Assembly: GCF_900115595.1 (NCBI RefSeq)
Contig: NZ_FOXA01000001.1
Coordinates: 62,001-126,000, forward strand
Direction: 5' to 3'
From: Tranquillimonas alkanivorans
GTDB lineage: Bacteria > Pseudomonadota > Alphaproteobacteria > Rhodobacterales > Rhodobacteraceae
Length of the DNA stretch: 64,000 nt
Below, in pieces: positions 1 to 64,000 of the stretch; within the stretch, counting starts at the first letter, position 1; every line of letters starts with the position of its first letter. Both the position numbers and the translations under genes were made by a program. A model generated the notes under the pieces. That model was given only the letters and a program-made list of their open reading frames with translations. It had not been told where the DNA came from and did not search any database.

Positions 1-116
1 GTGTCGCTCATCGCGTGCCTCGCTCGCGCGGGTTCGGCCCGCGCGGATGCAGGGTAATTCAGCGCGCCGGAGCGCGGCAAGCGGGCCCGCGGCGTCAGCC
101 GCGCGTTGTCCGCCCC

Positions 117-863
117 TCAGCGGATCCGCGCCAGCACGTCCTCGACCGACGCCTCGATCAGCGCAAGGCAGTCGGGCGTCGAGAAGCGGTGATCCGCTCC
201 CTTCACCAGCGTCAGCCGCACGTCGCCGCCGTCCAGGTGGTCGAGCAGGCGCAGAGCCACCGCGCGGTCCACGTCCTCGTCCTCGGTCCCCTGCAACAGG
301 CGCACCGGCACCTCCAGCGCCAGCGGATCGCGCAGGACGAGCTGCTGCCGCCCCTCCTCGATCAGCCGCTTGGTGATGACCAGCGGCTCGCCGTAGTCCG
401 ACGGCTGCTCCACCCGGCCCTCGCGTTCCAGCGCCAGGCGCTCGTCATCGGTGAATCCCGGCCACATGCTGTCCTCGGTGAAGTCGGGCGCGGCGGCGAT
501 ACCGACGAACCCGGCGACCGCCCCAGGCATCGCCTTGGCCACCAGCAGCGATACCCAGCCGCCCATCGACGAGCCCACCAGCACCTGCGGTCCCGCGCAC
601 AACGCCCCGATGGTCGAGATCGCATCCTCGGCCCAGTCGCCGATGGCGCCGTCCTCGAACGCCTCGGACGACTGCCCGTGCCCGGAATAGTCGAAGCGCA
701 GGAAGGCGCGGCCGGTGCGTTTGGCCCATGCCTCCAGGTGCACGGCCTTCGTGCCCTCCATGTCCGACCGGAAACCGCCCAGGAACACCACGCCGGGCTC
801 GGCCCCTTCGGTCTGGTGATAGGCGATGCACCGGCCCTGCGGCGTGTCGAGATACTCGGCCAT
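117..863 (-). CDS. alpha/beta hydrolase (serine hydrolase)
   Basis: This 248-aa cytoplasmic protein has the alpha/beta-hydrolase fold. The nucleophile elbow GSSMGG lies at residues 97-102, with Ser99 as the nucleophile. A C-terminal GADHRF segment supplies the likely catalytic His, and a strand-loop with GTEDEDV the likely Asp. There is no signal peptide. The start was chosen because an AGGGAG ribosome site lies just upstream of this ATG; an in-frame upstream extension has no such support. The gene is transcribed away from thrS and stands alone. The family cleaves esters, thioesters or peptides, and it resembles short-chain carboxylesterase or ABHD10-like enzymes, but the substrate cannot be read from sequence. 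Confidence 0.85.
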
Positions 864-1092
864 GGTCTCTCCCTCTCGCGTTCGCGGCGAGCCTAGCCGT
901 CGCGCGCGGGGATGCAATCGGGAAGCCGCGTGGCCTTTACCGGCGGACCGAAGTGTACATCGATGGCGCGGATACGTACGTTTGGCACGTTTTCCGGCCC
1001 TTGACGGGGCCCGGCCGCGCGGTCAGAACGCGGCAAGACATACCCGCAACCGGGCGTTCCGTGGGCGCCAAACCGACGAGGAGACAAGGCCG
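864..1092. other. divergent intergenic region, hydrolase/thrS
   Basis: This 229-base gap should hold the promoters for the leftward hydrolase and for thrS. I see no T-box-like structure, and T-box leaders are not expected in alphaproteobacteria. There is no tRNA or convincing small ORF. A ribosome site, GAGGAGAC, lies just before the thrS ATG. Confidence 0.5.
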
Positions 1093-3039
1093 ATGGCCCA
1101 GATTTCCCTGACATTTCCCGATGGCAACTCGCGCGATTACGACGCTGGCGTCACCGCCGGCGAGGTCGCTGCGTCGATCTCCAAGTCCCTGGAGAAGAAA
1201 GCCATTTCCGCCACTGTCAACGGCCGCCACTGGGACCTCCAGTGGCCCATCGACGAAGACGCCTCCATCGCCATCCACACGATGCAGGACGACGCGCAGG
1301 CGCTCGAGCTCATCCGCCACGACCTCGCCCACATCATGGCCCGTGCGGTGCAGGAGATCTGGCCCGACGTGAAGGTCACCATCGGCCCCGTCATCCAGCA
1401 CGGCTGGTACTACGATTTCGACCGGAGCGAGCCGTTCACGCCCGAGGACCTGGGCAGGATCGAGCAGAAGATGAAGGAAATCATCAACTTGCGCGATCCG
1501 GTCCGCACCGAGGTCTGGGACCGCACCGATGCGATCCGCCACTACGAACAGAACGGCGAGCCCTACAAGGTCGAGTTGATCGACGCGATTCCCGAGGGCG
1601 AGCCCGTCCGCATGTACTGGCACGGCCACTGGCAGGACCTCTGCCGCGGCCCGCACCTCGCCCATACCGGCCAAGTTCCGGCGGACGCGTTCAAGCTGAT
1701 GAACGTGGCCGGCGCCTACTGGCGCGGCGACAGCTCGCGCCAGATGCTCCAGCGCATCTATGGCGTGGGCTTCAAGAACAAGAACGACCTCAAGGCGCAC
1801 CTGACGATGCTCGAGGAGGCCGCCAAACGCGACCACCGCAAGCTCGGCCGCGAGATGGAGCTGTTCCACTTCCAGGAAGAAGCGCCGGGCATGGTCTTCT
1901 GGCACCCCAACGGCTGGACCGTCTACCGCGCGCTCGAAGACTACATGCGCCGCCAGCTGACGAAGGCGGGCTACAAGGAAATCAAGACGCCGCAGGTCGT
2001 GGACCGCAAACTGTGGGAAGCGTCGGGCCACTGGGACAAGTACCGTGAGAACATGTACATCACGGAGATCGACGAGGAGCATGCGAACGAGAAGCGCGTG
2101 AATGCCCTCAAGCCGATGAACTGCCCCTGCCACGTCCAGGTCTACAACACCGGCATCAAGTCCTACCGCGACCTGCCGCTCAGGCTGGCCGAGTTCGGCT
2201 CGTGTCACCGCTACGAGGCGCACGGCGCGCTGCACGGGCTGATGCGCGTGCGCGGCTTCACGCAGGACGACGCCCACATCTTCTGCACCGAGGACCAGAT
2301 CGAGCAGGAGTGCGGCAAGTTCATCGAGCTTCTGTCGAACGTCTATCGCGATACCGGCTTCACCAAGTTCGACATCAAGCTGTCGACGCGGCCCGAGGTG
2401 CGCGTGGGCTCGGACGAGGTCTGGGACAAGGCCGAGGCGGCGCTCGAGAAAGCGATCCTCTCGGTGCGCAACGACTTCGAGGTCGACCCCGGCGAGGGCG
2501 CGTTCTATGGCCCGAAGCTGGACTTCAAGCTGACCGACGCCATCGGACGCGAGTGGCAGTGCGGCACCTTCCAAGCGGACTTCAACCTGCCCGAGCGGCT
2601 TGACGCCAGCTATATAGGGCAGGACGGCGAAAAGCACCGCCCGGTCATGCTGCACCGCGCGATCCTGGGCAGCTTCGAGCGGTTCATCGGCATCCTGATC
2701 GAGAACTACGCCGGAAAGCTGCCCTTCTGGCTCGCTCCGCGGCAGGTGGTGGTGGCGTCCATCGTTTCGGACGCTGACCCCTACGTGCACGAGGTCGTGG
2801 ACATCCTGCGCAAGGCTGGCATCCGGGCCGAGGCCGACACGCGGAACGAGAAGATCAACTACAAGGTCCGCGAGCACTCGGTCGGCAAGGTGCCGGTCAT
2901 CCTGGCCATCGGCCAGCGCGAGATCGAGGAGCGCACCGTCAACGTCCGCCGCCTGGGCGAGAAGCAGACGAAGACGCAAGGTCTGGACGAGCTGGTGGCC
3001 GAGCTGAAGGACGAGGCGCTGGCGCCGGATCAGCGCTGA
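1093..3039 (+). CDS. thrS: threonine--tRNA ligase
   Basis: This is a full-length class II threonyl-tRNA synthetase of 648 aa that charges tRNA-Thr in the cytoplasm. An N-terminal TGS domain covers about residues 1-65. The editing (SAD) domain follows, with the zinc-type HDLAH motif near residue 76. The catalytic core contains the NCPCH zinc-site motif and the motif 2 region with [19 protein letters not shown]. The anticodon-binding domain is at the C-terminus. The ATG was chosen for its upstream GAGGAGAC ribosome site and because the protein then begins at the TGS domain. The frame is open further upstream, but that extension is low-complexity and unlike the family. A strong terminator follows the gene. 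Confidence 0.98.
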
Positions 3040-3064
3040 GCGGATTGGCCGGCTTGAAGCAATG

Positions 3065-3095
3065 AAGGCGCGCCTGGCAAGGGCGCGCCTTTTCT
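3065..3095 (+). terminator. Rho-independent terminator of thrS
   Basis: A perfect 10-bp stem (AAGGCGCGCC at 3065-3074 with its complement at 3082-3091) and a 7-base loop are followed by TTTCTTTT. It lies 25 bases after the thrS stop codon. Confidence 0.9.
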
Positions 3096-3163
3096 TTTGC
3101 CGGCCGAACCCGAGACGTTCGGCGCACGGCCGGAACCGTTCGCGCCCTGTCGCCGGCCGCGCG

Positions 3164-3493
3164 CTAGCCGCCCAGAACGGCCGCCTTCGTCTTCGCGTCC
3201 CAGCCGAGGTGCAGCGTGCCGTCCGTCTCGATCACCGGCCGCTTCATGAGCGTCGGATGCGCCGCCAGAAGCTCCAGCGGGTCGCCTGCCCTTTCCTCTT
3301 CGCTCAACCCCCGCCAGGTGGTCGAGCGGCGGTTCACCAGCCGGTCCCCGAACGCCGCGTGAAAGCGTTCGAGGTCGGCGCGCGCCACGCCATCGGCGCG
3401 CACGTCGACCACGTGCGGGTCGTGGCCCGACGCCCTCAGGTCGGTCAGCGCCTTGCGGCAGGTGTCGCAGGTCTTGAGCACATGCACGATCAT
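3164..3493 (-). CDS. ArsC/Spx-family thioredoxin-fold protein
   Basis: A 109-aa protein of the ArsC/YffB thioredoxin-fold family. The N-terminal strand is followed by a CDTCRK motif (CxxC) near residues 8-13. The later MKRPVI segment matches the family's conserved cis-Pro loop, with Arg and Pro next to the active site. It is probably a cytoplasmic glutathione- or thioredoxin-dependent reductase. Arsenate reduction is not proven, since many YffB-like members do not act on arsenate, and no ars genes are nearby. Two in-frame ATGs lie 6 bases apart. The second was chosen because AAGGGG sits 6 bases before it and abuts the first. Convergent with thrS. Confidence 0.88.
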   Translation of the reverse strand: MIVHVLKTCDTCRKALTDLRASGHDPHVVDVRADGVARADLERFHAAFGDRLVNRRSTTWRGLSEEERAGDPLELLAAHPTLMKRPVIETDGTLHLGWDAKTKAAVLGG

Positions 3494-3689
3494 CGTCATC
3501 CCCTTCGCGCTTTTTCGCTGTTTGCAAGAAGTTCACTTGCCTTTTCAGGTGCGTCTGAACAATCCTGAGTCCGTGACATCCGACTTTCTGTCACGAGCGC
3601 CCTTCTCATGGGGCAGCCGCACGACTTGGAAGACCTGGCTGCACCGCGCCGTCGCAATTACGCGGACGGGACTACTGAGGAGAGACGGA

Positions 3690-3896
3690 ATGCCCACCGG
3701 CACCGTGAAATGGTTCAATACCACCAAGGGTTACGGTTTCATCGCACCGGACGAAGGCGGCAAGGATGTGTTTGTGCACATCTCGGCCGTCGAGCGCGCC
3801 GGCATGACCGGGCTCGCCGACAACCAGAAGGTCAGCTATCAGCTGATCGAAGGCCGGGACGGACGTCAGTCCGCAGGCGATTTGTCGGCGGTCTGA
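3690..3896 (+). CDS. cold-shock protein (CspA family)
   Basis: This 68-aa protein is one OB-fold cold-shock domain that binds single-stranded RNA and DNA. The RNA-binding motifs RNP1 (KGYGFI) and RNP2 (VFVHI) are intact, and the protein starts with the usual GTVKWFN. The ATG follows GAGGAGAGACGGA. The 196-base upstream gap is long enough for a structured 5' leader of the kind csp mRNAs often carry, but no specific thermosensor structure was established. A Rho-independent terminator lies 25 bases after the stop. Small alphaproteobacterial Csp proteins act as RNA chaperones in cold or stationary phase; the exact paralogue is unknown. Confidence 0.95.
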   Translation: MPTGTVKWFNTTKGYGFIAPDEGGKDVFVHISAVERAGMTGLADNQKVSYQLIEGRDGRQSAGDLSAV

Positions 3897-3920
3897 CGGC
3901 CCCACCTCAACGCACCACGG

Positions 3921-3950
3921 AAACGGCCCGGCGCTGCACGGGCCGTTTTC
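3921..3950 (+). terminator. Rho-independent terminator of csp gene
   Basis: A perfect 10-bp stem (AAACGGCCCG at 3921-3930 with CGGGCCGTTT at 3939-3948) and an 8-base loop run into TTTTC. It may also serve the convergent secretion operon on the other strand. Confidence 0.9.
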
Positions 3951-4029
3951 CATTTCGGGACCTCTCGGCCCGCCGGCACGTCCGTGAATTTGAGGGGGCG
4001 GAGCTTTCATGCCCCGCCCGCCAAGAGCG

Positions 4030-5334
4030 TCAGGTTTCGCGGAACGCTTTCGAGAAGTAGTCCGCCAGCGGCTTGACCAGGAAGGCCAGCGGCGTGCGGT
4101 CGTTGGTGCGGATGAAAGCCTCGGCCGGCATGCCGGGAATCAGCGCGATGTCGCCCGGCAGCTTGTCCATCTCGCCCTCGTTCAGCCGGACCTCGACCCG
4201 GTAGTACGACGCCTGGCTGGCCTCGTCCACGAAGGCATCGGCCGAGATCTTGCGCACCGTGCCGAAGAGTTCCGGCGTCGTGCGCGAGTCGAGCGCCGAG
4301 AAGCGCAGCGTGACCTCCTGCCCGGCATAGACCTGGTCGATGTGGATCGGCTCCACCCGGCTTGCGATAACCAGCGGACGGTCCTGCGGCACGATGTAGA
4401 GCACGGGCTCGGCGGCACGGATCACCGCCCGCTCGGCGAACACGGTCAGGCCGTAGACGATGCCCGACACCGGCGCTGTGATGTGCAGCCGGTTGAGCTG
4501 TTCGCGGATGCTGTTGCGCTTCTCGCGCAGTTCCAGCTCGCGGTACTGCAGGTCGCGCAGGTTGGTGATCGCCTCTTCCCGCCGGCGGGTGCCGAGCTTG
4601 AGGATCTCGATGTCGATCTCGGTGATCCGCTCCTCCGCCTCGGCGGCGGTGGCGGTCAACTCGCCCACCGTGCCCATGAGCCGGGCCTGTTCGCGCTGAA
4701 GCGACAGGACTTTCGCTGCCTGCGCAAGCCCGCGGTCGAGCAGTGACTGCTGGTCGCCCAGTTCCTTCTCGATCAGCGTCAGCTGCGTCTTGAGGGCGTC
4801 CTGCTGCGCGGTGACGCCGTCGATCTGGTCCGAGATCTGGTCACGCCGCCGCTCGAGCGTCTCGATCTCGCGGTCGACGGTTTCGTTCCGGGCCTCGAAC
4901 AGGCGCTCCTGCCCCTCCATCAGTTCGCGGATCTCGGGCCGCGCCTCGGCCGCCTCGACCAGCTCCTCTTCGAAGACGATGGCGTCGGCCTCGTCCCGTT
5001 CCGCGGCAAGGCGCGCGCGGCGGGCCATGACCTCGAAAAGCTGGCTTTCGACGGTCGTCAGCTCGCTGCGCAGAAGCGTCGGGTCGAGCCGGATCAGCAC
5101 GTCCCCGGCCTCGACGCGGTCGCCCTCGTCCACGAGGATCTCCTCGACCACGCCACCGTCGGGGTGCTGGACCACCTGGCGGTTCTGCTCGACCTCGATT
5201 TGTCCGGGCGCGATGATCGCGCCCGAGATGCGGGTGGTCGCGGCCCAGGTGCCGAAGCCTCCGACCAGCAGAATCAGGGTGATAAGGCCAAGGCTGGCGT
5301 ACCAGCGCACCGACCAGGACTCGTCGCCGTTCAT
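4030..5334 (-). CDS. HlyD-family membrane fusion protein (type I secretion)
   Basis: A 434-aa periplasmic adaptor of a type I secretion system that links the inner-membrane ABC exporter to a TolC-like outer-membrane channel. A short cytoplasmic N-terminus is followed by one membrane segment at about residues 15-33. A lipoyl/barrel half-motif (GQIEVEQNRQVVQHPDGGVV) follows. A long alpha-helical coiled coil fills about residues 95-280, and the second barrel half begins near ITAPVSGIVYGL. This order is typical of PrsE/LapC-like proteins. The start overlaps the ABC gene stop by 4 bases, so the two are translationally coupled. No TolC-like gene or RTX substrate is in the window. Confidence 0.93.
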   Translation of the reverse strand: MNGDESWSVRWYASLGLITLILLVGGFGTWAATTRISGAIIAPGQIEVEQNRQVVQHPDGGVVEEILVDEGDRVEAGDVLIRLDPTLLRSELTTVESQLFEVMARRARLAAERDEADAIVFEEELVEAAEARPEIRELMEGQERLFEARNETVDREIETLERRRDQISDQIDGVTAQQDALKTQLTLIEKELGDQQSLLDRGLAQAAKVLSLQREQARLMGTVGELTATAAEAEERITEIDIEILKLGTRRREEAITNLRDLQYRELELREKRNSIREQLNRLHITAPVSGIVYGLTVFAERAVIRAAEPVLYIVPQDRPLVIASRVEPIHIDQVYAGQEVTLRFSALDSRTTPELFGTVRKISADAFVDEASQASYYRVEVRLNEGEMDKLPGDIALIPGMPAEAFIRTNDRTPLAFLVKPLADYFSKAFRET

Positions 5335-7073
5335 GTCGCGGTCTCCTGCGGCGGGGTCAGGCGTCCCGCCAGTTCGTTGTGGTTGGCCACGGTGCCGCGC
5401 AGCACCTCGTCGCGCGCGCCGAAGGCGCGACGCATGCCGCCCTCGAGCACCAGAAGCTTGTCGCACTCGCGAATCGCCGCGGGACGGTGGGCCATGATGA
5501 GAACGGATTTGCCCTCGGACTTCATCTGGCGGATCGCCAGGTTCAGCGCCTCGGACCCGTCGTTGTCGAGGTTGGAGTTCGGCTCGTCCAGCACCAGCAG
5601 CACCGGATCGCCGAAAAGCGCGCGGGCCAGGCCGATGCGCTGGATTTGACCGCCCGACAGGCGGCCGCCGGCGCTGCTGACCTTGGTGTCGTAGCCCTCG
5701 GGCATCTTGAGGATCATCTCGTGCGCCGCCGCTTTGCGGGCCGCGGTGACGATATCCTCGTCACGCGCATCGGGGCGCAGGCGGGCGATGTTCTGCGCGA
5801 TGGTGCCGTCGAAAAGCTGCACCCGCTGCGGCAGATAGCCGATATGCGCCCCCAGGATGTCGGGCTCGTATTGTTCGAGCGCCGCACCGTCGAGCCGGAT
5901 CTTGCCGCCCGCCGGCCGCCAGACGCCCACCAGCGCCCGTGCGAGCGTCGACTTGCCCGCGCCCGAGGGGCCGATCACGCCCACGGCCTCGCCTGGTTCG
6001 ACGTCGAAGGACACCATGCGCAGCGTCGCCTGCTGCTCGCCCGGGGGGATCACGGTGACCTGGTTGACCGTCAGGCGCGCACGCGGACGCGGAAGCGCCG
6101 TGCGCGGCGGCTCCTGCGGCACGGTGGCCAGCAGTTGCGTGAGGTTGCGCCACCCTTCGAGCGCGCGCTGCACGACCTGCCACTGGCCCACGGCCAGGTC
6201 CACCGGCGCAAGCGCGCGGCCCAGCAGGATCGATGCGGCGATCATGGCGCCCGGCGTCAGCTCTCCCTCGAGCACCAGGAAGGCGCCGAGGCCCAGCATG
6301 GCCGATTGCAGGAACAGGCGGAACGTCTTGGTCGTGGCGGTGAAGCCGCCGCCCATGTCGCTGGCCGCGACGGTCTGCGCCAGCGATTCGCGCCGAAGCT
6401 GCTGCCATCGCGCGAAGGCGTTCTCCTGCATGCCGAGCGAGCGCACCATCTCGGCCTCGCCCCGGATCTGCTCGGACATCCGCTCGGCCCGCAGCGCCGC
6501 GGCGTTGGTGCGGCGCACCGGGTCCGAGGTCATCGACTGGTTCAACACCGCGACCAGCACCAGAAGCCCGCCGCCGCCCACGGCCAGCAGGCCCAGCCAG
6601 GGATGGAAAATGGCAATGCCCAGCAGGAAGACCGGCGTCCAGGGGATATCGAACAGTGCGGTAAGCACCGGCGACGACATCAGCCGCTGCACCGATTCGA
6701 GGTCGCGCAGGTTGTTCTGCCCGTCTTCCCGGTTCGTCGAGACCGAGGCGCGGCGCACCATGGCCGAGAACACCCGCCGGTCGAGCGTGGACTGGAACCG
6801 CGCCCCCGCGCGGGCCAGCACCCTGCCCCGGGTGAAGTCGAGGATCCCCATCACCAGGAACAGGAACGCCATGAGCACGAACAGCGCCAGCAGCGTCTCT
6901 TCCGAGCGGCTTCCAAGCACCCGGTCATAGACCTGGAGCATGAAGATGGGGCCGGTGAGCATCAGCAGGTTGACGAACACGCTGAAGATGGCCGCGAGCC
7001 AGAACAGCGAGCGGCTTTTGCGCCGCACCGCCCTGAGTTCCCTCTGGCCAGTCGAGAGATCGGGTTGCTTCAT
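5331..7073 (-). CDS. type I secretion system permease/ATPase
   Basis: A 580-aa ABC exporter half-molecule of the PrtD/PrsD family. The N-terminal half has about six membrane helices, beginning with the hydrophobic stretch after SLFWLAAIFSVFV. The C-terminal ATPase has Walker A GPSGAGKST, signature LSGGQ and Walker B VLLVLDEPNSNLD, followed by the switch His in MAHRP. The start was chosen for GGAAGGACAGG directly upstream; an in-frame upstream Met has no support. It is the first gene of a two-gene operon with the HlyD adaptor. By family it would export a Gly/Asp-rich RTX-type protein, possibly linked to surface polysaccharide, but the substrate gene is not here. Confidence 0.94.
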   Translation of the reverse strand: MKQPDLSTGQRELRAVRRKSRSLFWLAAIFSVFVNLLMLTGPIFMLQVYDRVLGSRSEETLLALFVLMAFLFLVMGILDFTRGRVLARAGARFQSTLDRRVFSAMVRRASVSTNREDGQNNLRDLESVQRLMSSPVLTALFDIPWTPVFLLGIAIFHPWLGLLAVGGGGLLVLVAVLNQSMTSDPVRRTNAAALRAERMSEQIRGEAEMVRSLGMQENAFARWQQLRRESLAQTVAASDMGGGFTATTKTFRLFLQSAMLGLGAFLVLEGELTPGAMIAASILLGRALAPVDLAVGQWQVVQRALEGWRNLTQLLATVPQEPPRTALPRPRARLTVNQVTVIPPGEQQATLRMVSFDVEPGEAVGVIGPSGAGKSTLARALVGVWRPAGGKIRLDGAALEQYEPDILGAHIGYLPQRVQLFDGTIAQNIARLRPDARDEDIVTAARKAAAHEMILKMPEGYDTKVSSAGGRLSGGQIQRIGLARALFGDPVLLVLDEPNSNLDNDGSEALNLAIRQMKSEGKSVLIMAHRPAAIRECDKLLVLEGGMRRAFGARDEVLRGTVANHNELAGRLTPPQETAT

Positions 7074-7345
7074 CCTGTCCTTCCGTCGCCAAGGCCCGCA
7101 CAACGCGGCCCCGTGTTCCAAGGCGCGCCGGGTAGCAGAGGGCCGGCCCGCCGAGAACCCAGCCTTACGTGGGGTAGACTACACTTTGGTTCACGCCGCT
7201 GGGAAGGGCGCAGGAACCCGCCGATGTCGTGCAGCCCCCGGGTAGCGCGAAGCGGGACGATCGCAACTGGTAGCGGGTGATCCCGCGGATCGGCTTGCCC
7301 GTCACGGCTTGTCCGCCCGGTCCGGCAGGCGTCAGCGACGAATCG

Positions 7346-7744
7346 TCAGGCGATGGATCGGGCGACCAGCACGCTGACGAAGGCCGAAGCGGCGGTCAGT
7401 GCGGTGCCCCACAGCCAGTCGACGGCGACCTGCTGCAGCGACCAGCCTTTCAGGGTCGCGTAGTTCGTCATCTCGTAGGTGCCGTAGGCGATCGCGCCCA
7501 GTAGCGCCCCGTCGCGAAGCGCCGCCACCGGGGCGTCGGCCCGCAGGGCGGGGAGAGAGACGAACCACACCACGCCCGCCACGTAGAACAGATAGAACAC
7601 CGCCGCCGCACCCAGCCGCGGCGTGTCGAGCAGCCACTCGCCCACGTGCCGCTCGAACACCGGCCGCATCAGCAGGCGCAGCGCCACGGCATCGGCAGCC
7701 AGGAAAAGGAGCGCGGTCGAGAAGTAAAGGACGAGGATTTGCAT
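7346..7744 (-). CDS. DUF2177 family membrane protein
   Basis: A 132-aa inner-membrane protein with four predicted hydrophobic helices, at about residues 2-25, 45-65, 80-95 and 108-130. The conserved AYGTYEMTNYATLKGW segment in the third helix region is the hallmark of DUF2177. The family function is unknown, although it is common in alphaproteobacteria. A GGAGACAAC ribosome site precedes the ATG. It stands alone: 272 bases separate it from the secretion operon, with nothing recognisable between, and a repeat-bearing gap lies upstream. Confidence 0.87.
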   Translation of the reverse strand: MQILVLYFSTALLFLAADAVALRLLMRPVFERHVGEWLLDTPRLGAAAVFYLFYVAGVVWFVSLPALRADAPVAALRDGALLGAIAYGTYEMTNYATLKGWSLQQVAVDWLWGTALTAASAFVSVLVARSIA

Positions 7745-7803
7745 GTTGTCTCCGGTCTTTACGGAGAGATACGTGCGAACCTCCCCACCGGTTTGATCAA
7801 CGT

Positions 7804-7826
7804 GGGGTGCGTGCCCGCCGCACCCC
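7804..7826. repeat. intergenic palindrome, copy A
   Basis: An 8-bp perfect stem (GGGGTGCG at 7804-7811, CGCACCCC at 7819-7826) with a 7-base loop. It shares the GGTGCGT...GCACC core with copy B 160 bases away. I recall similar GGTGCGTGC...GCACGCACC elements as scattered intergenic repeats in Roseobacter genomes, but that is memory and was not checked. Confidence 0.5.
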
Positions 7827-7986
7827 GTCCCGCCGACGCCCTCTCACCTTCGGGACTAGGCGGACTGACACTCGCACGTCCGCTATTGCTGGCTAAACCC
7901 GGTGAAGCACGGAAACGTCGAGGACGGTTTCGACTGGCCGTTCTCGAGTGTTCATCGGGGTGTGCTCAAGGGAGCGGATAGCGTAG

Positions 7987-8006
7987 GGTGCGTACTGGCA
8001 CGCACC
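7987..8006. repeat. intergenic palindrome, copy B
   Basis: A 7-bp perfect stem (GGTGCGT at 7987-7993, ACGCACC at 8000-8006) with a 6-base loop. It ends 25 bases past the 3' end of the low-GC orphan gene on the opposite strand. The rest of the 7745-8031 gap holds no gene I can recognise. Confidence 0.5.
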
Positions 8007-8031
8007 GCAGGCTCAACGGCTTGCACGAAAG

Positions 8032-8991
8032 TTAGAAGTTTTCAATCAAGTCGAACTCGGCGTCGGCGCTTTCTCGAGGGCGAACTTTAACAACTTGATA
8101 TTTTGTAGTGCGACCGAGTTTGGACTTCACCTCAAGCACATCGAATACGAGAAATGCATTATCGTCCTCACGATTATTCAAATTCTTACTGTAACTTTCC
8201 CCGATAAGCCGATACGCTTCAGTGGAGCGACCCGCCGGCGTTAGATAGAACGGAATCGTTCTCTCATGCTCGGAGACAAATATCCGACCATTCTGCGTGT
8301 TTGGGTTGAACACAGCCACCTTCGCTTCCACCGGATGGATCTGATCAAGCCTCGTACGGTACTTCATCTTTGCGTAGGTGTCGCGATTGAAATTGATGAC
8401 CCGAGGCTTTGCGGAAAGCTCACTCGAAAAGAAGATTTCTGCAGCTCCTGCAGTCTGCGAGCGAACGATCGGCCTGTGCATTTTGGTGAGCGGCGGCTCA
8501 ATCTTTTCTGCAAGAGAGTCAAACTGGCTTTCTCTAGGAAGTTTGAGCCCAAGAGCTTTTTCGTACCGTCCTTCCTCATATAGCTGACGCATGCTCTTAT
8601 CATAGTCTAGAGGCTGACCGGTAACCTTATGCACTGCAAAGTCGTATGCCGAATGTATTAGGTGCCCCAAAGGATTATCAGCCTTCAAGGTGGTGAGTTT
8701 GTAGGCGCCTGTGGCGAGCAGTCCAATCGCCGCCACAATAGAAACGCTACCCGCGCGAGGAGCGAAACAGAGAATTTCCGCTCCCCGTAATGCGGTAGCT
8801 TGTGTGATGACTTCGTCGTTCAATACAAGATGCGTCGTAAGCGCCAAGCTTCGTTCAAAGCCGTACAACGCCTGCGAAAGATCGTATAAGCTAATCAGGT
8901 GCTGATCGGCTTGGTCCCCGCTGTACTTCAGTTCGACCTTTAGAGACGACCGATCCTCTATCACCTGATAATCCCCTCGAACTCCCTCCAT
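8032..8991 (-). CDS. uncharacterised protein, low-GC orphan (possibly DUF7946-like)
   Basis: An open frame of 319 aa with no motif I can assign to a reaction. Visible features are a central hydrophobic stretch ([19 protein letters not shown], about residues 80-98) that could insert in a membrane, and a charged C-terminal half with several beta-strand-like segments. The pattern [20 protein letters not shown] resembles a conserved hypothetical family I recall as DUF7946; this was not verified. Base composition is near 50% GC by eye, clearly below the neighbours, which suggests recent transfer. The start overlaps the 3' end of thyX by 31 bases. A GTG at 8967, with AGGGG 8 bases upstream, is an equally good start and would give 311 aa. 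Confidence 0.7.
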
Positions 8992-9866
8992 TCCCCCTTC
9001 GACATCCCCGAGGTCTCCTGCGTGACCTGCTCGCCGCGGATCATCCTCCGGATGCAGTCCAGCGCCTTGGCCGAGAGCGTCGCGCCGCCCATCCGGTAGT
9101 CCTCGAACGCCGCGTGGGCGAGCGGGACCCAGTCGGCGACGATGGCGGCGATGGCCTCGGCGTAGACGCGGATCTCGTACTGGGCGTGGGCATCCGCCCG
9201 CAGGCGGAGGAAGTGGAAGAGGTTGTGCAGGTCTGTCTTCCAGTACCACTGGGTATAGACGTTCGCCGGCAGGTTCATCCGCGCGAGTTCGCGGGCCAGT
9301 CCCTGCTGCCCGTCCTGGCTGAGCATCTGCTCGTAATGGTCATAGGACCGCATGGCGTCGTCGCGCAGAAGCCGCAGGACGCGCTCGGCCTCCTCGCCCT
9401 GCAGCACCTCTCCGCGCCCCTGGTTGTTCACCGTGGACTGCGCAGCCAGGTGCTCGGGCGCGGGGATGTAGAACTCGCGGTCGAGGATCGAGTAGCGGGC
9501 CGAGTACTCGTTCACGTTGGCGGTCCGGTGGCGGATCCACTGGCGCGCCACGAAGACGGGCAGTTTCACGTGGAGCTTGATCTCGCACATCTCGAACGGG
9601 GTCGAGTGCCAGTGCCGCATGAGGTAACGGATCAGCCCGGCGTCGTTGCTGACGTGCTTCGTGCCCGCGCCGTAGGACACCCGCGCGGCCTGCACTATGG
9701 CGCTGTCGTCGCCCATGTAGTCGATGACGCGGACGAAGCCGTGGTCGAGCACCTCGTACGCCTTGTAGAGATGCCCCTCGATCCCCGGCGCGGTGGCGCG
9801 CAACGTCTGGGTCGGCTGGGCCCGCAGCGCGTCGATCTCGGCCTGCTGGTCGGGGGTGATGGGCAT
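8961..9866 (-). CDS. thyX: flavin-dependent thymidylate synthase ThyX
   Basis: A 301-aa flavin-dependent thymidylate synthase that methylates dUMP to dTMP using methylene-tetrahydrofolate and FAD/NADPH. The diagnostic ThyX motif [15 protein letters not shown] is intact near the middle of the protein. The [20 protein letters not shown] segment that precedes it is also conserved. The start was chosen for AGAGGAG 9 bases upstream, which places the protein start at [10 protein letters not shown]. The length is slightly above the roughly 220-300 aa usual for the family because of N- and C-terminal extensions. The downstream orphan gene overlaps its 3' end, so the two may be co-transcribed. Confidence 0.97.
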
Positions 9867-10130
9867 TGCGGCGGGCTCCTCTGCGCGGTCTCTCGCCCCC
9901 CTTATAGCGACGCAGCCGGCTGCGGAAATACACCATGCCGATCTCGACTGCGAACCGCAGGTCATTCGCAACACAAGGCTGCACTTGGACCGCTGCGCGC
10001 CCAGCGCAACCCCAGCGCCCCGACTGCGCGGAATGATCAGCCCCCTCGCCCCCTGCCCCGCTCTGTGGCAGCTTTAACCCGGACGCCCGGGCGCTAGGTG
10101 CCCGGCAGGATTGGAAACAAGGAGAGGCAT

Positions 10131-10565
10131 ATGGACATCAAGTACCTGCACACCATGGTTCGGGTGAAGGACCTGGATAAATCGAAGGCGTTCTACGAGC
10201 TTCTCGGGCTCAAGGAGCGCCGCCGCATCGACAACGACAAGGGCCGCTTCACGCTGGCCTTCATGTGCCCGCCGGGCCAGGACGACGGCACCGCCGACGT
10301 CGAGATGACCTACAACTGGGACGGCGACGAGGGCCTGCCCTCCGACAGCCGCCATTTCGGTCACCTCGCCTACTCGGTCGAGAACATCTACGAAATGTGC
10401 GAACATCTTCAGAAGAACGGCGTGACCATCAACCGGCCGCCGCGCGACGGACACATGGCCTTCGTGCGCTCGCCCGACAACGTCTCGGTCGAGCTTTTGC
10501 AGATGGGCGAACCGCTGGAGCCGAAGGAACCGTGGGCCAGCATGGAAAACACCGGGCACTGGTAA
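10131..10565 (+). CDS. gloA: lactoylglutathione lyase (glyoxalase I)
   Basis: A 144-aa VOC-fold metalloenzyme that converts the methylglyoxal-glutathione hemithioacetal to S-lactoylglutathione. Candidate metal ligands are His7 (YLHTMVRV), the Glu in DVEMTYNW, the His in FGHLAYSV and the Glu in VSVELLQ, matching the His-Glu-His-Glu pattern of GloA. RFTLAFM and TYNWDGDEGL are family hallmarks. The ribosome site AAGGAGAGGC directly precedes the ATG. It is the first gene of a likely operon: the next gene appears to begin inside its 3' end. Confidence 0.96.
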   Translation: MDIKYLHTMVRVKDLDKSKAFYELLGLKERRRIDNDKGRFTLAFMCPPGQDDGTADVEMTYNWDGDEGLPSDSRHFGHLAYSVENIYEMCEHLQKNGVTINRPPRDGHMAFVRSPDNVSVELLQMGEPLEPKEPWASMENTGHW

Positions 10566-11242
10566 GCCTCGCAAGTGCGCTGGCCTTGGTCCCTGCCGGG
10601 GCCGAGGCCGGGTGCCGGCTGGCGTTGCTGCTGGCGCTCGACGTCTCCTCGTCCGTGGACGCGGACGAGGACGCGTTGCAGCGCAGCGGCCTGGCGCGGG
10701 CGCTGGTCGCCCCCGAGGTGCGCGACGCCGTGTTCGCGGTGCCGGGCGAGCCTGTGGCGCTGGCGGTCTACGAATGGTCGGGCCGCTATCAGCAGGACGT
10801 GCTGCTGGACTGGACCCTGCTGCGTGCGCCCGCCGACCTTGAGGCCGCGTCGCAGGCGATCGCCGGATCGCGGCGCGGCCACGCCGAGTTTCCGACGGCC
10901 CTGGGCTACGCCGTCGGATACTCCGCGCGGCTTTTTGCACGGGCGCCGGAGTGCCTGTTCCGAACGCTCGACGTGTCGGGCGACGGTGTGAACAACGACG
11001 GCTTTCCGCCGCGACTGGCGTACGAGAACTTCCCGCTCGAGGGTGTGACGGTGAATGGCCTGCCTATCGGCGGCCACGATCCCGAGGTCTTCGCCTTTTA
11101 CGGGACCGAGGTACTGCGCGGCCCCGGCGCCTTTCTCGAGGTGGCCGAGAACTTCGAGGATTACGAGAGGGCGATGCGCCGGAAGCTCGTGCGCGAGATC
11201 GGTGCGAGGGTGGTCGGCGCGGCCCCGGCGGACGGCGGATGA
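10532..11242 (+). CDS. DUF1194 family protein (copy 1)
   Basis: A secreted or periplasmic protein of the DUF1194 family, which has a von Willebrand A-like fold. The LDVSSSVDADE motif resembles a MIDAS metal site, and LDVSGDGVNNDG is the second conserved block. No ATG exists in this frame near the right place. GTG at 10532 is the best start: it follows GAAGGAACC and yields a short basic n-region, a hydrophobic core (ALVSLASALALVPAG) and a cleavable AEA-type end, for 236 aa. This start lies inside gloA. The 3' end overlaps the next gene by 4 bases. Function is unknown. Confidence 0.82.
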   Translation: MGQHGKHRALVSLASALALVPAGAEAGCRLALLLALDVSSSVDADEDALQRSGLARALVAPEVRDAVFAVPGEPVALAVYEWSGRYQQDVLLDWTLLRAPADLEAASQAIAGSRRGHAEFPTALGYAVGYSARLFARAPECLFRTLDVSGDGVNNDGFPPRLAYENFPLEGVTVNGLPIGGHDPEVFAFYGTEVLRGPGAFLEVAENFEDYERAMRRKLVREIGARVVGAAPADGG

Positions 11243-11958
11243 GGCGCCTTGTCGCGGCCGTGGCACTGTGGCTCGCTCTTGCCGGCGCAGGACAGGCGGC
11301 CTGCCGGCTGGCGCTGGTCCTCGCGCTCGACATCTCAGGCTCGGTCAACGCCGAGGAGTATCGCCAGCAGGTCGACGGCCTTGCCGGTGCGCTGGAGGCG
11401 CCGGCGGTGCGGCAGGCGTTCTTCGCCATGCCCGGCGCGACCGTGGACCTTGCGGTGTTCGAATGGAGCGGACCGGGCAGCACGCGTACGCTGGTGGAGT
11501 GGACGACGGTGCGCGACCGGGCTGCGCTGGACCAGGTGACGCGGCGGCTGCGCGGCGTGCAGCGCGTGCCCGGTCCGCCCTCCACCGCGCTCGGCGCGGC
11601 GATGCTGGAAGGGGCGCGGCGACTGTCCGGGCGTCCGGCATGCTGGCGGCACGTCCTCGACGTGTCGGGGGACGGCAAGTCGAACACGGGGCCCCGCCCG
11701 CACGAGGTGCGGACCGACCCGGCGCTGGCTGACATCACCATCAACGGGCTTGTCGTGGGTAGCGAGACGATGCGCGGCACGCAGGTTCGCGACAGCGAGA
11801 CGGCCGAACTTTCCGCCTATTTCAATGCGTGGGTGATCAAGGGGCCCGACGCCTTTGTCGAGGTCGCCGTGGAATTCACCGACTACCGCGCCGCGATGGA
11901 GCGGAAGCTGCTGCGGGAGTTGCAGGTGCTGGCGCTCGGTCGGCTGAATGATCAATAA
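11239..11958 (+). CDS. DUF1194 family protein (copy 2)
   Basis: A 239-aa paralogue of the preceding protein. It has a clear signal peptide (MRRLVAAVALWLALAGAGQA), then the vWA-like core with LDISGSVNAEE and LDVSGDGKSNTG. The two copies share the order of blocks, the closing segment ending ERKLLREL, and length, so a tandem duplication is likely. The ATGA overlap with copy 1 indicates translational coupling. It ends convergently with the MarR gene, overlapping it by 7 bases. No catalytic residues are known for DUF1194; metal-dependent protein binding is an inference from the MIDAS-like motif. Confidence 0.88.
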   Translation: MRRLVAAVALWLALAGAGQAACRLALVLALDISGSVNAEEYRQQVDGLAGALEAPAVRQAFFAMPGATVDLAVFEWSGPGSTRTLVEWTTVRDRAALDQVTRRLRGVQRVPGPPSTALGAAMLEGARRLSGRPACWRHVLDVSGDGKSNTGPRPHEVRTDPALADITINGLVVGSETMRGTQVRDSETAELSAYFNAWVIKGPDAFVEVAVEFTDYRAAMERKLLRELQVLALGRLNDQ

Positions 11959-12455
11959 ATATAGCGGATCTGGTCGCTCCAGAACCGCTCGATCCGGCGC
12001 AGCGCACCGTTGACCCGGTCGGCGTCGTCCGCGGTCAGGATGCCGCGCTTGCCCAAGGTCTCCGACTGGCGCGCGAAAAGCTCGGCCACCTGGTCGCGCA
12101 CCGCCCGCCCCCTGGGCGTCAGCCGGACCCGGACGGCGCGGCGGTCGATCTCGCACCTCTGGTGATGCATGTAACCCGTCTCGACCAACTTCTTCAGGTT
12201 GTAAGAGACGTTCGAGCCTTGGTAGTAGCCACGGCTTTTCAGCTCTCCCGCCGTCACCACGTTGTCGCCGACGTTGTAGAGCAGAAGCGCCTGGACCGGG
12301 TTGATCTCAAGCATGCCAGTCCGCTCGAATTCGTCCTTCAGGACGTCGAGCAGGAGGCGGTGCAAACGCTCGATCAGCCCGAGCGTGACCAGGTACTCTG
12401 ACAGCAGGCCGTGCCGGACACTCGGGTCGTTGTCGATGCTTCGTTGCAGGCTCAT
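11952..12455 (-). CDS. ldtR: MarR-family regulator, LdtR type
   Basis: A 167-aa winged-helix DNA-binding protein. The helix-turn-helix and wing lie around VTAGELKSRGYYQGSNVSYNLKKL (about residues 68-92), followed by the wing DRRAVRVRLTPRGR. Sequence and length match the LdtR group, which in Rhizobiales relatives controls an L,D-transpeptidase gene and stress or cell-envelope functions; that role is known for homologues, not shown here. No L,D-transpeptidase gene is in the window. The start follows CGGAGGA. The gene is not in an obvious operon. Confidence 0.85.
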   Translation of the reverse strand: MSLQRSIDNDPSVRHGLLSEYLVTLGLIERLHRLLLDVLKDEFERTGMLEINPVQALLLYNVGDNVVTAGELKSRGYYQGSNVSYNLKKLVETGYMHHQRCEIDRRAVRVRLTPRGRAVRDQVAELFARQSETLGKRGILTADDADRVNGALRRIERFWSDQIRYIY

Positions 12456-12521
12456 CGCGTCCTCCGTCGACTATGGCCGACAGTCCTGCGCGATAAGCCC
12501 TAATTTTTCGTCAAGGTCAGG

Positions 12522-12800
12522 TCAGCCGGCGGCGCCACGGCCAAGCACGCGAGCATGCGCCGCGATCTCTTCGATGAGCGGGGCGAACCGGTCCGGCGGC
12601 GCCTCCTGTCCGCTGACCCAGCGATAAAGGTCCTGGTCGTTCTCGTTCAGCATGTCCTCGTAAAGGTCCAGCCGCTCGGCCGGCAGCGTCTTGAGCTTCT
12701 CGTCGGACCAGCCACCCAGGATCAGGTCCATCTCCTTGATCCCGCGCCGCCACGAACGCATGTGCAGCCGCTTCAGCCGGGTTTCAGTCGTTTCGGACAT
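12522..12800 (-). CDS. sdhE: FAD assembly factor SdhE
   Basis: A 92-aa protein of the SdhE/Sdh5 family, which promotes covalent attachment of FAD to the succinate dehydrogenase flavoprotein subunit. The signature RGxxE motif is present as RRGIKEMD near residues 18-25, followed by the family's helical bundle with DLYRWVSGQ. Length is typical (80-100 aa). It sits 3 bases downstream of the XRE regulator gene and is probably co-transcribed. Succinate dehydrogenase genes are not in the window. Confidence 0.93.
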   Translation of the reverse strand: MSETTETRLKRLHMRSWRRGIKEMDLILGGWSDEKLKTLPAERLDLYEDMLNENDQDLYRWVSGQEAPPDRFAPLIEEIAAHARVLGRGAAG

Positions 12801-12803
12801 GCC

Positions 12804-13208
12804 TCAGCTCCCCGCCGCCAGCGCGGCCTTGAGCCGCTTTTCCAGCCGCCCCAGCCGTTCGGACGTGTTGTGCAGCTCGCCCCGCATCTGGCGCATCTCG
12901 GTTAGGATCGAGGCCACGTCGGCCGTCATCGGCGTCGCGTCCTCGGGATGGCTCAGCCCGTCACCCTCGCCCGTCAGCAGCCAGCGGAGCGACACGTTGA
13001 GGATGCCCGATAGCATGCTGAGCCGGTTGGCGCGCGGCTCAGCGGTATCGTTTTCCCATTTCTGGAGCGTCGTCAGCTTCACGCCGACCCGGCGGGCCAG
13101 GTCCTCCTGGCTCATTCCCAGCACCTGACGGGCGTCGGCCAGACGGTCGCCGAAGGTCGCGTTATCGTTCGAGTACCAGTCGCTGTCGGGGATCGCGGTT
13201 TCGTCCAT
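12804..13208 (-). CDS. XRE-family helix-turn-helix regulator with coiled-coil tail
   Basis: A 134-aa cytoplasmic DNA-binding protein. A Cro/CI-type helix-turn-helix covers about residues 20-75 (MSQEDLARRVGVKLTTLQKWEN is the recognition region). A short linker follows, then a C-terminal heptad-rich helix ending RLGRLEKRLKAALA that likely dimerises. An AAAGGA site precedes the ATG. It lies directly upstream of sdhE and is divergent from the aminotransferase gene, 88 bases away. The regulated genes are unknown, though autoregulation of the XRE-sdhE pair would be a reasonable guess. Confidence 0.87.
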   Translation of the reverse strand: MDETAIPDSDWYSNDNATFGDRLADARQVLGMSQEDLARRVGVKLTTLQKWENDTAEPRANRLSMLSGILNVSLRWLLTGEGDGLSHPEDATPMTADVASILTEMRQMRGELHNTSERLGRLEKRLKAALAAGS

Positions 13209-13239
13209 GTCTCCGGTCCTTTCCGGTGATCCGGCTTGA

Positions 13240-14498
<1,259 letters not shown>

Positions 14499-14499
<1 letters not shown>

Positions 14500-14906
14500 T
14501 GAACGAGCTGCCGGAGTACTATTTCCGTATCCGCGAGAACGGGGCCTTCGTGTTCCGGGTGAATCCCGAGAACCGTCAGCGCCGGCTCGAAATGGACCAG
14601 ATCGCCGCTGTCAACGTCCGCAACGGCGAGGTCAAGCCGCACGGCGGCCGCACGCTCAGCGACGCCGACCGGCAGGTTATCGACGAGTGGATGGAGGAGC
14701 GCCGCGCCGAGCTTGCCCGGCGCGAGATGTCGGACGTGCAGCAGACGGTGGAGCGGCTGAACCTCACCGCCCACTGGGCGCAGACGAAGGCCACGGATGA
14801 CCAGCTTGAACAGGTGACCGGCGATCTGCTGATGGCGATGCACGACCTGCGCGCGGTTCTGGTCCGCAAGGCAGCCGACCGGCTGGACAAGGCCGGGACC
14901 GCCTGA
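14499..14906 (+). CDS. conserved hypothetical protein, aminotransferase operon
   Basis: A 135-aa soluble protein without a domain I can name. The N-terminal third looks beta-rich (YYFRIRENGAFVFRVNPENR). The remainder is helical and charged (WMEERRAELARREMSDVQQTVERLN), which suggests a helical bundle or coiled coil. There is no signal peptide or Cys pair. It is translationally coupled to the upstream aminotransferase through a one-base stop/start overlap (TGATG), so the two are one transcript. Function is unknown; a helper for the enzyme is only a guess. Confidence 0.8.
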
Positions 14907-15094
14907 GTCCTCGCGCCCCCTGCGGCATTTGCACTTTTTCGACGCCTTCGCGCCTTGTCGCCGTCGACAAGTGCGGCGGGCTGTCGTACGCTTAATTTTA
15001 AGGATCGGTGTGGCGACCACAACACGATCCACATGCGGCCGAGGCAGCCGCGGCGGGCAACGATCCGCCGGCAGACAGGAAAGGAACATCGCGC

Positions 15095-15220
15095 ATGTCG
15101 ATGCCCGTGACGTTCGACGACCTGATGGTGGCGGGGCTTGTCCTGCTGGCGATCCGGGGGCTTTGGCGAAGTTTCACCGACCTGCCCCACGAGCTTCCGA
15201 CCGAGCAGACCGAGGTCTGA
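15095..15220 (+). CDS. putative 41-aa single-span membrane peptide
   Basis: The short ORF reads MSMPVTFDDLMVAGLVLLAI then a charged tail ending in TEQTEV. Residues 10-22 are hydrophobic and could form a short membrane segment. AGGAAAGGA lies 10-16 bases before the ATG, and a second ATG follows 6 bases later. It fills an otherwise empty 317-base stretch and ends 3 bases before the convergent DUF4198 gene. Support is the ribosome site and composition only; conservation was not checked. Confidence 0.45.
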   Translation: MSMPVTFDDLMVAGLVLLAIRGLWRSFTDLPHELPTEQTEV

Positions 15221-15223
15221 CGC

Positions 15224-16033
15224 TCAGCCCGGCACCGCGAAGGTCAGGCTGCCCCACAGGCTTTCCCACATCGCGTCGTCCGCATCGGATTCACGCAGCA
15301 CAACGTGGTCGAGCAGGTAGGTGTGGCCGGGCATGACCGGGACCACGGCGACGCCGTCCGCGTCCGTCGTCACTGTCGAAATCCCGACCTCGCCTTCGGC
15401 GTCCTTCTCGAAGATCTCCACCTGCGCGTTCGTGCGCGGGGCGCCTTCATACAGCACCCGCACGGGGAACCCGGCCGACAGGTCGTCGGTGTAGGGGTTG
15501 GCCAGCGCCACCAATTCGACCGTCAGTCCGACGGGGCGGTCCGCGCCCGCGCCGTCGCCCACGGCGACCAGGCTCTTGGCATGGCGCGAGTAGACCTCGG
15601 TCACGTCCTCTCGCGGCAGGCCGCGCGCCTCGTGCGCATCGGGCACCCATGCCGCGCCCTTGTGTGTGACGAAGCTCACGAAACTCCCCCAGTCGTCGTA
15701 GGTCAGGTCATAGTCGCGCGTGACGTGGACGATGACGTTCAGCCCCTCCGCCGGCGCTTCGGCGTCGAGCGCCGGCCGGTCGCCCAACCGCATCTTTACC
15801 GGCGCGACGGTGTCGCCGGCCGCGATCTCGAAGCGATGGAAGTTGCGCGGAAGATAGGCATAGGCCGAGCCGCCGTACGTCTGACCCACCCGGATATCCG
15901 CCACTATGCGGTCGCCGGCCTGCACGCTGAAGTCGTGCGGGTCGATCCAGAACTCGTGGCCCCAGGCCGGGATCATGCTAGCTAGCGCGAAAACCAGGCC
16001 CAGCAGAGGAGCGCGACATCCCATGGCAATCAT
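15224..16033 (-). CDS. DUF4198 domain periplasmic protein
   Basis: A 269-aa exported protein with a signal peptide (hydrophobic core PLLGLVFALASMIPAWG) directly followed by HEFWIDP, the hallmark N-terminus of DUF4198. The family has beta-sandwich domains and is often found beside nickel or cobalt uptake genes. The C-terminal half has an Ig-like segment (VEIFEKDAEGEV...TTDADGVAVVPV). Two starts 9 bases apart are possible (16033 or 16024); both have AAGGA upstream. Its 5' end overlaps the start of the divergent HupE-type gene, a metal-uptake-like partner. Confidence 0.85.
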   Translation of the reverse strand: MIAMGCRAPLLGLVFALASMIPAWGHEFWIDPHDFSVQAGDRIVADIRVGQTYGGSAYAYLPRNFHRFEIAAGDTVAPVKMRLGDRPALDAEAPAEGLNVIVHVTRDYDLTYDDWGSFVSFVTHKGAAWVPDAHEARGLPREDVTEVYSRHAKSLVAVGDGAGADRPVGLTVELVALANPYTDDLSAGFPVRVLYEGAPRTNAQVEIFEKDAEGEVGISTVTTDADGVAVVPVMPGHTYLLDHVVLRESDADDAMWESLWGSLTFAVPG

Positions 16034-17186
16034 TCCTTCGTCCTTGGCGGAAGGCAGGGTGTGGCGCGGGGCGCTGCTGTCAAGCCTGCTGCTGGCGCTC
16101 CTGACCTGCTGGGCCTCCGTCGCGCGGGCGCACGAGGTGCAGCCGGCGGTCGCGGACGTCTGGATCGAGGGCGACGCGCTGCGCATGGAGCTGAAGCTGA
16201 CGCTCGAACCGCTGATGGCGGGCATCGACCTCGAAGGGCTCGATGACACCAACGCGTCGGACCGGACCGAGGCGAACGACGCGCTGCGAACGCTTGCACC
16301 GAACGAACTGGAGACGCGGTTCGAGGCATACTGGCCGGAACTGAGGGACGATTTGCAAATTCGCTCGGACGGCGAGCGGGTTGTTCCGCGCCTCGGAGGC
16401 GTCGACATCCCCAAGGTCGGCGACCCGGGCCTGCCCCGCCTTTCGCGCCTGCGCCTGACGGCCGACCTCCCGCCCGGCGACGCGCCGGTGACGGTCGCGT
16501 GGCCGGCCACGAACGGGGCTCTGGTCGTCCGCCAGATGGCGGCGGGCCCGGACGGCTACAGCGCCTACCTCGACCGCGGGGCCGAAAGCGCGCCGATGCC
16601 GCGCACGGGGACCGTGCAGCAATCGTCGCTCGAGGTTTTCACCGACTACGTCGTCATCGGATTCGCGCACATCATCCCGAAGGGACTGGACCACATCCTG
16701 TTCGTGCTGGGGCTGTTCTTCCTGTCGCAGAGGCTCGGCCCGCTGCTCTGGCAGGTGTCCGCCTTTACCGTTGCGCACACGGTCACGCTGGCGCTCGGCA
16801 TCCTGGGGCTGGTCAGCGTGCCGGCCTACATCGTCGAGCCGCTGATCGCGGCCTCCATCGCCTATGTCGGGATCGAGAACGTGCTGTCGCGCGGCATGAA
16901 CCCGTGGCGGCCGGTCGTCGTTTTCGCCTTCGGCCTGCTGCACGGGCTCGGCTTCGCGTCCGTCCTGGGCGAGATCGGGCTGAACCCGGCCCAGTTCGTG
17001 ACCGGGCTGATCGGGTTCAACGTGGGCGTGGAGCTCGGCCAACTCGCGGTGATCGCACTGGCGTTCCTGGCGGTGGGCGTGTGGTCGCGCAACCGCACCT
17101 GGTACCGCAGCGTCATCGCCAATCCGGCCTCGATCGCCATAGCGCTGGTGGGCGCGTACTGGGCGGTGGAGCGGACGCTTCTGTAG
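16023..17186 (+). CDS. HupE/UreJ-family membrane protein
   Basis: A 387-aa protein with an N-terminal signal segment, a periplasmic domain of about 180 residues beginning HEVQPAVADV, and about six C-terminal helices. The helices carry FAHIIPKGLDHILFVLGLFF and FGLLHGLGFA, the His-rich motifs of the HupE/UreJ_2 group. By family it may move nickel or cobalt, but this is not shown. The ATG at 16023 has AGAGGAG 11 bases upstream. A GTG at 16059, after GGAAGGCAGG, is an alternative giving 375 aa. With the ATG start, the gene begins inside the divergent DUF4198 gene. Confidence 0.85.
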   Translation: MAIIPSSLAEGRVWRGALLSSLLLALLTCWASVARAHEVQPAVADVWIEGDALRMELKLTLEPLMAGIDLEGLDDTNASDRTEANDALRTLAPNELETRFEAYWPELRDDLQIRSDGERVVPRLGGVDIPKVGDPGLPRLSRLRLTADLPPGDAPVTVAWPATNGALVVRQMAAGPDGYSAYLDRGAESAPMPRTGTVQQSSLEVFTDYVVIGFAHIIPKGLDHILFVLGLFFLSQRLGPLLWQVSAFTVAHTVTLALGILGLVSVPAYIVEPLIAASIAYVGIENVLSRGMNPWRPVVVFAFGLLHGLGFASVLGEIGLNPAQFVTGLIGFNVGVELGQLAVIALAFLAVGVWSRNRTWYRSVIANPASIAIALVGAYWAVERTLL

Positions 17187-17193
17187 GTCGGTC

Positions 17194-17216
17194 GCGCGCC
17201 CGATCGCCGGGCGCGC
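17194..17216. terminator. hairpin between convergent hupE-like gene and galU
   Basis: A perfect 9-bp stem (GCGCGCCCG at 17194-17202 with CGGGCGCGC at 17208-17216) and a 5-base loop in the 38-base gap between convergent genes. There is no T-run on either side, so factor-independent termination is uncertain. Confidence 0.45.
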
Positions 17217-17224
17217 ATGCCGGA

Positions 17225-18121
17225 TCAGGCGGCGGGGCGCAGATCGAGCTTGTCGCAGAACTCGCTCAGCACCTCGGCATAGTCCTTGTCGCGGGCGGCC
17301 AGTGTCAGCGTCGCGGCCAGCATGCCCTGCTTCGAGCCGCAGTCGAACCGCTCGCCGCTGAACTCGAACCCGACCAGGCCCACCTTCTCGATCCCTGCCG
17401 CGATGGCGTCGGTCAACTGGATCTCGCCCCCGCTGCCGGGGCCCTGAACGGCCAGCGCGTCGAAGATGCAGGCGTCGAGGATGTAGCGACCGACGACGGC
17501 CTTGGTCGACGGCGCATCCGCCGGATCGGGCTTTTCGACCATGCCGCGCGCGAAGGTCAGCGGCCCCTCGGTGCGGGTCGGGGCCAGCACGCCGTAGGAC
17601 GACACCTTTTCGCGCGGGACGTCCATCGTGGCGACCATGTGACCGGCGTCGGTCTTGGCATAGGCCTCGGCCATCTCGCTCAGGCATCCGGTCTCGCCCA
17701 TGATCAGGTCGTCGGGCAGGATGACGGCCACGGCGCCCGGCAGCACGTGGTCGCGCGCGCAATTGACGGCGTGGCCGAGGCCCAACGGCTCGTCCTGCAT
17801 CACGAAGACGATCTCGTGCTCGTCCTCGTCCAGCGCGGCGTCGTCCAGCTTGTCGGCGATCTTGACCTTGCCGCGCTCCTTCAGCGTCGCGGAAAGCTCC
17901 GCATCCTGGCGCACGTGTCGTTCGATGGCCTCTTTCGAGGGGTGGCTGACGAAGATCATCCGCTCGACGCCGGCGTCGCGCGCCTCGTCGATGGCGTACT
18001 GGATGAGCGGGGTGTCGATGACCGGCAGCAGCTCTTTCGGGGTGGCCTTGGTGGCCGGCAGGAAACGGGTACCCAGCCCCGCCACCGGGAAGATCGCGGT
18101 TCGGATTGTCGAATTGGTCAT
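17225..18121 (-). CDS. galU: UTP--glucose-1-phosphate uridylyltransferase
   Basis: A 298-aa cytoplasmic nucleotidyltransferase that makes UDP-glucose from UTP and glucose 1-phosphate. The N-terminal nucleotide-binding motif is FPVAGLGTRFLPATKATPKE. Other family blocks are LGLGHAVNCA and GRYIL, and the C-terminal FDCGSKQG. The start follows GGAG 9 bases upstream. The product feeds the Ugd encoded at 26 kb and the glycosyl donors of the nearby polysaccharide genes. It is divergent from the gpsA operon across a 468-base gap. Confidence 0.97.
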   Translation of the reverse strand: MTNSTIRTAIFPVAGLGTRFLPATKATPKELLPVIDTPLIQYAIDEARDAGVERMIFVSHPSKEAIERHVRQDAELSATLKERGKVKIADKLDDAALDEDEHEIVFVMQDEPLGLGHAVNCARDHVLPGAVAVILPDDLIMGETGCLSEMAEAYAKTDAGHMVATMDVPREKVSSYGVLAPTRTEGPLTFARGMVEKPDPADAPSTKAVVGRYILDACIFDALAVQGPGSGGEIQLTDAIAAGIEKVGLVGFEFSGERFDCGSKQGMLAATLTLAARDKDYAEVLSEFCDKLDLRPAA

Positions 18122-18589
18122 GGAAAGATGCTCCGCCTTGTAACGCTCGTCCGTCCGCGCACGCCCCGCGTGCGCTGCGTCGAGTTGCTGCAACGCAACA
18201 TCGCCGCCCGGGTTCCAGTGAACGTGAAGGCGCCCAAGAGGTCAAAGTCGCCAAAGGGCGCGGCCGGTTCCGCCGAAACGCGCTAGAAGCACGGAAAAAG
18301 TGCTGTTTTCCACGATCCGACAGTTTGGCGCCGGTCAAGCCGCGCCGGTGCATGCGCCGCCGTGCGCCCAGTAAATGGGCGGCTAGCTTTATAAGTGGGC
18401 ACCCGCGCCAGCCAATCCCGCCCGCGCCGCCCATGCTGCGGCTGCAAAGGCCCGCCGGTTGAAATCCGGCGGCAAGCACCTAGTGTCGAGGCGAACCATC
18501 GGACGAGAAACCATGAGACCCGCGGCGCGTTTGCCGACGTGCAGGCACCGTGCAGGCGAGGTCCGCCGAGATCGGGAAGAGGATCTGAC
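18122..18589. other. 468-base divergent intergenic region, galU/gpsA
   Basis: No credible gene was found. The region contains a 7-bp hairpin (CCGCCGG at 18452-18458 with CCGGCGG at 18466-18472), an AT-richer patch near 18385-18400 (CTTTATAAGT) that could be a promoter -10 region for the rightward operon, and the gpsA ribosome site AGAGGA. The length leaves room for osmotic control of the operon or a small RNA, but I see no direct proof of either. Confidence 0.45.
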
Positions 18590-19726
18590 ATGGCAGCCCA
18601 GAGCGTACAGGACGCCGTCCCTGCGCAATCCCATCCCTATCGTCGCATCGCCGTCATCGGCGCGGGCTCATGGGGCACGGCGCTTGCCACCGTCGCCCGC
18701 CGCGCCGGGCGCGAGGTGGTCGTTTGGGGCCGCGACCCCGAGGTGGTCGAGGCCATTGCGCAGCGCGCCGAGAATCCTCGTTATCTGCCCGACGCGCCGC
18801 TGCCCGAAGGGATCGAGGCGACGACCGACATGGCGCAGGCGCTGAGCGGCGCCGAGGCGTTGATGATCGTCACGCCGTCTAAGACGCTGCGCGACATCTG
18901 CTGCGCGATGCGCCCCCACATCGGCGAGGGCGTTCCGGTCGCCCTCTGCGCCAAGGGGATCGAGGCGACGTCGGGCCTGCTGCTGGCCGAGGTCGCGGCC
19001 GAGGAAATGCCCGGCCACCCGGTCGGCGCGATCTCGGGCCCCACCTTCGCCAAGGAAACTGTGCTGGGGCACCCCACGGCCGCGACAGTCGCTTTCCCCT
19101 TCACCTATGAGAACCGGCTGAACCCGCAGGACAGCCCGGCGGCGCGCTTTGCGATCTCGCTCAGCTCCGACAGCTTCCGGCCCTACATCTCGGACGACCT
19201 CGTGGGCGTCGAGATCGGCGGCGCGGTCAAGAACGTCATCGCCATCGCCTGCGGCATGATGTCGGGCGCGGGCTTTGCCGAAAACACGCGCGCCGCGCTC
19301 ATCACCCGCGGCATGGACGAGATGAAGACGCTGGCCGAGGTGTTGGGCGGCCGGCGCGAGACCGTCACCGGCCTGTCCGGCGCGGGCGACCTGACGCTCA
19401 CCTGCTCGTCCGAGACGTCCCGCAACATGTCGCTGGGCACCCAGCTTGGCCGCGGCCTGAAGCGCGAGGAATGCTTCGACGGCCGCAAGGTCGTTGTCGA
19501 GGGCGAGGTGAACGCCGTCTCGGTCATCGACCTGGCCAGCCGCATCGGCGTGACGCTGCCCATCTGCGAAGCGGTGCACGCCGTCCTCCACCGCGGCGCC
19601 GATCTGCGAGAGACGTTCCGCACCCTCTGGTCCCGCCCGATCGAGGGCGAACCGAAGGCGTTGGAGATCTCGCTGAACCACCCGTTCTCGGGCGTCACGC
19701 CCGCCACTGCCACAGGAGCCCTCTGA
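18590..19726 (+). CDS. gpsA: glycerol-3-phosphate dehydrogenase [NAD(P)+]
   Basis: A 378-aa GpsA that reduces dihydroxyacetone phosphate to glycerol 3-phosphate. The N-terminal Rossmann motif is IAVIGAGSWGTALA after a 19-residue extension. Conserved blocks include AISGPTFAKE, the catalytic-lysine region GGAVKNVIAIACGM, and GLSGAGDLTLTC. It is longer than the usual 330 aa because of the N-terminal tail and an inserted loop (PFTYENRLNPQDSPAARFA, about residues 168-186). It abuts the HAD phosphatase gene with no gap. Its placement with a GT20 synthase suggests it supplies glycerol 3-phosphate for glucosylglycerol as well as lipids. Confidence 0.95.
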   Translation: MAAQSVQDAVPAQSHPYRRIAVIGAGSWGTALATVARRAGREVVVWGRDPEVVEAIAQRAENPRYLPDAPLPEGIEATTDMAQALSGAEALMIVTPSKTLRDICCAMRPHIGEGVPVALCAKGIEATSGLLLAEVAAEEMPGHPVGAISGPTFAKETVLGHPTAATVAFPFTYENRLNPQDSPAARFAISLSSDSFRPYISDDLVGVEIGGAVKNVIAIACGMMSGAGFAENTRAALITRGMDEMKTLAEVLGGRRETVTGLSGAGDLTLTCSSETSRNMSLGTQLGRGLKREECFDGRKVVVEGEVNAVSVIDLASRIGVTLPICEAVHAVLHRGADLRETFRTLWSRPIEGEPKALEISLNHPFSGVTPATATGAL

Positions 19727-20503
19727 ATGAGCCTCGACCGCATCGCGGACCTGCCCGCCATGGCGGGACGCCACTTCATCCTGGCCACCGACCTCGACGG
19801 GACCTTCCTTGGCGGCAGCCAGGAGGAGCGGCGCGCGCTCTACGACTGGATCGAGGAGAACCGCGGCACCATCGGTCTGATCTTCGTCACCGGCCGAGAC
19901 CCGAAGTTCATCGGAGAGCTTTGCCGCGATCACGGCGTGCCGTGGCCCGAATACGTGATCGGCGACGTGGGCACCACGATCGCCCGCGTGCTCGAGCAGG
20001 GCCGGATCGTGCCCATCGACGAGCTCGAGGAGGACATCGCGGGCCGCTGGCGCGACAGCGGCGACCGCGTGCGCGAGGCGCTGGACGGCGTGGCGGGGCT
20101 TCAGCTTCAGCCCACCGAGTTCCGCTACCGCGTCAGCTACGACCTCGACCCGCGCGACTTCGACCCACGCGCGGTCGAGATCGTCGAAGAACTGGAACTC
20201 GACCACCTGATCTCGGACAACCGGTATTTCGACGTGCTGCCCAAAGGCGTGTCGAAGGGCCCGTCGCTCAAGCGGCTGGTCGCGCATCTGGGCGTCCCGC
20301 CCGACCGGGTGCTGGCGGCGGGCGACACGCTGAACGACCTGTCGATGCTCGAGTGCGGGCTGCCGGCGGTCTGCGTCGGCAACGCCGAGCCCGCGCTGGT
20401 CGACCGCGTCGCCCCCCTGCCCCACGTCCACACGGCCGAGGCCGTCGGAGCCGCCGGCATACTGGAAGCCGTCCGCGTCCTGAACCTGCACGAGACCCCC
20501 TGA
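19727..20503 (+). CDS. HAD-IIB phosphatase, probable glucosylglycerol-phosphate phosphatase
   Basis: A 258-aa HAD superfamily phosphatase with all four motifs: DLDGTFLG (I, nucleophile Asp), VTGRD (II), the lysine in GVSKG (III) and AAGDTLNDLSML (IV, metal Asp pair). A C2B-type cap lies between motifs II and III. The family includes sucrose-phosphate and mannosyl-phosphoglycerate phosphatases. It starts immediately after the gpsA stop and ends 9 bases before the GT20 synthase. Its substrate is therefore inferred to be glucosylglycerol phosphate. In some proteobacteria a HAD phosphatase domain is fused to the synthase; here the two would be separate. Confidence 0.87.
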   Translation: MSLDRIADLPAMAGRHFILATDLDGTFLGGSQEERRALYDWIEENRGTIGLIFVTGRDPKFIGELCRDHGVPWPEYVIGDVGTTIARVLEQGRIVPIDELEEDIAGRWRDSGDRVREALDGVAGLQLQPTEFRYRVSYDLDPRDFDPRAVEIVEELELDHLISDNRYFDVLPKGVSKGPSLKRLVAHLGVPPDRVLAAGDTLNDLSMLECGLPAVCVGNAEPALVDRVAPLPHVHTAEAVGAAGILEAVRVLNLHETP

Positions 20504-20512
20504 GGAGGCCCC

Positions 20513-22015
20513 ATGCCCAGCGAACTGGTCATCGTCTATCACCGCCAGCCCTACGAAGAGGTCGAGGAAGACGGCAAGATCGTCTTCAAGGAGAACAAGA
20601 GCCCCAACGGCATCGTGCCCACGCTCAAGGGCTTCTTCGGCCGCGTCGAGAAAGGCGCCTGGGTCGCGTGGAAGCACGCCGACGACCCGTCGAACCCCGA
20701 TTTCGAGCGCGTGGTCGAGATCGAGGACAGCTACGGCAAGTACTCGGTCTCGCGCCTGCCGCTGACGCCCGAACAGGTGAAGAGCTTCTACCACGTCACC
20801 TCGAAAGAGGCATTCTGGCCGATCCTGCACTCGTTCAAGGAAAAGTATAACTACGACCCCGTCGACTGGCCCACGTTCCGCGAGGTGAACTGGGCCTTCG
20901 CCGAAGCGGCGGCCGCCGAGGCCGCGGAGGGCGCGGTCGTCTGGGTCCACGACTACAACCTGTGGCTTGTGCCGGGATACCTGCGGCAGCTGCGCCCGGA
21001 CGTGCGGATCAGCTTCTTCCACCATACGCCGTTCCCCTCGGCCGACATGTTCAACGTGCTGCCCTGGCGGCGCGAAATCGTCGGCAGCCTGCTGGCCTGC
21101 GACGTCGTGGGCTTCCACATCCCGCGCTATGCCGCGAACTTCCTGGGCGTCGCCGAAAGCCTCTTCGACGTCGAGGCCGCGCCGCGCACGCCGGTCAACC
21201 CGGACTTCGTGGGCGCGGGCACAGCGCTTGGCGAGAAGCGGGTTGCGAAGTCGCTCACCTATGAAGGCCGGAAGGTGCAGATCGCCGTCTCGCCCGTGGG
21301 GGTCGACGTCGACTACATCCAAAGCCGCGCCGAACAAGCCGACACGGTCAGCCGGGCCGAAGCCATCCGCGCGGGACTGGGCGACTGCAAGATGATCCTG
21401 TCGGTCGGCCGCACCGACTATACCAAGGGCGGCGCCGACCAGCTGATGAGCTTCGAGCGGCTGCTCGAAGAACACCCCGAGCTGCATCGCAAGGTTCGCC
21501 TGATGCACGTCTCGGTCTCGGCCAACCGCAACATGACCGTGTATGAAGAGATCCAGAACGAGATCGAGCAGGTCGCCGGCCGCATCAACGGACGCTTCGG
21601 CACGTTCGAGTGGCAGCCGGTGGCGCTGATCTCGCGCGCGATCCCGTTCGACGAACTCGTGGCCTATTACCGCTCGGCCGACGTGGCGTGGATCACGCCG
21701 CTGGCCGACGGCATGAACCTCGTGGCCAAGGAATTCGCCGCCTGCCGCACCGACGGCGACGGGGTGCTCGTGCTGTCGGAGTTCGCGGGCGCGGCGATCG
21801 AGTTGACCTCGGCAGTGCTGGCCAACCCGTTCTCGTACAAGTCGATGGACCGGGCGCTGATCCAGGCCATGGACATGGAGGAAGACGAGCGGCGTGGACG
21901 GATGGAAAAGATGCGCGAGACCATCCGCCGCTACGACATTAAAAGCTGGGCCGAAGACCAGATGGCCGGCTTCGCGGGCGTGGACCGCGCGGCGGGCGAC
22001 CGAAGCGCGGCCTGA
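20513..22015 (+). CDS. ggpS: glucosylglycerol-phosphate synthase (GT20)
   Basis: A 500-aa retaining glycosyltransferase of family GT20, related to trehalose-6-phosphate synthase. The core [21 protein letters not shown], the [19 protein letters not shown] block, the donor-site [15 protein letters not shown] and the [10 protein letters not shown] loop are intact. Several signs favour glucosylglycerol-phosphate synthase over trehalose-phosphate synthase. One is the N-terminal YHRQPYEE...[14 protein letters not shown]. Another is TDYTKGG in place of the OtsA-type LDYSKG. A third is the operon with gpsA. The product would be the compatible solute glucosylglycerol after dephosphorylation. GAGGAGGCCCC precedes the ATG, and a terminator follows. 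Confidence 0.9.
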
Positions 22016-22040
22016 TCCGCAGCCTGTCCTCCTATCAGCG

Positions 22041-22071
22041 AAGGGCCGCCGCTTATCGCGGCGGTCCTTTT
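22041..22071 (+). terminator. terminator of the gpsA-ggpS operon
   Basis: A 12-bp stem with one G-T pair (AAGGGCCGCCGC at 22041-22052, GCGGCGGTCCTT at 22058-22069) and a 5-base loop, followed by a short T-run. It lies 25 bases past the ggpS stop and just before the convergent polysaccharide export gene. Confidence 0.85.
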
Positions 22072-22074
22072 CGT

Positions 22075-23193
22075 TCAGGTGTTGTTGGCCACTGTGGTGA
22101 CAAGCCCGAAGGCCGCGCCGAACAGCGCGAAGGCCGTACGCAGGCTGGTGACCGGGCTTTCGGTGGCGATCACAACATCGCCGGCCTCGATCTCGAAGTT
22201 CTTGGCGCTAAACAGCCCGTCCGGCGTCGTCAGGTCGACCGAGAAGACCACATCCGTGCTGCGCGGGCCTCGCGCGCCCGGCACCAGCGCCGCGCGCGGG
22301 TATTCGCGCAGGACGAGGATGCCGCCCGGATCGGCGCGGGTTTCGACCACCCCGCCCATCAGCGCGATTGCCTCGAGCGCCGTCAGTTCGTCCTGCGGGA
22401 AGTACACGATCTCTTCTCGGCCGGACGCGCCGAGCGCGAGGAAGAAGCGTTCGTCCTCCTCCACGATCACCTTGTCGCCGCCGACGAGCACGGCGTCCGC
22501 CTCCGGATGCTCAAAGAGCGTGTCCGCCGCGACGGCATAGACCTTGCCCCCGCGCTGAAGCTTGACGCGCGGGTTGCGCAGGGTCGTCGGGATGCCCCCG
22601 CCTTGGCTGATCAGGCTCAGGACCGAGTAGTTGCGGTTCGGCAATGGGTACGAGCCCGGCGTGGTCACGCCCGCCACCAGGTCGACCGTGTTCTGCCGCC
22701 CGGCATCGAAGGTCACCTGGACCTGCGCGTTGGGCGAGATGGACTCGAGCTCGCGCTGGATCGCCTCGCGCGCGCGCTCCGGGCTCATGCCGGCGACGCG
22801 AACCTCGCCCACGTAGGGAATGAAGACGCGTCCGGCGGGACTGACGGACATCGCGCCCAGCGGCGCGACCTGCTGGCCCGGCGCCGTCAGCAGCGAATTG
22901 GTGTCGCTGTCCCAGATCGTGACGTTCAGCGTGTCGCCCGGCTGGATGATCTGCCCCACCGAGCCGGGCATGGCCCGAGGCCACCCGTCGCTGCGCTCCA
23001 CCGGCGTCTCGGGCCAGGTCTCGACCACCGGAAGAAGCGCGCGCGTGACCTGGTAGAAGGCAAAATCGGCGTCCGGCTTCGCCGCCTCGCGCGTGATCTC
23101 ACGTTCGACGACGGCCCCGCGCGGCAACTGCGAACAGCCGCTCAGCGTGACGGCCGCCGTCAAAGCCGCGATAAGCCCCTTGCGCAGTATCAT
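22075..23193 (-). CDS. Wza-like polysaccharide export lipoprotein
   Basis: A 372-aa outer-membrane polysaccharide export protein. The lipoprotein signal ends in LSGC (Cys20 lipidated). The Poly_export domain starts near QIIQPGDTLNVTIWD, with the RVFIPYVGEVRVAG block. SLBB-type beta-grasp segments follow (VAGVTTPGSYPLPNRNYSVLSLI and the later YFPQDELTALEAIALMGG). A C-terminal helix (AFALFGAAFGLVTTV) would form the outer-membrane barrel, as in Wza. The nearby SDR, sugar transferase, epimerase and ugd genes fit an exopolysaccharide or capsule role; Wzc and Wzx/Wzy partners are not in the window. The ribosome site region is tandemly duplicated. Confidence 0.92.
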   Translation of the reverse strand: MILRKGLIAALTAAVTLSGCSQLPRGAVVEREITREAAKPDADFAFYQVTRALLPVVETWPETPVERSDGWPRAMPGSVGQIIQPGDTLNVTIWDSDTNSLLTAPGQQVAPLGAMSVSPAGRVFIPYVGEVRVAGMSPERAREAIQRELESISPNAQVQVTFDAGRQNTVDLVAGVTTPGSYPLPNRNYSVLSLISQGGGIPTTLRNPRVKLQRGGKVYAVAADTLFEHPEADAVLVGGDKVIVEEDERFFLALGASGREEIVYFPQDELTALEAIALMGGVVETRADPGGILVLREYPRAALVPGARGPRSTDVVFSVDLTTPDGLFSAKNFEIEAGDVVIATESPVTSLRTAFALFGAAFGLVTTVANNT

Positions 23194-23194
23194 T

Positions 23195-23228
23195 CCCTGC
23201 CCTCGTTCATGCCCTGCCCTCGTTCATG
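23195..23228. repeat. 17-bp tandem duplication carrying ribosome site and ATG
   Basis: The 17-mer CCCTGCCCTCGTTCATG occurs twice with no gap (23195-23211, 23212-23228). Read on the minus strand, each copy holds an ATG and a GAGGGCAGGG ribosome site, so the Wza-like gene is preceded by two six-codon mini-ORFs (MNEGRA, MNEGRE). Each stop overlaps the next ATG. Confidence 0.85.
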
Positions 23229-23295
23229 ATGTTGCGGCCTGAAAGCCGGAATCTTGATCGGCAGGATACAATCGTGCAGACGGAACACAACTTGT

Positions 23296-23327
23296 GCGCC
23301 TCCGGCAGGCGCGGAAACGCGGAGGCG
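23296..23327 (+). promoter_or_regulatory. possible ribosome-site-sequestering hairpin pair
   Basis: CGCCTCCG at 23297-23304 is the exact complement of CGGAGGCG at 23320-23327, which contains the likely ribosome site of the SDR gene. A competing hairpin, GCGCCT (23296-23301) with AGGCGC (23307-23312), would free that site. The two foldings are mutually exclusive. Regulation is inferred from sequence only. Confidence 0.4.
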
Positions 23328-23331
23328 TGAC

Positions 23332-24183
23332 TTGGCTGCGGCACTGATGTTCGGCGGCGCGACCGGGCGCGTGGGGCACCTGCTGCGCCGCGCATGGTCT
23401 GTGACAGCGGCGGACCGGCCGCTCTGGTGCGCCCGAACGGCCGCTCCCGGCATCGACCTTGTCTGGGACATGACGACGCCGCCCCCCGCCTTTCCGGCCG
23501 CAGGCGGCGCCGCCGGGGTGTGCCTTGCGGGCGTGACGCCCGGCCGCGGCGACCTTGCGGCGAATGTGACGCTGGCGCTTGCGGCACACCGCGCGGCGTC
23601 GGAATGGGGCCTGTCGCATCTGTTCGTGGTGTCGACTTCCGCCATTTATGGCGCGACGGAACGAGACCCCGTTTCCGAGGACACCGCGCCGCGCCCCGTC
23701 AATCCCTATGCAAATGCGAAGCACAAGATGGAGCAAGCGCTTCTGGCGCAGGCCGCAGAAGCCGATCCCCCGGTCACCGTCCTGCGGCTCGGCAATGTCG
23801 CGGGCGCGAGCCAGCCGTTCCTGAACGCCATCGAGGGCGAAGCGCTACGCCTCGACCGGTTCGGGGACGGACACGGCCCCAGCCGGTCCTATATCGGTCC
23901 CCTTGGCCTGGCCCGGGTGCTCAATGCGCTCACCGGTCACGCATTTGCCGGGCACCGCCTGCCCGACGTGCTGAACGTCGCCGCCCCCCAACCGGCCGAG
24001 ATGGCCGCGGTGCTCGCCGCGCTTGAAACGTCGTGGGAGTTCACTCCGGCTGGCCCCGACGCCGTGCAGTTTCTCCACCTCGACACCACCCGGCTCGAGG
24101 CGATCTGCCCCGGCGCCGCCGGCCACGGAACAGCCGAGGCGTTGGTCGCCGAGCTCCGCTCGGTCCCACGGTCCGCGCCATGA
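23332..24183 (+). CDS. NAD-dependent epimerase/dehydratase family protein (polysaccharide cluster)
   Basis: A 283-aa extended short-chain dehydrogenase-like protein. It has a GGATGRVG nucleotide-binding loop at the N-terminus, the STSAIYG strand and the catalytic-type [10 protein letters not shown] helix (Tyr and Lys spaced by three residues). TTG at 23332 is preferred as start because GGAGG lies 6 bases upstream; ATG at 23347 has no ribosome site at the right distance. The protein probably modifies a nucleotide sugar for the neighbouring polysaccharide, but the substrate is not evident. Its stop overlaps the sugar transferase start by 4 bases. Confidence 0.85.
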
Positions 24184-24833
24184 CCCCGGCGAAACGCGCC
24201 TTCGACATCGTGCTGGCGCTGGTGCTAGGCCTGGTCCTGCTGCCCCCCCTCGCCCTGTTGCTCCTCGTGCTGCTCGCGACGTCGGGCCGGCCGTTGTTCT
24301 ACGGGTCCGAGCGCATGAAGACGCCGGAGCGCGGCTTCACGCTATGGAAGCTGCGCACGATGACCGTCGTGCGGGACGACGCCGGCGTCTCGGGCGGGGA
24401 CAAGTCCACCCGCATCACGCCCGCCGGCCGCATCCTGCGCCGCACCCGGCTGGACGAGATCCCACAGCTCTGGAACGTGCTGCGCGGCGACATGAGCTTC
24501 GTGGGCCCGCGCCCGCCCCTGCGGCAATACGTCGAACGTTTCCCCGACCTCTACGCCCGGGTCCTGCGCTCCCGCCCCGGCATCACCGGGCTGGCGACAC
24601 TACGCTACCACCGGCACGAGGAACGACTGCTTGCGCGCTGCGGCAGCGCGGCGCAGACCGATCTCGTCTACGCGCGCCGTTGCGTACCCCGAAAGGCGAC
24701 GCTCGACCTGATCTACCAGCGCAATCGGACGCTCTGCCTCGACCTCGCGCTCGTCGGCGAAACGGCGGCGCGCGCGCTCTGCGTGCGCGCATCCCGCATG
24801 CGAACCCGCCGACCAACGCGCTTGCATATGTGA
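24180..24833 (+). CDS. initiating sugar transferase (bacterial sugar transferase, WbaP/PssA type)
   Basis: A 217-aa membrane-bound phosphoglycosyl transferase. A hydrophobic N-terminal segment ([25 protein letters not shown], residues 9-33) anchors it. The family blocks FTLWKLRTM, the DE motif in [26 protein letters not shown] and [10 protein letters not shown] follow. It transfers a sugar phosphate from a UDP-sugar to undecaprenyl phosphate to start repeat-unit synthesis. The basic C-terminal tail is unusual. It is coupled to the SDR gene by an ATGA overlap and stands 41 bases before the epimerase gene. Confidence 0.93.
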
Positions 24834-24874
24834 GGGAGAGAGGGAATCGTGCGGGCAAATTGCAGAGGATCCCG

Positions 24875-25900
24875 ATGACAGACAGCACCCGCCCCACCGC
24901 CCTCGTCACCGGCTCCGCCGGGTTCATCGGGATGCATGTCTGTGAACGGCTGCTGGCGGACGGCTATCGCGTGGTCGGCATCGACTCGATGAGCGACTAC
25001 TATGACGTGGCGCTGAAGGAAGCGCGCCATGCCCGGCTGGCCCGCTCGAACGGCTTCACCGCCGAGGTCGGCCGGATCGAGGAGCCGGAGCGGCTGATGC
25101 GGCTGTTCGAAGCGAACACCCCGGACCTCGTCGTCCACCTCGCCGCGCAGGCCGGCGTCCGCTACTCGATCGAGAACCCTCGTTCGTATGTCGAGGCGAA
25201 CCTGCAGGGCACGTTCGAGCTGCTCGAGGCCGCGCGGGCGCATCCGCCGGAGCACATGCTGCTGGCCTCGACCAGTTCGGCCTATGGCGCCAGCACCGAG
25301 ATGCCGTACCGCGAGACAATGAAGGCCGACACGCAGATGTCGTTCTACGCGGCGACGAAGAAGGCGACCGAGGCGATGGCACATTCCTACGCCCATCTCT
25401 ACGGCCTGCCGATCAGCATGTTCCGCTTCTTCACGGTCTACGGGCCGTGGGGCCGGCCGGACATGGCGCTCTTCAAGTTCACCCGCGCCATCCTGACCGG
25501 CGAGCCCATCGACATCTACAACCACGGCGAGATGTCGCGCGACTTCACCTATATCGATGACCTCGTGGAAGGCATCCGCCGCCTGGCCGATGCCGTGCCC
25601 GAGCGGCCGGAGGGCGGCGTGGTGCCCGAGGGTGACAGCCTCTCGCCCGTCGCCCCCTTCCGGGTGGTCAACATCGGCAACGGTGCACCGGTGCCGCTGA
25701 TGGAGTTCGTCCGCGCGGTCGAGGCCGCGACGGGGCGCGAGGCCGAGAAGCGATACCTCGACATGCAGCCGGGCGACGTTCCCGCAACCTGGGCCGACAC
25801 CAGCCTGCTCAACGCGCTGACGGGGTACGCGCCCACCACGCCCGTGGAGGAGGGTGTGGGCCGATTTGTCGACTGGTATCGCGGCTACTATGCCGTCTAA
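24875..25900 (+). CDS. UDP-glucuronate 4-epimerase-like NAD-dependent epimerase
   Basis: A 341-aa extended SDR. The Rossmann loop GSAGFIG is at residues 13-19, the Ser-Thr pair in STSSAYG, and the catalytic YAATKKA (Tyr-x3-Lys) follow. [21 protein letters not shown] and [18 protein letters not shown] are hallmark blocks of UDP-glucuronate epimerases such as LpsL and CapI. It would convert the UDP-glucuronate made by Ugd, encoded next, into UDP-galacturonate. AGAGGA precedes the ATG. Operon: SDR, sugar transferase, this gene and probably ugd. Confidence 0.93.
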
Positions 25901-26008
25901 TTGGTCAATCGCTCATCAATTGGAGGAGCGGCAGCACGACGGGCTGGCGTTCCGCATCATCTTCCGGCACATCCTGAGTAACGATTGATCTGAACGGAGT
26001 TTCTCGCG

Positions 26009-27331
26009 ATGCGCATTGCGATGATCGGGACGGGATATGTAGGACTCGTCTCCGGTGTATGTTTTTCGGATTTCGGGCACGACGTGATCTGCGTCGACAA
26101 GAACCCGGCCAAGATCGAGATGCTCGAGCGCGGCGAGGTGCCGATCTTCGAGCCCGGTCTCGACGCCCTGCTCGCCCGCAACGTCGACGCCGGGCGGCTG
26201 ACCTTCACGACCGACCTCGCCAAGGCCGTCAAGGGCGCCGACGCGGTCTTCATCGCCGTGGGCACGCCGACGCGCCGGGGTGACGGGCACGCGGACCTCT
26301 CCTACGTCATGGCCGCCGCCGAGGAGATCGCGCATGCCATGGACGGCTACACGGTCGTCGTGACCAAGTCGACGGTGCCCGTGGGCACCAACCGGCAGGT
26401 GCAGGAGGTGATCCGCGGCGCCAAGCCCGACGCCGAGTTCGACGTCGCCTCGAACCCCGAGTTCCTGCGCGAGGGCGCGGCGATCGACGACTTCATGCGC
26501 CCCGATCGCGTGGTCGTCGGCGTGCAGTCCGACCGTGCGGCGGACGTGATGTCCGAGATCTACCGCCCGCTCTTCCTGCGCGACTTCCCGATCGTCACCA
26601 CCGACCTCGAGTCGGCCGAGATGATCAAGTACGCCGCCAACGCCTTCCTCGCCGTGAAGATCACCTTCGTGAACGAGATCGCGCGCCTGTGCGAACAGGT
26701 CGGCGCCGACATCAAGCAGGTGTCGAAGGGCATCGGCCTCGACGGCCGCATCGGCAACAAGTTCCTGCATGCCGGCCCCGGCTATGGCGGCTCGTGCTTT
26801 CCGAAGGACACCCGCGCCTTCGCCCGCACCGGGCAGGAGCACGCCGCGCCGCTGCAGCTGGTCGAAACCGTGATCAAGGTAAACGACGAGGTGAAGCGCC
26901 GCATGATCGACAAGGTCATGGACCTGTGCGGCGGCAGCGTGAACGGCAAGACGGTCGCGGTGCTGGGCGTCACCTTCAAGCCCAACACCGACGACATGCG
27001 CGAGGCCCCGTCGCTGACCATCGTGCCCGCGCTCGTGGGCGGCGGCGCGAAGGTGCGCGTGGTCGACCCGCAGGGCCGCCGCGAGGGCGAGGCGCTGCTG
27101 CCGGGCGTGCACTGGTGCGATGATCCCTACGAGGCGGCCGAGAAGGCCGACGTCGTGGTGATCCTGACCGAGTGGAACGAGTTCCGCGCCCTCGACCTCA
27201 AGCGCATGGCCGAGCGGATGGAGACCCCCCGCATGGCCGACCTGCGCAACGTCTACTCCTCCGCGGACGTAAAGGAGGCGGGCTTCACCGCCTATGCGGC
27301 GGTCGGGCGGCGGGACGATCTGACCCTTTGA
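26009..27331 (+). CDS. ugd: UDP-glucose 6-dehydrogenase
   Basis: A 440-aa enzyme that oxidises UDP-glucose to UDP-glucuronate with two NAD+. The N-terminal Rossmann motif is IAMIGTGYVGLVSG. The central helix has ANAFLAVKITFVNEIA, and the catalytic Cys lies in GPGYGGSCFPKDT. The UDP-binding C-terminal domain starts near VAVLGVTFKPNTDDMREAPS. Length matches the bacterial family. It lies 108 bases after the epimerase gene; that gap has no clear terminator, so co-transcription is possible. It draws on UDP-glucose from galU and supplies the polysaccharide pathway. Confidence 0.97.
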   Translation: MRIAMIGTGYVGLVSGVCFSDFGHDVICVDKNPAKIEMLERGEVPIFEPGLDALLARNVDAGRLTFTTDLAKAVKGADAVFIAVGTPTRRGDGHADLSYVMAAAEEIAHAMDGYTVVVTKSTVPVGTNRQVQEVIRGAKPDAEFDVASNPEFLREGAAIDDFMRPDRVVVGVQSDRAADVMSEIYRPLFLRDFPIVTTDLESAEMIKYAANAFLAVKITFVNEIARLCEQVGADIKQVSKGIGLDGRIGNKFLHAGPGYGGSCFPKDTRAFARTGQEHAAPLQLVETVIKVNDEVKRRMIDKVMDLCGGSVNGKTVAVLGVTFKPNTDDMREAPSLTIVPALVGGGAKVRVVDPQGRREGEALLPGVHWCDDPYEAAEKADVVVILTEWNEFRALDLKRMAERMETPRMADLRNVYSSADVKEAGFTAYAAVGRRDDLTL

Positions 27332-27366
27332 CGAGGGGGCGGGCGGGCCTCCGGAAGGGCCGCCCG

Positions 27367-27528
27367 TCAGTCCCGCTTCGGCGCGTCGTCGTAATCGTCG
27401 GTGAGAATCCGGGCGGCATCGCCCTCCGGGTCCTCGAACTGGCGGCGGCGCAACGCCCACAGGAAGGCGACGAGCCCCGCGCCGCCCAGGATCAGCGACA
27501 CCGGGATCAGGAAGACGAGCACGTTCAT
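27367..27528 (-). CDS. ccoS: cbb3 oxidase maturation protein CcoS
   Basis: A 53-aa small protein. One membrane helix (MNVLVFLIPVSLILGGAGLV region, residues 3-25) is followed by the conserved FLWALRRRQFEDPEGDAARIL block of CcoS and an acidic tail. CcoS is required to insert heme and copper cofactors into cbb3 oxidase. It overlaps the ccoI stop by 4 bases and is the last gene of ccoGHIS. Confidence 0.93.
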   Translation of the reverse strand: MNVLVFLIPVSLILGGAGLVAFLWALRRRQFEDPEGDAARILTDDYDDAPKRD

Positions 27529-29693
27529 CGGCGCACCCTCAGTGCGTTGAGCGAAACCGAGATCGACGAGGTCGACATCGCCAGCGCCGCCGCCAACGGC
27601 GTGGCGAAGCCCGCCAGCGCCACCGGAATGGCCACGGCGTTGTAGGCCGCGGCGATCCCGAAGTTCTCGCGAATGCGGCGCACGGCGGCGCGGCCGGTCT
27701 CGACCGCCTCGGGGATCGCCGTCAGGTCGTTGCCCAGAAGCACGATGTCCGACACCACCCGCGCCGCGTCGAGCGCCGAGGCCGGCGAAATCGAGGCATG
27801 CGCGGCGGCAAGCGCCGCCGTGTCGTTCAGCCCGTCGCCGACCATCAGCACCCGGCGGCCCTGCGCCGCCAAGTCAGCGATGACCTGCTGTTTTTCGTCC
27901 GGCCGCACGCCGGCACGCCAGTCGCTCAGCCCCGCACGTTCGGCGGTGTCCGCGACGGCGGCGGCATTGTCGCCGGACAGCAGCATCGCCTCCACCCCCA
28001 GCGCCTCGAGCTTGCCCACCGCCTCGGCCGCGCCCGGCCGCAGCCGGTCCGTGAAGCGGAAGGCGCGATGTGCGCCGTCGCCGAGGTCGAGATAGGTCGC
28101 CGTCGCCTCAAGCATCTCGGCTTCAGTCCAGTCCGCGCGCCCCAGCCGGACGCGGCGGTCCTGCCAGCGGCCCTCGACCCCGTGGCCGGGCTGCTCGGCG
28201 ATGCCCTCGACCCGCGCCGCGGCAATGCCGCGCTCGGCCAGCGTCTCCGCCAGGCTCCGGGCCAGCGGGTGCGACGACGCCTCGGCCAGCGCGCGGGCGA
28301 CGGCCAGCGTGTCGTCGTCATGCGCAGCCAGCCCCACCGGGTCCACGCGCCCTTCGGTCAGCGTGCCGGTCTTGTCGAAGACGACGGTGTCGATCTCGGC
28401 CAGCCTTTCCAGCGCGGTGGCGGACTTCACCAGAAGTCCCCGGCGGTACAGCCGCCCGGTCGCCGCCGTGGCCACCGCCGGAACGGCGAGCCCCAGGGCG
28501 CAGGGGCAAGTGATGATCAGCGTGGCGACCGCGACGTTCAGCGCGAAGCGCACGTCGCCGGTGGCCCAGACCCAACCCACGAAGGCGAAGAGGGCCAGCA
28601 GGTGAACGGCGGGGGCGTAGATCGCGGCGGCGCGGTCGGCCAGCGGCGTGTACTTCGTGCGCGCGCCTTCGGCCAAGGCCACCAGGTCCCGCATCCGGGC
28701 CAGCGTCGTGTCCTGCCCGGCGGCGGTGACGCGGACGGTCATCAGGCCGGTCAGGTTCACCTCGCCCGCATGTACGTCGTCCCCCTGCCCCGCCGCGACC
28801 GGCAGGCTTTCGCCCGTCAGGAACGACCGGTCGATCTCGCTCGCCCCCTCGCTCACGACGCCGTCGGCGGGAAAGCGGGCGCCGGGGCGGACGCGGACCA
28901 GGTCGCCGGCGCGCAGTTCGGCCACGGCGATCACCTCCTCGCCCATGTCGGTCAGCCGCGTGGCGCGCGGGACCTCCAACGCCGAAAGCTCCTCGGCCGC
29001 GGAGCGCGCGGCGTGACGCATCCGCATGTCGAGGAAGCGCGCGCCCAGCAGGAAGAAGGTCAGCGACAGCGCCGCGTCGAAATAGGCATGCGCGCCGCTC
29101 TGCAATGTCTCGTAGACCGACAGGCCTGCGGCGAGGATCAGCGCCAGCGAGATCGGCACGTCCATGTTCAGCCGCTTCGCCGATACCGCCCGCAGCGCGC
29201 TGCGGAAGAAGGGCTGGCCCGAGAAGGCGAGCGTGGGGATGGCGATGGCGGCCGAGATCCAGTGGAACAGGTCGCGGGTGGCGTCGGTGGCGCCCGACCA
29301 CACGGCGACCGACAGCAGCATCACGTTCATCATCGCGAAGCCGGCCACGGCCAGCCGCATCAGCAGGTCACGCGACGCCCGGTCGCCCGTCCCGCTAAGC
29401 AGGGCGGCGTCGAGTTCGTGCGCCTCGTAGCCCGCGCGGCCCAAGGCCGCGACCAGCGTCTCGACCGGGACACCGGGCGCATCCACGCTCGCCCGTTTCA
29501 GCGTCAGGTTCACGCGGGCGTCGTTCACGCCCGGCACCTTGCGCAGCGCACCCTCGACGCCGGTGATGCAGGCGGCGCAGTGGATGTGGGGCAGCGACAG
29601 GAGCGTGCCGGTCGCCACCGCCGCGTCGCGCCCCGAGGGTGCGGCGGCGCACGCCCCGCAGGCGGCGGGGCTGGGGACCTCGGCAAGGCTCAT
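27525..29693 (-). CDS. ccoI: copper-translocating P1B-type ATPase CcoI
   Basis: A 722-aa heavy-metal ATPase that supplies copper for cbb3 oxidase assembly. An N-terminal CGAC motif and the HMA domain motif HIHCAAC (Cys39, Cys42) bind copper. Eight membrane helices are expected. The transport motif CPC lies in ITCPCALGLAVP, the phosphorylation motif is DKTGTLTEG, and the hinge is MVGDGLNDTAAL. The CPC motif and neighbours identify it as the FixI/CcoI type, not a general copper exporter. It overlaps ccoH and ccoS by 4 bases each. Confidence 0.96.
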   Translation of the reverse strand: MSLAEVPSPAACGACAAAPSGRDAAVATGTLLSLPHIHCAACITGVEGALRKVPGVNDARVNLTLKRASVDAPGVPVETLVAALGRAGYEAHELDAALLSGTGDRASRDLLMRLAVAGFAMMNVMLLSVAVWSGATDATRDLFHWISAAIAIPTLAFSGQPFFRSALRAVSAKRLNMDVPISLALILAAGLSVYETLQSGAHAYFDAALSLTFFLLGARFLDMRMRHAARSAAEELSALEVPRATRLTDMGEEVIAVAELRAGDLVRVRPGARFPADGVVSEGASEIDRSFLTGESLPVAAGQGDDVHAGEVNLTGLMTVRVTAAGQDTTLARMRDLVALAEGARTKYTPLADRAAAIYAPAVHLLALFAFVGWVWATGDVRFALNVAVATLIITCPCALGLAVPAVATAATGRLYRRGLLVKSATALERLAEIDTVVFDKTGTLTEGRVDPVGLAAHDDDTLAVARALAEASSHPLARSLAETLAERGIAAARVEGIAEQPGHGVEGRWQDRRVRLGRADWTEAEMLEATATYLDLGDGAHRAFRFTDRLRPGAAEAVGKLEALGVEAMLLSGDNAAAVADTAERAGLSDWRAGVRPDEKQQVIADLAAQGRRVLMVGDGLNDTAALAAAHASISPASALDAARVVSDIVLLGNDLTAIPEAVETGRAAVRRIRENFGIAAAYNAVAIPVALAGFATPLAAALAMSTSSISVSLNALRVRR

Positions 29694-30151
29694 GTGCGCG
29701 GGCTCACGAACAGTTCGAGCCGCTGGCGGAACAGCGTGCCGTCGGCGGCCTCGGCCTCGAGCCGCAGCTCCCAGTAACCGTTGCCGAGATCGGCGGGGGC
29801 CCGGAACTGTCGCCCGTCGAAGACGAAGGCCGGGGTCATGTCGTCGGCCACGTGCGTCGCCCGGCCCAGCGTGGCGTCGAGCCGCGCGGGCTCGACCACC
29901 TCGCCCCCGGGGCCGGTCACGGCCAGCAGCAGCTCGTGCCCCTCGTGGCGCAGGTCCATCGTCCAGCCCAGCGCCTCCTGGGCGGCGCGGTCGGCGTCGA
30001 AGCTTTGCGAGGCAACGTACGAATTCGCCACCTCGAGCCCCGGGAACGTCTTCACCGCGTTGACCGCCAGCGTGATGTTCACCCCGATGATGATCGCGAA
30101 CGCGCCCGCGGTGACGGCAAAGACCTGGCGGCCGGTAATCTCTCGGGTCAT
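29690..30151 (-). CDS. ccoH: cbb3 oxidase assembly protein CcoH/FixH
   Basis: A 153-aa membrane-anchored periplasmic protein. One N-terminal helix (VFAVTAGAFAIIIGVNITLAVNA) is followed by the FixH hallmark SYVASQSFDADRAAQEALGW and a beta-rich domain. It stabilises the cbb3 complex during assembly. ATG at 30151 shares one base with the ccoG stop (TGATG) and has GGAAGGA 7 bases upstream; GTG at 30154 would add one residue and cannot be excluded. Confidence 0.93.
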   Translation of the reverse strand: MTREITGRQVFAVTAGAFAIIIGVNITLAVNAVKTFPGLEVANSYVASQSFDADRAAQEALGWTMDLRHEGHELLLAVTGPGGEVVEPARLDATLGRATHVADDMTPAFVFDGRQFRAPADLGNGYWELRLEAEAADGTLFRQRLELFVSPRT

Positions 30152-31578
30152 CACTGTGTCCTTCCGTTGAAGACGCTGTCGACGTAGGCGCGGTCGCCGG
30201 TGTTCAGGTCCTCGACCCAGAACCGGACCTCGGTCGCCTCGGCCTGCGCGGGGGCCGAGCCCTCGGGCGCGGTAACGTAGACGCGTTGAAGCTTGGTTGA
30301 ATCAGCGGGCACCCAGAGCGATTCGTACGGCGTGCCCTCGACCGTCAGGCGCAGCGACGGATGGCCCGTCGCCCACATCCGGAACAGGCGTGTGTCGCCG
30401 TGTTTGTTGCGCAGGCGCACGTCATAAGTGTTGCGGATGTCGCCGTCGGACATCACCACGAACTGGGGATTGCGCACCGGGGCCACCGTCATGTCGATGT
30501 CGGGCCGGATGAACAGCGCCACCAGTAGCGCCAGCCCGATGCCGCCCCATAGCGAGGTGTAAAGCACCGTGCGCGGGCGGAAGACGTGCTTCCAGATCGG
30601 GCGCGGCTCTTCCCCCGCCCGCTCGGCCTGTTCGTCGGTCAGCGCCATGTAGTCGATCAGGCCGCGCGGCTTGCCGACCTTGTCCATCACGTCGTCGCAG
30701 GCGTCGATGCACAGCGCGCAGGTGATGCACGCCATCTGCTGGCCGTCGCGGATGTCGATCCCCATGGGGCACACGTTGACGCAGGCGTTGCAGTCGATGC
30801 AATCCCCCAGCGCCTCGGCTCCCTTGGCCTTGCGGTGCTTGCCGCGCGGCTCGCCCCGCCAGTCGCGGTAGGCGACCGTCAGCGTGTCCTCGTCCATCAT
30901 CGCCGCCTGGATGCGCGGCCACGGGCATGCATAGATGCAGATCTGTTCGCGCATGAAGCCGCCGAAGACGAAGGTCGTCGCCGTCAGCAGCGCGATCGTC
31001 AGGTAGGCCACCGGACGGGCGTCCAGCGTCACGAGGTCCACCAGCAGCGTCGGCGCATCGGCGAAATAGAAGACCCACGCCCCGCCGGTGGCCAGCGCGA
31101 TGAGGATCCACGCCGCGTACTTCGTCAGCCGCAGCCGCCACTTGCGGGCGTCCCACTTCGCCTTCCACAGCCGGACACGGGCGTTGCGGTCGCCCTCGAT
31201 CCAGCGCTCGACGAGGATGAAGAGGTCGGTCCACACCGTCTGCGGGCAGGCATAGCCGCACCAGACCCGCCCCAGCGCCGAGGTGAAGAGAAAGAGGCCG
31301 AGCCCCGCCATGATGAGCAGGCCCGCGATGAAATAGAATTCATGCGGCCAAATCTCGATCCAGAAGAAGAAAAAGCGCCGCCCGGCAAGGTCCACGAGCA
31401 CCGCCTGGTCGGGCAGGTTCGGACCCCGGTCCCAGCGAATCCACGGCAGAAGGTAGTAGATCCCGAGGGTCACCCCCATGATCCACCACTTCAGCGTGCG
31501 GAACTTGCCGGTAACGCGGCGCGGAAAAATCGGTTCGCGGGCCGCATACAGCGATCCGCTTTGTTCGGTGGAAGCCAT
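30151..31578 (-). CDS. ccoG: cbb3 oxidase accessory protein CcoG (RdxA/FixG)
   Basis: A 475-aa polyferredoxin-like membrane protein with about five helices. Cys motifs include GYACPQTVW, the ferredoxin motifs CIDCNACVNVCPMG and CITCALCIDACDDVMDK, and IYACPWPR. A C-terminal Ig-like periplasmic domain follows the last helix. CcoG reduces Cu(II) to Cu(I) so copper can enter cbb3 oxidase. It is first in ccoGHIS. An FNR-type box lies about 64 bases upstream of its ATG, consistent with induction at low oxygen. Confidence 0.96.
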   Translation of the reverse strand: MASTEQSGSLYAAREPIFPRRVTGKFRTLKWWIMGVTLGIYYLLPWIRWDRGPNLPDQAVLVDLAGRRFFFFWIEIWPHEFYFIAGLLIMAGLGLFLFTSALGRVWCGYACPQTVWTDLFILVERWIEGDRNARVRLWKAKWDARKWRLRLTKYAAWILIALATGGAWVFYFADAPTLLVDLVTLDARPVAYLTIALLTATTFVFGGFMREQICIYACPWPRIQAAMMDEDTLTVAYRDWRGEPRGKHRKAKGAEALGDCIDCNACVNVCPMGIDIRDGQQMACITCALCIDACDDVMDKVGKPRGLIDYMALTDEQAERAGEEPRPIWKHVFRPRTVLYTSLWGGIGLALLVALFIRPDIDMTVAPVRNPQFVVMSDGDIRNTYDVRLRNKHGDTRLFRMWATGHPSLRLTVEGTPYESLWVPADSTKLQRVYVTAPEGSAPAQAEATEVRFWVEDLNTGDRAYVDSVFNGRTQ

Positions 31579-31641
31579 ACGAAGACGGTCCCCTATGTCC
31601 TGTTCGCGCAGCGTATATGGACGCTGGCGGTTCAGGCTTCA

Positions 31642-31655
31642 TTGACCTGAATCAA
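31642..31655. promoter_or_regulatory. FNR box upstream of ccoG
   Basis: TTGAC-CTGA-ATCAA matches the FNR/FnrL consensus TTGAT-N4-ATCAA at 9 of 10 half-site bases. It lies 63 bases before the ccoG start, a usual distance for activation. fnrL is in the same window. Confidence 0.85.
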
Positions 31656-31659
31656 CACG

Positions 31660-32544
31660 TCATGTCGCACCCTCGCGCGCGGCCTTCCTGATCCAGGCGG
31701 CGAAGGCGCGGGCGGCGGGTCGCATGGCCGACGGCCGGGTGACGAGGTAATAGCCGCGATCCGGCATCTCGTCCTCGAACAGCACGCGGACGCGTCCCTC
31801 CTCGATGTCCGGCTCGACGAAGGCACGGGCGGTGGCCGACACGCCGTCGCCGCGCCGCACGCTTTCCAGGATCAGGTTGCCCGGCAGGTGCGTCATCGCG
31901 CCGGTGCGCTGCGCGGTGACGCCGTGCGAGGTCAGCCAGTCGTTGATCTCGGTCGTGCCGACCTCCTGCAGCCACGGCAGGTCCAGCAGGTCCGACGGCT
32001 TTTCGATCTCCCGCGCGCCGATCAGGGAGTCGGCGGCAACGACGACGAGGCTCGCGTCGATCAGCAGCTCGCTCTCGAACCCCGGCCAGTCGCCCAGCCC
32101 ATACCGGATGGCGATGTCGATGCCGCCGGGCGTCGGATCGGCGACCACGGGTGTAGGGTTCACCATGATGTCGATGCCCGGATGCACCGCGCGGAAGGCC
32201 GACAGCCGGTCCATCAGCCAGTTCGAGGCGAAAAGCGGCGTCGTGGTGATCTGAAGTGGCCGCGCGGCGTCGGCGCCCGTCAGTGCGTCGATCTCGACCC
32301 CGATGGCGCCGAAGGCGTTCAGCAGCGCCTCGGCCAGCCGGTCGCCCTCGGGCGTCAGTGTCAGGCGGCGGCCGCCCCGGTCGACCAGCATCACGCCCAG
32401 ATGCGACTCGAGCGTGCGAAGCTGCTGGCTGATCGCGGCGTGGCTGACGTTCAGCGCCGCGCCGGCCGCCGACAGGCTGCCATGCTCGGCCAGGGCCGCG
32501 AATGCGCGCAGGGCGCCGAGGGGAGGGAAGGTTCGCCAGTCCAT
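31660..32544 (-). CDS. LysR-family regulator (GcvA-like)
   Basis: A 294-aa LysR-type regulator. An N-terminal winged helix (LGALRAFAALAEHGSLSAAG through ISQQLRTLESHLG) is followed by a periplasmic-binding-like effector domain from about residue 90. The GcvA-like subgroup is suggested by PPLGALRAF and TTTPLFASNWL. ATG at 32544 was chosen because the longer frame adds unrelated residues. It is transcribed toward ccoG, inside the region between ccoNOQP and ccoGHIS, and is divergent from a 39-aa gene. A palindrome adjoins its start codon, suggesting autoregulation and control of the small gene. Confidence 0.92.
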   Translation of the reverse strand: MDWRTFPPLGALRAFAALAEHGSLSAAGAALNVSHAAISQQLRTLESHLGVMLVDRGGRRLTLTPEGDRLAEALLNAFGAIGVEIDALTGADAARPLQITTTPLFASNWLMDRLSAFRAVHPGIDIMVNPTPVVADPTPGGIDIAIRYGLGDWPGFESELLIDASLVVVAADSLIGAREIEKPSDLLDLPWLQEVGTTEINDWLTSHGVTAQRTGAMTHLPGNLILESVRRGDGVSATARAFVEPDIEEGRVRVLFEDEMPDRGYYLVTRPSAMRPAARAFAAWIRKAAREGAT

Positions 32545-32546
32545 GA

Positions 32547-32563
32547 TGTAAGTTCTGCTTACA
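32547..32563. promoter_or_regulatory. inverted repeat, probable LysR operator
   Basis: TGTAAG-TTCTG-CTTACA is a perfect 6-bp inverted repeat with a 5-base centre. It contains a T-N11-A core as LysR proteins prefer. It lies 3 bases before the lysR ATG and 84 bases before the divergent 39-aa gene. Confidence 0.65.
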
Positions 32564-32646
32564 AGTGTAATTTCTTTCCGACTGGCGCAAGGCACAGCGA
32601 GAGACGATATGGCAAGCTATCGCAACCCTTTGGCAGGAGAGAGGCC

Positions 32647-32766
32647 ATGTTCAACATCTACGCCCAGACTTTCATGATCGCCAGCCGCGCCGAGAAGCCC
32701 GCGCCGCGTCCGGCCCCCAAGCCGATCCGCCGTTGGTTCCGCCGCGCACAGGTGCGCCCGGCTTGA
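32647..32766 (+). CDS. 39-aa Arg/Pro-rich small protein, divergent from LysR gene
   Basis: A small ORF with the N-terminus MFNIYAQTFMIASRAEKPAP and a basic tail (RRWFRRAQVRPA). A strong AGGAGAGAGG site precedes the ATG and a Rho-independent terminator follows 32 bases after the stop, so it has the full signals of a gene. It shares its upstream region and a putative operator with the LysR gene, and is probably that regulator's target. I cannot assign a function; the composition suggests a nucleic-acid- or membrane-interacting peptide. Confidence 0.7.
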   Translation: MFNIYAQTFMIASRAEKPAPRPAPKPIRRWFRRAQVRPA

Positions 32767-32797
32767 GACATCGAAAACGGAAAGCGAAGCGAACGTG

Positions 32798-32831
32798 AAA
32801 GGCGCCCTCCGGACCGGACGGGTGCCTTTTT
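32798..32831 (+). terminator. terminator of the 39-aa gene
   Basis: AAAGGCGCC paired with GGTGCCTTT (one G-T pair), around a 12-14 base loop, runs into a T-tract (TTTTT at 32827-32831). Confidence 0.8.
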
Positions 32832-32847
32832 CGTGCGCTTGAAGGAT

Positions 32848-32915
32848 GCGCCGGCTCCGCGATTGCGCGAACAGGAGGCGGAGCCGGCGCGGTCAACCGG
32901 GGCCGCGACCCCGGT
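32848..32915 (-). terminator. double hairpin after ccoP
   Basis: A perfect 13-bp stem (GCGCCGGCTCCGC at 32848-32860 with its complement at 32878-32890) and a second stem (ACCGGGG 32896-32902, CCCCGGT 32909-32915) lie within 10-77 bases after the ccoP stop. There is no clear T-run. They probably end or stabilise the ccoNOQP message. Confidence 0.6.
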
Positions 32916-32924
32916 ATCTCGGTA

Positions 32925-33818
32925 TCACTCGACCTGCTGGCCGCCGCCCAAGCCGTGGACGTAGGCCGCCACCGCCTTGATCTCGGCTTCGGTCAGACCC
33001 TGCGGGCCGCGGAACGTCTCGGCCCAGGCCGGCATCACGCCGAAGCGGCTGTAGGTCACCGTCTCGGTCAGCGTGTCGACGTCGCCGCCGTAAAGCCAGA
33101 TCGCATCGGTCAGGTTCGGCGCGCCCAGGAAGTTGTCGCCTGTGCCGTCCGCGCCGTGGCAGGCCGCGCACTGCTCTTCGAACACCTGCGCGCCTTCCCC
33201 GGCCAGCGTCGCGTCATGCTCCTGCCCCGAGATGGCGCGGACGTGCTGCACCACCGCTGCGATCTGCGCATCCTCCAGGATGTCGCCGAAGGCCGGCATC
33301 TCGGAGTACCGCGCGTCCGGCGACTGCTCGTTCCGGATGCCGTGAGCGACCGTGAAGGCGATGTCGTCGATCGTGCCGCCCCAGAGCCAGGCGTCGTCCA
33401 GCAGGTTGGGGTAGCCCGGTGCTCCCGCCGCGCCCGAGCCGTGGCACTGCGAGCAGTTGTTGCGGAAGACCGCCGCGCCAGCGTTGACCGCGAAGGTCTG
33501 CAACTCGGGGTCCTGCGACAGCGAGGCGAGCTCGACCTGCGCCAGTTCCTCGACGATGGCGGCGTTCGCCTCGTCCACGGCGGCGATGTCGCGCTGCACC
33601 TGCTCGCGGGTCGAGAAGCCCAGGAGCCCCGGCGTGGCCTCGGAGATCAACGGCCAGGCGGGATAGGCGATGGTGTAGAGCACGCCCCAGACAATGGTGG
33701 CGTAGAAGGTCCACAGCCACCAGCGGGGAAGCGGGTTGTTGTATTCCTCGATCCCGTCCCAGGAATGACCCGTCGTCTCGACGTCGTGCTCGTTCTTCTT
33801 GTCGTTCTGCGTGCTCAT
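32925..33818 (-). CDS. ccoP: cbb3-type cytochrome c oxidase subunit III (diheme)
   Basis: A 297-aa diheme c-type cytochrome subunit. An N-terminal membrane anchor ([25 protein letters not shown]) follows the conserved [14 protein letters not shown]. Two heme-binding motifs, CSQCH and CAACH, lie in tandem cytochrome c domains, each with a distal-Met segment ([10 protein letters not shown] and [10 protein letters not shown]). It passes electrons from cytochrome c to the catalytic subunit CcoN. Its start overlaps the ccoQ stop by 4 bases. It is the last gene of ccoNOQP. Confidence 0.97.
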
Positions 33819-34045
33819 TTGCGCACCTCTTTCACAAAGGCGGGCGGGACGTCGCAGGTGCAGTTTTCGCAGGTGCGGCAGTCCGGCTTCGGCGCGTCCT
33901 CGTGGCGGAACGGGACGTTGCCCGCGTCCTGGTGTGTGCCCCGGCTGCCCGGGCGGAACGCCCAGGCGATGGTCCCGAGGAAGAACAGCACGAGCGCCAG
34001 AAGCACCCAGCTGTCCGCGATCTCGCGCAGGATGTGATAGTTCAT
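33815..34045 (-). CDS. ccoQ: cbb3-type oxidase subunit IV (CcoQ)
   Basis: A 76-aa membrane subunit. One helix (residues 12-31, [20 protein letters not shown]) is followed by a short cytoplasmic tail. CcoQ stabilises the complex and shields it from oxygen damage. The tail holds four cysteines (Cys56, Cys59, Cys62, Cys64; pattern CxxCxxCxC), which is unusual compared with minimal CcoQ proteins and could bind metal. It lies 10 bases after ccoO and overlaps ccoP by 4 bases. Confidence 0.92.
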
Positions 34046-34055
34046 CGCTGGCTCC

Positions 34056-34886
34056 TTACCGGCTGGCGTCGGCTTCGAAGGTCGAGAAATCGACCAGCGT
34101 GCCGAGCATCTGGAGATAGGCGATCAGGGCGTCCATCTCGGACACGCCGGGCTGGCCGTCGAAGTTGCGCACCTGCGCTCCCGGATAGCGTTCGAGAAGA
34201 GCGTCCACGTCGCCGAACGGGTCCACCTGCGTGAGCACGTCCTGCGCCGCGACCTCCAGCATCTCCTCGGTATAAGGGACACCGACCGCAGCGTGCGTGG
34301 CCACCACCTCGGCGGTCTGCTGCGGATCGACCCGGCGATCCAGAAGGAACGCGTAGTTCGGCATCACCGACTCGGGCACCACTGATTGCGGGTCGATGAA
34401 GTGATCCACGTGCCACTCGTCCGAGTAGCGGCCGCCGACGCGGGCAAGATCGGGGCCCGTCCGCTTCGAGCCCCACTGGAACGGGTGGTCGTACATCGAC
34501 TCGGCCGCCAGGCTGTAATGGCCATAGCGCTCGACCTCGTCCCGCATGGGCCGGATCATCTGGCTGTGGCAGACATAGCAGCCCTCGCGGACGTAGATTT
34601 CGCGCCCCGCCAGTTCCAGCGGCGAGTACGGCCGCACGCCCTCGACCTCCTCGACCGTGTTCTCGAGATAGAACAGCGGCGCGATCTCGACGATGCCGCC
34701 GATGGTCACCACGAGGAACGAGAAGACCAGAAGCAGGGTCGCGTTCTTCTCGAGGATCTTGTGCTTGTCGATGAACTTCGAGTGGTGGGGAAGTTCGTTG
34801 GGAACCTCCCCCGGCGCGTCCTTCAGCTGGCTCACCTTCGGGTCCTCGTCCGGACCCGGGATGTCCTTGCGTTCATAGTCGGTCAT
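34056..34886 (-). CDS. ccoO: cbb3-type cytochrome c oxidase subunit II (monoheme)
   Basis: A 276-aa monoheme c-type subunit. The membrane anchor ([22 protein letters not shown]) follows a charged N-terminal tail. The heme motif [12 protein letters not shown] is intact, and the [36 protein letters not shown] block is typical of FixO/CcoO. A slightly long cytoplasmic N-terminus of about 45 residues precedes the helix. It lies 13 bases after ccoN in the ccoNOQP operon. Confidence 0.97.
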
Positions 34887-34899
34887 CCTCCGACCCTCC

Positions 34900-36507
34900 T
34901 TATTCGGCCGGAGCCATGGCAGCGGGCGCGGTCTGCTTTGCAGGCGCGCTGCGCACGGTCATCCAGAGGTTGTAGCACATGATGATCCCGCCGGTCAGGT
35001 AGAGCACGCCGCCCAGCGCGCGGACCACGTACATCGGGAACTTGGCGCTGACGGTGTCGGCGAAGCTGTTGACCAGGAAGCCGTTGGCGTCGACCTCGCG
35101 CCACATCAGGCCTTCCATGATGCCGGTCACCCACATCGACGCGGCGTAGAGAACGATGCCGATCGTCGCGAGCCAGAAGTGCCAATTGACCAGCGACAGG
35201 CTGTACAGCCGCTCGCGGTTCCACAGGCGCGGGGTCAGGAAGTAGAGCGCACCGAAGGTGATCATGCCGTTCCAGCCCAGAGCGCCGGAGTGAACGTGAC
35301 CGATGGTCCAGTCGGTGTAGTGGCTCAGCGAGTTGACCGCGCGGATCGACATCATCGGGCCTTCGAAGGTCGACATGCCGTAGAAGCCGATCGAGACGAC
35401 CATCATGCGGATAATCGGGTCGGTGCGCAGCTTGTCCCAGGCCCCCGACAGGGTCATCAGACCGTTGATCATGCCACCCCACGACGGCATCCACAGGATG
35501 ACCGAGAACACCATGCCCAAGGTCGAGGCCCAGTCGGGCAGCGCGGTGTAGTGCAGGTGGTGCGGACCCGCCCAGATGTAGAGGAAGATCAGCGCCCAGA
35601 AGTGGATGATCGACAGCTTGTAGCTGTAGACCGGCCGCTCGGCCTGCTTGGGCACGAAGTAATACATCATCCCCAGGAAACCCGCGGTCAGGAAGAAGCC
35701 CACCGCGTTGTGGCCGTACCACCACTGGGTCATCGCGTCCTGCACGCCGGCGAAAACCTGCACCGACTTCGACCCCCAGATCGAAACCGGGAGCGCCAGG
35801 TTGTTGACGATGTGCAGCATCGCCACGGTCACGATGAACGACAGGTAGAACCAGTTCGCAACGTAGATGTGGGGCTCTTTGCGCTTGATGATCGTGCCGA
35901 GGAACACGGCCAAGTAGGCGACCCAGACGATGGTCAGCCACCAGTCCACGTACCATTCCGGCTCGGCGTATTCCTTCGACTGCGTCGCGCCCAGCAGGTA
36001 ACCGGTCGCGGCCAGCACGATGAAAAGGTTGTAGCCCCAGAACACGAACCACGACAGGTTGCCGCCCCAAAGCCGCGCCGCGCTGGTACGCTGGACCACG
36101 TAGAACGAGGTGCACAGAAGCGCGTTGCCGCCGAAGGCGAAGATCACGGCCGAGGTGTGCAGCGGACGCAGACGCCCGAAGTTTGCATAGCCCTCGGCCC
36201 AGTCGAAGTTAAGCTGCGGATAGGCCAGCTGGAAGGCGATGAAGACGCCGACGAGGAAGCCCACGACGCCCCAGCCCGCGGTGGCGATCACGCCCGCGCG
36301 CACCACCCCGTCGTTATAGCCGACGGGCGCGGCCGCGGCAGGTTTCGGTTCCTCCGTGTTGCGCAGTGTCCAGACGAACATCCCCGCCGCGATGAACATG
36401 ATGATGAGCGCGTGCACGAGGTAGGCCGGATCGCGGGCATAGTTGGCAGCGATGGCCGCCAGAACCGCGATCAAGCCCAGCGCGAGCAGCTTGACGTAAT
36501 CCCACAT
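34900..36507 (-). CDS. ccoN: cbb3-type cytochrome c oxidase subunit I (catalytic)
   Basis: A 535-aa heme-copper oxidase catalytic subunit with about 12-14 helices. It reduces O2 to water at a heme b/heme b3-CuB centre and has high oxygen affinity. Seen in sequence are the low-spin heme region [19 protein letters not shown], the CuB/Tyr helix [24 protein letters not shown], the two further CuB histidines in [13 protein letters not shown], and the heme-ligand helix [17 protein letters not shown]. It is first of ccoNOQP. A perfect FNR box lies about 100 bases upstream, so expression is probably micro-oxic. Confidence 0.98.
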
Positions 36508-36606
36508 GGTTTCGTTGTCCCCTTATTTCTCCGCACGTGCGTCCAGCGGCCGGCCGCCGCGCAGATCTCGACGGCGCCTATGTGCCCGTGCCGGCCGGGC
36601 CGCACC

Positions 36607-36620
36607 TTGATCCACATCAA
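36607..36620. promoter_or_regulatory. FNR box upstream of ccoN
   Basis: TTGAT-CCAC-ATCAA is an exact match to the FNR consensus. It lies 99 bases before the ccoN ATG, in the divergent region shared with the universal stress protein gene. Confidence 0.9.
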
Positions 36621-36638
36621 GGGTCCCCGCCTATCCCG

Positions 36639-36652
36639 TTGACCTGCATCAA
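36639..36652. promoter_or_regulatory. second FNR box, nearer the stress-protein gene
   Basis: TTGAC-CTGC-ATCAA matches the FNR consensus at 9 of 10 half-site bases. It is 63 bases before the stress-protein ATG and 32 bases from the ccoN box, so each divergent gene seems to have its own site. Confidence 0.85.
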
Positions 36653-36715
36653 GGCGGGGTGTGGCCCGTTCGGCGCACGCTTGAACGTGCAGTCCGAATG
36701 TCAGGAGAAGCTGAA

Positions 36716-37555
36716 ATGTCCGTGAAATCGATTCTCACCGTGGTGAAGGACCCCGGTGCGGATGCCCAGGCGCTTGAGGCGTCGGCCGCCATGGCCTCGG
36801 CCCGCGACGCCCACCTCAAGGTGCTCTGCCTCGGGCTCGACCGGACACATCCCGGCGTCTACTATGCCGGTGCCAACGCCATGGCACTCAAGCACAACCT
36901 CGACCAGGCCAAGGACGAGGCGCAGGAGGCCGAGACCGCCGTGCGCACCCGCCTCAAGGCCGAGATGATCGCCTGGGAAGCCGCGCCCGCCGTCGCCCAG
37001 CTTGAAACCGTCGCGGCGCTGGTGGCGCAGGAGTCGCGGTATGCCGATCTCGTCATGCTGCCCCGCCCCTACGGCGAAGACCGCGGCGCCGAGGATGTCG
37101 CCGTCGCCGAGGCCGCCCTGTTCGGCGGGCGCGCCCCCGTCCTCGTGGTGCCGCCCGCGCAGACGATGAACGTGTCGCCTCGCAACGTGCTCGTGGCCTG
37201 GGACGAAAGCGCCGAGGCGCTTGTCGCCGCGCGCCGCGCCCTGCCCTTCCTGCAACAGGCGGACCGGGTGACCGTCACGCTCGTCGATCCGCCCGCGCAC
37301 GGCCCCGAGCGGTCGGACCCGGGCGGTCCGCTATGCCAGATGCTGGTGCGCCACGGCGTGAAGACCGAGGTTTCGGTGCTGGCCCGCACGATGCCGCGCG
37401 TCTCGGACGTGCTGATCCGCGCCGCCCGCGACACCGAGGCCGACATGATCGTCATGGGGGCCTACGGACACTCGCGCTTCCGCGAATCGATCCTGGGCGG
37501 TGCGACCCGCCACATGCTGGAACAGGCGGACCTGCCGGTGCTGATGGCGCACTGA
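36716..37555 (+). CDS. universal stress protein with two Usp domains
   Basis: A 279-aa tandem Usp protein. Domain one covers about residues 1-150 and domain two about 155-279. The second has the ATP-binding-type loop GAYGHSRFRESILGG and ends HMLEQADLPVLMAH. The first lacks a clear G-x2-G-x9-G pattern, so only one domain may bind nucleotide. AGGAGAAGCTGA precedes the ATG. The FNR box 63 bases upstream and the neighbouring ccoN and fnrL genes suggest induction at low oxygen, as known for Usp genes of this group in related bacteria. Confidence 0.93.
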   Translation: MSVKSILTVVKDPGADAQALEASAAMASARDAHLKVLCLGLDRTHPGVYYAGANAMALKHNLDQAKDEAQEAETAVRTRLKAEMIAWEAAPAVAQLETVAALVAQESRYADLVMLPRPYGEDRGAEDVAVAEAALFGGRAPVLVVPPAQTMNVSPRNVLVAWDESAEALVAARRALPFLQQADRVTVTLVDPPAHGPERSDPGGPLCQMLVRHGVKTEVSVLARTMPRVSDVLIRAARDTEADMIVMGAYGHSRFRESILGGATRHMLEQADLPVLMAH

Positions 37556-37571
37556 CCCACGCCCCAGCGGC

Positions 37572-38312
37572 TCAGATCAGCAGGCCGCCATCGGCGTCGT
37601 CCCCGGTTTCGGCCAGCAGACGGTTGAAGTCGGGGACCAGGACCTTGCGCTTGCCCTCGAGCGCGATGACGTTGTCGCGCTTGAGCGCCGAGATCTGGCG
37701 GCTCACCGTCTCGATCGTGAGTCCCAGGTAATCGGCCATCGCCTCGCGCGTCAGCGGCAGTTCGAAGCGGGCGCCGTTGGCGGCCTTCGACATCCTGAGC
37801 GCCGCCTCGCGCCGCGCGATGATGGCCATCAGGCTCGCGATCTTCTCGCGCGCGGTCTTGCGCCCCAGGATCAGCATCCACTCGCGCGCCGCGTCCAGTT
37901 CGTCCAGCGTCATCTCGAGCAGGCGCTGCGCCACGTGCGGCGTCGTCTCGATCAGCTGCTCGAAGGGCTTCCGGCGGAAGCAGCACAGCGTCACGTCGGA
38001 CACGGCGGTGACGTCATAGGCCGCCTCTTTCCGCCCCGGACGCCCCAGGAAGTCCGACGGCAGGAGCAGGCCCACCATCTGCGTACGCCCGTCTTCCATC
38101 GCCTGGCTCAGCGTGGCGATGCCGGAGACCACCGAAGCGACGAAATCCATCTGGTCGCCGCCCCACACGATGTGTTGGCCGGACTCGAAGTGCCGGTAGT
38201 ACTTGATCTCCTCGAGCCGCTCCAGTTCGTCGGGCTCGCAGCGAGCGCAGACTGCCCTGTGGCGGATCGGGCAGGCGGCACAATCATTTGCGTCGAAAAC
38301 GAGTTCGGCCAT
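37572..38312 (-). CDS. fnrL: Crp/Fnr-family oxygen sensor FnrL
   Basis: A 246-aa oxygen-responsive regulator. The N-terminal cysteines CAACPIRHRAVCARC (Cys11, 14, 22, 25) and a central Cys pair (LCCF, 110-111) would hold a [4Fe-4S] cluster. A cyclic-nucleotide-type beta-barrel follows, then a long dimerisation helix, and the helix-turn-helix LTREAMADYLGLTIETVSRQIS. When the cluster is intact at low oxygen the dimer binds TTGAT-N4-ATCAA sites, four of which occur in this window. Convergent with the stress-protein gene and divergent from hemN, sharing an FNR box in the 58-base gap. Confidence 0.97.
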   Translation of the reverse strand: MAELVFDANDCAACPIRHRAVCARCEPDELERLEEIKYYRHFESGQHIVWGGDQMDFVASVVSGIATLSQAMEDGRTQMVGLLLPSDFLGRPGRKEAAYDVTAVSDVTLCCFRRKPFEQLIETTPHVAQRLLEMTLDELDAAREWMLILGRKTAREKIASLMAIIARREAALRMSKAANGARFELPLTREAMADYLGLTIETVSRQISALKRDNVIALEGKRKVLVPDFNRLLAETGDDADGGLLI

Positions 38313-38321
38313 GGGTCACTT

Positions 38322-38335
38322 TTGATGCAGGTCAA
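38322..38335. promoter_or_regulatory. FNR box between fnrL and hemN
   Basis: TTGAT-GCAG-GTCAA matches the FNR consensus at 9 of 10 half-site bases. It lies 9 bases before the fnrL ATG, where binding should repress, and 35 bases before the hemN start, where it could activate. Confidence 0.82.
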
Positions 38336-38370
38336 GGAGCGGGCGTTCAGTCGCGTTCAAGGGTATGCGC

Positions 38371-39726
38371 ATGACCGTGCTTTCGCAACTGACCGCGCTC
38401 GGGCTCTTCGACGCGCGCGTGCCCCGCTACACCAGCTATCCCACCGCGCCGCACTTCTCCGGCCGCGTCAACGCGGACGACCTGTGCGCATGGATCGGCG
38501 CCGTTCCCGAGGGCGCACGGATATCTTTGTACGTGCATATACCGTTCTGCAGGCGCCTGTGCTGGTTCTGCGCCTGCCGCACGCAAGGAACCGCTACCGG
38601 CGCGCCGCTCGCCGGCTACCTCGACAGTCTCGAGGCCGAGCTTGCGCTTCTGGGCGAAATCCTGCCGGCGGGCGTCACTCTGTCGCGGCTTCACTTGGGC
38701 GGCGGCACGCCCACGCTGCTCGATCCCGACCAGATTCGCCGCCTGACCGGCGCGATCTATGCGGTCGTGCCGCGCGCGCCCGGCAGCGAGGTCTCGGTCG
38801 AGATCGATCCGAACGAGATCGGCGCCCCTCGGCTCGACGCGCTGGCCGAGGCCGGGCTCACCCGCGCTTCGGTCGGGGTGCAGGACTTCGACCCCGAGAT
38901 CCAGGAGACGATCGGCCGGCTGCAAAGCTACGAGGCCACGCTGACCGCCGTCGACGGACTGCGGGCACGCGGTGTGGCGAGCCTGAACGCCGACATCCTC
39001 TATGGCCTGCCGCACCAGACGCCCGCCCGCATCGCCGACAGCGTGCAGAAACTTCTGTCGCTCTCGCCCGACCGGGTCGCGCTCTTCGGCTACGCCCACG
39101 TGCCGTGGATGGCGCGGCGGCAGTCGGTCATCCCCACCGACGCGCTGCCCACCCCGCAGCAGCGGTTCGAGCTGTTCCGCACCGCCCGCCAGCTCTTCCT
39201 CTGGGACGGCTACGGCGAGATCGGCATCGACCATTTCGCCCGGCCCGGCGACGGGCTCGACATCGCGCGGCGCAAAGGCACGCTGCGCCGCAACTTCCAG
39301 GGCTACACCGACGACGACGCGCAGGTGCTGATCGGCCTCGGCGCTTCCGCCATCTCGCGCTTCCCGCAAGGCTACGCTCAGAACGCGCCCGCGACCTCGG
39401 ATTACCAGGCGCTTGTGCGGGACGGCGGCTTCGCCACGGCACGCGGGCACGCCTTCTCGGACGAGGATCGCCTGCGCGGCGCGGCCATCGAGGCGCTGAT
39501 GTGCGATTTCGCCGCCGACGCCACCCGCCTGGCCCGGCGCACCGGTCTGCCGGAGTCGCGCTTCGCCGCCCTGCTGGCCGAACTGCCGCGCGCCTTCCCC
39601 GGCCTGCTCGACCACGAGGCGGGTCGGGTGCGCATCCCGCCGGACGTCCGTCCGCTCACCCGCGTCATCGCTCGCGCGCTCGACGCCTACGCGGTCAGCC
39701 CCACCGGCCACAGCCTGGCCGTCTGA
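38371..39726 (+). CDS. hemN: oxygen-independent coproporphyrinogen III oxidase
   Basis: A 451-aa radical SAM enzyme that converts coproporphyrinogen III to protoporphyrinogen IX without O2. The [4Fe-4S] motif CxxxCxxC lies at Cys60, Cys64 and Cys67 (FCRRLCWFCAC). LHLGGGTPTLL and the later DHFARPGDGLDIARRKGTLRRNFQGYT are HemN hallmarks that set it apart from HemW. ATG at 38371 has AAGGG 7 bases upstream; ATG at 38365 is possible but too close to that site. The shared FNR box fits heme synthesis at low oxygen. Confidence 0.96.
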   Translation: MTVLSQLTALGLFDARVPRYTSYPTAPHFSGRVNADDLCAWIGAVPEGARISLYVHIPFCRRLCWFCACRTQGTATGAPLAGYLDSLEAELALLGEILPAGVTLSRLHLGGGTPTLLDPDQIRRLTGAIYAVVPRAPGSEVSVEIDPNEIGAPRLDALAEAGLTRASVGVQDFDPEIQETIGRLQSYEATLTAVDGLRARGVASLNADILYGLPHQTPARIADSVQKLLSLSPDRVALFGYAHVPWMARRQSVIPTDALPTPQQRFELFRTARQLFLWDGYGEIGIDHFARPGDGLDIARRKGTLRRNFQGYTDDDAQVLIGLGASAISRFPQGYAQNAPATSDYQALVRDGGFATARGHAFSDEDRLRGAAIEALMCDFAADATRLARRTGLPESRFAALLAELPRAFPGLLDHEAGRVRIPPDVRPLTRVIARALDAYAVSPTGHSLAV

Positions 39727-39783
39727 CCCGTTGCACCCGCCCCCTCCCCGCGCGATGCTGCGCATCCAAGGGGAGGCTTCGGG

Positions 39784-41106
39784 ATGAGCATACGCACGGC
39801 CATTGCACTGGCGCTGACTGCCTGCGGCACCGGCGCGGCGGCGGGCGATCTGCCGCCGCCGGTGACCGACGACATGTACATCGACGTGGCGCGGGACGAG
39901 GCCAAGCTGGGCCAGCTTCTGTTCTACGACCCCGTCCTTTCGGGCAACCGCAACATCTCCTGCGCCACCTGCCACCACCCCCGCTTCGGCACCTCGGACG
40001 GGCTGCCGCTGGGCATCGGCGAAGGCGGCACGGGCCTTGGCCCCGAACGCACCGTCGATGCGGCCAACGCCCCCGAAGAGCGGGTGCCGCGCAACGCCCC
40101 CGCCCTCTTCAACCTCGGCGCGCACGAGTTCACGCGCCTCTTCGCCGACGGCCGGGTCGAGGTCGACGCCTCCCGCCCCTCCGGCATGCGCACGCCCATG
40201 GAGGACGAGATGCTCGCCGGCTTCTCGGGCCTTCTGTCCGCGCAGACCATGTTCCCGGTCCTCAGCCAGGACGAGATGGCGGGCCACTACTCCGAAAACG
40301 ACGTGGCGCAGGCCGCGCGGCAGGGCTTCATCACCGGCCCGGGCGGTGCATGGGACCGGCTGGCGCAGCGCGTCTCGGACATCGACGCCTACCGCCAGCG
40401 GTTCGAGGCGGTGTATCCCGACATCGCCGCGGGCCGCCCCGTCGATTTCACCGACATCTCCAACGCCATCGCCGCCTTCATGGCCTGGGAATGGCGCAGC
40501 GACGACAGCCCCTTCGACGCCCACCTGCGCGGCGACGCGTCCCTGACCGGCGCCGCGCTGCGGGGGATGGAGCTGTTCTACGGTGACGCCGGCTGCGGCG
40601 CCTGCCATTCCGGCCCGTTCCTCACCGACCACGACTTCCACGCCATGGGCGTGCCGCAGATCGGCCCCGGCAAGGCCGCCCGCTTCGAGACGCACCAGCG
40701 CGACGTCGGCCGGATGCGCGTGACGGGCCGCGAGGAGGACGCCTACCGCTTCCGCACCCCGTCGCTGCGCAACGTGGCCGACACCGCGCCCTACGGCCAC
40801 ACCGGAGCATTCTCCGACCTCGCCGCCTTCGTCGCCCACCACGCCGACCCGGCAGGCACGACCTTCAATCTGCGCGCGGTCGGCCTGCCCCCCGGCATCG
40901 GCGACGGCGCGGATTTCGAGTTGTGGAGCGACCCCGGCGAGCGCGCCGCGATCCTCGCCGCCGTCACCACCGCACCGGTGAAGCTGAGCGAAACCGACGT
41001 CGCCGACCTCGTCGCCTTCCTCGAAACCCTCTCAGATCCCGTCGCGCTCGAAGGTCGCCTCGGCGTGCCCGACGAGGTCCCCAGCGGCCTGCCGGTGGAT
41101 CGGTAG
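39784..41106 (+). CDS. di-heme cytochrome c peroxidase / MauG-like protein
   Basis: A 440-aa periplasmic di-heme protein with a signal peptide ending near GAAAGD. Heme motifs are CATCHHPRFG near residue 60 and CGACHSGPF in the second domain. RFRTPSLRNVADTAPYGHTGAF is the family's conserved block that includes the helix around the second heme. It resembles the CCP/MauG superfamily, which reduces H2O2 or oxidises protein residues. It is longer than classical CcpA proteins (about 330 aa). GGGGAGG precedes the ATG. The convergent neighbour is an FG-GAP protein, a pairing I recall from other genomes. Confidence 0.92.
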   Translation: MSIRTAIALALTACGTGAAAGDLPPPVTDDMYIDVARDEAKLGQLLFYDPVLSGNRNISCATCHHPRFGTSDGLPLGIGEGGTGLGPERTVDAANAPEERVPRNAPALFNLGAHEFTRLFADGRVEVDASRPSGMRTPMEDEMLAGFSGLLSAQTMFPVLSQDEMAGHYSENDVAQAARQGFITGPGGAWDRLAQRVSDIDAYRQRFEAVYPDIAAGRPVDFTDISNAIAAFMAWEWRSDDSPFDAHLRGDASLTGAALRGMELFYGDAGCGACHSGPFLTDHDFHAMGVPQIGPGKAARFETHQRDVGRMRVTGREEDAYRFRTPSLRNVADTAPYGHTGAFSDLAAFVAHHADPAGTTFNLRAVGLPPGIGDGADFELWSDPGERAAILAAVTTAPVKLSETDVADLVAFLETLSDPVALEGRLGVPDEVPSGLPVDR

Positions 41107-41225
41107 CCGGGCGGGCCGGAAGCATCCTGACGCGCCCCGCATCGCGGAGCCGCAGAAGACGCGCCGAACCGCCCTCCGCCGTCAGCACCGCTCTCCTGCG
41201 AACGCACGCTTCACGCCACTCCCCC

Positions 41226-41246
41226 GCCCGGGCCTCTGGCCCGGGC
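41226..41246. terminator. hairpin between convergent peroxidase and FG-GAP genes
   Basis: A perfect 9-bp stem (GCCCGGGCC at 41226-41234 with GGCCCGGGC at 41238-41246) around a 3-base loop, in a 188-base gap without genes. There is no T-run, so its role in termination is uncertain. Confidence 0.4.
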
Positions 41247-41294
41247 AGCGCCCGGCCGCCCCCAACGGGCGGGCCCTGCCCTCAGATCGGCGCG

Positions 41295-42875
41295 TTACCG
41301 ACGACAGGCCTCGCTCCTTGACTTCGCCCCACCCGCCGGGCCGTCAGTGCGACACCGTCGCCCCGGCAGCGGCAGCGTCACCACCCGGTTCGCCTCGACC
41401 GCCTGCCACGGGCCCGCCTTGCCGCCGGGCCGGAGCACGCGCAGCTCGGCCCGTGTCGCCTCGCCCAGCCCGAAATGATGCGGCACCGCCTGTCCGCCGG
41501 CATGGCCACCGCCGACCGTGACCTCGCGGGTCATCACCCGGCCGTCCGGCAGCCGCAGCTCGATCCACCAGCCCACGCCGCGCGGGTTCGCCCCAGGCGA
41601 GGCAAGCTCCACCGCCAGCCAGTTTCCGGCGGCGGTGGCGTTCTCGTATACCTCCAGCGGCGCGCGGCGGTTCACGACCACCAGGTCCAGCCGTCCGTCG
41701 CGGTTCAGGTCGGCGAGCGCCCCGCCCCGGCTGCGCGCCACGCTGGCCACTCCGGCCCCCTCCGCCGCCTCGGAAAAGGTCCCGTCCGGCGCCTGCATTA
41801 GCAGGTTGTTGGGGTCCTTCGCCGCGTTCGAGGGCATCTGGTCGACGTTGCCCTTGGCGATGAACAGGTCGTCGCGGCCGTCGTTGTCCACGTCGCCGAA
41901 CTGCGCATGCCAGCCGGTCGAGGGCCGCCCGTCATCCCCCAGGAACGGCCGGTGCGCGTAGGTCCCGATCGAGAACGGCGCGTTGCGATAGCCGCCGCCC
42001 GGCTCGGCCAGTTGCAGAAGCTGGTCGCCCATGGAGGTCGTCATCACCTCGGGCCAGCCGTCCCCGGTGATGTCGCGGCTCGCGATGCCCATGCCCCACA
42101 GCGACACCTCGGGCCAGCCGTCGCTTTCGCCCAGCAGCCGCAGGGGATAGAGCCGCCACATCTGCTCGGCCCCGCCGCGCACGTAATAGTGCCGGTCATT
42201 CGACACCCGCAGGTCCTGCGTGCCGCTGCGCGTCCAGTCGGTGAACAGCATCGACAGGGCGCAGAAGCCCGGCTCCAGCGTCACCGGCGCAGCGTACCGC
42301 CGCCCCTCGGGCCGGTGCAGCGCGTTTCCGTCGCAGGTGCCGAACGGCCCCTCCGGGTCGTCACGGTCCACGTAGTTGCCGATGGCCAGGGTCGGGAACG
42401 CCTCCTCCGCCTCCCACGTCGCGGCGAAAGAGATCGACCAGGCGTCGCCGCCGTCGAAGCCCCATTCATCCGAGGCATCATCGAACCGGCACGCCCCCTG
42501 CCCGCGCAGCAGCATGTTCGCCCCGACCCGCAGCACGGCGAGGTCCAGCAGCCCGTCGCCGTCGATGTCGAGCGGATAGGCGCCCGTCACCCCGGTCAGC
42601 GGCGCCACGCCGTCCCCGAGCGTAAAACGCAGCGCTCCGCCCGGCGCATCGGTCGCGTTCACGAACAGCCGCGCGGGCCCCTCTCCGCCCGCCACGAAGA
42701 GGTCGGAGTAGCCGTTGTCGTCGCAGTCCATCACCGCTACACCGCCGCCGACGAAGTGCTCCCATCCGCCGGAATAGACGTGCTCCACCGGCAGGTCGGC
42801 CGAGCGATCCACGAACACCGGCTCTCCGGCCAGCGCCGGAGACGCCGCCAGCGACAGGACCAGCGCCGCCCTCAT
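41295..42875 (-). CDS. secreted FG-GAP/VCBS repeat protein with ASPIC/UnbV-like C-terminus
   Basis: A 526-aa exported protein. The signal peptide (MRAALVLSLAASPALAG) is followed by beta-propeller repeats with Ca-binding-like Asp motifs such as DCDDNGYSDLF, DIDGDGLLDLA, DVDNDGRDDLF and DLNRDGRLDLV. The C-terminal part (VGWWIELRLPDGRVMTREVTVGGG) fits the ASPIC/UnbV domain. The family is often seen near cytochrome c peroxidases and may bind carbohydrate or assemble at the surface; function is unknown. Its start overlaps the xylR stop by 4 bases, so it is translated with the xylose regulator. Confidence 0.9.
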   Translation of the reverse strand: MRAALVLSLAASPALAGEPVFVDRSADLPVEHVYSGGWEHFVGGGVAVMDCDDNGYSDLFVAGGEGPARLFVNATDAPGGALRFTLGDGVAPLTGVTGAYPLDIDGDGLLDLAVLRVGANMLLRGQGACRFDDASDEWGFDGGDAWSISFAATWEAEEAFPTLAIGNYVDRDDPEGPFGTCDGNALHRPEGRRYAAPVTLEPGFCALSMLFTDWTRSGTQDLRVSNDRHYYVRGGAEQMWRLYPLRLLGESDGWPEVSLWGMGIASRDITGDGWPEVMTTSMGDQLLQLAEPGGGYRNAPFSIGTYAHRPFLGDDGRPSTGWHAQFGDVDNDGRDDLFIAKGNVDQMPSNAAKDPNNLLMQAPDGTFSEAAEGAGVASVARSRGGALADLNRDGRLDLVVVNRRAPLEVYENATAAGNWLAVELASPGANPRGVGWWIELRLPDGRVMTREVTVGGGHAGGQAVPHHFGLGEATRAELRVLRPGGKAGPWQAVEANRVVTLPLPGRRCRTDGPAGGAKSRSEACRR

Positions 42876-44155
42876 TGCGCCGCCACCAGGCCGGCGGGGC
42901 CCAGCCGCTCGGCCGTGACCTGCGACAGCGCCAGCGCCGCCGCCCCGCGCGCCCAGATCAGGTCGCCCCAGGCGTGGATCTCGACCCGCGGGGCGGGCCG
43001 GTCGATCTGGATCGCCGTCGCCTGCATCTCTGCCAATACCTCGTCCGCGTAAAGATAGTCGTAACGCATCCGCTCCCCCGACAGGATCACCAGCTCGGGA
43101 TCGAACAGGTTCACCACGTTGGCAAGCCCCAGCGCCAGGTATCGCCCCGCACGCTTGAAGATCGACCGAGCCGCGACGTTCCCCCCCTTGGCGTGGTCGT
43201 ACAGCGTCTCCAGCAGCACCGCCGGCGGCGTGTTCGTCGCCTGCACCCAGTCCAGCGCGGTCGAGGCCTCGCGCACCAGCGCGTAGTCGGCGACGTAAGC
43301 CTCCAGGCAACCGCGCTGCCCGCAGCGGCACAGAGCGCCGTCCAGGTGCACCTTGGTGTGGCCCAGCTCGGTCCCCAGCCCGCGCGCCCCGCGATAGAGC
43401 CTGTTGTTCAGCACCAGCCCCATGCCCACGCCGTGCTCGATGGTGACGACGGCGAAGTTGCCCACGCCGCGCCCGTCGCCGAACCACAGCTCGGCCAGCG
43501 TCACCAGGTTGGCGTCGTTGTCGATGGTCACCGGCAGGCCCAGCCGCGCCTGTGCCGCCTCCCGCAGGGGCAGGTTCGCGCCGTCGATCAGCGGCGACCA
43601 CAGCACGATCCCGTGGTCGCTTTCGATGAAGCCCGGCACGCCCAGCCCCACCGCCAGGATGCGTTCGCGCGGCAGCCCGGCCTTTGCCAGCACGTCGTCC
43701 AGCAACCGCGCCGTCTGCTCCAGCGTCTGATCGAGCGTCAGGCGCGCGGCGGCGGCGGGCACCGACACGTCGGCCACCGCCCGCCCCGCGAAGTCGTGGA
43801 TCACCGCCGTGTGCGCCGTGCTCGACACCTTGATGCCGGCCACGAACCCCGCCTGCGGCCGGACCGCCAGCGACACCGGGGGCCGGCCTCGTCCGCCCTC
43901 GCTCTCGCGCGGCGGCTCGACCTCCTCGAGGTAGCCGGCCGCGATCAGCTCACCGGTCGCGGCGGTGACCGAACCGGGGCTGACGCCCAGGCACCGCGCC
44001 ACGTCGGCCCGCGACAGCCGGCCCTGGGCGCGCACGCAGTCGAACACCTGCTGGCGCAAGGGCGCCGCATCGCCCGCGGCGCGCTGCGGGCTGAGCGGAC
44101 CGCACCCGACAGCCGGCTCCGAATCAGTGACGAGGTCAATTAGTTCGTCCGCCAT
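42872..44155 (-). CDS. xylR: ROK-family xylose repressor
   Basis: A 427-aa ROK regulator. An N-terminal winged helix covers about residues 35-95 (RLSRADVARCLGVSPGSVTAATGELI). A sugar-kinase-like ROK domain follows, with GVGMGLVLNNRLYRGARGLGTELGH and the zinc-site CRCGQRGCLEAY. The protein ends with a WARGAAALALS segment. The location next to xylFHGBA and the shared AT-rich control region make it the xylose regulator, releasing DNA when xylose binds. It may co-transcribe with the downstream FG-GAP gene through a 4-base overlap. Confidence 0.92.
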   Translation of the reverse strand: MADELIDLVTDSEPAVGCGPLSPQRAAGDAAPLRQQVFDCVRAQGRLSRADVARCLGVSPGSVTAATGELIAAGYLEEVEPPRESEGGRGRPPVSLAVRPQAGFVAGIKVSSTAHTAVIHDFAGRAVADVSVPAAAARLTLDQTLEQTARLLDDVLAKAGLPRERILAVGLGVPGFIESDHGIVLWSPLIDGANLPLREAAQARLGLPVTIDNDANLVTLAELWFGDGRGVGNFAVVTIEHGVGMGLVLNNRLYRGARGLGTELGHTKVHLDGALCRCGQRGCLEAYVADYALVREASTALDWVQATNTPPAVLLETLYDHAKGGNVAARSIFKRAGRYLALGLANVVNLFDPELVILSGERMRYDYLYADEVLAEMQATAIQIDRPAPRVEIHAWGDLIWARGAAALALSQVTAERLGPAGLVAAQ

Positions 44156-44229
44156 ACCAATCCCTGCTCGAAATCCCGGACCTGCCCGGCTGGGCGGCAG
44201 GATTCCGTCCTCCTCGCGCAGAAGGTAAA

Positions 44230-44289
44230 AAGTTGTGCAATGATTGGGAAGTTTTTTATTTTGACAGCTGAATTAATTAACGGCATTGT
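44230..44289 (+). promoter_or_regulatory. xylF promoter with AT-rich operator
   Basis: A perfect -35 TTGACA (44261-44266) is followed by a 17-base spacer and CATTGT (44284-44289), a weak -10. The spacer contains the palindrome TTAATTAA (44273-44280), where XylR binding would block transcription. The region is the most AT-rich of this neighbourhood. A short hairpin (GCCGCC...GGCGGC) follows near 44313-44331, upstream of the xylF ribosome site GGGGGAGGA. Confidence 0.65.
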
Positions 44290-44352
44290 CCCGCATGCAC
44301 TTGTAACTGTGTGCCGCCGGCGTGCGGCGGCAGCTTTAGGGGGAGGATACCC

Positions 44353-45384
44353 ATGCGTCTGACACTCATGGCAGCGGCCGCGCTGTCCACCAGCCTCACG
44401 TCCGTGGCGTTCGCGCAGGACGACCCGATCACCGTCGGCGTCAGCTGGTCGAACTTCCAGGAAGAGCGCTGGAAGACGGACGAAGCCGCGATCCAGTCCG
44501 CGCTGGAGGAAGCCGGCGCAGAGTACATTTCGGCCGACGCGCAGTCGTCGTCGTCGAAGCAGCTGTCCGACATCGAGTCGCTGATCGCCCAGGGCGCCGA
44601 CGCGCTGATCATCCTCGCGCAGGACAGCCAGGCCATCATCCCCGCCGTGCAGCGCGCCGCGGACGAAGGCATCCCGGTGGTGGGCTACGACCGACTGATC
44701 GAGGACCCGCGCGCCTTCTACCTGACCTTCGACAACGTCGAGGTCGGCCGGATGCAGGCCCGCGCCATCCTCGAAGAGCAGCCCACCGGCAACTACGTGA
44801 TGATCAAGGGCTCGCCCACCGACCCGAACGCGGACTTCCTCCGCGGCGGCCAGCAGGAAGTGCTCCAGGACGCCATCGACGCCGGTGACATCACCATCGT
44901 CGGCGAAGCCTACACCGACGGCTGGCTCCCGGCGAACGCGCAGCGCAACATGGAGCAGATCCTGACCGCGCAGGGCAACGACGTGGACGCCGTCGTCGCC
45001 TCGAACGACGGCACCGCCGGCGGCGCCGTGGCGGCGCTGACCGCGCAGGGCATGGACGGCATCCCTGTCTCGGGCCAGGACGCCGACCACGCCGCGCTCA
45101 ACCGCATCGCGCAGGGCACGCAGACGGTTTCGGTCTGGAAGGACAGCCGCGATCTGGGACGCGAGGCCGGCAACATCGCCGTGCAGCTCGCCCAGGGCAC
45201 CGAGATGTCCGAGATCGAGGGTGCCGAGGAGTGGACCTCGCCCGCCGGCACCACCGTCTGGGCCGAATTCCTCGAGCCGGTTCCGATCACGCAGGACAAC
45301 CTCGAGGTCGTCGTGGACGCCGGCTGGATCAGTCAGGAAGCGCTCTGCCAGGGCGTCGAGAACGGCCCGGCCCCCTGTAACTGA
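44353..45384 (+). CDS. xylF: D-xylose ABC transporter substrate-binding protein
   Basis: A 343-aa periplasmic sugar-binding protein. A signal peptide ends AFA before [10 protein letters not shown]. The fold is type I, with [34 protein letters not shown] and the closing [16 protein letters not shown]. The block [29 protein letters not shown] is typical of XylF. It delivers xylose to XylH/XylG. GGGGGAGGATACC precedes the ATG. It is first in the xylFHGBA operon and followed by a strong hairpin without T-run, which should raise its message level over the rest. Confidence 0.95.
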
Positions 45385-45402
45385 GGCCACGCCAGATCAC
45401 CG

Positions 45403-45430
45403 CGCAGTCCCGGCATCGGCCGGGGCTGCG
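45403..45430 (+). promoter_or_regulatory. 12-bp hairpin between xylF and xylH
   Basis: CGCAGTCCCGGC (45403-45414) pairs with GCCGGGGCTGCG (45419-45430) with one G-T pair and an ATCG loop. There is no T-run, so it looks like an RNA-stability or partial-termination element that favours xylF expression. Confidence 0.6.
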
Positions 45431-45481
45431 CCTTCGGTCCATCGCGGACCCCTCCCCTCCTTCTGACATCCGGAACGCCCG

Positions 45482-46777
45482 ATGACCGATACCGTCTCCC
45501 AGACGTCGACGCCGCAGAAGCGCAAGCTGCTGGACACGCTGGAGCTGGACACGAGGCTTCTGGGGATGATCGGCGCGTTCATCCTCGTCTGCATCGCGTT
45601 CAACGTCCTCACCGACGGCCGCTTCCTCACGCCGCGAAACATCTTCAACCTGACGATCCAGACCGTCTCGGTCGCCATCATGGCCACCGGCATGGTCTTC
45701 ATCATCGTCACCCGCCACATCGACCTGTCCGTGGGCTCGCTGCTGGCCACCTGCTCGGCCATCATGGCGATGACGCAGACCGTGGTGCTGCCCGACTGGC
45801 TGGGCCTCGGGCTCGGCCACTGGGCCATCGCCCCCGGCGCGATCATCGTAGGCCTGATCGCCGGCTGCCTGATCGGCGGCTTCCAGGGCTGGCTCGTCGG
45901 CTACCTCGGCATTCCGGCCTTCATCGTGACGCTGGGCGGCCTGCTCGTCTGGCGCAACGTCGCGTGGTACCTGACCAACGGCCAGACCATTGGGCCGCTC
46001 GACGACAGCTTCGTCATCTTCGGCGGCATCGGCGGCACGCTGGGCGAAACCTGGAGCTGGATCTTCGGCATCGTCGCGCTGGCCTTCGCGCTGTTCTCGC
46101 AGTGGCAGGGCCGCCGCTCGAAGATCACCCACGACTTCCCGGTCAAGCCGCTCTGGGCCGAGGCGCTGCTGGCCGCGATCTACGCCGTCGCGATCCTGGG
46201 CTTCATCTGGCTGCTGAACTCCTATGACATCCCGGAGAACCGGCTCGAGCGGATGTTCGAGGCCCGCGGCGCGGTCATGCCCGAGGGCTATACCGAGGGC
46301 TACGGCCTTCCGATCTCGGTCCTGCTGCTGATCGGCATCGCCATCGTGATGACGCTGGTGGCCCGGCGCACGCGGCTCGGGCGCTATATCTTCGCAACCG
46401 GCGGCAACCCCGACGCGGCCGAGCTGTCGGGCATCAACACCCGCCTTCTGACGGTCAAGGTCTTCGCGATCATGGGCGCGCTCTGCGCCGTCGCCGGCCT
46501 CGTCGCCTCGGCTCGCCTGTCGTTCCACTCCAACGACATCGGCACCCTGGACGAACTCCGCGTGATCGCGGCGGCCGTCATCGGCGGCACCGCGCTCTCG
46601 GGCGGGATCGGCACGATATACGGAGCCATCCTCGGCGCGCTGATCATGCAGTCGCTGCAATCGGGCATGGCCATGGTCGGCGTCGATGCCCCCTTCCAGA
46701 ACATCGTCGTGGGCAGCGTTCTCGTGCTCGCCGTGCTCATCGACATCATCTACCGCAAGCGGACAGGAGCGAAGTGA
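45482..46777 (+). CDS. xylH: xylose ABC transporter permease
   Basis: A 431-aa inner-membrane permease of the BPD_transp_2 family with about ten helices. The early block [40 protein letters not shown] is characteristic of sugar ABC permeases, as is the late [33 protein letters not shown] central charged loop of about 60 residues ([14 protein letters not shown] through [12 protein letters not shown]) is typical of XylH. It works with XylF and the ATPase XylG. The stop overlaps the xylG ATG by 1 base. Confidence 0.95.
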
Positions 46778-47547
46778 TGGCAACCGAAGTGCGCCGCGAC
46801 GGCACGCCCCTGGTCGAGATGCGCGACATCTCGGTCGCCTTCGGCGGGGTCAAGGCCGTCGATCACGTCAGCGTCGATCTCTATCCCGGCGAAGTCGTCG
46901 GCCTGCTGGGCCACAACGGCGCGGGCAAGTCCACGCTGATCAAGTGCCTGTCGGGCGCCTACCAGGCCGACGGCGGCGAGATCTACGTGAACGGAGAGAA
47001 GGCGACGATCAACAACCCCCGCGACGCCCGCCGCTACAACATCGAGACGATCTACCAGACGCTCGCTCTGGCCGACAACCTCGACGCGGCCTCGAACCTC
47101 TTTCTCGGGCGCGAACTGACGACGCCGATGGGCTTCGTCAACGATGCCGCGATGGAGGCCGAGACGCGGAAGATCATGGGTCGGCTCAACCCCAACTTCA
47201 AGAACTTCACCACGCCCGTCGCCTCGCTCTCGGGCGGGCAGCGGCAATCGGTGGCGATCGCGCGCGCGGTCTATTTCAACGCCAAGATCCTGATCATGGA
47301 CGAACCCACCGCCGCGCTCGGTCCGCAGGAAACCAAGATGGTCGCCGAGCTGATCGACGAGCTCAAGCGCCAGGGTCTGGGCATCTTCCTGATCGACCAC
47401 GACATCCATCAGGTGAAGGCGCTCTGCGACCGGGCCAGCGTGATGAAGAACGGGCAGCTCGTCGGCACCGTCCACGTGGACGAGGTGACCGAGGACGACC
47501 TGCTGGGCATGATCATCCTGGGCAAGCAACCCGAGAAGGCCGCCTGA
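46777..47547 (+). CDS. xylG: xylose ABC transporter ATP-binding protein
   Basis: A 256-aa single-domain ABC ATPase. Walker [10 protein letters not shown], signature LSGGQRQS and Walker [13 protein letters not shown] are followed by the switch-His block [16 protein letters not shown]. coli XylG has two ATPase domains in one chain; here one domain would pair with itself, as in many alphaproteobacteria. ATG at 46777 was chosen because AGGAG is 7 bases upstream; a GTG 3 bases earlier is possible. It overlaps xylH and xylB by 1 base each. Confidence 0.94.
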
Positions 47548-48983
47548 TGTATCTGGGTCTGGACCTCGGCACCTCCGGGCTGAAGGGCCTGTTGATCGAC
47601 GATGACCAGAGCATCGTCGGCGAGGCCAGCGCGCCCCTCACGGTCAGCCGCCCCCACGGCGGCTGGTCGGAACAGACCCCCGCCGACTGGATCGGCGCGG
47701 CCGAGGCCGTGATGGACGCGCTCGCCGCGAAACACGACCTGTCGGCGGTGAGGGGCATCGGCCTGTCGGGGCACATGCACGGCGCGACCCTGCTCGATGC
47801 CGCCGACGACGTGCTGCGCCCGTGCATCCTGTGGAACGACACCCGCAGCCATGCCGAGGCCGCCGAGATGGACGCCGACCCGCAGTGGCGCGAGATCACC
47901 GGCAACATCGTCTTTCCCGGCTTCACCGCACCCAAGGTCGAATGGGTCCGCCGGAACGAGCCCAAGCTTTACGACAAGATCGCCAAGGTGCTTCTGCCCA
48001 AGGACTATCTGCGGCTGTGGCTGACGGGCGAGCACGTGGCCGAGATGTCGGACGCGGCCGGGACAAGCTGGCTCGACACCGGCAAGCGGGACTGGTCCGA
48101 CGCGCTGCTCAAGGCCAGCGGCCTGACGCGGGACAACATGCCCCGGCTGGTCGAGGGCTCCGAGGTCTCGGGCATCCTGCGGGGCGAACTGGCGCGGCGT
48201 TGGAGGCTGTCCGACGGCGTCGTCGTCGCGGGCGGCGGCGGCGACAACGCGGCCTCGGCCATCGGCGCGGGGGCGGTGCATGACGGGCAGGCCTTCCTGT
48301 CGCTGGGCACCTCGGGCGTGCTGTTCGCCGCCAACGACGGCTACCGCCCTGACCCGGCGACCGCGGTGCACACGTTCTGCCACGCCCTGCCCGGCACCTG
48401 GCACCAGATGGGCGTGATCCTGGCGGCGACCGACACCCTGAACTGGCTGGGCCGCTTCACCGGACAACAGCCAGCCGAGTTGACGAACGCGCTCGGCAAG
48501 TTGCAGGCGCCCCGCCGCACGCTGTTCCTGCCCTATCTCGGCGGAGAGCGGACGCCCCACAACGACGCCTCGGTGCGGGGCGCCTTCGTCGCGCTCGACC
48601 ACTCCACGGATACCGAGGCCGGCACGCGCGCCGTTCTGGAGGGCGTCGCCTTCGCCTTCCGCGACTGCCGCGACGCGCTGGCGGCGACCGGGACGAAGAT
48701 CGACCGCGCGCTGGCGTTGGGCGGCGGTTCCCGCTCGGACTACTGGCTGGCCTGCCTGGCGACCGCGCTCGACACGCCGCTCGACGTTCCGGCCGCAGGC
48801 GACTTCGGCGCGGCCTTCGGCGCCGCCCGGCTGGGCCTGATGGCAGCCACCGGAGCGGGCGCCGAGGCGGCGACACAGCCGCCCGTGGCCCGCACGATCG
48901 AGCCCGACACCTCTCTCACGGCGGCCTTCGACGAGGGCCACGCCCGCTACCGCGCCGCCTACCAAGCACTCAAGGAATTCTGA
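47547..48983 (+). CDS. xylB: xylulokinase
   Basis: A 478-aa FGGY-family kinase that phosphorylates D-xylulose to xylulose 5-phosphate. The N-terminal ATPase-fold motif is [16 protein letters not shown], followed by [15 protein letters not shown] and the [11 protein letters not shown] substrate region. The second domain has [19 protein letters not shown] and [13 protein letters not shown]. The C-terminal block [22 protein letters not shown] closes the family pattern. The start overlaps the xylG stop (TGATG), and the gene ends 2 bases before xylA. Confidence 0.96.
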
Positions 48984-48985
48984 CG

Positions 48986-50290
48986 ATGACCGACTTCTTC
49001 GAGGGGATCGCCCCCGTCCGCTTTGAGGGACCCGAAACCGAAACCGACCTGGCCTTCCGCCACTACGACCCCGACGAGGTGGTGATGGGCAAGCGGCTGG
49101 AAGATCACCTGCGCTTCTCGGTCGCCTGGTGGCACTCCTTCGCGTGGCCCGGCGGCGACCCGTTCGGCGGCCAGACCTTCCAGCGCCCCTGGTTCGGCGA
49201 CACGATGGAACTGGCGAAGATGAAGGCCGACGCGGCCTTCGAACTGTTCGAGATCCTCGGCCAGCCCTTCTTCTGCTTCCACGACGTGGACATCCGCCCC
49301 GAGGGTGACAGCTTCGCCGAGAGCGAGCGGAACCTGCAGGAGGTCGTCGATTACATCGGCACCAAGATGGAGACGGCCAAGACCAGGCTGCTGTGGGGCA
49401 CCGCCAACCTCTTCACCCACCGCCGCTTCATGTCCGGCGCGGCCACCAACCCCGATCCGGACGTCTTCGCCTATGCTGCCGCCACGGTGAAGTCCTGCAT
49501 GGACGCCACCAAGAAGCTCGGCGGGCAGAACTATGTCCTGTGGGGCGGGCGCGAGGGCTACGAGACGCTTCTGAACACCGATCTCACCCGCGAGGCCGAG
49601 CAGATGGGCGCGTTCCTGTCCAAGGTCGTGGACTACAAGCACAAGATCGGCTTCGAAGGCGCGATCCTGATCGAGCCCAAGCCGCAGGAGCCCACCAAGC
49701 ACCAGTACGACTACGACGTCGCCACGGTCTACGGCTTCCTCAAGCGCTTCGGGCTGGAAAACGAGGTGAAGGTCAACATCGAGCAGGGCCATGCCATCCT
49801 GGCCGGCCACTCGTTTGAGCACGAACTGGCCATGGCCGCGTCGCTGGGCATCCTCGGCTCCATCGACATGAACCGCAACGACTACCAGTCGGGCTGGGAC
49901 ACCGACCAGTTCCCCGACAACCCGCGCGAGGTCACGCTGGCCTATTACGAGGTTCTGAAGGCCGGCGGCTTCACCAGCGGCGGCACGAACTTCGACGCGA
50001 AACTGCGCCGCCAGTCGCTGGACCCGGTGGACCTGGTCGCGGCGCATGTCGGCGGCATGGACGTCTGCGCGCGGGGCCTGAAGGCGGCCGCGAAGATGCT
50101 GTCGGACGGCTTGCTGGAATCGGCCCGCGCGGCCCGCTACGCCGACTGGGACGCTTCGGACGCGCAGGAAATGCTGGCCAAACAGGGGCTGGACGCGATC
50201 CACGACACCGTCGTGAAGGCCGACCTGCGGCCCGAGCCGCGCTCCGGCCGGCAGGAGATCCTGGAAAACGTCGTGTCGCGCTACGTCTGA
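48986..50290 (+). CDS. xylA: xylose isomerase
   Basis: A 434-aa TIM-barrel metalloenzyme that converts D-xylose to D-xylulose. Family blocks seen include the catalytic His and Asp in [13 protein letters not shown], the metal-ligand Glu in [36 protein letters not shown], and the metal Asp in [20 protein letters not shown]. Length fits class II enzymes. It is the last gene of the xyl operon and is followed by a strong UUCG-loop terminator. Confidence 0.97.
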
Positions 50291-50315
50291 CGGCGGGCGA
50301 CATTCGGCAGGCGGG

Positions 50316-50341
50316 AAACGGTCGCTTCGGCGGCCGTTTTT
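50316..50341 (+). terminator. terminator of the xyl operon
   Basis: AAACGGTCGC pairs with GCGGCCGTTT (one T-G pair) around a TTCG tetraloop, followed by a T-run. It lies 25 bases after the xylA stop. Confidence 0.9.
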
Positions 50342-50360
50342 CTTGGGCGGCGGGCGTCGG

Positions 50361-50410
50361 AGTGGGGGCTCTGCCCCCACTCCCCCGGGATATTTGAAGA
50401 CCGAAGATGG
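50361..50410 (+). repeat. 50-bp intergenic repeat, copy 1
   Basis: The unit is a hairpin (GTGGGGGCTCTGCCCCCAC) then TCCCCCGGGATATTT, two variable bases, and ending GACCGAAGATGG. A near-identical 50-bp unit lies at 55401-55450. It follows the xylA terminator by 19 bases. Confidence 0.8.
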
Positions 50411-50444
50411 ACAGGGGCACATCCTCAGGTTGACCATATGCACA

Positions 50445-50466
50445 AATGTTTCGCGCGCGAAACATT
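50445..50466. promoter_or_regulatory. 22-bp perfect palindrome upstream of SulP gene
   Basis: AATGTTTCGCG and its exact reverse complement CGCGAAACATT are contiguous, giving a 22-bp palindrome with no loop 99 bases before the SulP ATG. Its form fits a dimeric repressor operator. The remaining sequence of the gap (50467-50565) holds no gene. Confidence 0.7.
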
Positions 50467-50565
50467 AGGCGTTTTGCATGCGTGCCTTGAAGGCGCGGCC
50501 GCCGATACATATTGATTACTGCATGTTTCAAGCGGGCGCCGCCCGCCCTCCAGCCGGAGACGTTC

Positions 50566-52299
50566 ATGCCCCGCCTTTCCCGTTACCTTCCCGTGCTCGA
50601 CTGGGGCCGCCGCTATGACCGGCGCAAGCTGGGCGACGACGCCATGGCCGCGGCCATCGTCACCATCATGCTCATCCCGCAATCGCTGGCCTATGCCCTG
50701 CTGGCGGGCCTGCCGCCCGAGGCGGGGCTTTACGCCTCGATCGTGCCGATCCTGCTGTACGCGGTCTTCGGCACCTCCTCGGCGCTGGCGGTGGGGCCGG
50801 TTGCGGTGGTGTCGCTGATGACGGCGGCCACGCTGGGGCAGGTGACGGCCGAGCTGGACGTGGGCTATGGCCTGGCGGCGCTGACGCTGGCGGCGCTGTC
50901 GGGCGCGATGCTGCTGGCGATGGGGCTCTTGCGGCTTGGGTTCCTGGCCAACTTCCTGTCGCACCCGGTGATCGCGGGGTTCATCACCGCGTCGGGGCTT
51001 CTGATCGCGGCCAGCCAGCTCAAGCACGTTCTGGGGATCGAGGCCGAGGGCCACACGCTGGTCGAGCTGGTCCGTTCGCTGGGCGCACACCTGGGCGAGA
51101 CCAAGCCGGTCACGCTGCTGATCGGGGCCTTCGCGCTGGCCTTCCTGTTCTGGGTCCGCTCGGGGCTCAAGCCGCTCTTGCTGCGCGTGGGGCTGCCGGA
51201 GAAGGCCGCGGGCACGCTGACCAAGGCCGGGCCGGTGGTGGCGGTGGCACTGACCACGCTGGCCGCCTGGGGCTTCGCGCTGGACGAATCGGGGCTGGCC
51301 GTGGTGGGCGAGGTGCCGCAGAGCCTGCCGCCGCTGACCCTGCCTGCCTTCGCGCCCGATCTGGTGGCGCGGCTGGCGCTGCCGGCGCTGCTGATCTCGA
51401 TCATCGGGTTCGTCGAGTCGATCTCGGTCGCGCAGACGCTCGCCGCGAAGGCGCGCCAACGGGTCGAGCCGGACCAGGAGCTGATCGGCCTGGGCGCGGC
51501 GAATATCGGCGCGGCCTTCACCGGCGGCTTCCCGGTGACCGGAGGCTTCTCGCGCTCGGTCGTGAACTACGACGCGGGCGCGGCGACGCCGGCGGCGGGG
51601 GCGTTCACCGCGATCGGCCTGGCGGTCGCGGCACTGGTGCTGACGCCGCTCATCGCCTACCTGCCCAAGGCGACGCTAGCCGCCACGATCATCGTGGCCG
51701 TGCTGTCGCTGGTCGACTTCTCGATCCTCAAGCGCAGCTGGCAGTATTCGCGCGCCGACTTCGCCGCGGTCACAGCCACCATCCTCGTCACGCTGGGTTT
51801 CGGGGTCGAGGCGGGCGTGTCCACCGGCGTGCTGCTGTCGATCCTCATTCACCTCTACCGCACGGCGAAGCCGCACATGGCAGTCGTGGGACAGGTGCCG
51901 GGGACCGAGCATTACCGCAACGTGCTGCGCCACGAGGTCGTCACCGACCCCGCCGTGCTGACCGTGCGGGTGGACGAAAGCCTGTACTTCGCCAACGCGC
52001 GGTACCTCGAGGACAAGATCTTCGAGCATGTCGCGAAACGGCCCGAACTGCGCCACGTGGTGCTGATGTGCCCGGCGGTGAACGAGATCGACCTGTCGGC
52101 GCTGGAGTCGCTCGAGGCGATCAACACACGGCTGTCGGACGCGGGCGTGACGTTTCACCTGAGCGAGGTGAAGGGCCCGGTGATGGACCGGCTGAAGCGG
52201 AGCCACTTTCTGGACGAGCTGACGGGCGAGGTGTTCCTGAGCCAGCACCAGGCGGCGCAGGCGCTGCGCGACGGCCCGGTGTCAGCGGCGGCGCAATAG
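50566..52299 (+). CDS. SulP-family anion transporter with STAS domain
   Basis: A 577-aa membrane protein of the SLC26/SulP family. The conserved MLIPQSLAYALLAGLPPEAGLYASIVPILLYAVFGTSSALAVGPVAV block is at the N-terminus. About 12-14 helices follow, then the NIGAAFTGGFPVTGGFSRSVVNYDAGA block, and a C-terminal STAS domain from about residue 440 (LRHEVVTDPAVLTVRVDESLYFANARYLED). It carries sulfate, bicarbonate or another anion; which cannot be read from sequence. The start follows GGAGACGTTC. A perfect palindrome lies upstream. Its 3' end overlaps the convergent znuB by 18 bases. Confidence 0.93.
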   Translation: MPRLSRYLPVLDWGRRYDRRKLGDDAMAAAIVTIMLIPQSLAYALLAGLPPEAGLYASIVPILLYAVFGTSSALAVGPVAVVSLMTAATLGQVTAELDVGYGLAALTLAALSGAMLLAMGLLRLGFLANFLSHPVIAGFITASGLLIAASQLKHVLGIEAEGHTLVELVRSLGAHLGETKPVTLLIGAFALAFLFWVRSGLKPLLLRVGLPEKAAGTLTKAGPVVAVALTTLAAWGFALDESGLAVVGEVPQSLPPLTLPAFAPDLVARLALPALLISIIGFVESISVAQTLAAKARQRVEPDQELIGLGAANIGAAFTGGFPVTGGFSRSVVNYDAGAATPAAGAFTAIGLAVAALVLTPLIAYLPKATLAATIIVAVLSLVDFSILKRSWQYSRADFAAVTATILVTLGFGVEAGVSTGVLLSILIHLYRTAKPHMAVVGQVPGTEHYRNVLRHEVVTDPAVLTVRVDESLYFANARYLEDKIFEHVAKRPELRHVVLMCPAVNEIDLSALESLEAINTRLSDAGVTFHLSEVKGPVMDRLKRSHFLDELTGEVFLSQHQAAQALRDGPVSAAAQ

Positions 52300-53073
52300 A
52301 CCCCAGAGCGTCGTCGCCGCGAAAAGCCCGACGGCGACACAGACGATGCTGGGCCCCGCCGGCGCGTCGAGCACCCAGGCCAACCGCAGCCCGCCCAGCG
52401 CCGAGGTCATGCCTAGCGCGACGGCGATGGCCGCCATCGCCTCGGGCGTGCGGGCCAGCGGGCGGGCGGCGGCGGCGGGGATGATCAGCAGCGCCGTGAT
52501 CAGAAGCGCGCCCACGACCTTGATCGCGACGGCCACCACCACGGCCAGCGCCATCGTCAGGACCAGGCTTTCGCGGTGCGGGTTCACCCCGCTCGACTGC
52601 GCGAGGTCGGGGTTGAGCGTCGCAGTCAGCAGACGCGACCAGCGCCACAGGATCAGCCCCGTCACCAGCGCCACGCCCGCCCAGATCAGCCCGAGATCGG
52701 TGCGCCCAACGGCGAGGATGTCGCCGAAGAGGTAGGTTTCGGGGTTCATGGCGCGGCCCGGCAGCAGCGAAACCGCGAGCAGGCCCACGCCGAGCGAGCC
52801 GTGCGCCATCACGCCGAGCGTGGAGTCGTAGCTGGCACCGCGGCGCGCGAGGCCGGAGACAACGAGCGCCACGACGACGGCGACGAAGAGCACCCCGGTG
52901 AAGACCGAGACCTGGGCGAAGAGCGACAGCGCCACGCCCAGCAGCGCGGCGTGGGCGGTGGCGTCGCCGAAATAGGCCATGCGGCGCCAGACGACGAAGC
53001 AGCCGAGGATGCCGGCGGCGAGCGCCACGCCGAGGCTCGCCAGGGCGGCCCGCACCAGGAAATCGTCGAGCAT
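52282..53073 (-). CDS. znuB: zinc ABC transporter permease
   Basis: A 263-aa inner-membrane permease of the ABC-3 family with about eight helices. Family blocks are GCFVVWRRMAYFGDATAHAALLGVAL near the start and the later IKVVGALLITALLIIPAAAARPLARTPEAMAAIA. It forms the channel for Zn2+ uptake with ZnuC and ZnuA. Its start shares one base with the znuC stop. The 3' end overlaps the convergent SulP gene by 18 bases. Confidence 0.95.
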   Translation of the reverse strand: MLDDFLVRAALASLGVALAAGILGCFVVWRRMAYFGDATAHAALLGVALSLFAQVSVFTGVLFVAVVVALVVSGLARRGASYDSTLGVMAHGSLGVGLLAVSLLPGRAMNPETYLFGDILAVGRTDLGLIWAGVALVTGLILWRWSRLLTATLNPDLAQSSGVNPHRESLVLTMALAVVVAVAIKVVGALLITALLIIPAAAARPLARTPEAMAAIAVALGMTSALGGLRLAWVLDAPAGPSIVCVAVGLFAATTLWGLLRRR

Positions 53074-53813
53074 CAGGCGGGGTCCGGATGGCTGTGGTCG
53101 TGGGAATGGTCGTGCGTGTGGTCGTGTTCGTGGCGGTAGATCGCCATGACGTCCGCGCCCTCTCCGAACAGCGCGCGGTACTCGGGGGCGGCGCTGACGG
53201 CCTCGGGCGCGCCCTCGCAGCAGACGTGGCCGTTCAGGCAGATCACCCGGTCCGAGGCACGCATCACCACGTGCAGCTCGTGGCTGACCATGAGGACGGC
53301 GCAGCCGACTTCGTCACGGACCTCCTCGATCCGGCGGTAGAAGGCGGCCGAGCCCGGCGGGTCGAGGCCCTGCGTCGCCTCGTCGAGGATCAGGAGGTCG
53401 GGCTTCAGGAGCAGCGCGCGCGCCAGCAGCACGCGCTGGAACTGCCCGCCCGAAAGCGATGACATCTGCCGCGCGCCAAGGTCCCCCGCCCCGGCGCTGT
53501 CGAGCGCGGCCTGCGCGGCGGCGTTCCCGGCGCGCTTGGGCAGGTCGAGGAAACGGCGCACGGTCATCGGCAGGGAGTGGTCGACGTGCAGCTTCTGCGG
53601 CACGTAGCCGATTACCAGCCCCGGCGCGCGCTCGATCCGCCCCGACGTCGGCTTGACCGCGCCCAAAAGCGCCTTGAGCAGCGTCGTCTTGCCCGAGCCG
53701 TTGGGGCCGACGACGGTGACGATCTCGCCCTTATCGATCGACAGGTCCACGTCGCGCAGGACGGGGAGGCCTTCGTGCGCGACGCTCAGGTGTTTCGCGG
53801 CGATCAGGCTCAT
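53073..53813 (-). CDS. znuC: zinc ABC transporter ATP-binding protein
   Basis: A 246-aa ABC ATPase. Walker A GPNGSGKTT, signature LSGGQFQRV and Walker B LLILDEATQGLD are present, followed by MVSHELHVVMRASDRVICLNGHVCCEG. The protein ends with a His-rich tail (HEHDHTHDHSHDHSH), a common feature of ZnuC that may bind zinc and sense its level. It overlaps the zur stop by 4 bases and shares one base with znuB, so zur-znuC-znuB is one operon, autoregulated by Zur. Confidence 0.95.
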   Translation of the reverse strand: MSLIAAKHLSVAHEGLPVLRDVDLSIDKGEIVTVVGPNGSGKTTLLKALLGAVKPTSGRIERAPGLVIGYVPQKLHVDHSLPMTVRRFLDLPKRAGNAAAQAALDSAGAGDLGARQMSSLSGGQFQRVLLARALLLKPDLLILDEATQGLDPPGSAAFYRRIEEVRDEVGCAVLMVSHELHVVMRASDRVICLNGHVCCEGAPEAVSAAPEYRALFGEGADVMAIYRHEHDHTHDHSHDHSHPDPA

Positions 53814-54286
53814 GTTGCGTGGGTCTGGCAGGCGGGGCAGAGGCCCTCGGCCTCCATCACGGTGGCGGCGATGCGGAAGCCGCCGGTATCGGCCGTGCGC
53901 TCGAACGCGCCCTCGGCCTCGGCCACGGCGCCGCAATCGGTGCAGATCAGGAAGGCCGGGTCGTGGGAGGCACCGGGGCGGGCGCAGGCGACATAGGCGT
54001 TCAGCCGCTCGATCCGGTGGGCAAAGCCATGTTCCACGAGAAACGACAGCGCGCGGTAGGCCACGGGCGGCTGCGCGCCCCGCCCTTCCTGCGCAAGCCG
54101 GTCGAGCACGTCGTAGGCGCCGAGCGCGGCGTGCGACTCGAGCAGGATTTCCAGCACGCGGCGGCGGATCGGCGTGAACTTGAGCCGGTGGTCGCGGCAC
54201 GTCGCGTCGGCTGCCGCAAGGGCGGCGGCGACGCAGGCGGCGTGGTCGTGGGCGTCGAAGCCGAGAACGGGGTGGTCGTGGGCCAT
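53810..54286 (-). CDS. zur: zinc uptake regulator Zur (Fur family)
   Basis: A 158-aa Fur-family repressor. A winged-helix DNA-binding domain covers about residues 30-95 (FTPIRRRVLEILLESHAALGAYDVLDRL). The dimerisation domain has structural-zinc cysteines CTDC and CPAC. With zinc bound it represses zinc-uptake genes. It starts 34 bases from a palindromic Zur box in the 87-base gap to the divergent znuA gene. It is the first gene of zur-znuCB. Confidence 0.95.
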   Translation of the reverse strand: MAHDHPVLGFDAHDHAACVAAALAAADATCRDHRLKFTPIRRRVLEILLESHAALGAYDVLDRLAQEGRGAQPPVAYRALSFLVEHGFAHRIERLNAYVACARPGASHDPAFLICTDCGAVAEAEGAFERTADTGGFRIAATVMEAEGLCPACQTHAT

Positions 54287-54320
54287 GGGCGGGACGTAAC
54301 CGATCGGAAAGCCGCTTGCA

Positions 54321-54332
54321 ATGTTATAACAT
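54321..54332. promoter_or_regulatory. Zur box between zur and znuA
   Basis: ATGTTATAACAT is a perfect 12-bp palindrome and matches the core of the alphaproteobacterial/enterobacterial Zur box. It lies between divergent zur and znuA and could control both. Confidence 0.88.
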
Positions 54333-54373
54333 CACGAATAAGTGGTCGCCGACCGCAACCAAAGGAGCCGCCC

Positions 54374-55390
54374 ATGCGCCGCCTCGCCGTTCTGTTCCTC
54401 GCCCTGCCCGCCCCCGCCCTTGCCGCGCCGCCGCAGGTGGTGACGGACATTCCGCCGGTGGCGAGCCTTGCCGGCATGGTGCTGGGCGAGCTGGGCGAGC
54501 CGGTCACCCTGATCGGCGCGGGGGCCGAACCGCACGGCCACAACCTGCGCCCGTCCGAGGCGCGGGCCCTGCAGGACGCGGGGCTGGTGGTCTGGACCGG
54601 CGAGGCCCTGACCCCGTGGCTGGGCGAGGCGCTGGAGTCGCTCGCGCCGGACGCCGCACGGCTGGAGCTTCTGGACATCGCGCCGGTGGTGCACCCGGCG
54701 CGGCAGGACGGTGCGCACGGGGACGGGGATGAGGAGCATGACGGGGAGCACGATCATACGGAGGAGGCGCATGGCGCGGACGGGCATGAGCACGGGCATG
54801 AGGAGGACGCGCCCGGCGCGGACGATCGCTCCGACCATGCCCACGAGATGGGCCAGGACGCGCACGATCACGGCGACACGGACCCGCATGCCTGGCTCGA
54901 CCCGGTGAATGCCGCCGCGTGGCTGGAGGCCATTGCGGAGGACCTCGCGCGGCTCGACCCCGAGAACGCCGCCACCTACCGCGCCAACGCCGAGACAGGC
55001 GCGGCGCGGCTGGAGGCGCTGACGGCCGAGCTGACGGAACGGTTGGAGCCGGTGCAGGGCCGCCCCTTCATGACCTACCACGACAGCTTCCAGTATTTCG
55101 GCCAGCGCTTCGGGCTCGACTTTGCCGGGGCCATCGCCGGCAGCGACGCCGACCAGCCGGGCCCGGCCCGCGTGGCGGCGCTCCAGGACGAGGCGACCGA
55201 ACACGGCGTCGTCTGCCTGTTCACGGAGCCGCAGTTCGAACCGCGCCTGGCGCGGCTGGTGACCAAGGGGACGGACATCGCGGTGGCCGAGATCGACCCG
55301 CTGGGCACGACGCTGGAGCCGGGCCCAGGGCTCTACCCGGCGCTGCTGGAAGGCGTGGCGGACGCGATGATCGGCTGCCTGGGCGCGTGA
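54374..55390 (+). CDS. znuA: zinc ABC transporter substrate-binding protein
   Basis: A 338-aa periplasmic zinc-binding protein (cluster A-I). The signal peptide (MRRLAVLFLALPAPALA) is followed by the first metal His in AEPHGHNLRPS. A long His/Asp/Glu-rich loop follows (about residues 113-175), then the second metal-His block TDPHAWLDP and the third in TYHDSFQYF. The final ligand is in AEIDPLG. The acidic His-rich loop is longer than usual and should scavenge zinc. AAAGGAGCCGCC precedes the ATG, and a Zur box lies upstream. Confidence 0.96.
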   Translation: MRRLAVLFLALPAPALAAPPQVVTDIPPVASLAGMVLGELGEPVTLIGAGAEPHGHNLRPSEARALQDAGLVVWTGEALTPWLGEALESLAPDAARLELLDIAPVVHPARQDGAHGDGDEEHDGEHDHTEEAHGADGHEHGHEEDAPGADDRSDHAHEMGQDAHDHGDTDPHAWLDPVNAAAWLEAIAEDLARLDPENAATYRANAETGAARLEALTAELTERLEPVQGRPFMTYHDSFQYFGQRFGLDFAGAIAGSDADQPGPARVAALQDEATEHGVVCLFTEPQFEPRLARLVTKGTDIAVAEIDPLGTTLEPGPGLYPALLEGVADAMIGCLGA

Positions 55391-55400
55391 CGCGCGCCGG

Positions 55401-55450
55401 ACCGGGGGCGCTGCCCCCGGACCCCCGGGATATTTCCGGACCGAAGATGG
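55401..55450 (+). repeat. 50-bp intergenic repeat, copy 2
   Basis: This unit starts with CCGGGGGCGCTGCCCCCGG (hairpin) then ACCCCCGGGATATTT, two variable bases, and GGACCGAAGATGG. It is the same length and design as copy 1 at 50361-50410 and begins 10 bases after the znuA stop, where it may also act as a transcript end. The rest of the 55391-55525 gap holds no gene. Confidence 0.8.
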
Positions 55451-55525
55451 CACGGGCCCGGTTTCACGCGTCAGTGCGGGCGCTGGTGGTGTCGGCGGCG
55501 CCGACGACGGCCCTAAGGCGTGGTG

Positions 55526-56005
55526 TTAATGGTCCATGTCGCCGTGGATGGCGAACTGATCGAGGCCGGCGGCCTCGGGCTTGATGGATCGGAAGCTTTC
55601 GCGCACGCCGACGTCGCTCAGTTCGCGCTGCACCGTCAAGAGCGTGTTCGGGTCGAAGTCGCCGCAGAGTTCGGCCATGTGGTCGAGTTCGTCGCGCGCA
55701 ACGCCCATCGCGGCCTCGACCGAGGGCGCGCCGTAGATGTCGACGAAGTGCTGCGCGAGATGGCGGGCGAGCGCCTCGACCTCGTGGGGCTCGATCTTGG
55801 TGATCGCGACGAAGGTCACTCGGCCGAAGGTCTCGACCCCCAGCCAGCCGTTCGAGAAGGCCTGCCGGGCCTTGCCGGTCAGGTCGGCCTCGGACCAGTT
55901 CGAGAACTCGAACCCGCCCGAGATGCACCACTCGCCCGTGCGCGCCGGGCTGTGGAAGACGTTCATGTCGCTCTCGTCGAAGTGGATCGCGCGGGCGAGG
56001 TTCAT
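55526..56005 (-). CDS. DUF6505 family protein (formate dehydrogenase cluster)
   Basis: A 159-aa soluble protein matching the small Rhodobacterales family I know as DUF6505. The start MNLARAIHFDESDMNVFHSPARTGEW and the middle EVEALARHLAQHFVDIYGAPS are its main features. There is no signal peptide and no Cys pair. Its start overlaps the stop of the DUF4444 gene by 4 bases (ATGA). It is the last gene of the mrp-side operon beside the formate dehydrogenase genes, so a role in maturation is likely but untested. Confidence 0.8.
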   Translation of the reverse strand: MNLARAIHFDESDMNVFHSPARTGEWCISGGFEFSNWSEADLTGKARQAFSNGWLGVETFGRVTFVAITKIEPHEVEALARHLAQHFVDIYGAPSVEAAMGVARDELDHMAELCGDFDPNTLLTVQRELSDVGVRESFRSIKPEAAGLDQFAIHGDMDH

Positions 56006-56718
56006 TGCGTGCCCTCCAGGAGCGTGGTCAGGGGAATGAGATGGGTGCCGGCGGCGTTCTTGAGCAGGAGGCCGAAAGCTTCGTCGGCGCCGAGCGCTTC
56101 GCCGGTGCGGCCGGCGACGGTGACGGTCTTGCCGGTGTCGTGCAGAAGGCCGGTCCACTCGGCATGGACGGGGCGGTTGCCCTCGTCGGTCCAGCGGTTG
56201 ATCCAGACCAGCGTATGGCGCGCCCAGGCCTCGAGCAGGTGGACGGGGTCGAGGTCGCCGCAGCCTTCCTCGTATAGCGCGGTCTCGTCCGGCGTTTCGC
56301 CCGGGGCCTCGGCCTCGCGCGAGAAGACGAGGTCCCAGCCGACGACGAGCCAGCCGGGGATTTCGTCCGGGTCGCTCGTGTCGGCGGCCATGCGCACGCC
56401 GCCGCAGCGCGCGCCGTTGACGCGGACGGGGCCCGACCAGTCGAGGTGGACGCCCACCTCGGGCGGGGCGAGCGCGCCGAGGGCGTTCTGCAGCCCCACC
56501 GCGCAGACCGGCAGCATCGCCACCGCCTGCGCCAGCGGCACGTCGGGGGCGAAGACGATGGCGGCGCGCAGCCGCTCGGCGGTTACGTTGTGCAGGATCA
56601 GGCCGCCGTCGCAGCCCTCCGCCGCCGCCTTGCGGGCCGCGGCGAAGGGGTCGGCGCCGAGCGTGGCGCGGCCCGACATCAGCGGCGGGAACGACGGCTC
56701 GGCCAGAGCGGTGCTCAC
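56002..56718 (-). CDS. biotin/lipoate-ligase-like protein with DUF4444
   Basis: A 238-aa protein. The N-terminal part resembles a biotin/lipoate A/B ligase fold (LPVCAVGLQNALGALAPPEVGVHLDWSGPVRVNGARCGGVRM), while the usual catalytic lysine motif is not evident. The C-terminal region carries the DUF4444-type segment (VHAEWTGLLHDTGKTVTVAGRTGEALGADEAFGLLLK). GTG at 56718 is the start; it forms a 4-base overlap with the mrp stop. Enzyme activity is uncertain; the ligase-like fold may bind or modify a cofactor for formate dehydrogenase. Confidence 0.8.
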   Translation of the reverse strand: MSTALAEPSFPPLMSGRATLGADPFAAARKAAAEGCDGGLILHNVTAERLRAAIVFAPDVPLAQAVAMLPVCAVGLQNALGALAPPEVGVHLDWSGPVRVNGARCGGVRMAADTSDPDEIPGWLVVGWDLVFSREAEAPGETPDETALYEEGCGDLDPVHLLEAWARHTLVWINRWTDEGNRPVHAEWTGLLHDTGKTVTVAGRTGEALGADEAFGLLLKNAAGTHLIPLTTLLEGTQ

Positions 56719-57779
56719 GCCTTGCCCTCCTCCACCAGCCGGCGGGCGACCTGGCGGAAGGCCTGTGCCTGCGGGCTGTCGGGCTTGGACACCACGATGG
56801 GCGCGCCCCCGTCCGAGGCCAGCCGGATGTCGAGGTGCAGCGGGATCTCGGCCAGGAGCGGCACGCCCAGCTTCTCGGCCTCGGTCGCGACGCCGCCATG
56901 GCCGAAGACGTGCTCTTCGTGACCGCACTTGGAACAGATGTGGGTGCTCATGTTCTCGATCATGCCGAGGATCGGCACCTTGAGCTGGTTGAACATGTCC
57001 ACGCCCTTGCGCGCGTCGATGAGCGCCACGTCCTGCGGCGTGCTGACGATGATGGCGCCCGAGACCTCGGCCTTCTGCGACAGCGTCATCTGCACGTCGC
57101 CGGTGCCGGGCGGCAGGTCGACGAGCAGAACGTCGAGCGCGCCCCACTGCACCTGGTTCATCATCTGCTGCAGCGCGCCCATCAGCATCGGCCCGCGCCA
57201 GACCACCGCCTGGCCCTCGTTCGTCATCAGGCCGATGGACATCATGGTGACGCCGTGGTTGCGCATCGGCAGGATGGTCTTGCCGTCGGGGCTGGCCGGG
57301 CGGCCGCTGACGCCCAGCATCCGGGGCTGGGACGGGCCGTAGACGTCGGCGTCGAGCAGGCCGACGCGGCGGCCCTCGGCCGCGAGCGCGCAGGCGAGGT
57401 TGGCCGAGACGGTGGACTTGCCAACGCCGCCCTTGCCGCTGGCGATGGCGACGATGCGGTCGATGCCGGGGAGCTTCTGCGGGCCCTGCGGCTCGGCCTT
57501 GCGCTGGGGCTTGAGCTCAGGCGGGGCCTTGGCGCTGTGGGCGGTCATCACCGCCGACACGCTCGACACGCCGGGCACGGCCTTGGCCTTGGCCTCGGCT
57601 TCGGCGCGGACGGGCTCCATCCGCTCGGCGGCCTGCGGGTTGACCTCGAGCACGAAGCGCACGGCGCCGTCGTTCACCGTCAGCGCGCGGACCATGCCCG
57701 CCGAGACGATGTCGGTGCCGCTGATCGGGTCCGCCACGCCCTTGAGCGCGGCCAGGATGTCTTCACGGGTGGCGGTCAC
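56715..57779 (-). CDS. Mrp/NBP35 ATPase, Fe-S carrier (ApbC type)
   Basis: A 354-aa P-loop NTPase that carries and transfers Fe-S clusters. An N-terminal DUF59-like domain is followed by a linker rich in Lys and Pro. The deviant Walker A motif is ASGKGGVGKST near residue 113, then DADVYGPSQPRMLG and DLPPGTGDVQMTLSQ. The C-terminal HICSKCGH (CxxC) holds the bridging cluster. Its setting beside several Fe-S proteins of a formate dehydrogenase cluster suggests it builds their clusters. It overlaps the DUF4444 gene by 4 bases. Confidence 0.94.
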   Translation of the reverse strand: MTATREDILAALKGVADPISGTDIVSAGMVRALTVNDGAVRFVLEVNPQAAERMEPVRAEAEAKAKAVPGVSSVSAVMTAHSAKAPPELKPQRKAEPQGPQKLPGIDRIVAIASGKGGVGKSTVSANLACALAAEGRRVGLLDADVYGPSQPRMLGVSGRPASPDGKTILPMRNHGVTMMSIGLMTNEGQAVVWRGPMLMGALQQMMNQVQWGALDVLLVDLPPGTGDVQMTLSQKAEVSGAIIVSTPQDVALIDARKGVDMFNQLKVPILGMIENMSTHICSKCGHEEHVFGHGGVATEAEKLGVPLLAEIPLHLDIRLASDGGAPIVVSKPDSPQAQAFRQVARRLVEEGKA

Positions 57780-57780
57780 G

Positions 57781-57981
57781 TCAGGAGCGCCCCTCGATCA
57801 TGCCCTCGACCACGTGCTCGACGTCGAGCCCCTCGACCGTCAGCACCATGCGGGCCCTGTAGGTCTTGCCGGCGGTCTCGGACTCGCCCTTTTCGCGCAT
57901 GGCCTCCTCGATCTTCTGCTGCGAGGTCACGCCGACCTGCTTGAGGAACTTCCTCATGCTCATGTTGAATTCGTCGCTCAT
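57781..57981 (-). CDS. DUF6494 small protein
   Basis: A 66-aa soluble protein matching a small family I know as DUF6494. It has the start MSDEFNMSMRKFLKQVGVTSQQKIEEAM and ends VVEGMIEGRS. It is probably a helical N-terminal half with a beta-hairpin (YRARMVLTVEGLDVEHV). ATG at 57981 was chosen because AGGAGGG lies 6-7 bases upstream and overlaps nothing; ATG at 57987 is too close to that site. It is the first gene of the leftward operon and ends 1 base before mrp. Function is unknown. Confidence 0.82.
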   Translation of the reverse strand: MSDEFNMSMRKFLKQVGVTSQQKIEEAMREKGESETAGKTYRARMVLTVEGLDVEHVVEGMIEGRS

Positions 57982-58071
57982 CCTCATCCCTCCTGTGGGT
58001 CGTGCCGAATTGACGCGGCGCGTGCCCCTCTCCTACCCTGCCCAAAGGCTTCGGGACAGGGAGGACCGCGC

Positions 58072-58809
58072 ATGCTTCTTCGCGCCGCCGCGACATGCGC
58101 CGCATTGTGGCTGCCGCTGGGTGCGGCGGCCGAGTCGTTCACCCTGTCGGCGCCCGCGGCGCTCGACGACAAGGGATTCCTCCAGTATCTCCTGCCGCGC
58201 TTCACGCTCAAGACCGGCAACCGTATCGAACGGGCCGACGAGGGCGCGGAGCTTGCGCTGGTGGCCGAGCCGCCGGGCACGCGGGTGTTCCGCGACGGCG
58301 AAAGGGTCTGGCGCCTGCGCGGCGACGGCGACGCGGACGGCGCGGCGGCGGACTTCGCGGACTGGATCACCTCGGACATCGGCATCCGCACCATCGAGAG
58401 TTTCGCGCCGGACGGCACGCCCGTCTATTCCGCCACGTTCGAGGAGGAGGAGACCGAGGCGGCGGTCGAATACGCGGGCGATCCCGACGAGGGCGAGGAC
58501 TTGTCGCTGGCGCTGTGCGGACGGTGCCACGTGGTGGGCGCGCGCAACCGGATGAAGGGGCTGGGCTCGACCCCGTCCTTCGGGGTCATGCGCACCTTCC
58601 CCGACTGGGAGGGGCGGTTCCTGGCGTTCTTCGCGCTCAAGCCGCACGGGGCGTTCACGGTGATCGAGGGTGTCACGCCGCCCTTCGACGACGCCCTGCC
58701 CCCGCCCATTGCGCCGGTCGAGATGACGCTGGACGAGTTGGACGCCATCGTGGCCTTCGTCGCCGGCATGGAGCCGGCCGACCTGGGCGCGCCGGTGCAG
58801 GCCCGCTGA
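58072..58809 (+). CDS. c-type cytochrome fused to a shortened TupA-like domain
   Basis: A 245-aa exported protein with a signal peptide (residues 1-20). Residues 21-120 look like the N- and C-terminal ends of a tungstate-binding protein: FTLSAPAALDDKGFLQYLLP resembles the TupA start, and AAADFADWITSDIGIRTIES resembles the closing helix. The middle lobe appears missing. The second half has one heme motif CGRCH (149-153) and Met residues for the distal ligand, and closes with DELDAIVAFVAGM. It is transcribed alone, divergent from the DUF6494-mrp operon. It may carry electrons or metal for formate dehydrogenase. The domain reading is an inference. Confidence 0.78.
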   Translation: MLLRAAATCAALWLPLGAAAESFTLSAPAALDDKGFLQYLLPRFTLKTGNRIERADEGAELALVAEPPGTRVFRDGERVWRLRGDGDADGAAADFADWITSDIGIRTIESFAPDGTPVYSATFEEEETEAAVEYAGDPDEGEDLSLALCGRCHVVGARNRMKGLGSTPSFGVMRTFPDWEGRFLAFFALKPHGAFTVIEGVTPPFDDALPPPIAPVEMTLDELDAIVAFVAGMEPADLGAPVQAR

Positions 58810-58814
58810 CGGCA

Positions 58815-60791
58815 TCAGTGGTCCCGGCGGTCCGAGTAGTAATCGTCGGTCGTGCGGGGCTTGCGCCGCTCGGGGCCCGCGAACGGGTTGTTCTGCGAGT
58901 GGTACTGCGCGCGCACGCGGCAATCGTCGCACATCTGGATCATGCGCGCCGCGTCGCCGGTGGCGAACATGGCGTGCTTGCCCGCGAGCTTTTCCATGAT
59001 CCGCTCGACCGTCGATTTCACGCCGAAGAGCGTGCCGCACTCGATGCAGGCGAAGGGCTCTTCCTCGTGCAGTACCTTCTGGGTCAGCGCCTCGTCCGCG
59101 AGGTTCAGGCGCGGCTCGAGCGCGATGGCGTCCTCGGGGCAGATGTTGGCGCACAGGCCGCACTGCAGGCAGGCATCCTCCTGGAACCTCAGCTGCGGCA
59201 GGTCGGGGTTGTCGCCCAGCGCACCCGACGGGCAGAGCGAGACGCAGGAGAGGCAGAGCGTGCAGGCGTCGGTGTCCACCAGCACCGCGCCATACGGGGC
59301 GCCTTCGGGCAGCGGTATGGGCTCGCGAATCTTCGTCGAAAATTCGCCGCCCGCGGCCAGCGCCTGCGCGGCGTTCCGCGCCACTTGGCGGCGGGTCCCC
59401 ATGGGCAAGATCGGGGTTTCGACCGGCGCGCCGGCCTCCGCACCGTAAAGCTGGTCGCACAGCGCGTCGGGGTCGAACGGGTCGAGAAGGCGCACCCGGC
59501 CCTCGCCCGCGATGGCGGCGGCCAGCTCGGTTTCCTTGTCCAGCGCATCGCGCTCGGTCGTAGGGGCGAGCAGCACGTCCACGCGGGTGAAGCCGGTGGC
59601 CAGCGCCGCCAGCATCTCGGCATGGCCGAAGCCCGCGATCGTGTCGAGGCCCAGCGGGATGACGTCGGCGGGCAGGCCGCGGCCGTAGCGCGCGGCGAGG
59701 CGGATCATCTGGTCGCCGTGGTTCGCGTCGTGGACCATCAGCTTCGGCGCGGTGCCGCCCGCGGCACGGAAGGCTCGCGACAGCGTCTCGATCCGGCGGA
59801 ACAGGTGGTCGACGGGCGGCGCGTCGTAGGCGATAGCGCCCGAGGGGCAGACCGCCGAGCATTCGCCGCAGCCCGCGCAGATCATCGGGTCGATCGACAC
59901 GTGTTCGCCCGCAGGCGTGATGGCGCCGGTGGGGCAGATGTCGAGGCAGCGGGTGCAGGCGGTCTTCTCGGCGCGGGAATGGGCGCAGAGCGGCTCGGTC
60001 AGGCGGACATAGAGCGGCTTTTCGAAGGTGCCGACGCGCTGGAGGGCGTCGCGCAGGACGGCCTGCACGCCGTTGGAGTCGCGCGGGTCGGCGCGCAGAT
60101 AGCCCTCGCGCTTGTGGGGCGCGGTGACCATGGGGGTGTCGCCGGTCAGGTCGATCAGGACGTCGCACTCGGATTGCGCGCCGTCGCGGGGCGGGCCGAA
60201 GGACAGATCGCCCCGGCCGCCGGGTTCAAGCTGCCGCAGCGCGTCGAGCGTGACCTCGAACCCGCCGAACGCGCCCGAGACGCGGCGGACGCGGCCGCGC
60301 ACGGTGTCGAAGCGGCGGTCGAGCGGCGGCTCGGCGGCGTCGGTCAGGCAGACGGTGACCGACAGGGCGTCGGCCAACGCCTCGGCCGCGGGGACGGCGA
60401 CGTCGGAGGCGCCGACGATCAGGCACAGCCCCTCGGACACCACGTCGAGGGTGCGGGTTTCGGGCCGGCGCAGCTGCGCTTCGGCCACCAGCGCGGCCAT
60501 CTTCGGGGTGGCGTCGGCCGACTCGTCGGACCAGCCGGCGCGATCGCGAATGTCGACAAATTCAGGTGGGTTTAGTCCGAGTTCCTCGGCCACCTCCTCG
60601 AAGCGCGCGCGCTCCTGCTGGCAGGCGATGACGGCGTCGCCGCGCTGGATGGCCTTGGCCGCCGAACTCATCTCACGCGTGCAGAGGGCGGTGTGCGTTC
60701 GCGAACACTTCAGCCCCGTGGCGTCCCCGAGCGCGTCGGCGTCGATCGGCTGCGAACCGGAACAGTCGCACAGAATCAGTTGCTTAGGCAT
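58815..60791 (-). CDS. multi-cluster ferredoxin-like protein of the formate dehydrogenase cluster
   Basis: A 658-aa soluble protein. The N-terminal LCDCSG pair (Cys8, Cys10) is followed by a CSRTHTALC segment. A first ferredoxin module has clusters at CTRCLDICP (279-287) and CAGCGECSAVCP (305-316). A second has CTLCLSCVSLCP (510-521) and CLQCGLCANICP (541-552). The C-terminus has a CIEC...CDDC pair (582-585, 621-624) that may bind zinc or iron. No flavin motif is obvious. It is convergent with the cytochrome gene. It is a good candidate for electron transfer partner or cluster scaffold for formate dehydrogenase. Confidence 0.85.
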   Translation of the reverse strand: MPKQLILCDCSGSQPIDADALGDATGLKCSRTHTALCTREMSSAAKAIQRGDAVIACQQERARFEEVAEELGLNPPEFVDIRDRAGWSDESADATPKMAALVAEAQLRRPETRTLDVVSEGLCLIVGASDVAVPAAEALADALSVTVCLTDAAEPPLDRRFDTVRGRVRRVSGAFGGFEVTLDALRQLEPGGRGDLSFGPPRDGAQSECDVLIDLTGDTPMVTAPHKREGYLRADPRDSNGVQAVLRDALQRVGTFEKPLYVRLTEPLCAHSRAEKTACTRCLDICPTGAITPAGEHVSIDPMICAGCGECSAVCPSGAIAYDAPPVDHLFRRIETLSRAFRAAGGTAPKLMVHDANHGDQMIRLAARYGRGLPADVIPLGLDTIAGFGHAEMLAALATGFTRVDVLLAPTTERDALDKETELAAAIAGEGRVRLLDPFDPDALCDQLYGAEAGAPVETPILPMGTRRQVARNAAQALAAGGEFSTKIREPIPLPEGAPYGAVLVDTDACTLCLSCVSLCPSGALGDNPDLPQLRFQEDACLQCGLCANICPEDAIALEPRLNLADEALTQKVLHEEEPFACIECGTLFGVKSTVERIMEKLAGKHAMFATGDAARMIQMCDDCRVRAQYHSQNNPFAGPERRKPRTTDDYYSDRRDH

Positions 60792-61070
60792 GAACTCGCC
60801 CCTTTTCGCGGATATTGGCCCACGCGTTCCCCGCAAGCGCAGGCCGGCGGGAAGAAAGTCACATATCGCCGCCGCGGTAAAGCCCTGCGCGGCCGGGGGC
60901 GCGGAGAATTGATCTGGACATCCCGGCACGCTAGAGGCAATTCGCGGCCCGGCAACGAACGGTAAGCTTCTGTATACTCTTCGGCAGAAAGATCTTGGCT
61001 GAGCGCGTGAGTCCCGTAATGATGGAAGACAAGAAGAAGGAGGGCCGCGTGCAGCGGCTTGGGAGGAAAC
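60792..61070. other. divergent intergenic region, ferredoxin gene / DUF3305 operon
   Basis: This 279-base gap contains a likely -10 (TATACT at 60973-60978) and no recognised regulator site. Near its right end a 20-codon ORF (61019-61081) overlaps the start of the DUF3305 gene. No RNA gene was seen. Confidence 0.45.
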
Positions 61071-61081
61071 TTGGCAGCTAG
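61019..61081 (+). other. possible 20-codon leader ORF upstream of DUF3305
   Basis: ATG ATG at 61019 opens a Lys/Glu-rich 20-aa frame (MMEDKKKEGRVQRLGRKLGS) that ends across the TTG start of the next gene. No clear ribosome site precedes it. It could be a translated leader, or chance. Confidence 0.3.
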
Positions 61082-61634
61082 CCGGTCGTCATCGCTCTCG
61101 ATGCCTGTCGGGGTCGTCGTTCGTCGACTGCCCGGCGTGACGCGTTGGGCGAAGTGGTCCTGGAAGGCGGTCGCCCTTCTGCCGGGCGCGGGTCCGGCGG
61201 ACTGGAGCGAGTTGCGCCGTGAAGGCGACGCCGTCGAGTACCACGCCGCCACGCTTCCGCTGGTGCTGTGGCGCACCGACACCGAGGCATACCTGCACGC
61301 GCTGGGCGCGCGGGTGCCGACAGTTGCCGTCGTCATGCGCCCCACCACCGATCCGCAGCGGCCGCTGGATGTGTTCCGCGTCACCGCATCGCCCTACGAG
61401 GCGCAGGATTACCAGGACAGCGGCGAAGAGATCGTCGAGCTCGTGCCGATGACCGCCGGGCTGCGCGCCTGGGTGCAGGATTTCTGCGACCGCCACCACG
61501 AGCACGAGCCCTTCGTGAAGCGCCGCCGCGGGCCGCGGATGGAGATGCGCGAAGAGGACGGCAAGGGCGATTCGCGGGTGCGCCAGATCTCGGACGTGTA
61601 TCGCGCGCCGCGCCCGAAGGAGCGGCTGCAATGA
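61071..61634 (+). CDS. DUF3305 family protein
   Basis: A 187-aa soluble protein. SMPVGVVVRRLPGVTRWAKWSWKAVALLPGAG at the N-terminus and the later LVLWRTDTEAYLHAL are the main family features of DUF3305. The protein is beta-rich, and its last third is charged. TTG at 61071 is the likely start: GGGAGG lies 4 bases upstream. ATG at 61101 has no ribosome site. DUF3305 is nearly always found beside formate dehydrogenase and DUF3306 genes. Function is unknown; a maturation role is inferred. It overlaps the DUF3306 gene by 4 bases. Confidence 0.83.
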   Translation: MAASRSSSLSMPVGVVVRRLPGVTRWAKWSWKAVALLPGAGPADWSELRREGDAVEYHAATLPLVLWRTDTEAYLHALGARVPTVAVVMRPTTDPQRPLDVFRVTASPYEAQDYQDSGEEIVELVPMTAGLRAWVQDFCDRHHEHEPFVKRRRGPRMEMREEDGKGDSRVRQISDVYRAPRPKERLQ

Positions 61635-62293
61635 GCCGGGGCGACTTCTGGTCCCGCCGCAAGGCGCGCGTCGCGGCCGAGGAACGCGCCGCGGCCGCCG
61701 CACGCGTGGCCGAGCTGGAGGCGCGGGAAGAAGAGACGCGCGAGGCCGAGGCCCGGGAGAAGACCGACGAGGAGATCCTTGCCGAGCTGGAGCTGCCCGA
61801 CCCCGACACGCTGAGCCCCGGTGACGACTTCAGCAAGTTCATGGCCCGGAAGGTGCCCGAGCGTCTGCGCCGCCGCGCGTTGCGCAAGCTGTGGACGTCG
61901 AACCCGGTGCTGGCCTGCGTGGACGGGCTGAACGATTACGACGACGACTACACGGTCGCGGCGGTGTCCGGCCCGGCGGTGCGCACGGCGTACCAGGTGG
62001 GCAAGGGCATGCTGCGCCACGTGCTCGAGACGACACCGCCCGAAACGCCGGCGGAAGAGGCCGTGCAGGTCGCCGCCGCCCCCGGCGCCGATACCGCACC
62101 GGCGGCCGCCGAAGACGTGCCTCCCGCCGAGGCCGATACAGATGCCGCCCCCGCGCCCGTCGCGGACGAGGTGCGCGACCCCGAAACGTCCCCCGCCCCG
62201 GCGCCCGAGACCGAGCCCGCCCCATTGGCGACCGGCCGCCGAATGCGCTTCACCTTCGCCGACGCAGGCGACCATCCCGCGGAGGACACATGA
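61631..62293 (+). CDS. DUF3306 family protein
   Basis: A 220-aa protein. The N-terminal half is a charged helix (residues 5-55, RRKARVAAEERAAAAARVAE onward) that could form a coiled coil. It is followed by the conserved LRRRALRKLWTSNPVLACVDGLNDYDDDYT, the hallmark of DUF3306. The C-terminal third is a low-complexity Ala/Pro/Glu/Asp linker (about residues 135-200), probably disordered. Coupled by ATGA overlaps to DUF3305 and to the TorD-like gene. Its function is unknown. Confidence 0.85.
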   Translation: MSRGDFWSRRKARVAAEERAAAAARVAELEAREEETREAEAREKTDEEILAELELPDPDTLSPGDDFSKFMARKVPERLRRRALRKLWTSNPVLACVDGLNDYDDDYTVAAVSGPAVRTAYQVGKGMLRHVLETTPPETPAEEAVQVAAAPGADTAPAAAEDVPPAEADTDAAPAPVADEVRDPETSPAPAPETEPAPLATGRRMRFTFADAGDHPAEDT

Positions 62294-62898
62294 GCGAAGC
62301 AGCAGCCGTGACAGACATCACCGAAGAAGACCGCCTCCGCGCGCAGCTTTACGACTTCCTGGCCATGCTTCTGGCGCATCCGCCGAACGCGGACCGGCTG
62401 AAGCAGACGGCGGGGCTGAGCGGCGACGACAGCGATCTGGGCCAGGCGATGCAGGCAATGGCCCGCGTTGCCGCCGCCACGTCCGAGACCGCCGTGCGGT
62501 CGGAGTTCAACAAGCTCTTCATCGGCCTGGGCCGGGGCGAGCTTCTGCCCTATGCCAGCTATTACCTGACTGGTTTCCTGAACGAGAAACCGCTTGCCCA
62601 GCTTCGCGCCGACATGGCGCGCAACCGCATCAGCCGCGCCCCCAACGTCTATGAGCCCGAGGACAACATCGCCTCGCTCCTGGAGATGATGGCGGGACTG
62701 ATCCTCGGCCGGTTCGGGGCGCCCGCGCCCCTGGACGAACAGAAGACGTTCTGGAACCGGCATATCGGCCCCTGGGCCGAACATTTCTTCACCGATCTCG
62801 AAGCTGCGAAGAACTCGGTCTTCTATGCGCCCGTCGGCACTGCCGGCCGGGTGTTCATGGGGATCGAGCGCGAAGGCTTCCGGATGCTTTCGGGCTGA
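62290..62898 (+). CDS. TorD/DmsD-family redox enzyme chaperone
   Basis: A 202-aa all-helical chaperone. EEDRLRAQLYDFLAMLLAHPP, EFNKLFIGLGRGELLPYASYYLTGFLNEKPLAQLRADM and EPEDNIASLLEMMAGLI are conserved TorD features. The family binds a Tat signal peptide or the apoprotein of a molybdoenzyme while the cofactor is inserted. Next to it are a Tat-signal protein and the formate dehydrogenase alpha gene, which are its likely clients. The start overlaps the DUF3306 stop by 4 bases. Confidence 0.92.
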   Translation: MSEAAAVTDITEEDRLRAQLYDFLAMLLAHPPNADRLKQTAGLSGDDSDLGQAMQAMARVAAATSETAVRSEFNKLFIGLGRGELLPYASYYLTGFLNEKPLAQLRADMARNRISRAPNVYEPEDNIASLLEMMAGLILGRFGAPAPLDEQKTFWNRHIGPWAEHFFTDLEAAKNSVFYAPVGTAGRVFMGIEREGFRMLSG

Positions 62899-62944
62899 CA
62901 CCGCCCATTCGCAACAACCCAGGTAGGACCAAGGAGACGCGAAA

Positions 62945-63133
62945 ATGAAAGAAAAACCCGAAGGCGCCAGCCGCCGCGACTTCCTGAAACTCGCATCCGT
63001 TTCGGCGCCCGCCGCCGTCGCCGCCGCGACCTTGCCCGCCACGCAGGCGGACGCGGCTGCCGAGATCAAGGCGGACGGCCGGATGCAGGACACGGCCCAC
63101 ACCCGCGCGTACTACGACAGCGCCCGGTTCTGA
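62945..63133 (+). CDS. small Tat-signal protein of the formate dehydrogenase cluster
   Basis: A 62-aa protein that is almost all Tat signal. The twin-arginine motif SRRDFLK is at residues 9-15, followed by a hydrophobic region (LASVSAPAAVAAATLPA) and a short mature part of about 25 residues (AAEIKADGRMQDTAHTRAYY). It matches the family annotated elsewhere as formate dehydrogenase region Tat target. A GGAG site precedes the ATG. How so short a mature part works is unknown. Confidence 0.88.
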   Translation: MKEKPEGASRRDFLKLASVSAPAAVAAATLPATQADAAAEIKADGRMQDTAHTRAYYDSARF

Positions 63134-63199
63134 GCGGCCCCGCGCCCCGGCGCCGCCCGATGGGGAGCGGCCCGGAGCGGCAACAGTGGAGTTAGAGAG

Positions 63200-64000
63200 A
63201 TGCTGAAGAAGAAGACGAACGGGACGCAGCGGCGCACGAACCGCCCCGGCTTGGTCTCCTCCGTAACCGAAACGTCGGTCGACCGCCGCGCGTTCCTTCG
63301 CGGCTCGGGTCTTGCAATCGGCGGGCTGGCGGCGTTCGGCGCCACCGGCGGCACCGTCACGCAGGCCAGCGCCGCGACGGCGGTTCAGGGCGTGGTCGAC
63401 ACGGTGAAATCCGTGTGCACGCACTGCTCGGTCGGCTGCACGGTCGTGGCCGAGGTGAGCAACGGCGTCTGGGTCGGGCAGGAGCCCGGCTGGGACAGCC
63501 CCTTCAACCTGGGCTCGCACTGCGCCAAGGGCGCCTCGGTGCGCGAACACGCCCACGGCGAGCGCCGCCTGAAGTACCCGATGAAGAAAGAGAACGGCGA
63601 GTGGGTCCGTATCTCGTGGGAGCAGGCGATCAACGAGATCGGCGACCAGATGCTGGAGATCCGCGAGGAAAGCGGCCCCGACAGCGTCTACTGGCTGGGC
63701 TCGGCCAAGCATTCGAACGAGCAGGCGTACCTGATGCGCAAGTTCGCGGCCTACTGGGGCACGAACAACATCGACCACCAGGCGCGTATCTGCCACTCGA
63801 CCACGGTTGCGGGCGTTGCGAACACATGGGGCTACGGCGCCATGACGAACTCGTACAACGACATCCACAACAGCCGTGCCATCTTCGTCATCGGCGGCAA
63901 CCCCGCCGAGGCGCACCCGGTGTCGCTGCTTCACCTACTCAAGGCGAAGGAGCAGAACAACGCGCCGCTGATCGTCTGCGACCCGCGCTTCACGCGCACC
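63200..64000 (+). CDS. formate dehydrogenase alpha subunit (5' part)
   Basis: The first 267 codons of a molybdopterin oxidoreductase; the gene continues past the window edge. A Tat signal ([10 protein letters not shown], residues 28-37) marks periplasmic export. One [4Fe-4S] site is formed by Cys73, Cys76, Cys80 and Cys108 (CTHCSVGC then CAKGAS). Cys198 lies in ICHSTTVAG at the place where other enzymes have selenocysteine or Cys as the Mo/W ligand, so this is a Cys-type enzyme. It oxidises formate to CO2. It is preceded by the chaperone and Tat genes. Confidence 0.92.

Follow-up and report, generated by a model that had tools for sequence, protein, structure and literature searches.

The window, a stretch of 64,000 nucleotides of Tranquillimonas alkanivorans (contig NZ_FOXA01000001.1), contains an open reading frame at 58072-58809 on the forward strand, with an ATG start and a TGA stop, which encodes a protein of 245 amino acids. 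Its parts, read as an exported fusion within a formate dehydrogenase (FDH) cluster, and the genes around it are the following.

56715..57779, minus strand: Mrp/NBP35-family P-loop ATPase (ApbC-like); the same-place neighbour is so named in a Sagittula stellata plasmid, and the gene is conserved in the cluster
57781..57987, minus strand: DUF6494 protein, divergent neighbour (PF20104, E 2e-29)
58072..58809, plus strand: whole gene, an exported fusion in which a one-lobed domain derived from TupA precedes a monoheme c-type cytochrome
58072..58131, plus strand: Sec-type signal peptide, residues 1-20, by inspection only
58135..58446, plus strand: N-terminal domain (N-domain), residues 22-125 (~104 residues), assigned to TupA lobe A without lobe B
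58177..58230, plus strand: N-end TupA signature FLQYLLPRFTLKTGNRIE, residues 36-53 (hhalign)
58342..58404, plus strand: C-end TupA signature AAADFADWITSDIGIRTIESF, residues 91-111 (hhalign)
58477..58788, plus strand: c-type cytochrome domain, residues 136-239 (weak Pfam Cytochrom_C match, E 0.027)
58516..58530, plus strand: heme attachment motif CGRCH, residues 149-153
58645..58647, plus strand: His192 (PHP motif), candidate second axial heme ligand
58815..60791, minus strand: large 4Fe-4S protein (~658 aa, Fer4 domains), convergent, 5 bases after the cytochrome gene
61059..61634, plus strand: DUF3305 protein, start not fixed (PF11749, E 7e-39)
61631..62293, plus strand: DUF3306 protein (PF11748, E 3e-23)
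62290..62898, plus strand: TorD-family chaperone (PF02613, E 8e-31)
62945..63133, plus strand: small twin-arginine signal protein of the FDH cluster; the same-place gene is so annotated in the S. stellata plasmid, and it is conserved
63200..64000, plus strand: FDH3-type formate dehydrogenase alpha subunit, 995 aa, extending past the window end (TIGR01591)

A short acidic linker lies between the N-domain and the cytochrome domain. The first-pass annotation, made from the letters of the window, had already joined these two parts, and the family alignment agrees with it: the Cys, Cys and His of CGRCH are present in 47 out of 47 rows. Pfam Cytochrom_C was matched by eight out of nine A1 members at E<=10 (best 0.0026), and cytochromes c are among the PDB matches of the full-length profile (best E 0.027). 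No conserved Met sixth ligand of the class I type was found in the alignment, where the best Met column reaches 27 out of 47 rows, compared with 47 out of 47 for His192. The simplest reading of these columns is that the heme is probably bis-His ligated, through His153 and His192. The cytochrome tail (residues 195-245; 58654-58806) has a weak match to Pfam OB_ChsH2_C, with E 0.17 in the window protein; the same match was seen in two out of nine relatives, with a best E of 8.6e-4, under the cut-off.

The first-pass annotation had also proposed that the N-domain carries both terminal signatures of TupA, a tungstate-binding protein. Early TupA matches included the signal peptide, and the tests were therefore repeated from residue 22 on. 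The match persists with the profile built in this way, and signal-peptide similarity was rejected as its source. The N-domain profile (A4) consisted of 24 mature rows without signal peptide; the remaining one of the 25, L022, was excluded, its chosen start being without the first strand. An hmmsearch of 177,635 PDB sequences with this profile retrieved 3muq (E 2e-6), 5my5 (1.6e-4), 3cvg (1.5e-3) and 3lr1 (7.7e-3) as the top four, and the matches fall either near the target start (profile 2-48) or near the target end (62-102). The entries named as TupA or tungstate-binding among them are 5my5 and 3lr1, while the TTTS start is visible in the alignment of 3muq; 3cvg, labelled 'putative metal binding protein', is a look-alike only.

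Profile-profile alignment with hhalign, against a TupA profile of 25 rows, gave two collinear segments: query 2-42 aligned with TupA 5-45 (score 60.2) and query 68-101 with TupA 215-248 (score 52.6). The controls stayed far below, at 21.9 for the best of 300 column shuffles, 10.9 for the reversed profile and 12.3 for the cytochrome domain. The TupA frames for this profile came from 54 derived by tblastn, 29 of which were skipped under a strict motif rule or as fragments. When the middle of the TupA profile was removed in silico, a single end-to-end match was obtained; the twelve best of 306 cuts score 101-105, so the exact deletion points are not fixed. Both end signatures are thus borne out, well beyond chance, by the PDB-wide profile search and by the collinear hhalign segments.

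The same pattern was observed in individual open reading frames. The N end was matched in 52 out of 54 TupA ORFs, the C end in 49, and both in order with more than 100 residues between them in 48, a biased rate because many TupA loci were fetched by their match to the fusion family, and one in which some genes are possibly counted twice. The control lies in the zeros: both ends were matched in 0 out of 2,194 other ORFs (one end in two), and neither reversed nor shuffled TupA sequences matched (0 out of 54 each). Additionally, among NCBIfam families the TupA model NF041772 ranks first for the N-domains (5 out of 24 members at E<=10, best 0.0015). A plain BLAST comparison of the TupA encoded in the window genome with the relative in G347 matched both ends, with E-values of 4.7e-4 and 4.5e-6. 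We conclude that residues ~22-125 are almost certainly TupA lobe A joined to a cytochrome.

The structural comparison points in the same direction. AlphaFold2 was given the N-domain with five family rows and no TupA row; the best model had a pLDDT of 78.4 and a pTM of 0.70, and the other four remained below 58 pLDDT. In the VIA-align ranking of this model, TupA 5my5 came first (Z 12.3, 2.3 A, 103 out of 104 residues, chain range 4..251), followed by 3cvg (10.6), 3kn3 (10.4), 3muq (10.0), ModA 1atg (9.3) and TupA 3lr1 (9.2). The predicted fold is clearly that of a binding-protein lobe. Since ModA 1atg ties with TupA 3lr1, the assignment to TupA, as opposed to ModA, rests mainly on sequence. Foldseek ranked 3muq first (E 0.017) and 3lr1 second (0.053), with no match under E 0.001, a result that is not significant alone. 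The model of the full-length protein (pLDDT 46.9) is too poor to show the relative placement of the domains. A profile search and a structure prediction had been proposed as checks of the original claim; run on residues 22-125, they identified TupA at each end and passed over the middle lobe. It might be argued that the resemblance arose by chance or reflects generic binding-protein similarity, and that the N-domain is an unrelated fold. As a single sequence, the N-domain of the window has no NCBIfam or Pfam match, and both the best Foldseek E-value and the tie between a ModA and one TupA would be compatible with such a view. The profile matches nevertheless hold against shuffled, reversed and unrelated controls, and the best non-TupA ORF (ModA-like by reading) reached 8.7 bits, against up to 53 for TupA, which leaves this explanation with next to no credibility.

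In the structural description of TupA, lobe A comprises A2-R76 plus Y201-E251 and lobe B comprises A91-Q200, while the conserved site residues, in the part of that source available to us, are T9-11, S12, H59, R118, T124 and D170 (PMC5517513). Given these limits and the two matched ends, the N-domain corresponds to lobe A alone. The absence of the middle lobe, claimed at the outset, was confirmed: in the 32 genes that carry the domain, its ~104 residues leave no room for lobe B (about 110 residues), and a two-lobed Venus-flytrap fold with lobe B was found in none of them. R118, T124 and D170 belong to the missing lobe, and none of the 25 aligned rows has Thr-Thr where TupA has TTTS (L022 is partly gapped there). 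Because this lobe-A motif is lost as well, tungstate binding by the N-domain seems very unlikely. The fusion protein is, therefore, like TupA (NF041772; 5my5, 3lr1) in having both lobe-A ends in sequence and order and in overlaying 5my5 as a model, and unlike it in lacking lobe B and the TTTS motif and in carrying a cytochrome. The initial description of a half-deleted binding domain holds with regard to the missing lobe B, but not as fresh damage, since the short domain is a conserved state of the family. A single-genome artefact (frameshift or assembly deletion) was rejected, given that the same short domain occurs in 32 genes from many genera. Work on the halves of ribose-binding protein has indicated that one lobe of a binding protein is able to fold without the other; as far as the available part of that study describes, those were laboratory constructs of another binding protein, whereas here the half is natural, conserved and fused (PMC9815098).

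The neighbouring enzyme was assigned to the FDH3 type through its beta subunit, which matches NF038355 with 342 bits, compared with a cut-off of 240; this agrees with the formate dehydrogenase neighbour named in the first-pass annotation. TIGR01591 is the best match to both pieces of the alpha subunit, below its cut-off on the pieces, and this subunit contains ARICHSTTV, which we take to be the active-site motif with Cys. The beta subunit has alpha and gamma subunits nearby, as defines an FDH3 cluster, with NF038355 and TIGR01583 over their cut-offs, and the S. stellata plasmid has an identical gene order, labelled FDH3. The gene content around the fusion resembles that of known FDH3 clusters (NF038355) and of the fdhGHI operons with DUF3305/DUF3306, Tat protein, Fer4 and TorD; in contrast, the available part of the operon description mentions neither this cytochrome nor a tupA-derived gene (PMC4464133). 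A second cytochrome, with WD40 repeats followed by a c-type cytochrome domain, is encoded just downstream of the window, after fdhC (L059:4177-5460; Pfam WD40 E 6e-38, Cytochrom_C E 1e-8), and is also found beside FDH in some relatives. Elsewhere in the window, at 52282-55390, ORF reading indicates an apparent zinc uptake locus (ABC permease, ATPase, Fur-family regulator and His-rich binding protein).

The association between the fusion and formate dehydrogenase, which the first-pass annotation suggested examining, was found to be close. FDH-cluster genes flank 30 out of 32 fusions, and FdhA itself is present beside 28. The two exceptions are G010, whose contig ends 154 bases after the fusion gene, and G347, whose contig, examined over its full length, has the Mrp and DUF6494 neighbours but lacks any FDH gene. 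The 4Fe-4S protein of the cluster was detected at E<1e-80 in 34 out of 101 genomes, 20 with the fusion, three with the cytochrome domain only and 11 with neither; among the 67 genomes lacking this match, the fusion occurs in one (G010), at a contig end. The usual place of the fusion gene is between the DUF6494/Mrp genes and the 4Fe-4S gene. G002 (same genus), G008, G040 and G015 keep the FDH cluster, with no match between the usual neighbours of the fusion gene, and the gene is therefore an accessory part. The FDH3 cluster of G002 (L151) is closely related, with about 120 bases between those neighbours. In G015 (L155:8775-10735), the match to the large 4Fe-4S protein is divided between two separate segments, as though the protein had been split. 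Overall, the reading of a binding protein that was shortened and made part of a heme protein beside a tungsten/molybdenum enzyme is supported by the profile, structure-model and neighbourhood data.

A cytochrome fused to a binding protein is a known kind of protein, with XoxGJ as the nearest precedent. This protein of Methylacidiphilum is described as joining the cytochrome XoxG to the binding protein XoxJ and as accepting electrons from the methanol dehydrogenase XoxF (PMC8498564). In Methylobacterium extorquens grown on methanol with lanthanum, the loss of xoxG or xoxJ is reported to equal the loss of xoxF1 and xoxF2 (PMC7391723). In its described build, XoxGJ shares with the present fusion a c-type cytochrome and a periplasmic binding-protein domain tied to a periplasmic dehydrogenase (PMC8498564); it differs in that here TupA is the donor, one lobe only is present and the neighbour is a formate dehydrogenase. 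The original statement that no described protein was known to have such a build thus needs to be narrowed: the single TupA lobe was not found described, in the open-licence PMC literature, as part of a cytochrome fusion, but the fusion of a cytochrome and a binding protein has a precedent. The same precedent could also point to a function in maturation as opposed to respiration. The fusion would help to assemble or activate the tungsten/molybdenum enzyme alongside the Mrp ATPase, the TorD-type chaperone and the 4Fe-4S protein, its lobe gripping the enzyme as proposed for XoxJ, for which an interaction with XoxF1, and perhaps its activation, has been reported (PMC7391723). The usual position of the gene would suit such a function. 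On the other hand, four FDH clusters do without the gene and a pure chaperone needs no covalent heme, and we regard this function as distinctly unlikely.

The tupA gene is in the fetched flank of 11 out of 32 fusion genes. In ABC importers generally, some of the surface with which a binding protein docks lies on lobe A. Both points would fit a half-lobe that has kept the ability to dock on TupB, the permease; it would then anchor the cytochrome at the tungstate importer or compete with TupA. The linkage to tupA is loose, tupBCA of the window genome is on another contig, and there is no known reason for a heme at an importer; we thus consider docking on TupB improbable.

Relatives of the protein were present in 24 out of 101 genomes, including its own, 21 of them with the N-domain and three with the cytochrome domain only. 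Four named loci and overlapping samples of 385 class and 398 phylum genomes provided further relatives, bringing the totals to 32 genes with the N-domain and 14 without it (signal peptide and cytochrome domain only, by reading); these totals and the tree exclude cytochrome-domain matches weaker than about E 1e-11 from the class and phylum samples. The fusion is a conserved family in the FDH3 cluster of Rhodobacterales and close relatives, including the marine Roseobacter group. Homologues with a clearly different N-terminal domain would have spoken against the assignment, and none was seen among the relatives examined, which have either the short N-domain or none, with the weaker cytochrome matches outside this set. 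Among the matches listed in the class and phylum samples, we found no full-length TupA-cytochrome fusion beyond the short fusions. In Sagittula stellata (L172, NZ_CP155732.1), the FDH3 region with the fusion gene is on a plasmid, and in Sulfitobacter sp. S190 (L173, NZ_CP081121.1), a plasmid carries the fusion gene together with the upstream portion of the cluster, up to the record start. Five plasmid homologues carry annotations, four as hypothetical protein and one as c-type cytochrome.

The cytochrome-domain tree contained 47 rows, one gene being present twice (L028 = L092). All 32 fusions grouped with three cytochrome-only genes (G006, G056 and G156) with a support of 95/95, while the other cytochrome-only genes fell outside. 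The N-domain label requires four changes on the tree (4-5 in bootstraps, with two forced by starred branches), a number consistent with a single gain of the lobe and about three losses, on a tree in which many inner forks are weak, L027 (G056) and four other rows are long branches and the root is for drawing only. In G156 (L141), the gene order is as in the window and the gene consists of signal peptide and heme domain only, as though the TupA lobe had been neatly cut out. Of the 14 cytochrome-only loci fetched, eight are near FDH-cluster genes and five are within 10 kb of tupA; in L136, the cytochrome-only gene directly precedes tupBCA on the same strand. These positions suggest that the capture took place within a shared FDH/tungstate neighbourhood. 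A cytochrome gene that was already in this FDH/tungstate-uptake neighbourhood may have captured part of a tupA gene once.

The N-domain is constrained, although less so than the heme part. In the eight closest pairs, dN/dS was 0.19-0.62 for the N-domain and 0.05-0.44 for the cytochrome domain (NG86, with high dS), and the mean pairwise identity over 300 pairs was 38.2% and 57.0%, respectively. These differences could indicate that the half-TupA domain is only a passive appendage, or one in slow decay, in which case the cytochrome alone works and its partner need not be formate dehydrogenase. The three genes without the N-domain nested in the fusion clade, with G156 keeping signal peptide and cytochrome at the equivalent site, fit such an appendage, as do the greater variability and the higher dN/dS (up to 0.62). 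Against it stand the retention of the domain in 32 genes, seven residues invariant in 25 rows (G35, P42, R43, F44, K47, W98 and G104), a dN below dS in all eight pairs and the lack of a stop inside any fusion match. We consider a passive appendage unlikely, though deserving of some weight.

We favour a different reading, in which the half-domain, no longer able to close on an oxyanion, would mediate protein contacts and so allow the cytochrome to dock on the exported formate dehydrogenase complex. Formate oxidation would then supply electrons to the heme, in a side branch beside the route through the membrane cytochrome b subunit. In broader terms, the protein would be an exported carrier of electrons for FDH3 whose half-lobe aids docking or assembly. 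The support for this role comes from the position of the gene, its conservation and the XoxGJ precedent, by analogy with which a function as docking electron acceptor appears possible, if short of an even chance. The FDH cluster already encodes a cytochrome b subunit, and the window genome and some relatives have the second, WD40-linked cytochrome; both count against the role, as does the apparent loss of the N-domain in G006, G056 and G156, the last of which keeps the FDH context. So do the four FDH clusters that lack the gene and the G347 contig, which has no FDH gene. Taken as a whole, the best explanation, a one-time capture from tupA that yielded a docking half-lobe on an electron carrier for FDH3, is about as probable as its negation. 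More specifically, and only tentatively, evolution may have trimmed a two-lobed binding protein down to one stable lobe, which now serves that carrier as its docking head.

Enzymes sometimes acquire an entire ABC-importer binding protein as a partner, as with XoxJ; here, half of one was kept, its ligand residues were stripped and a heme domain was joined to it, in one lineage. With one gain and about three losses on the tree, the family thus offers a traceable case of a metal-uptake protein in a metalloenzyme cluster turned into something else: a protein for catching metal has apparently been put to new use within an electron carrier. If true, this would amount to nature undoing the duplication from which two-lobed binding proteins are thought to have arisen, and it would represent a new type of electron exit from FDH3. 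For the FDH3 formate dehydrogenases of marine Roseobacters, it names a testable candidate for an electron acceptor or helper.
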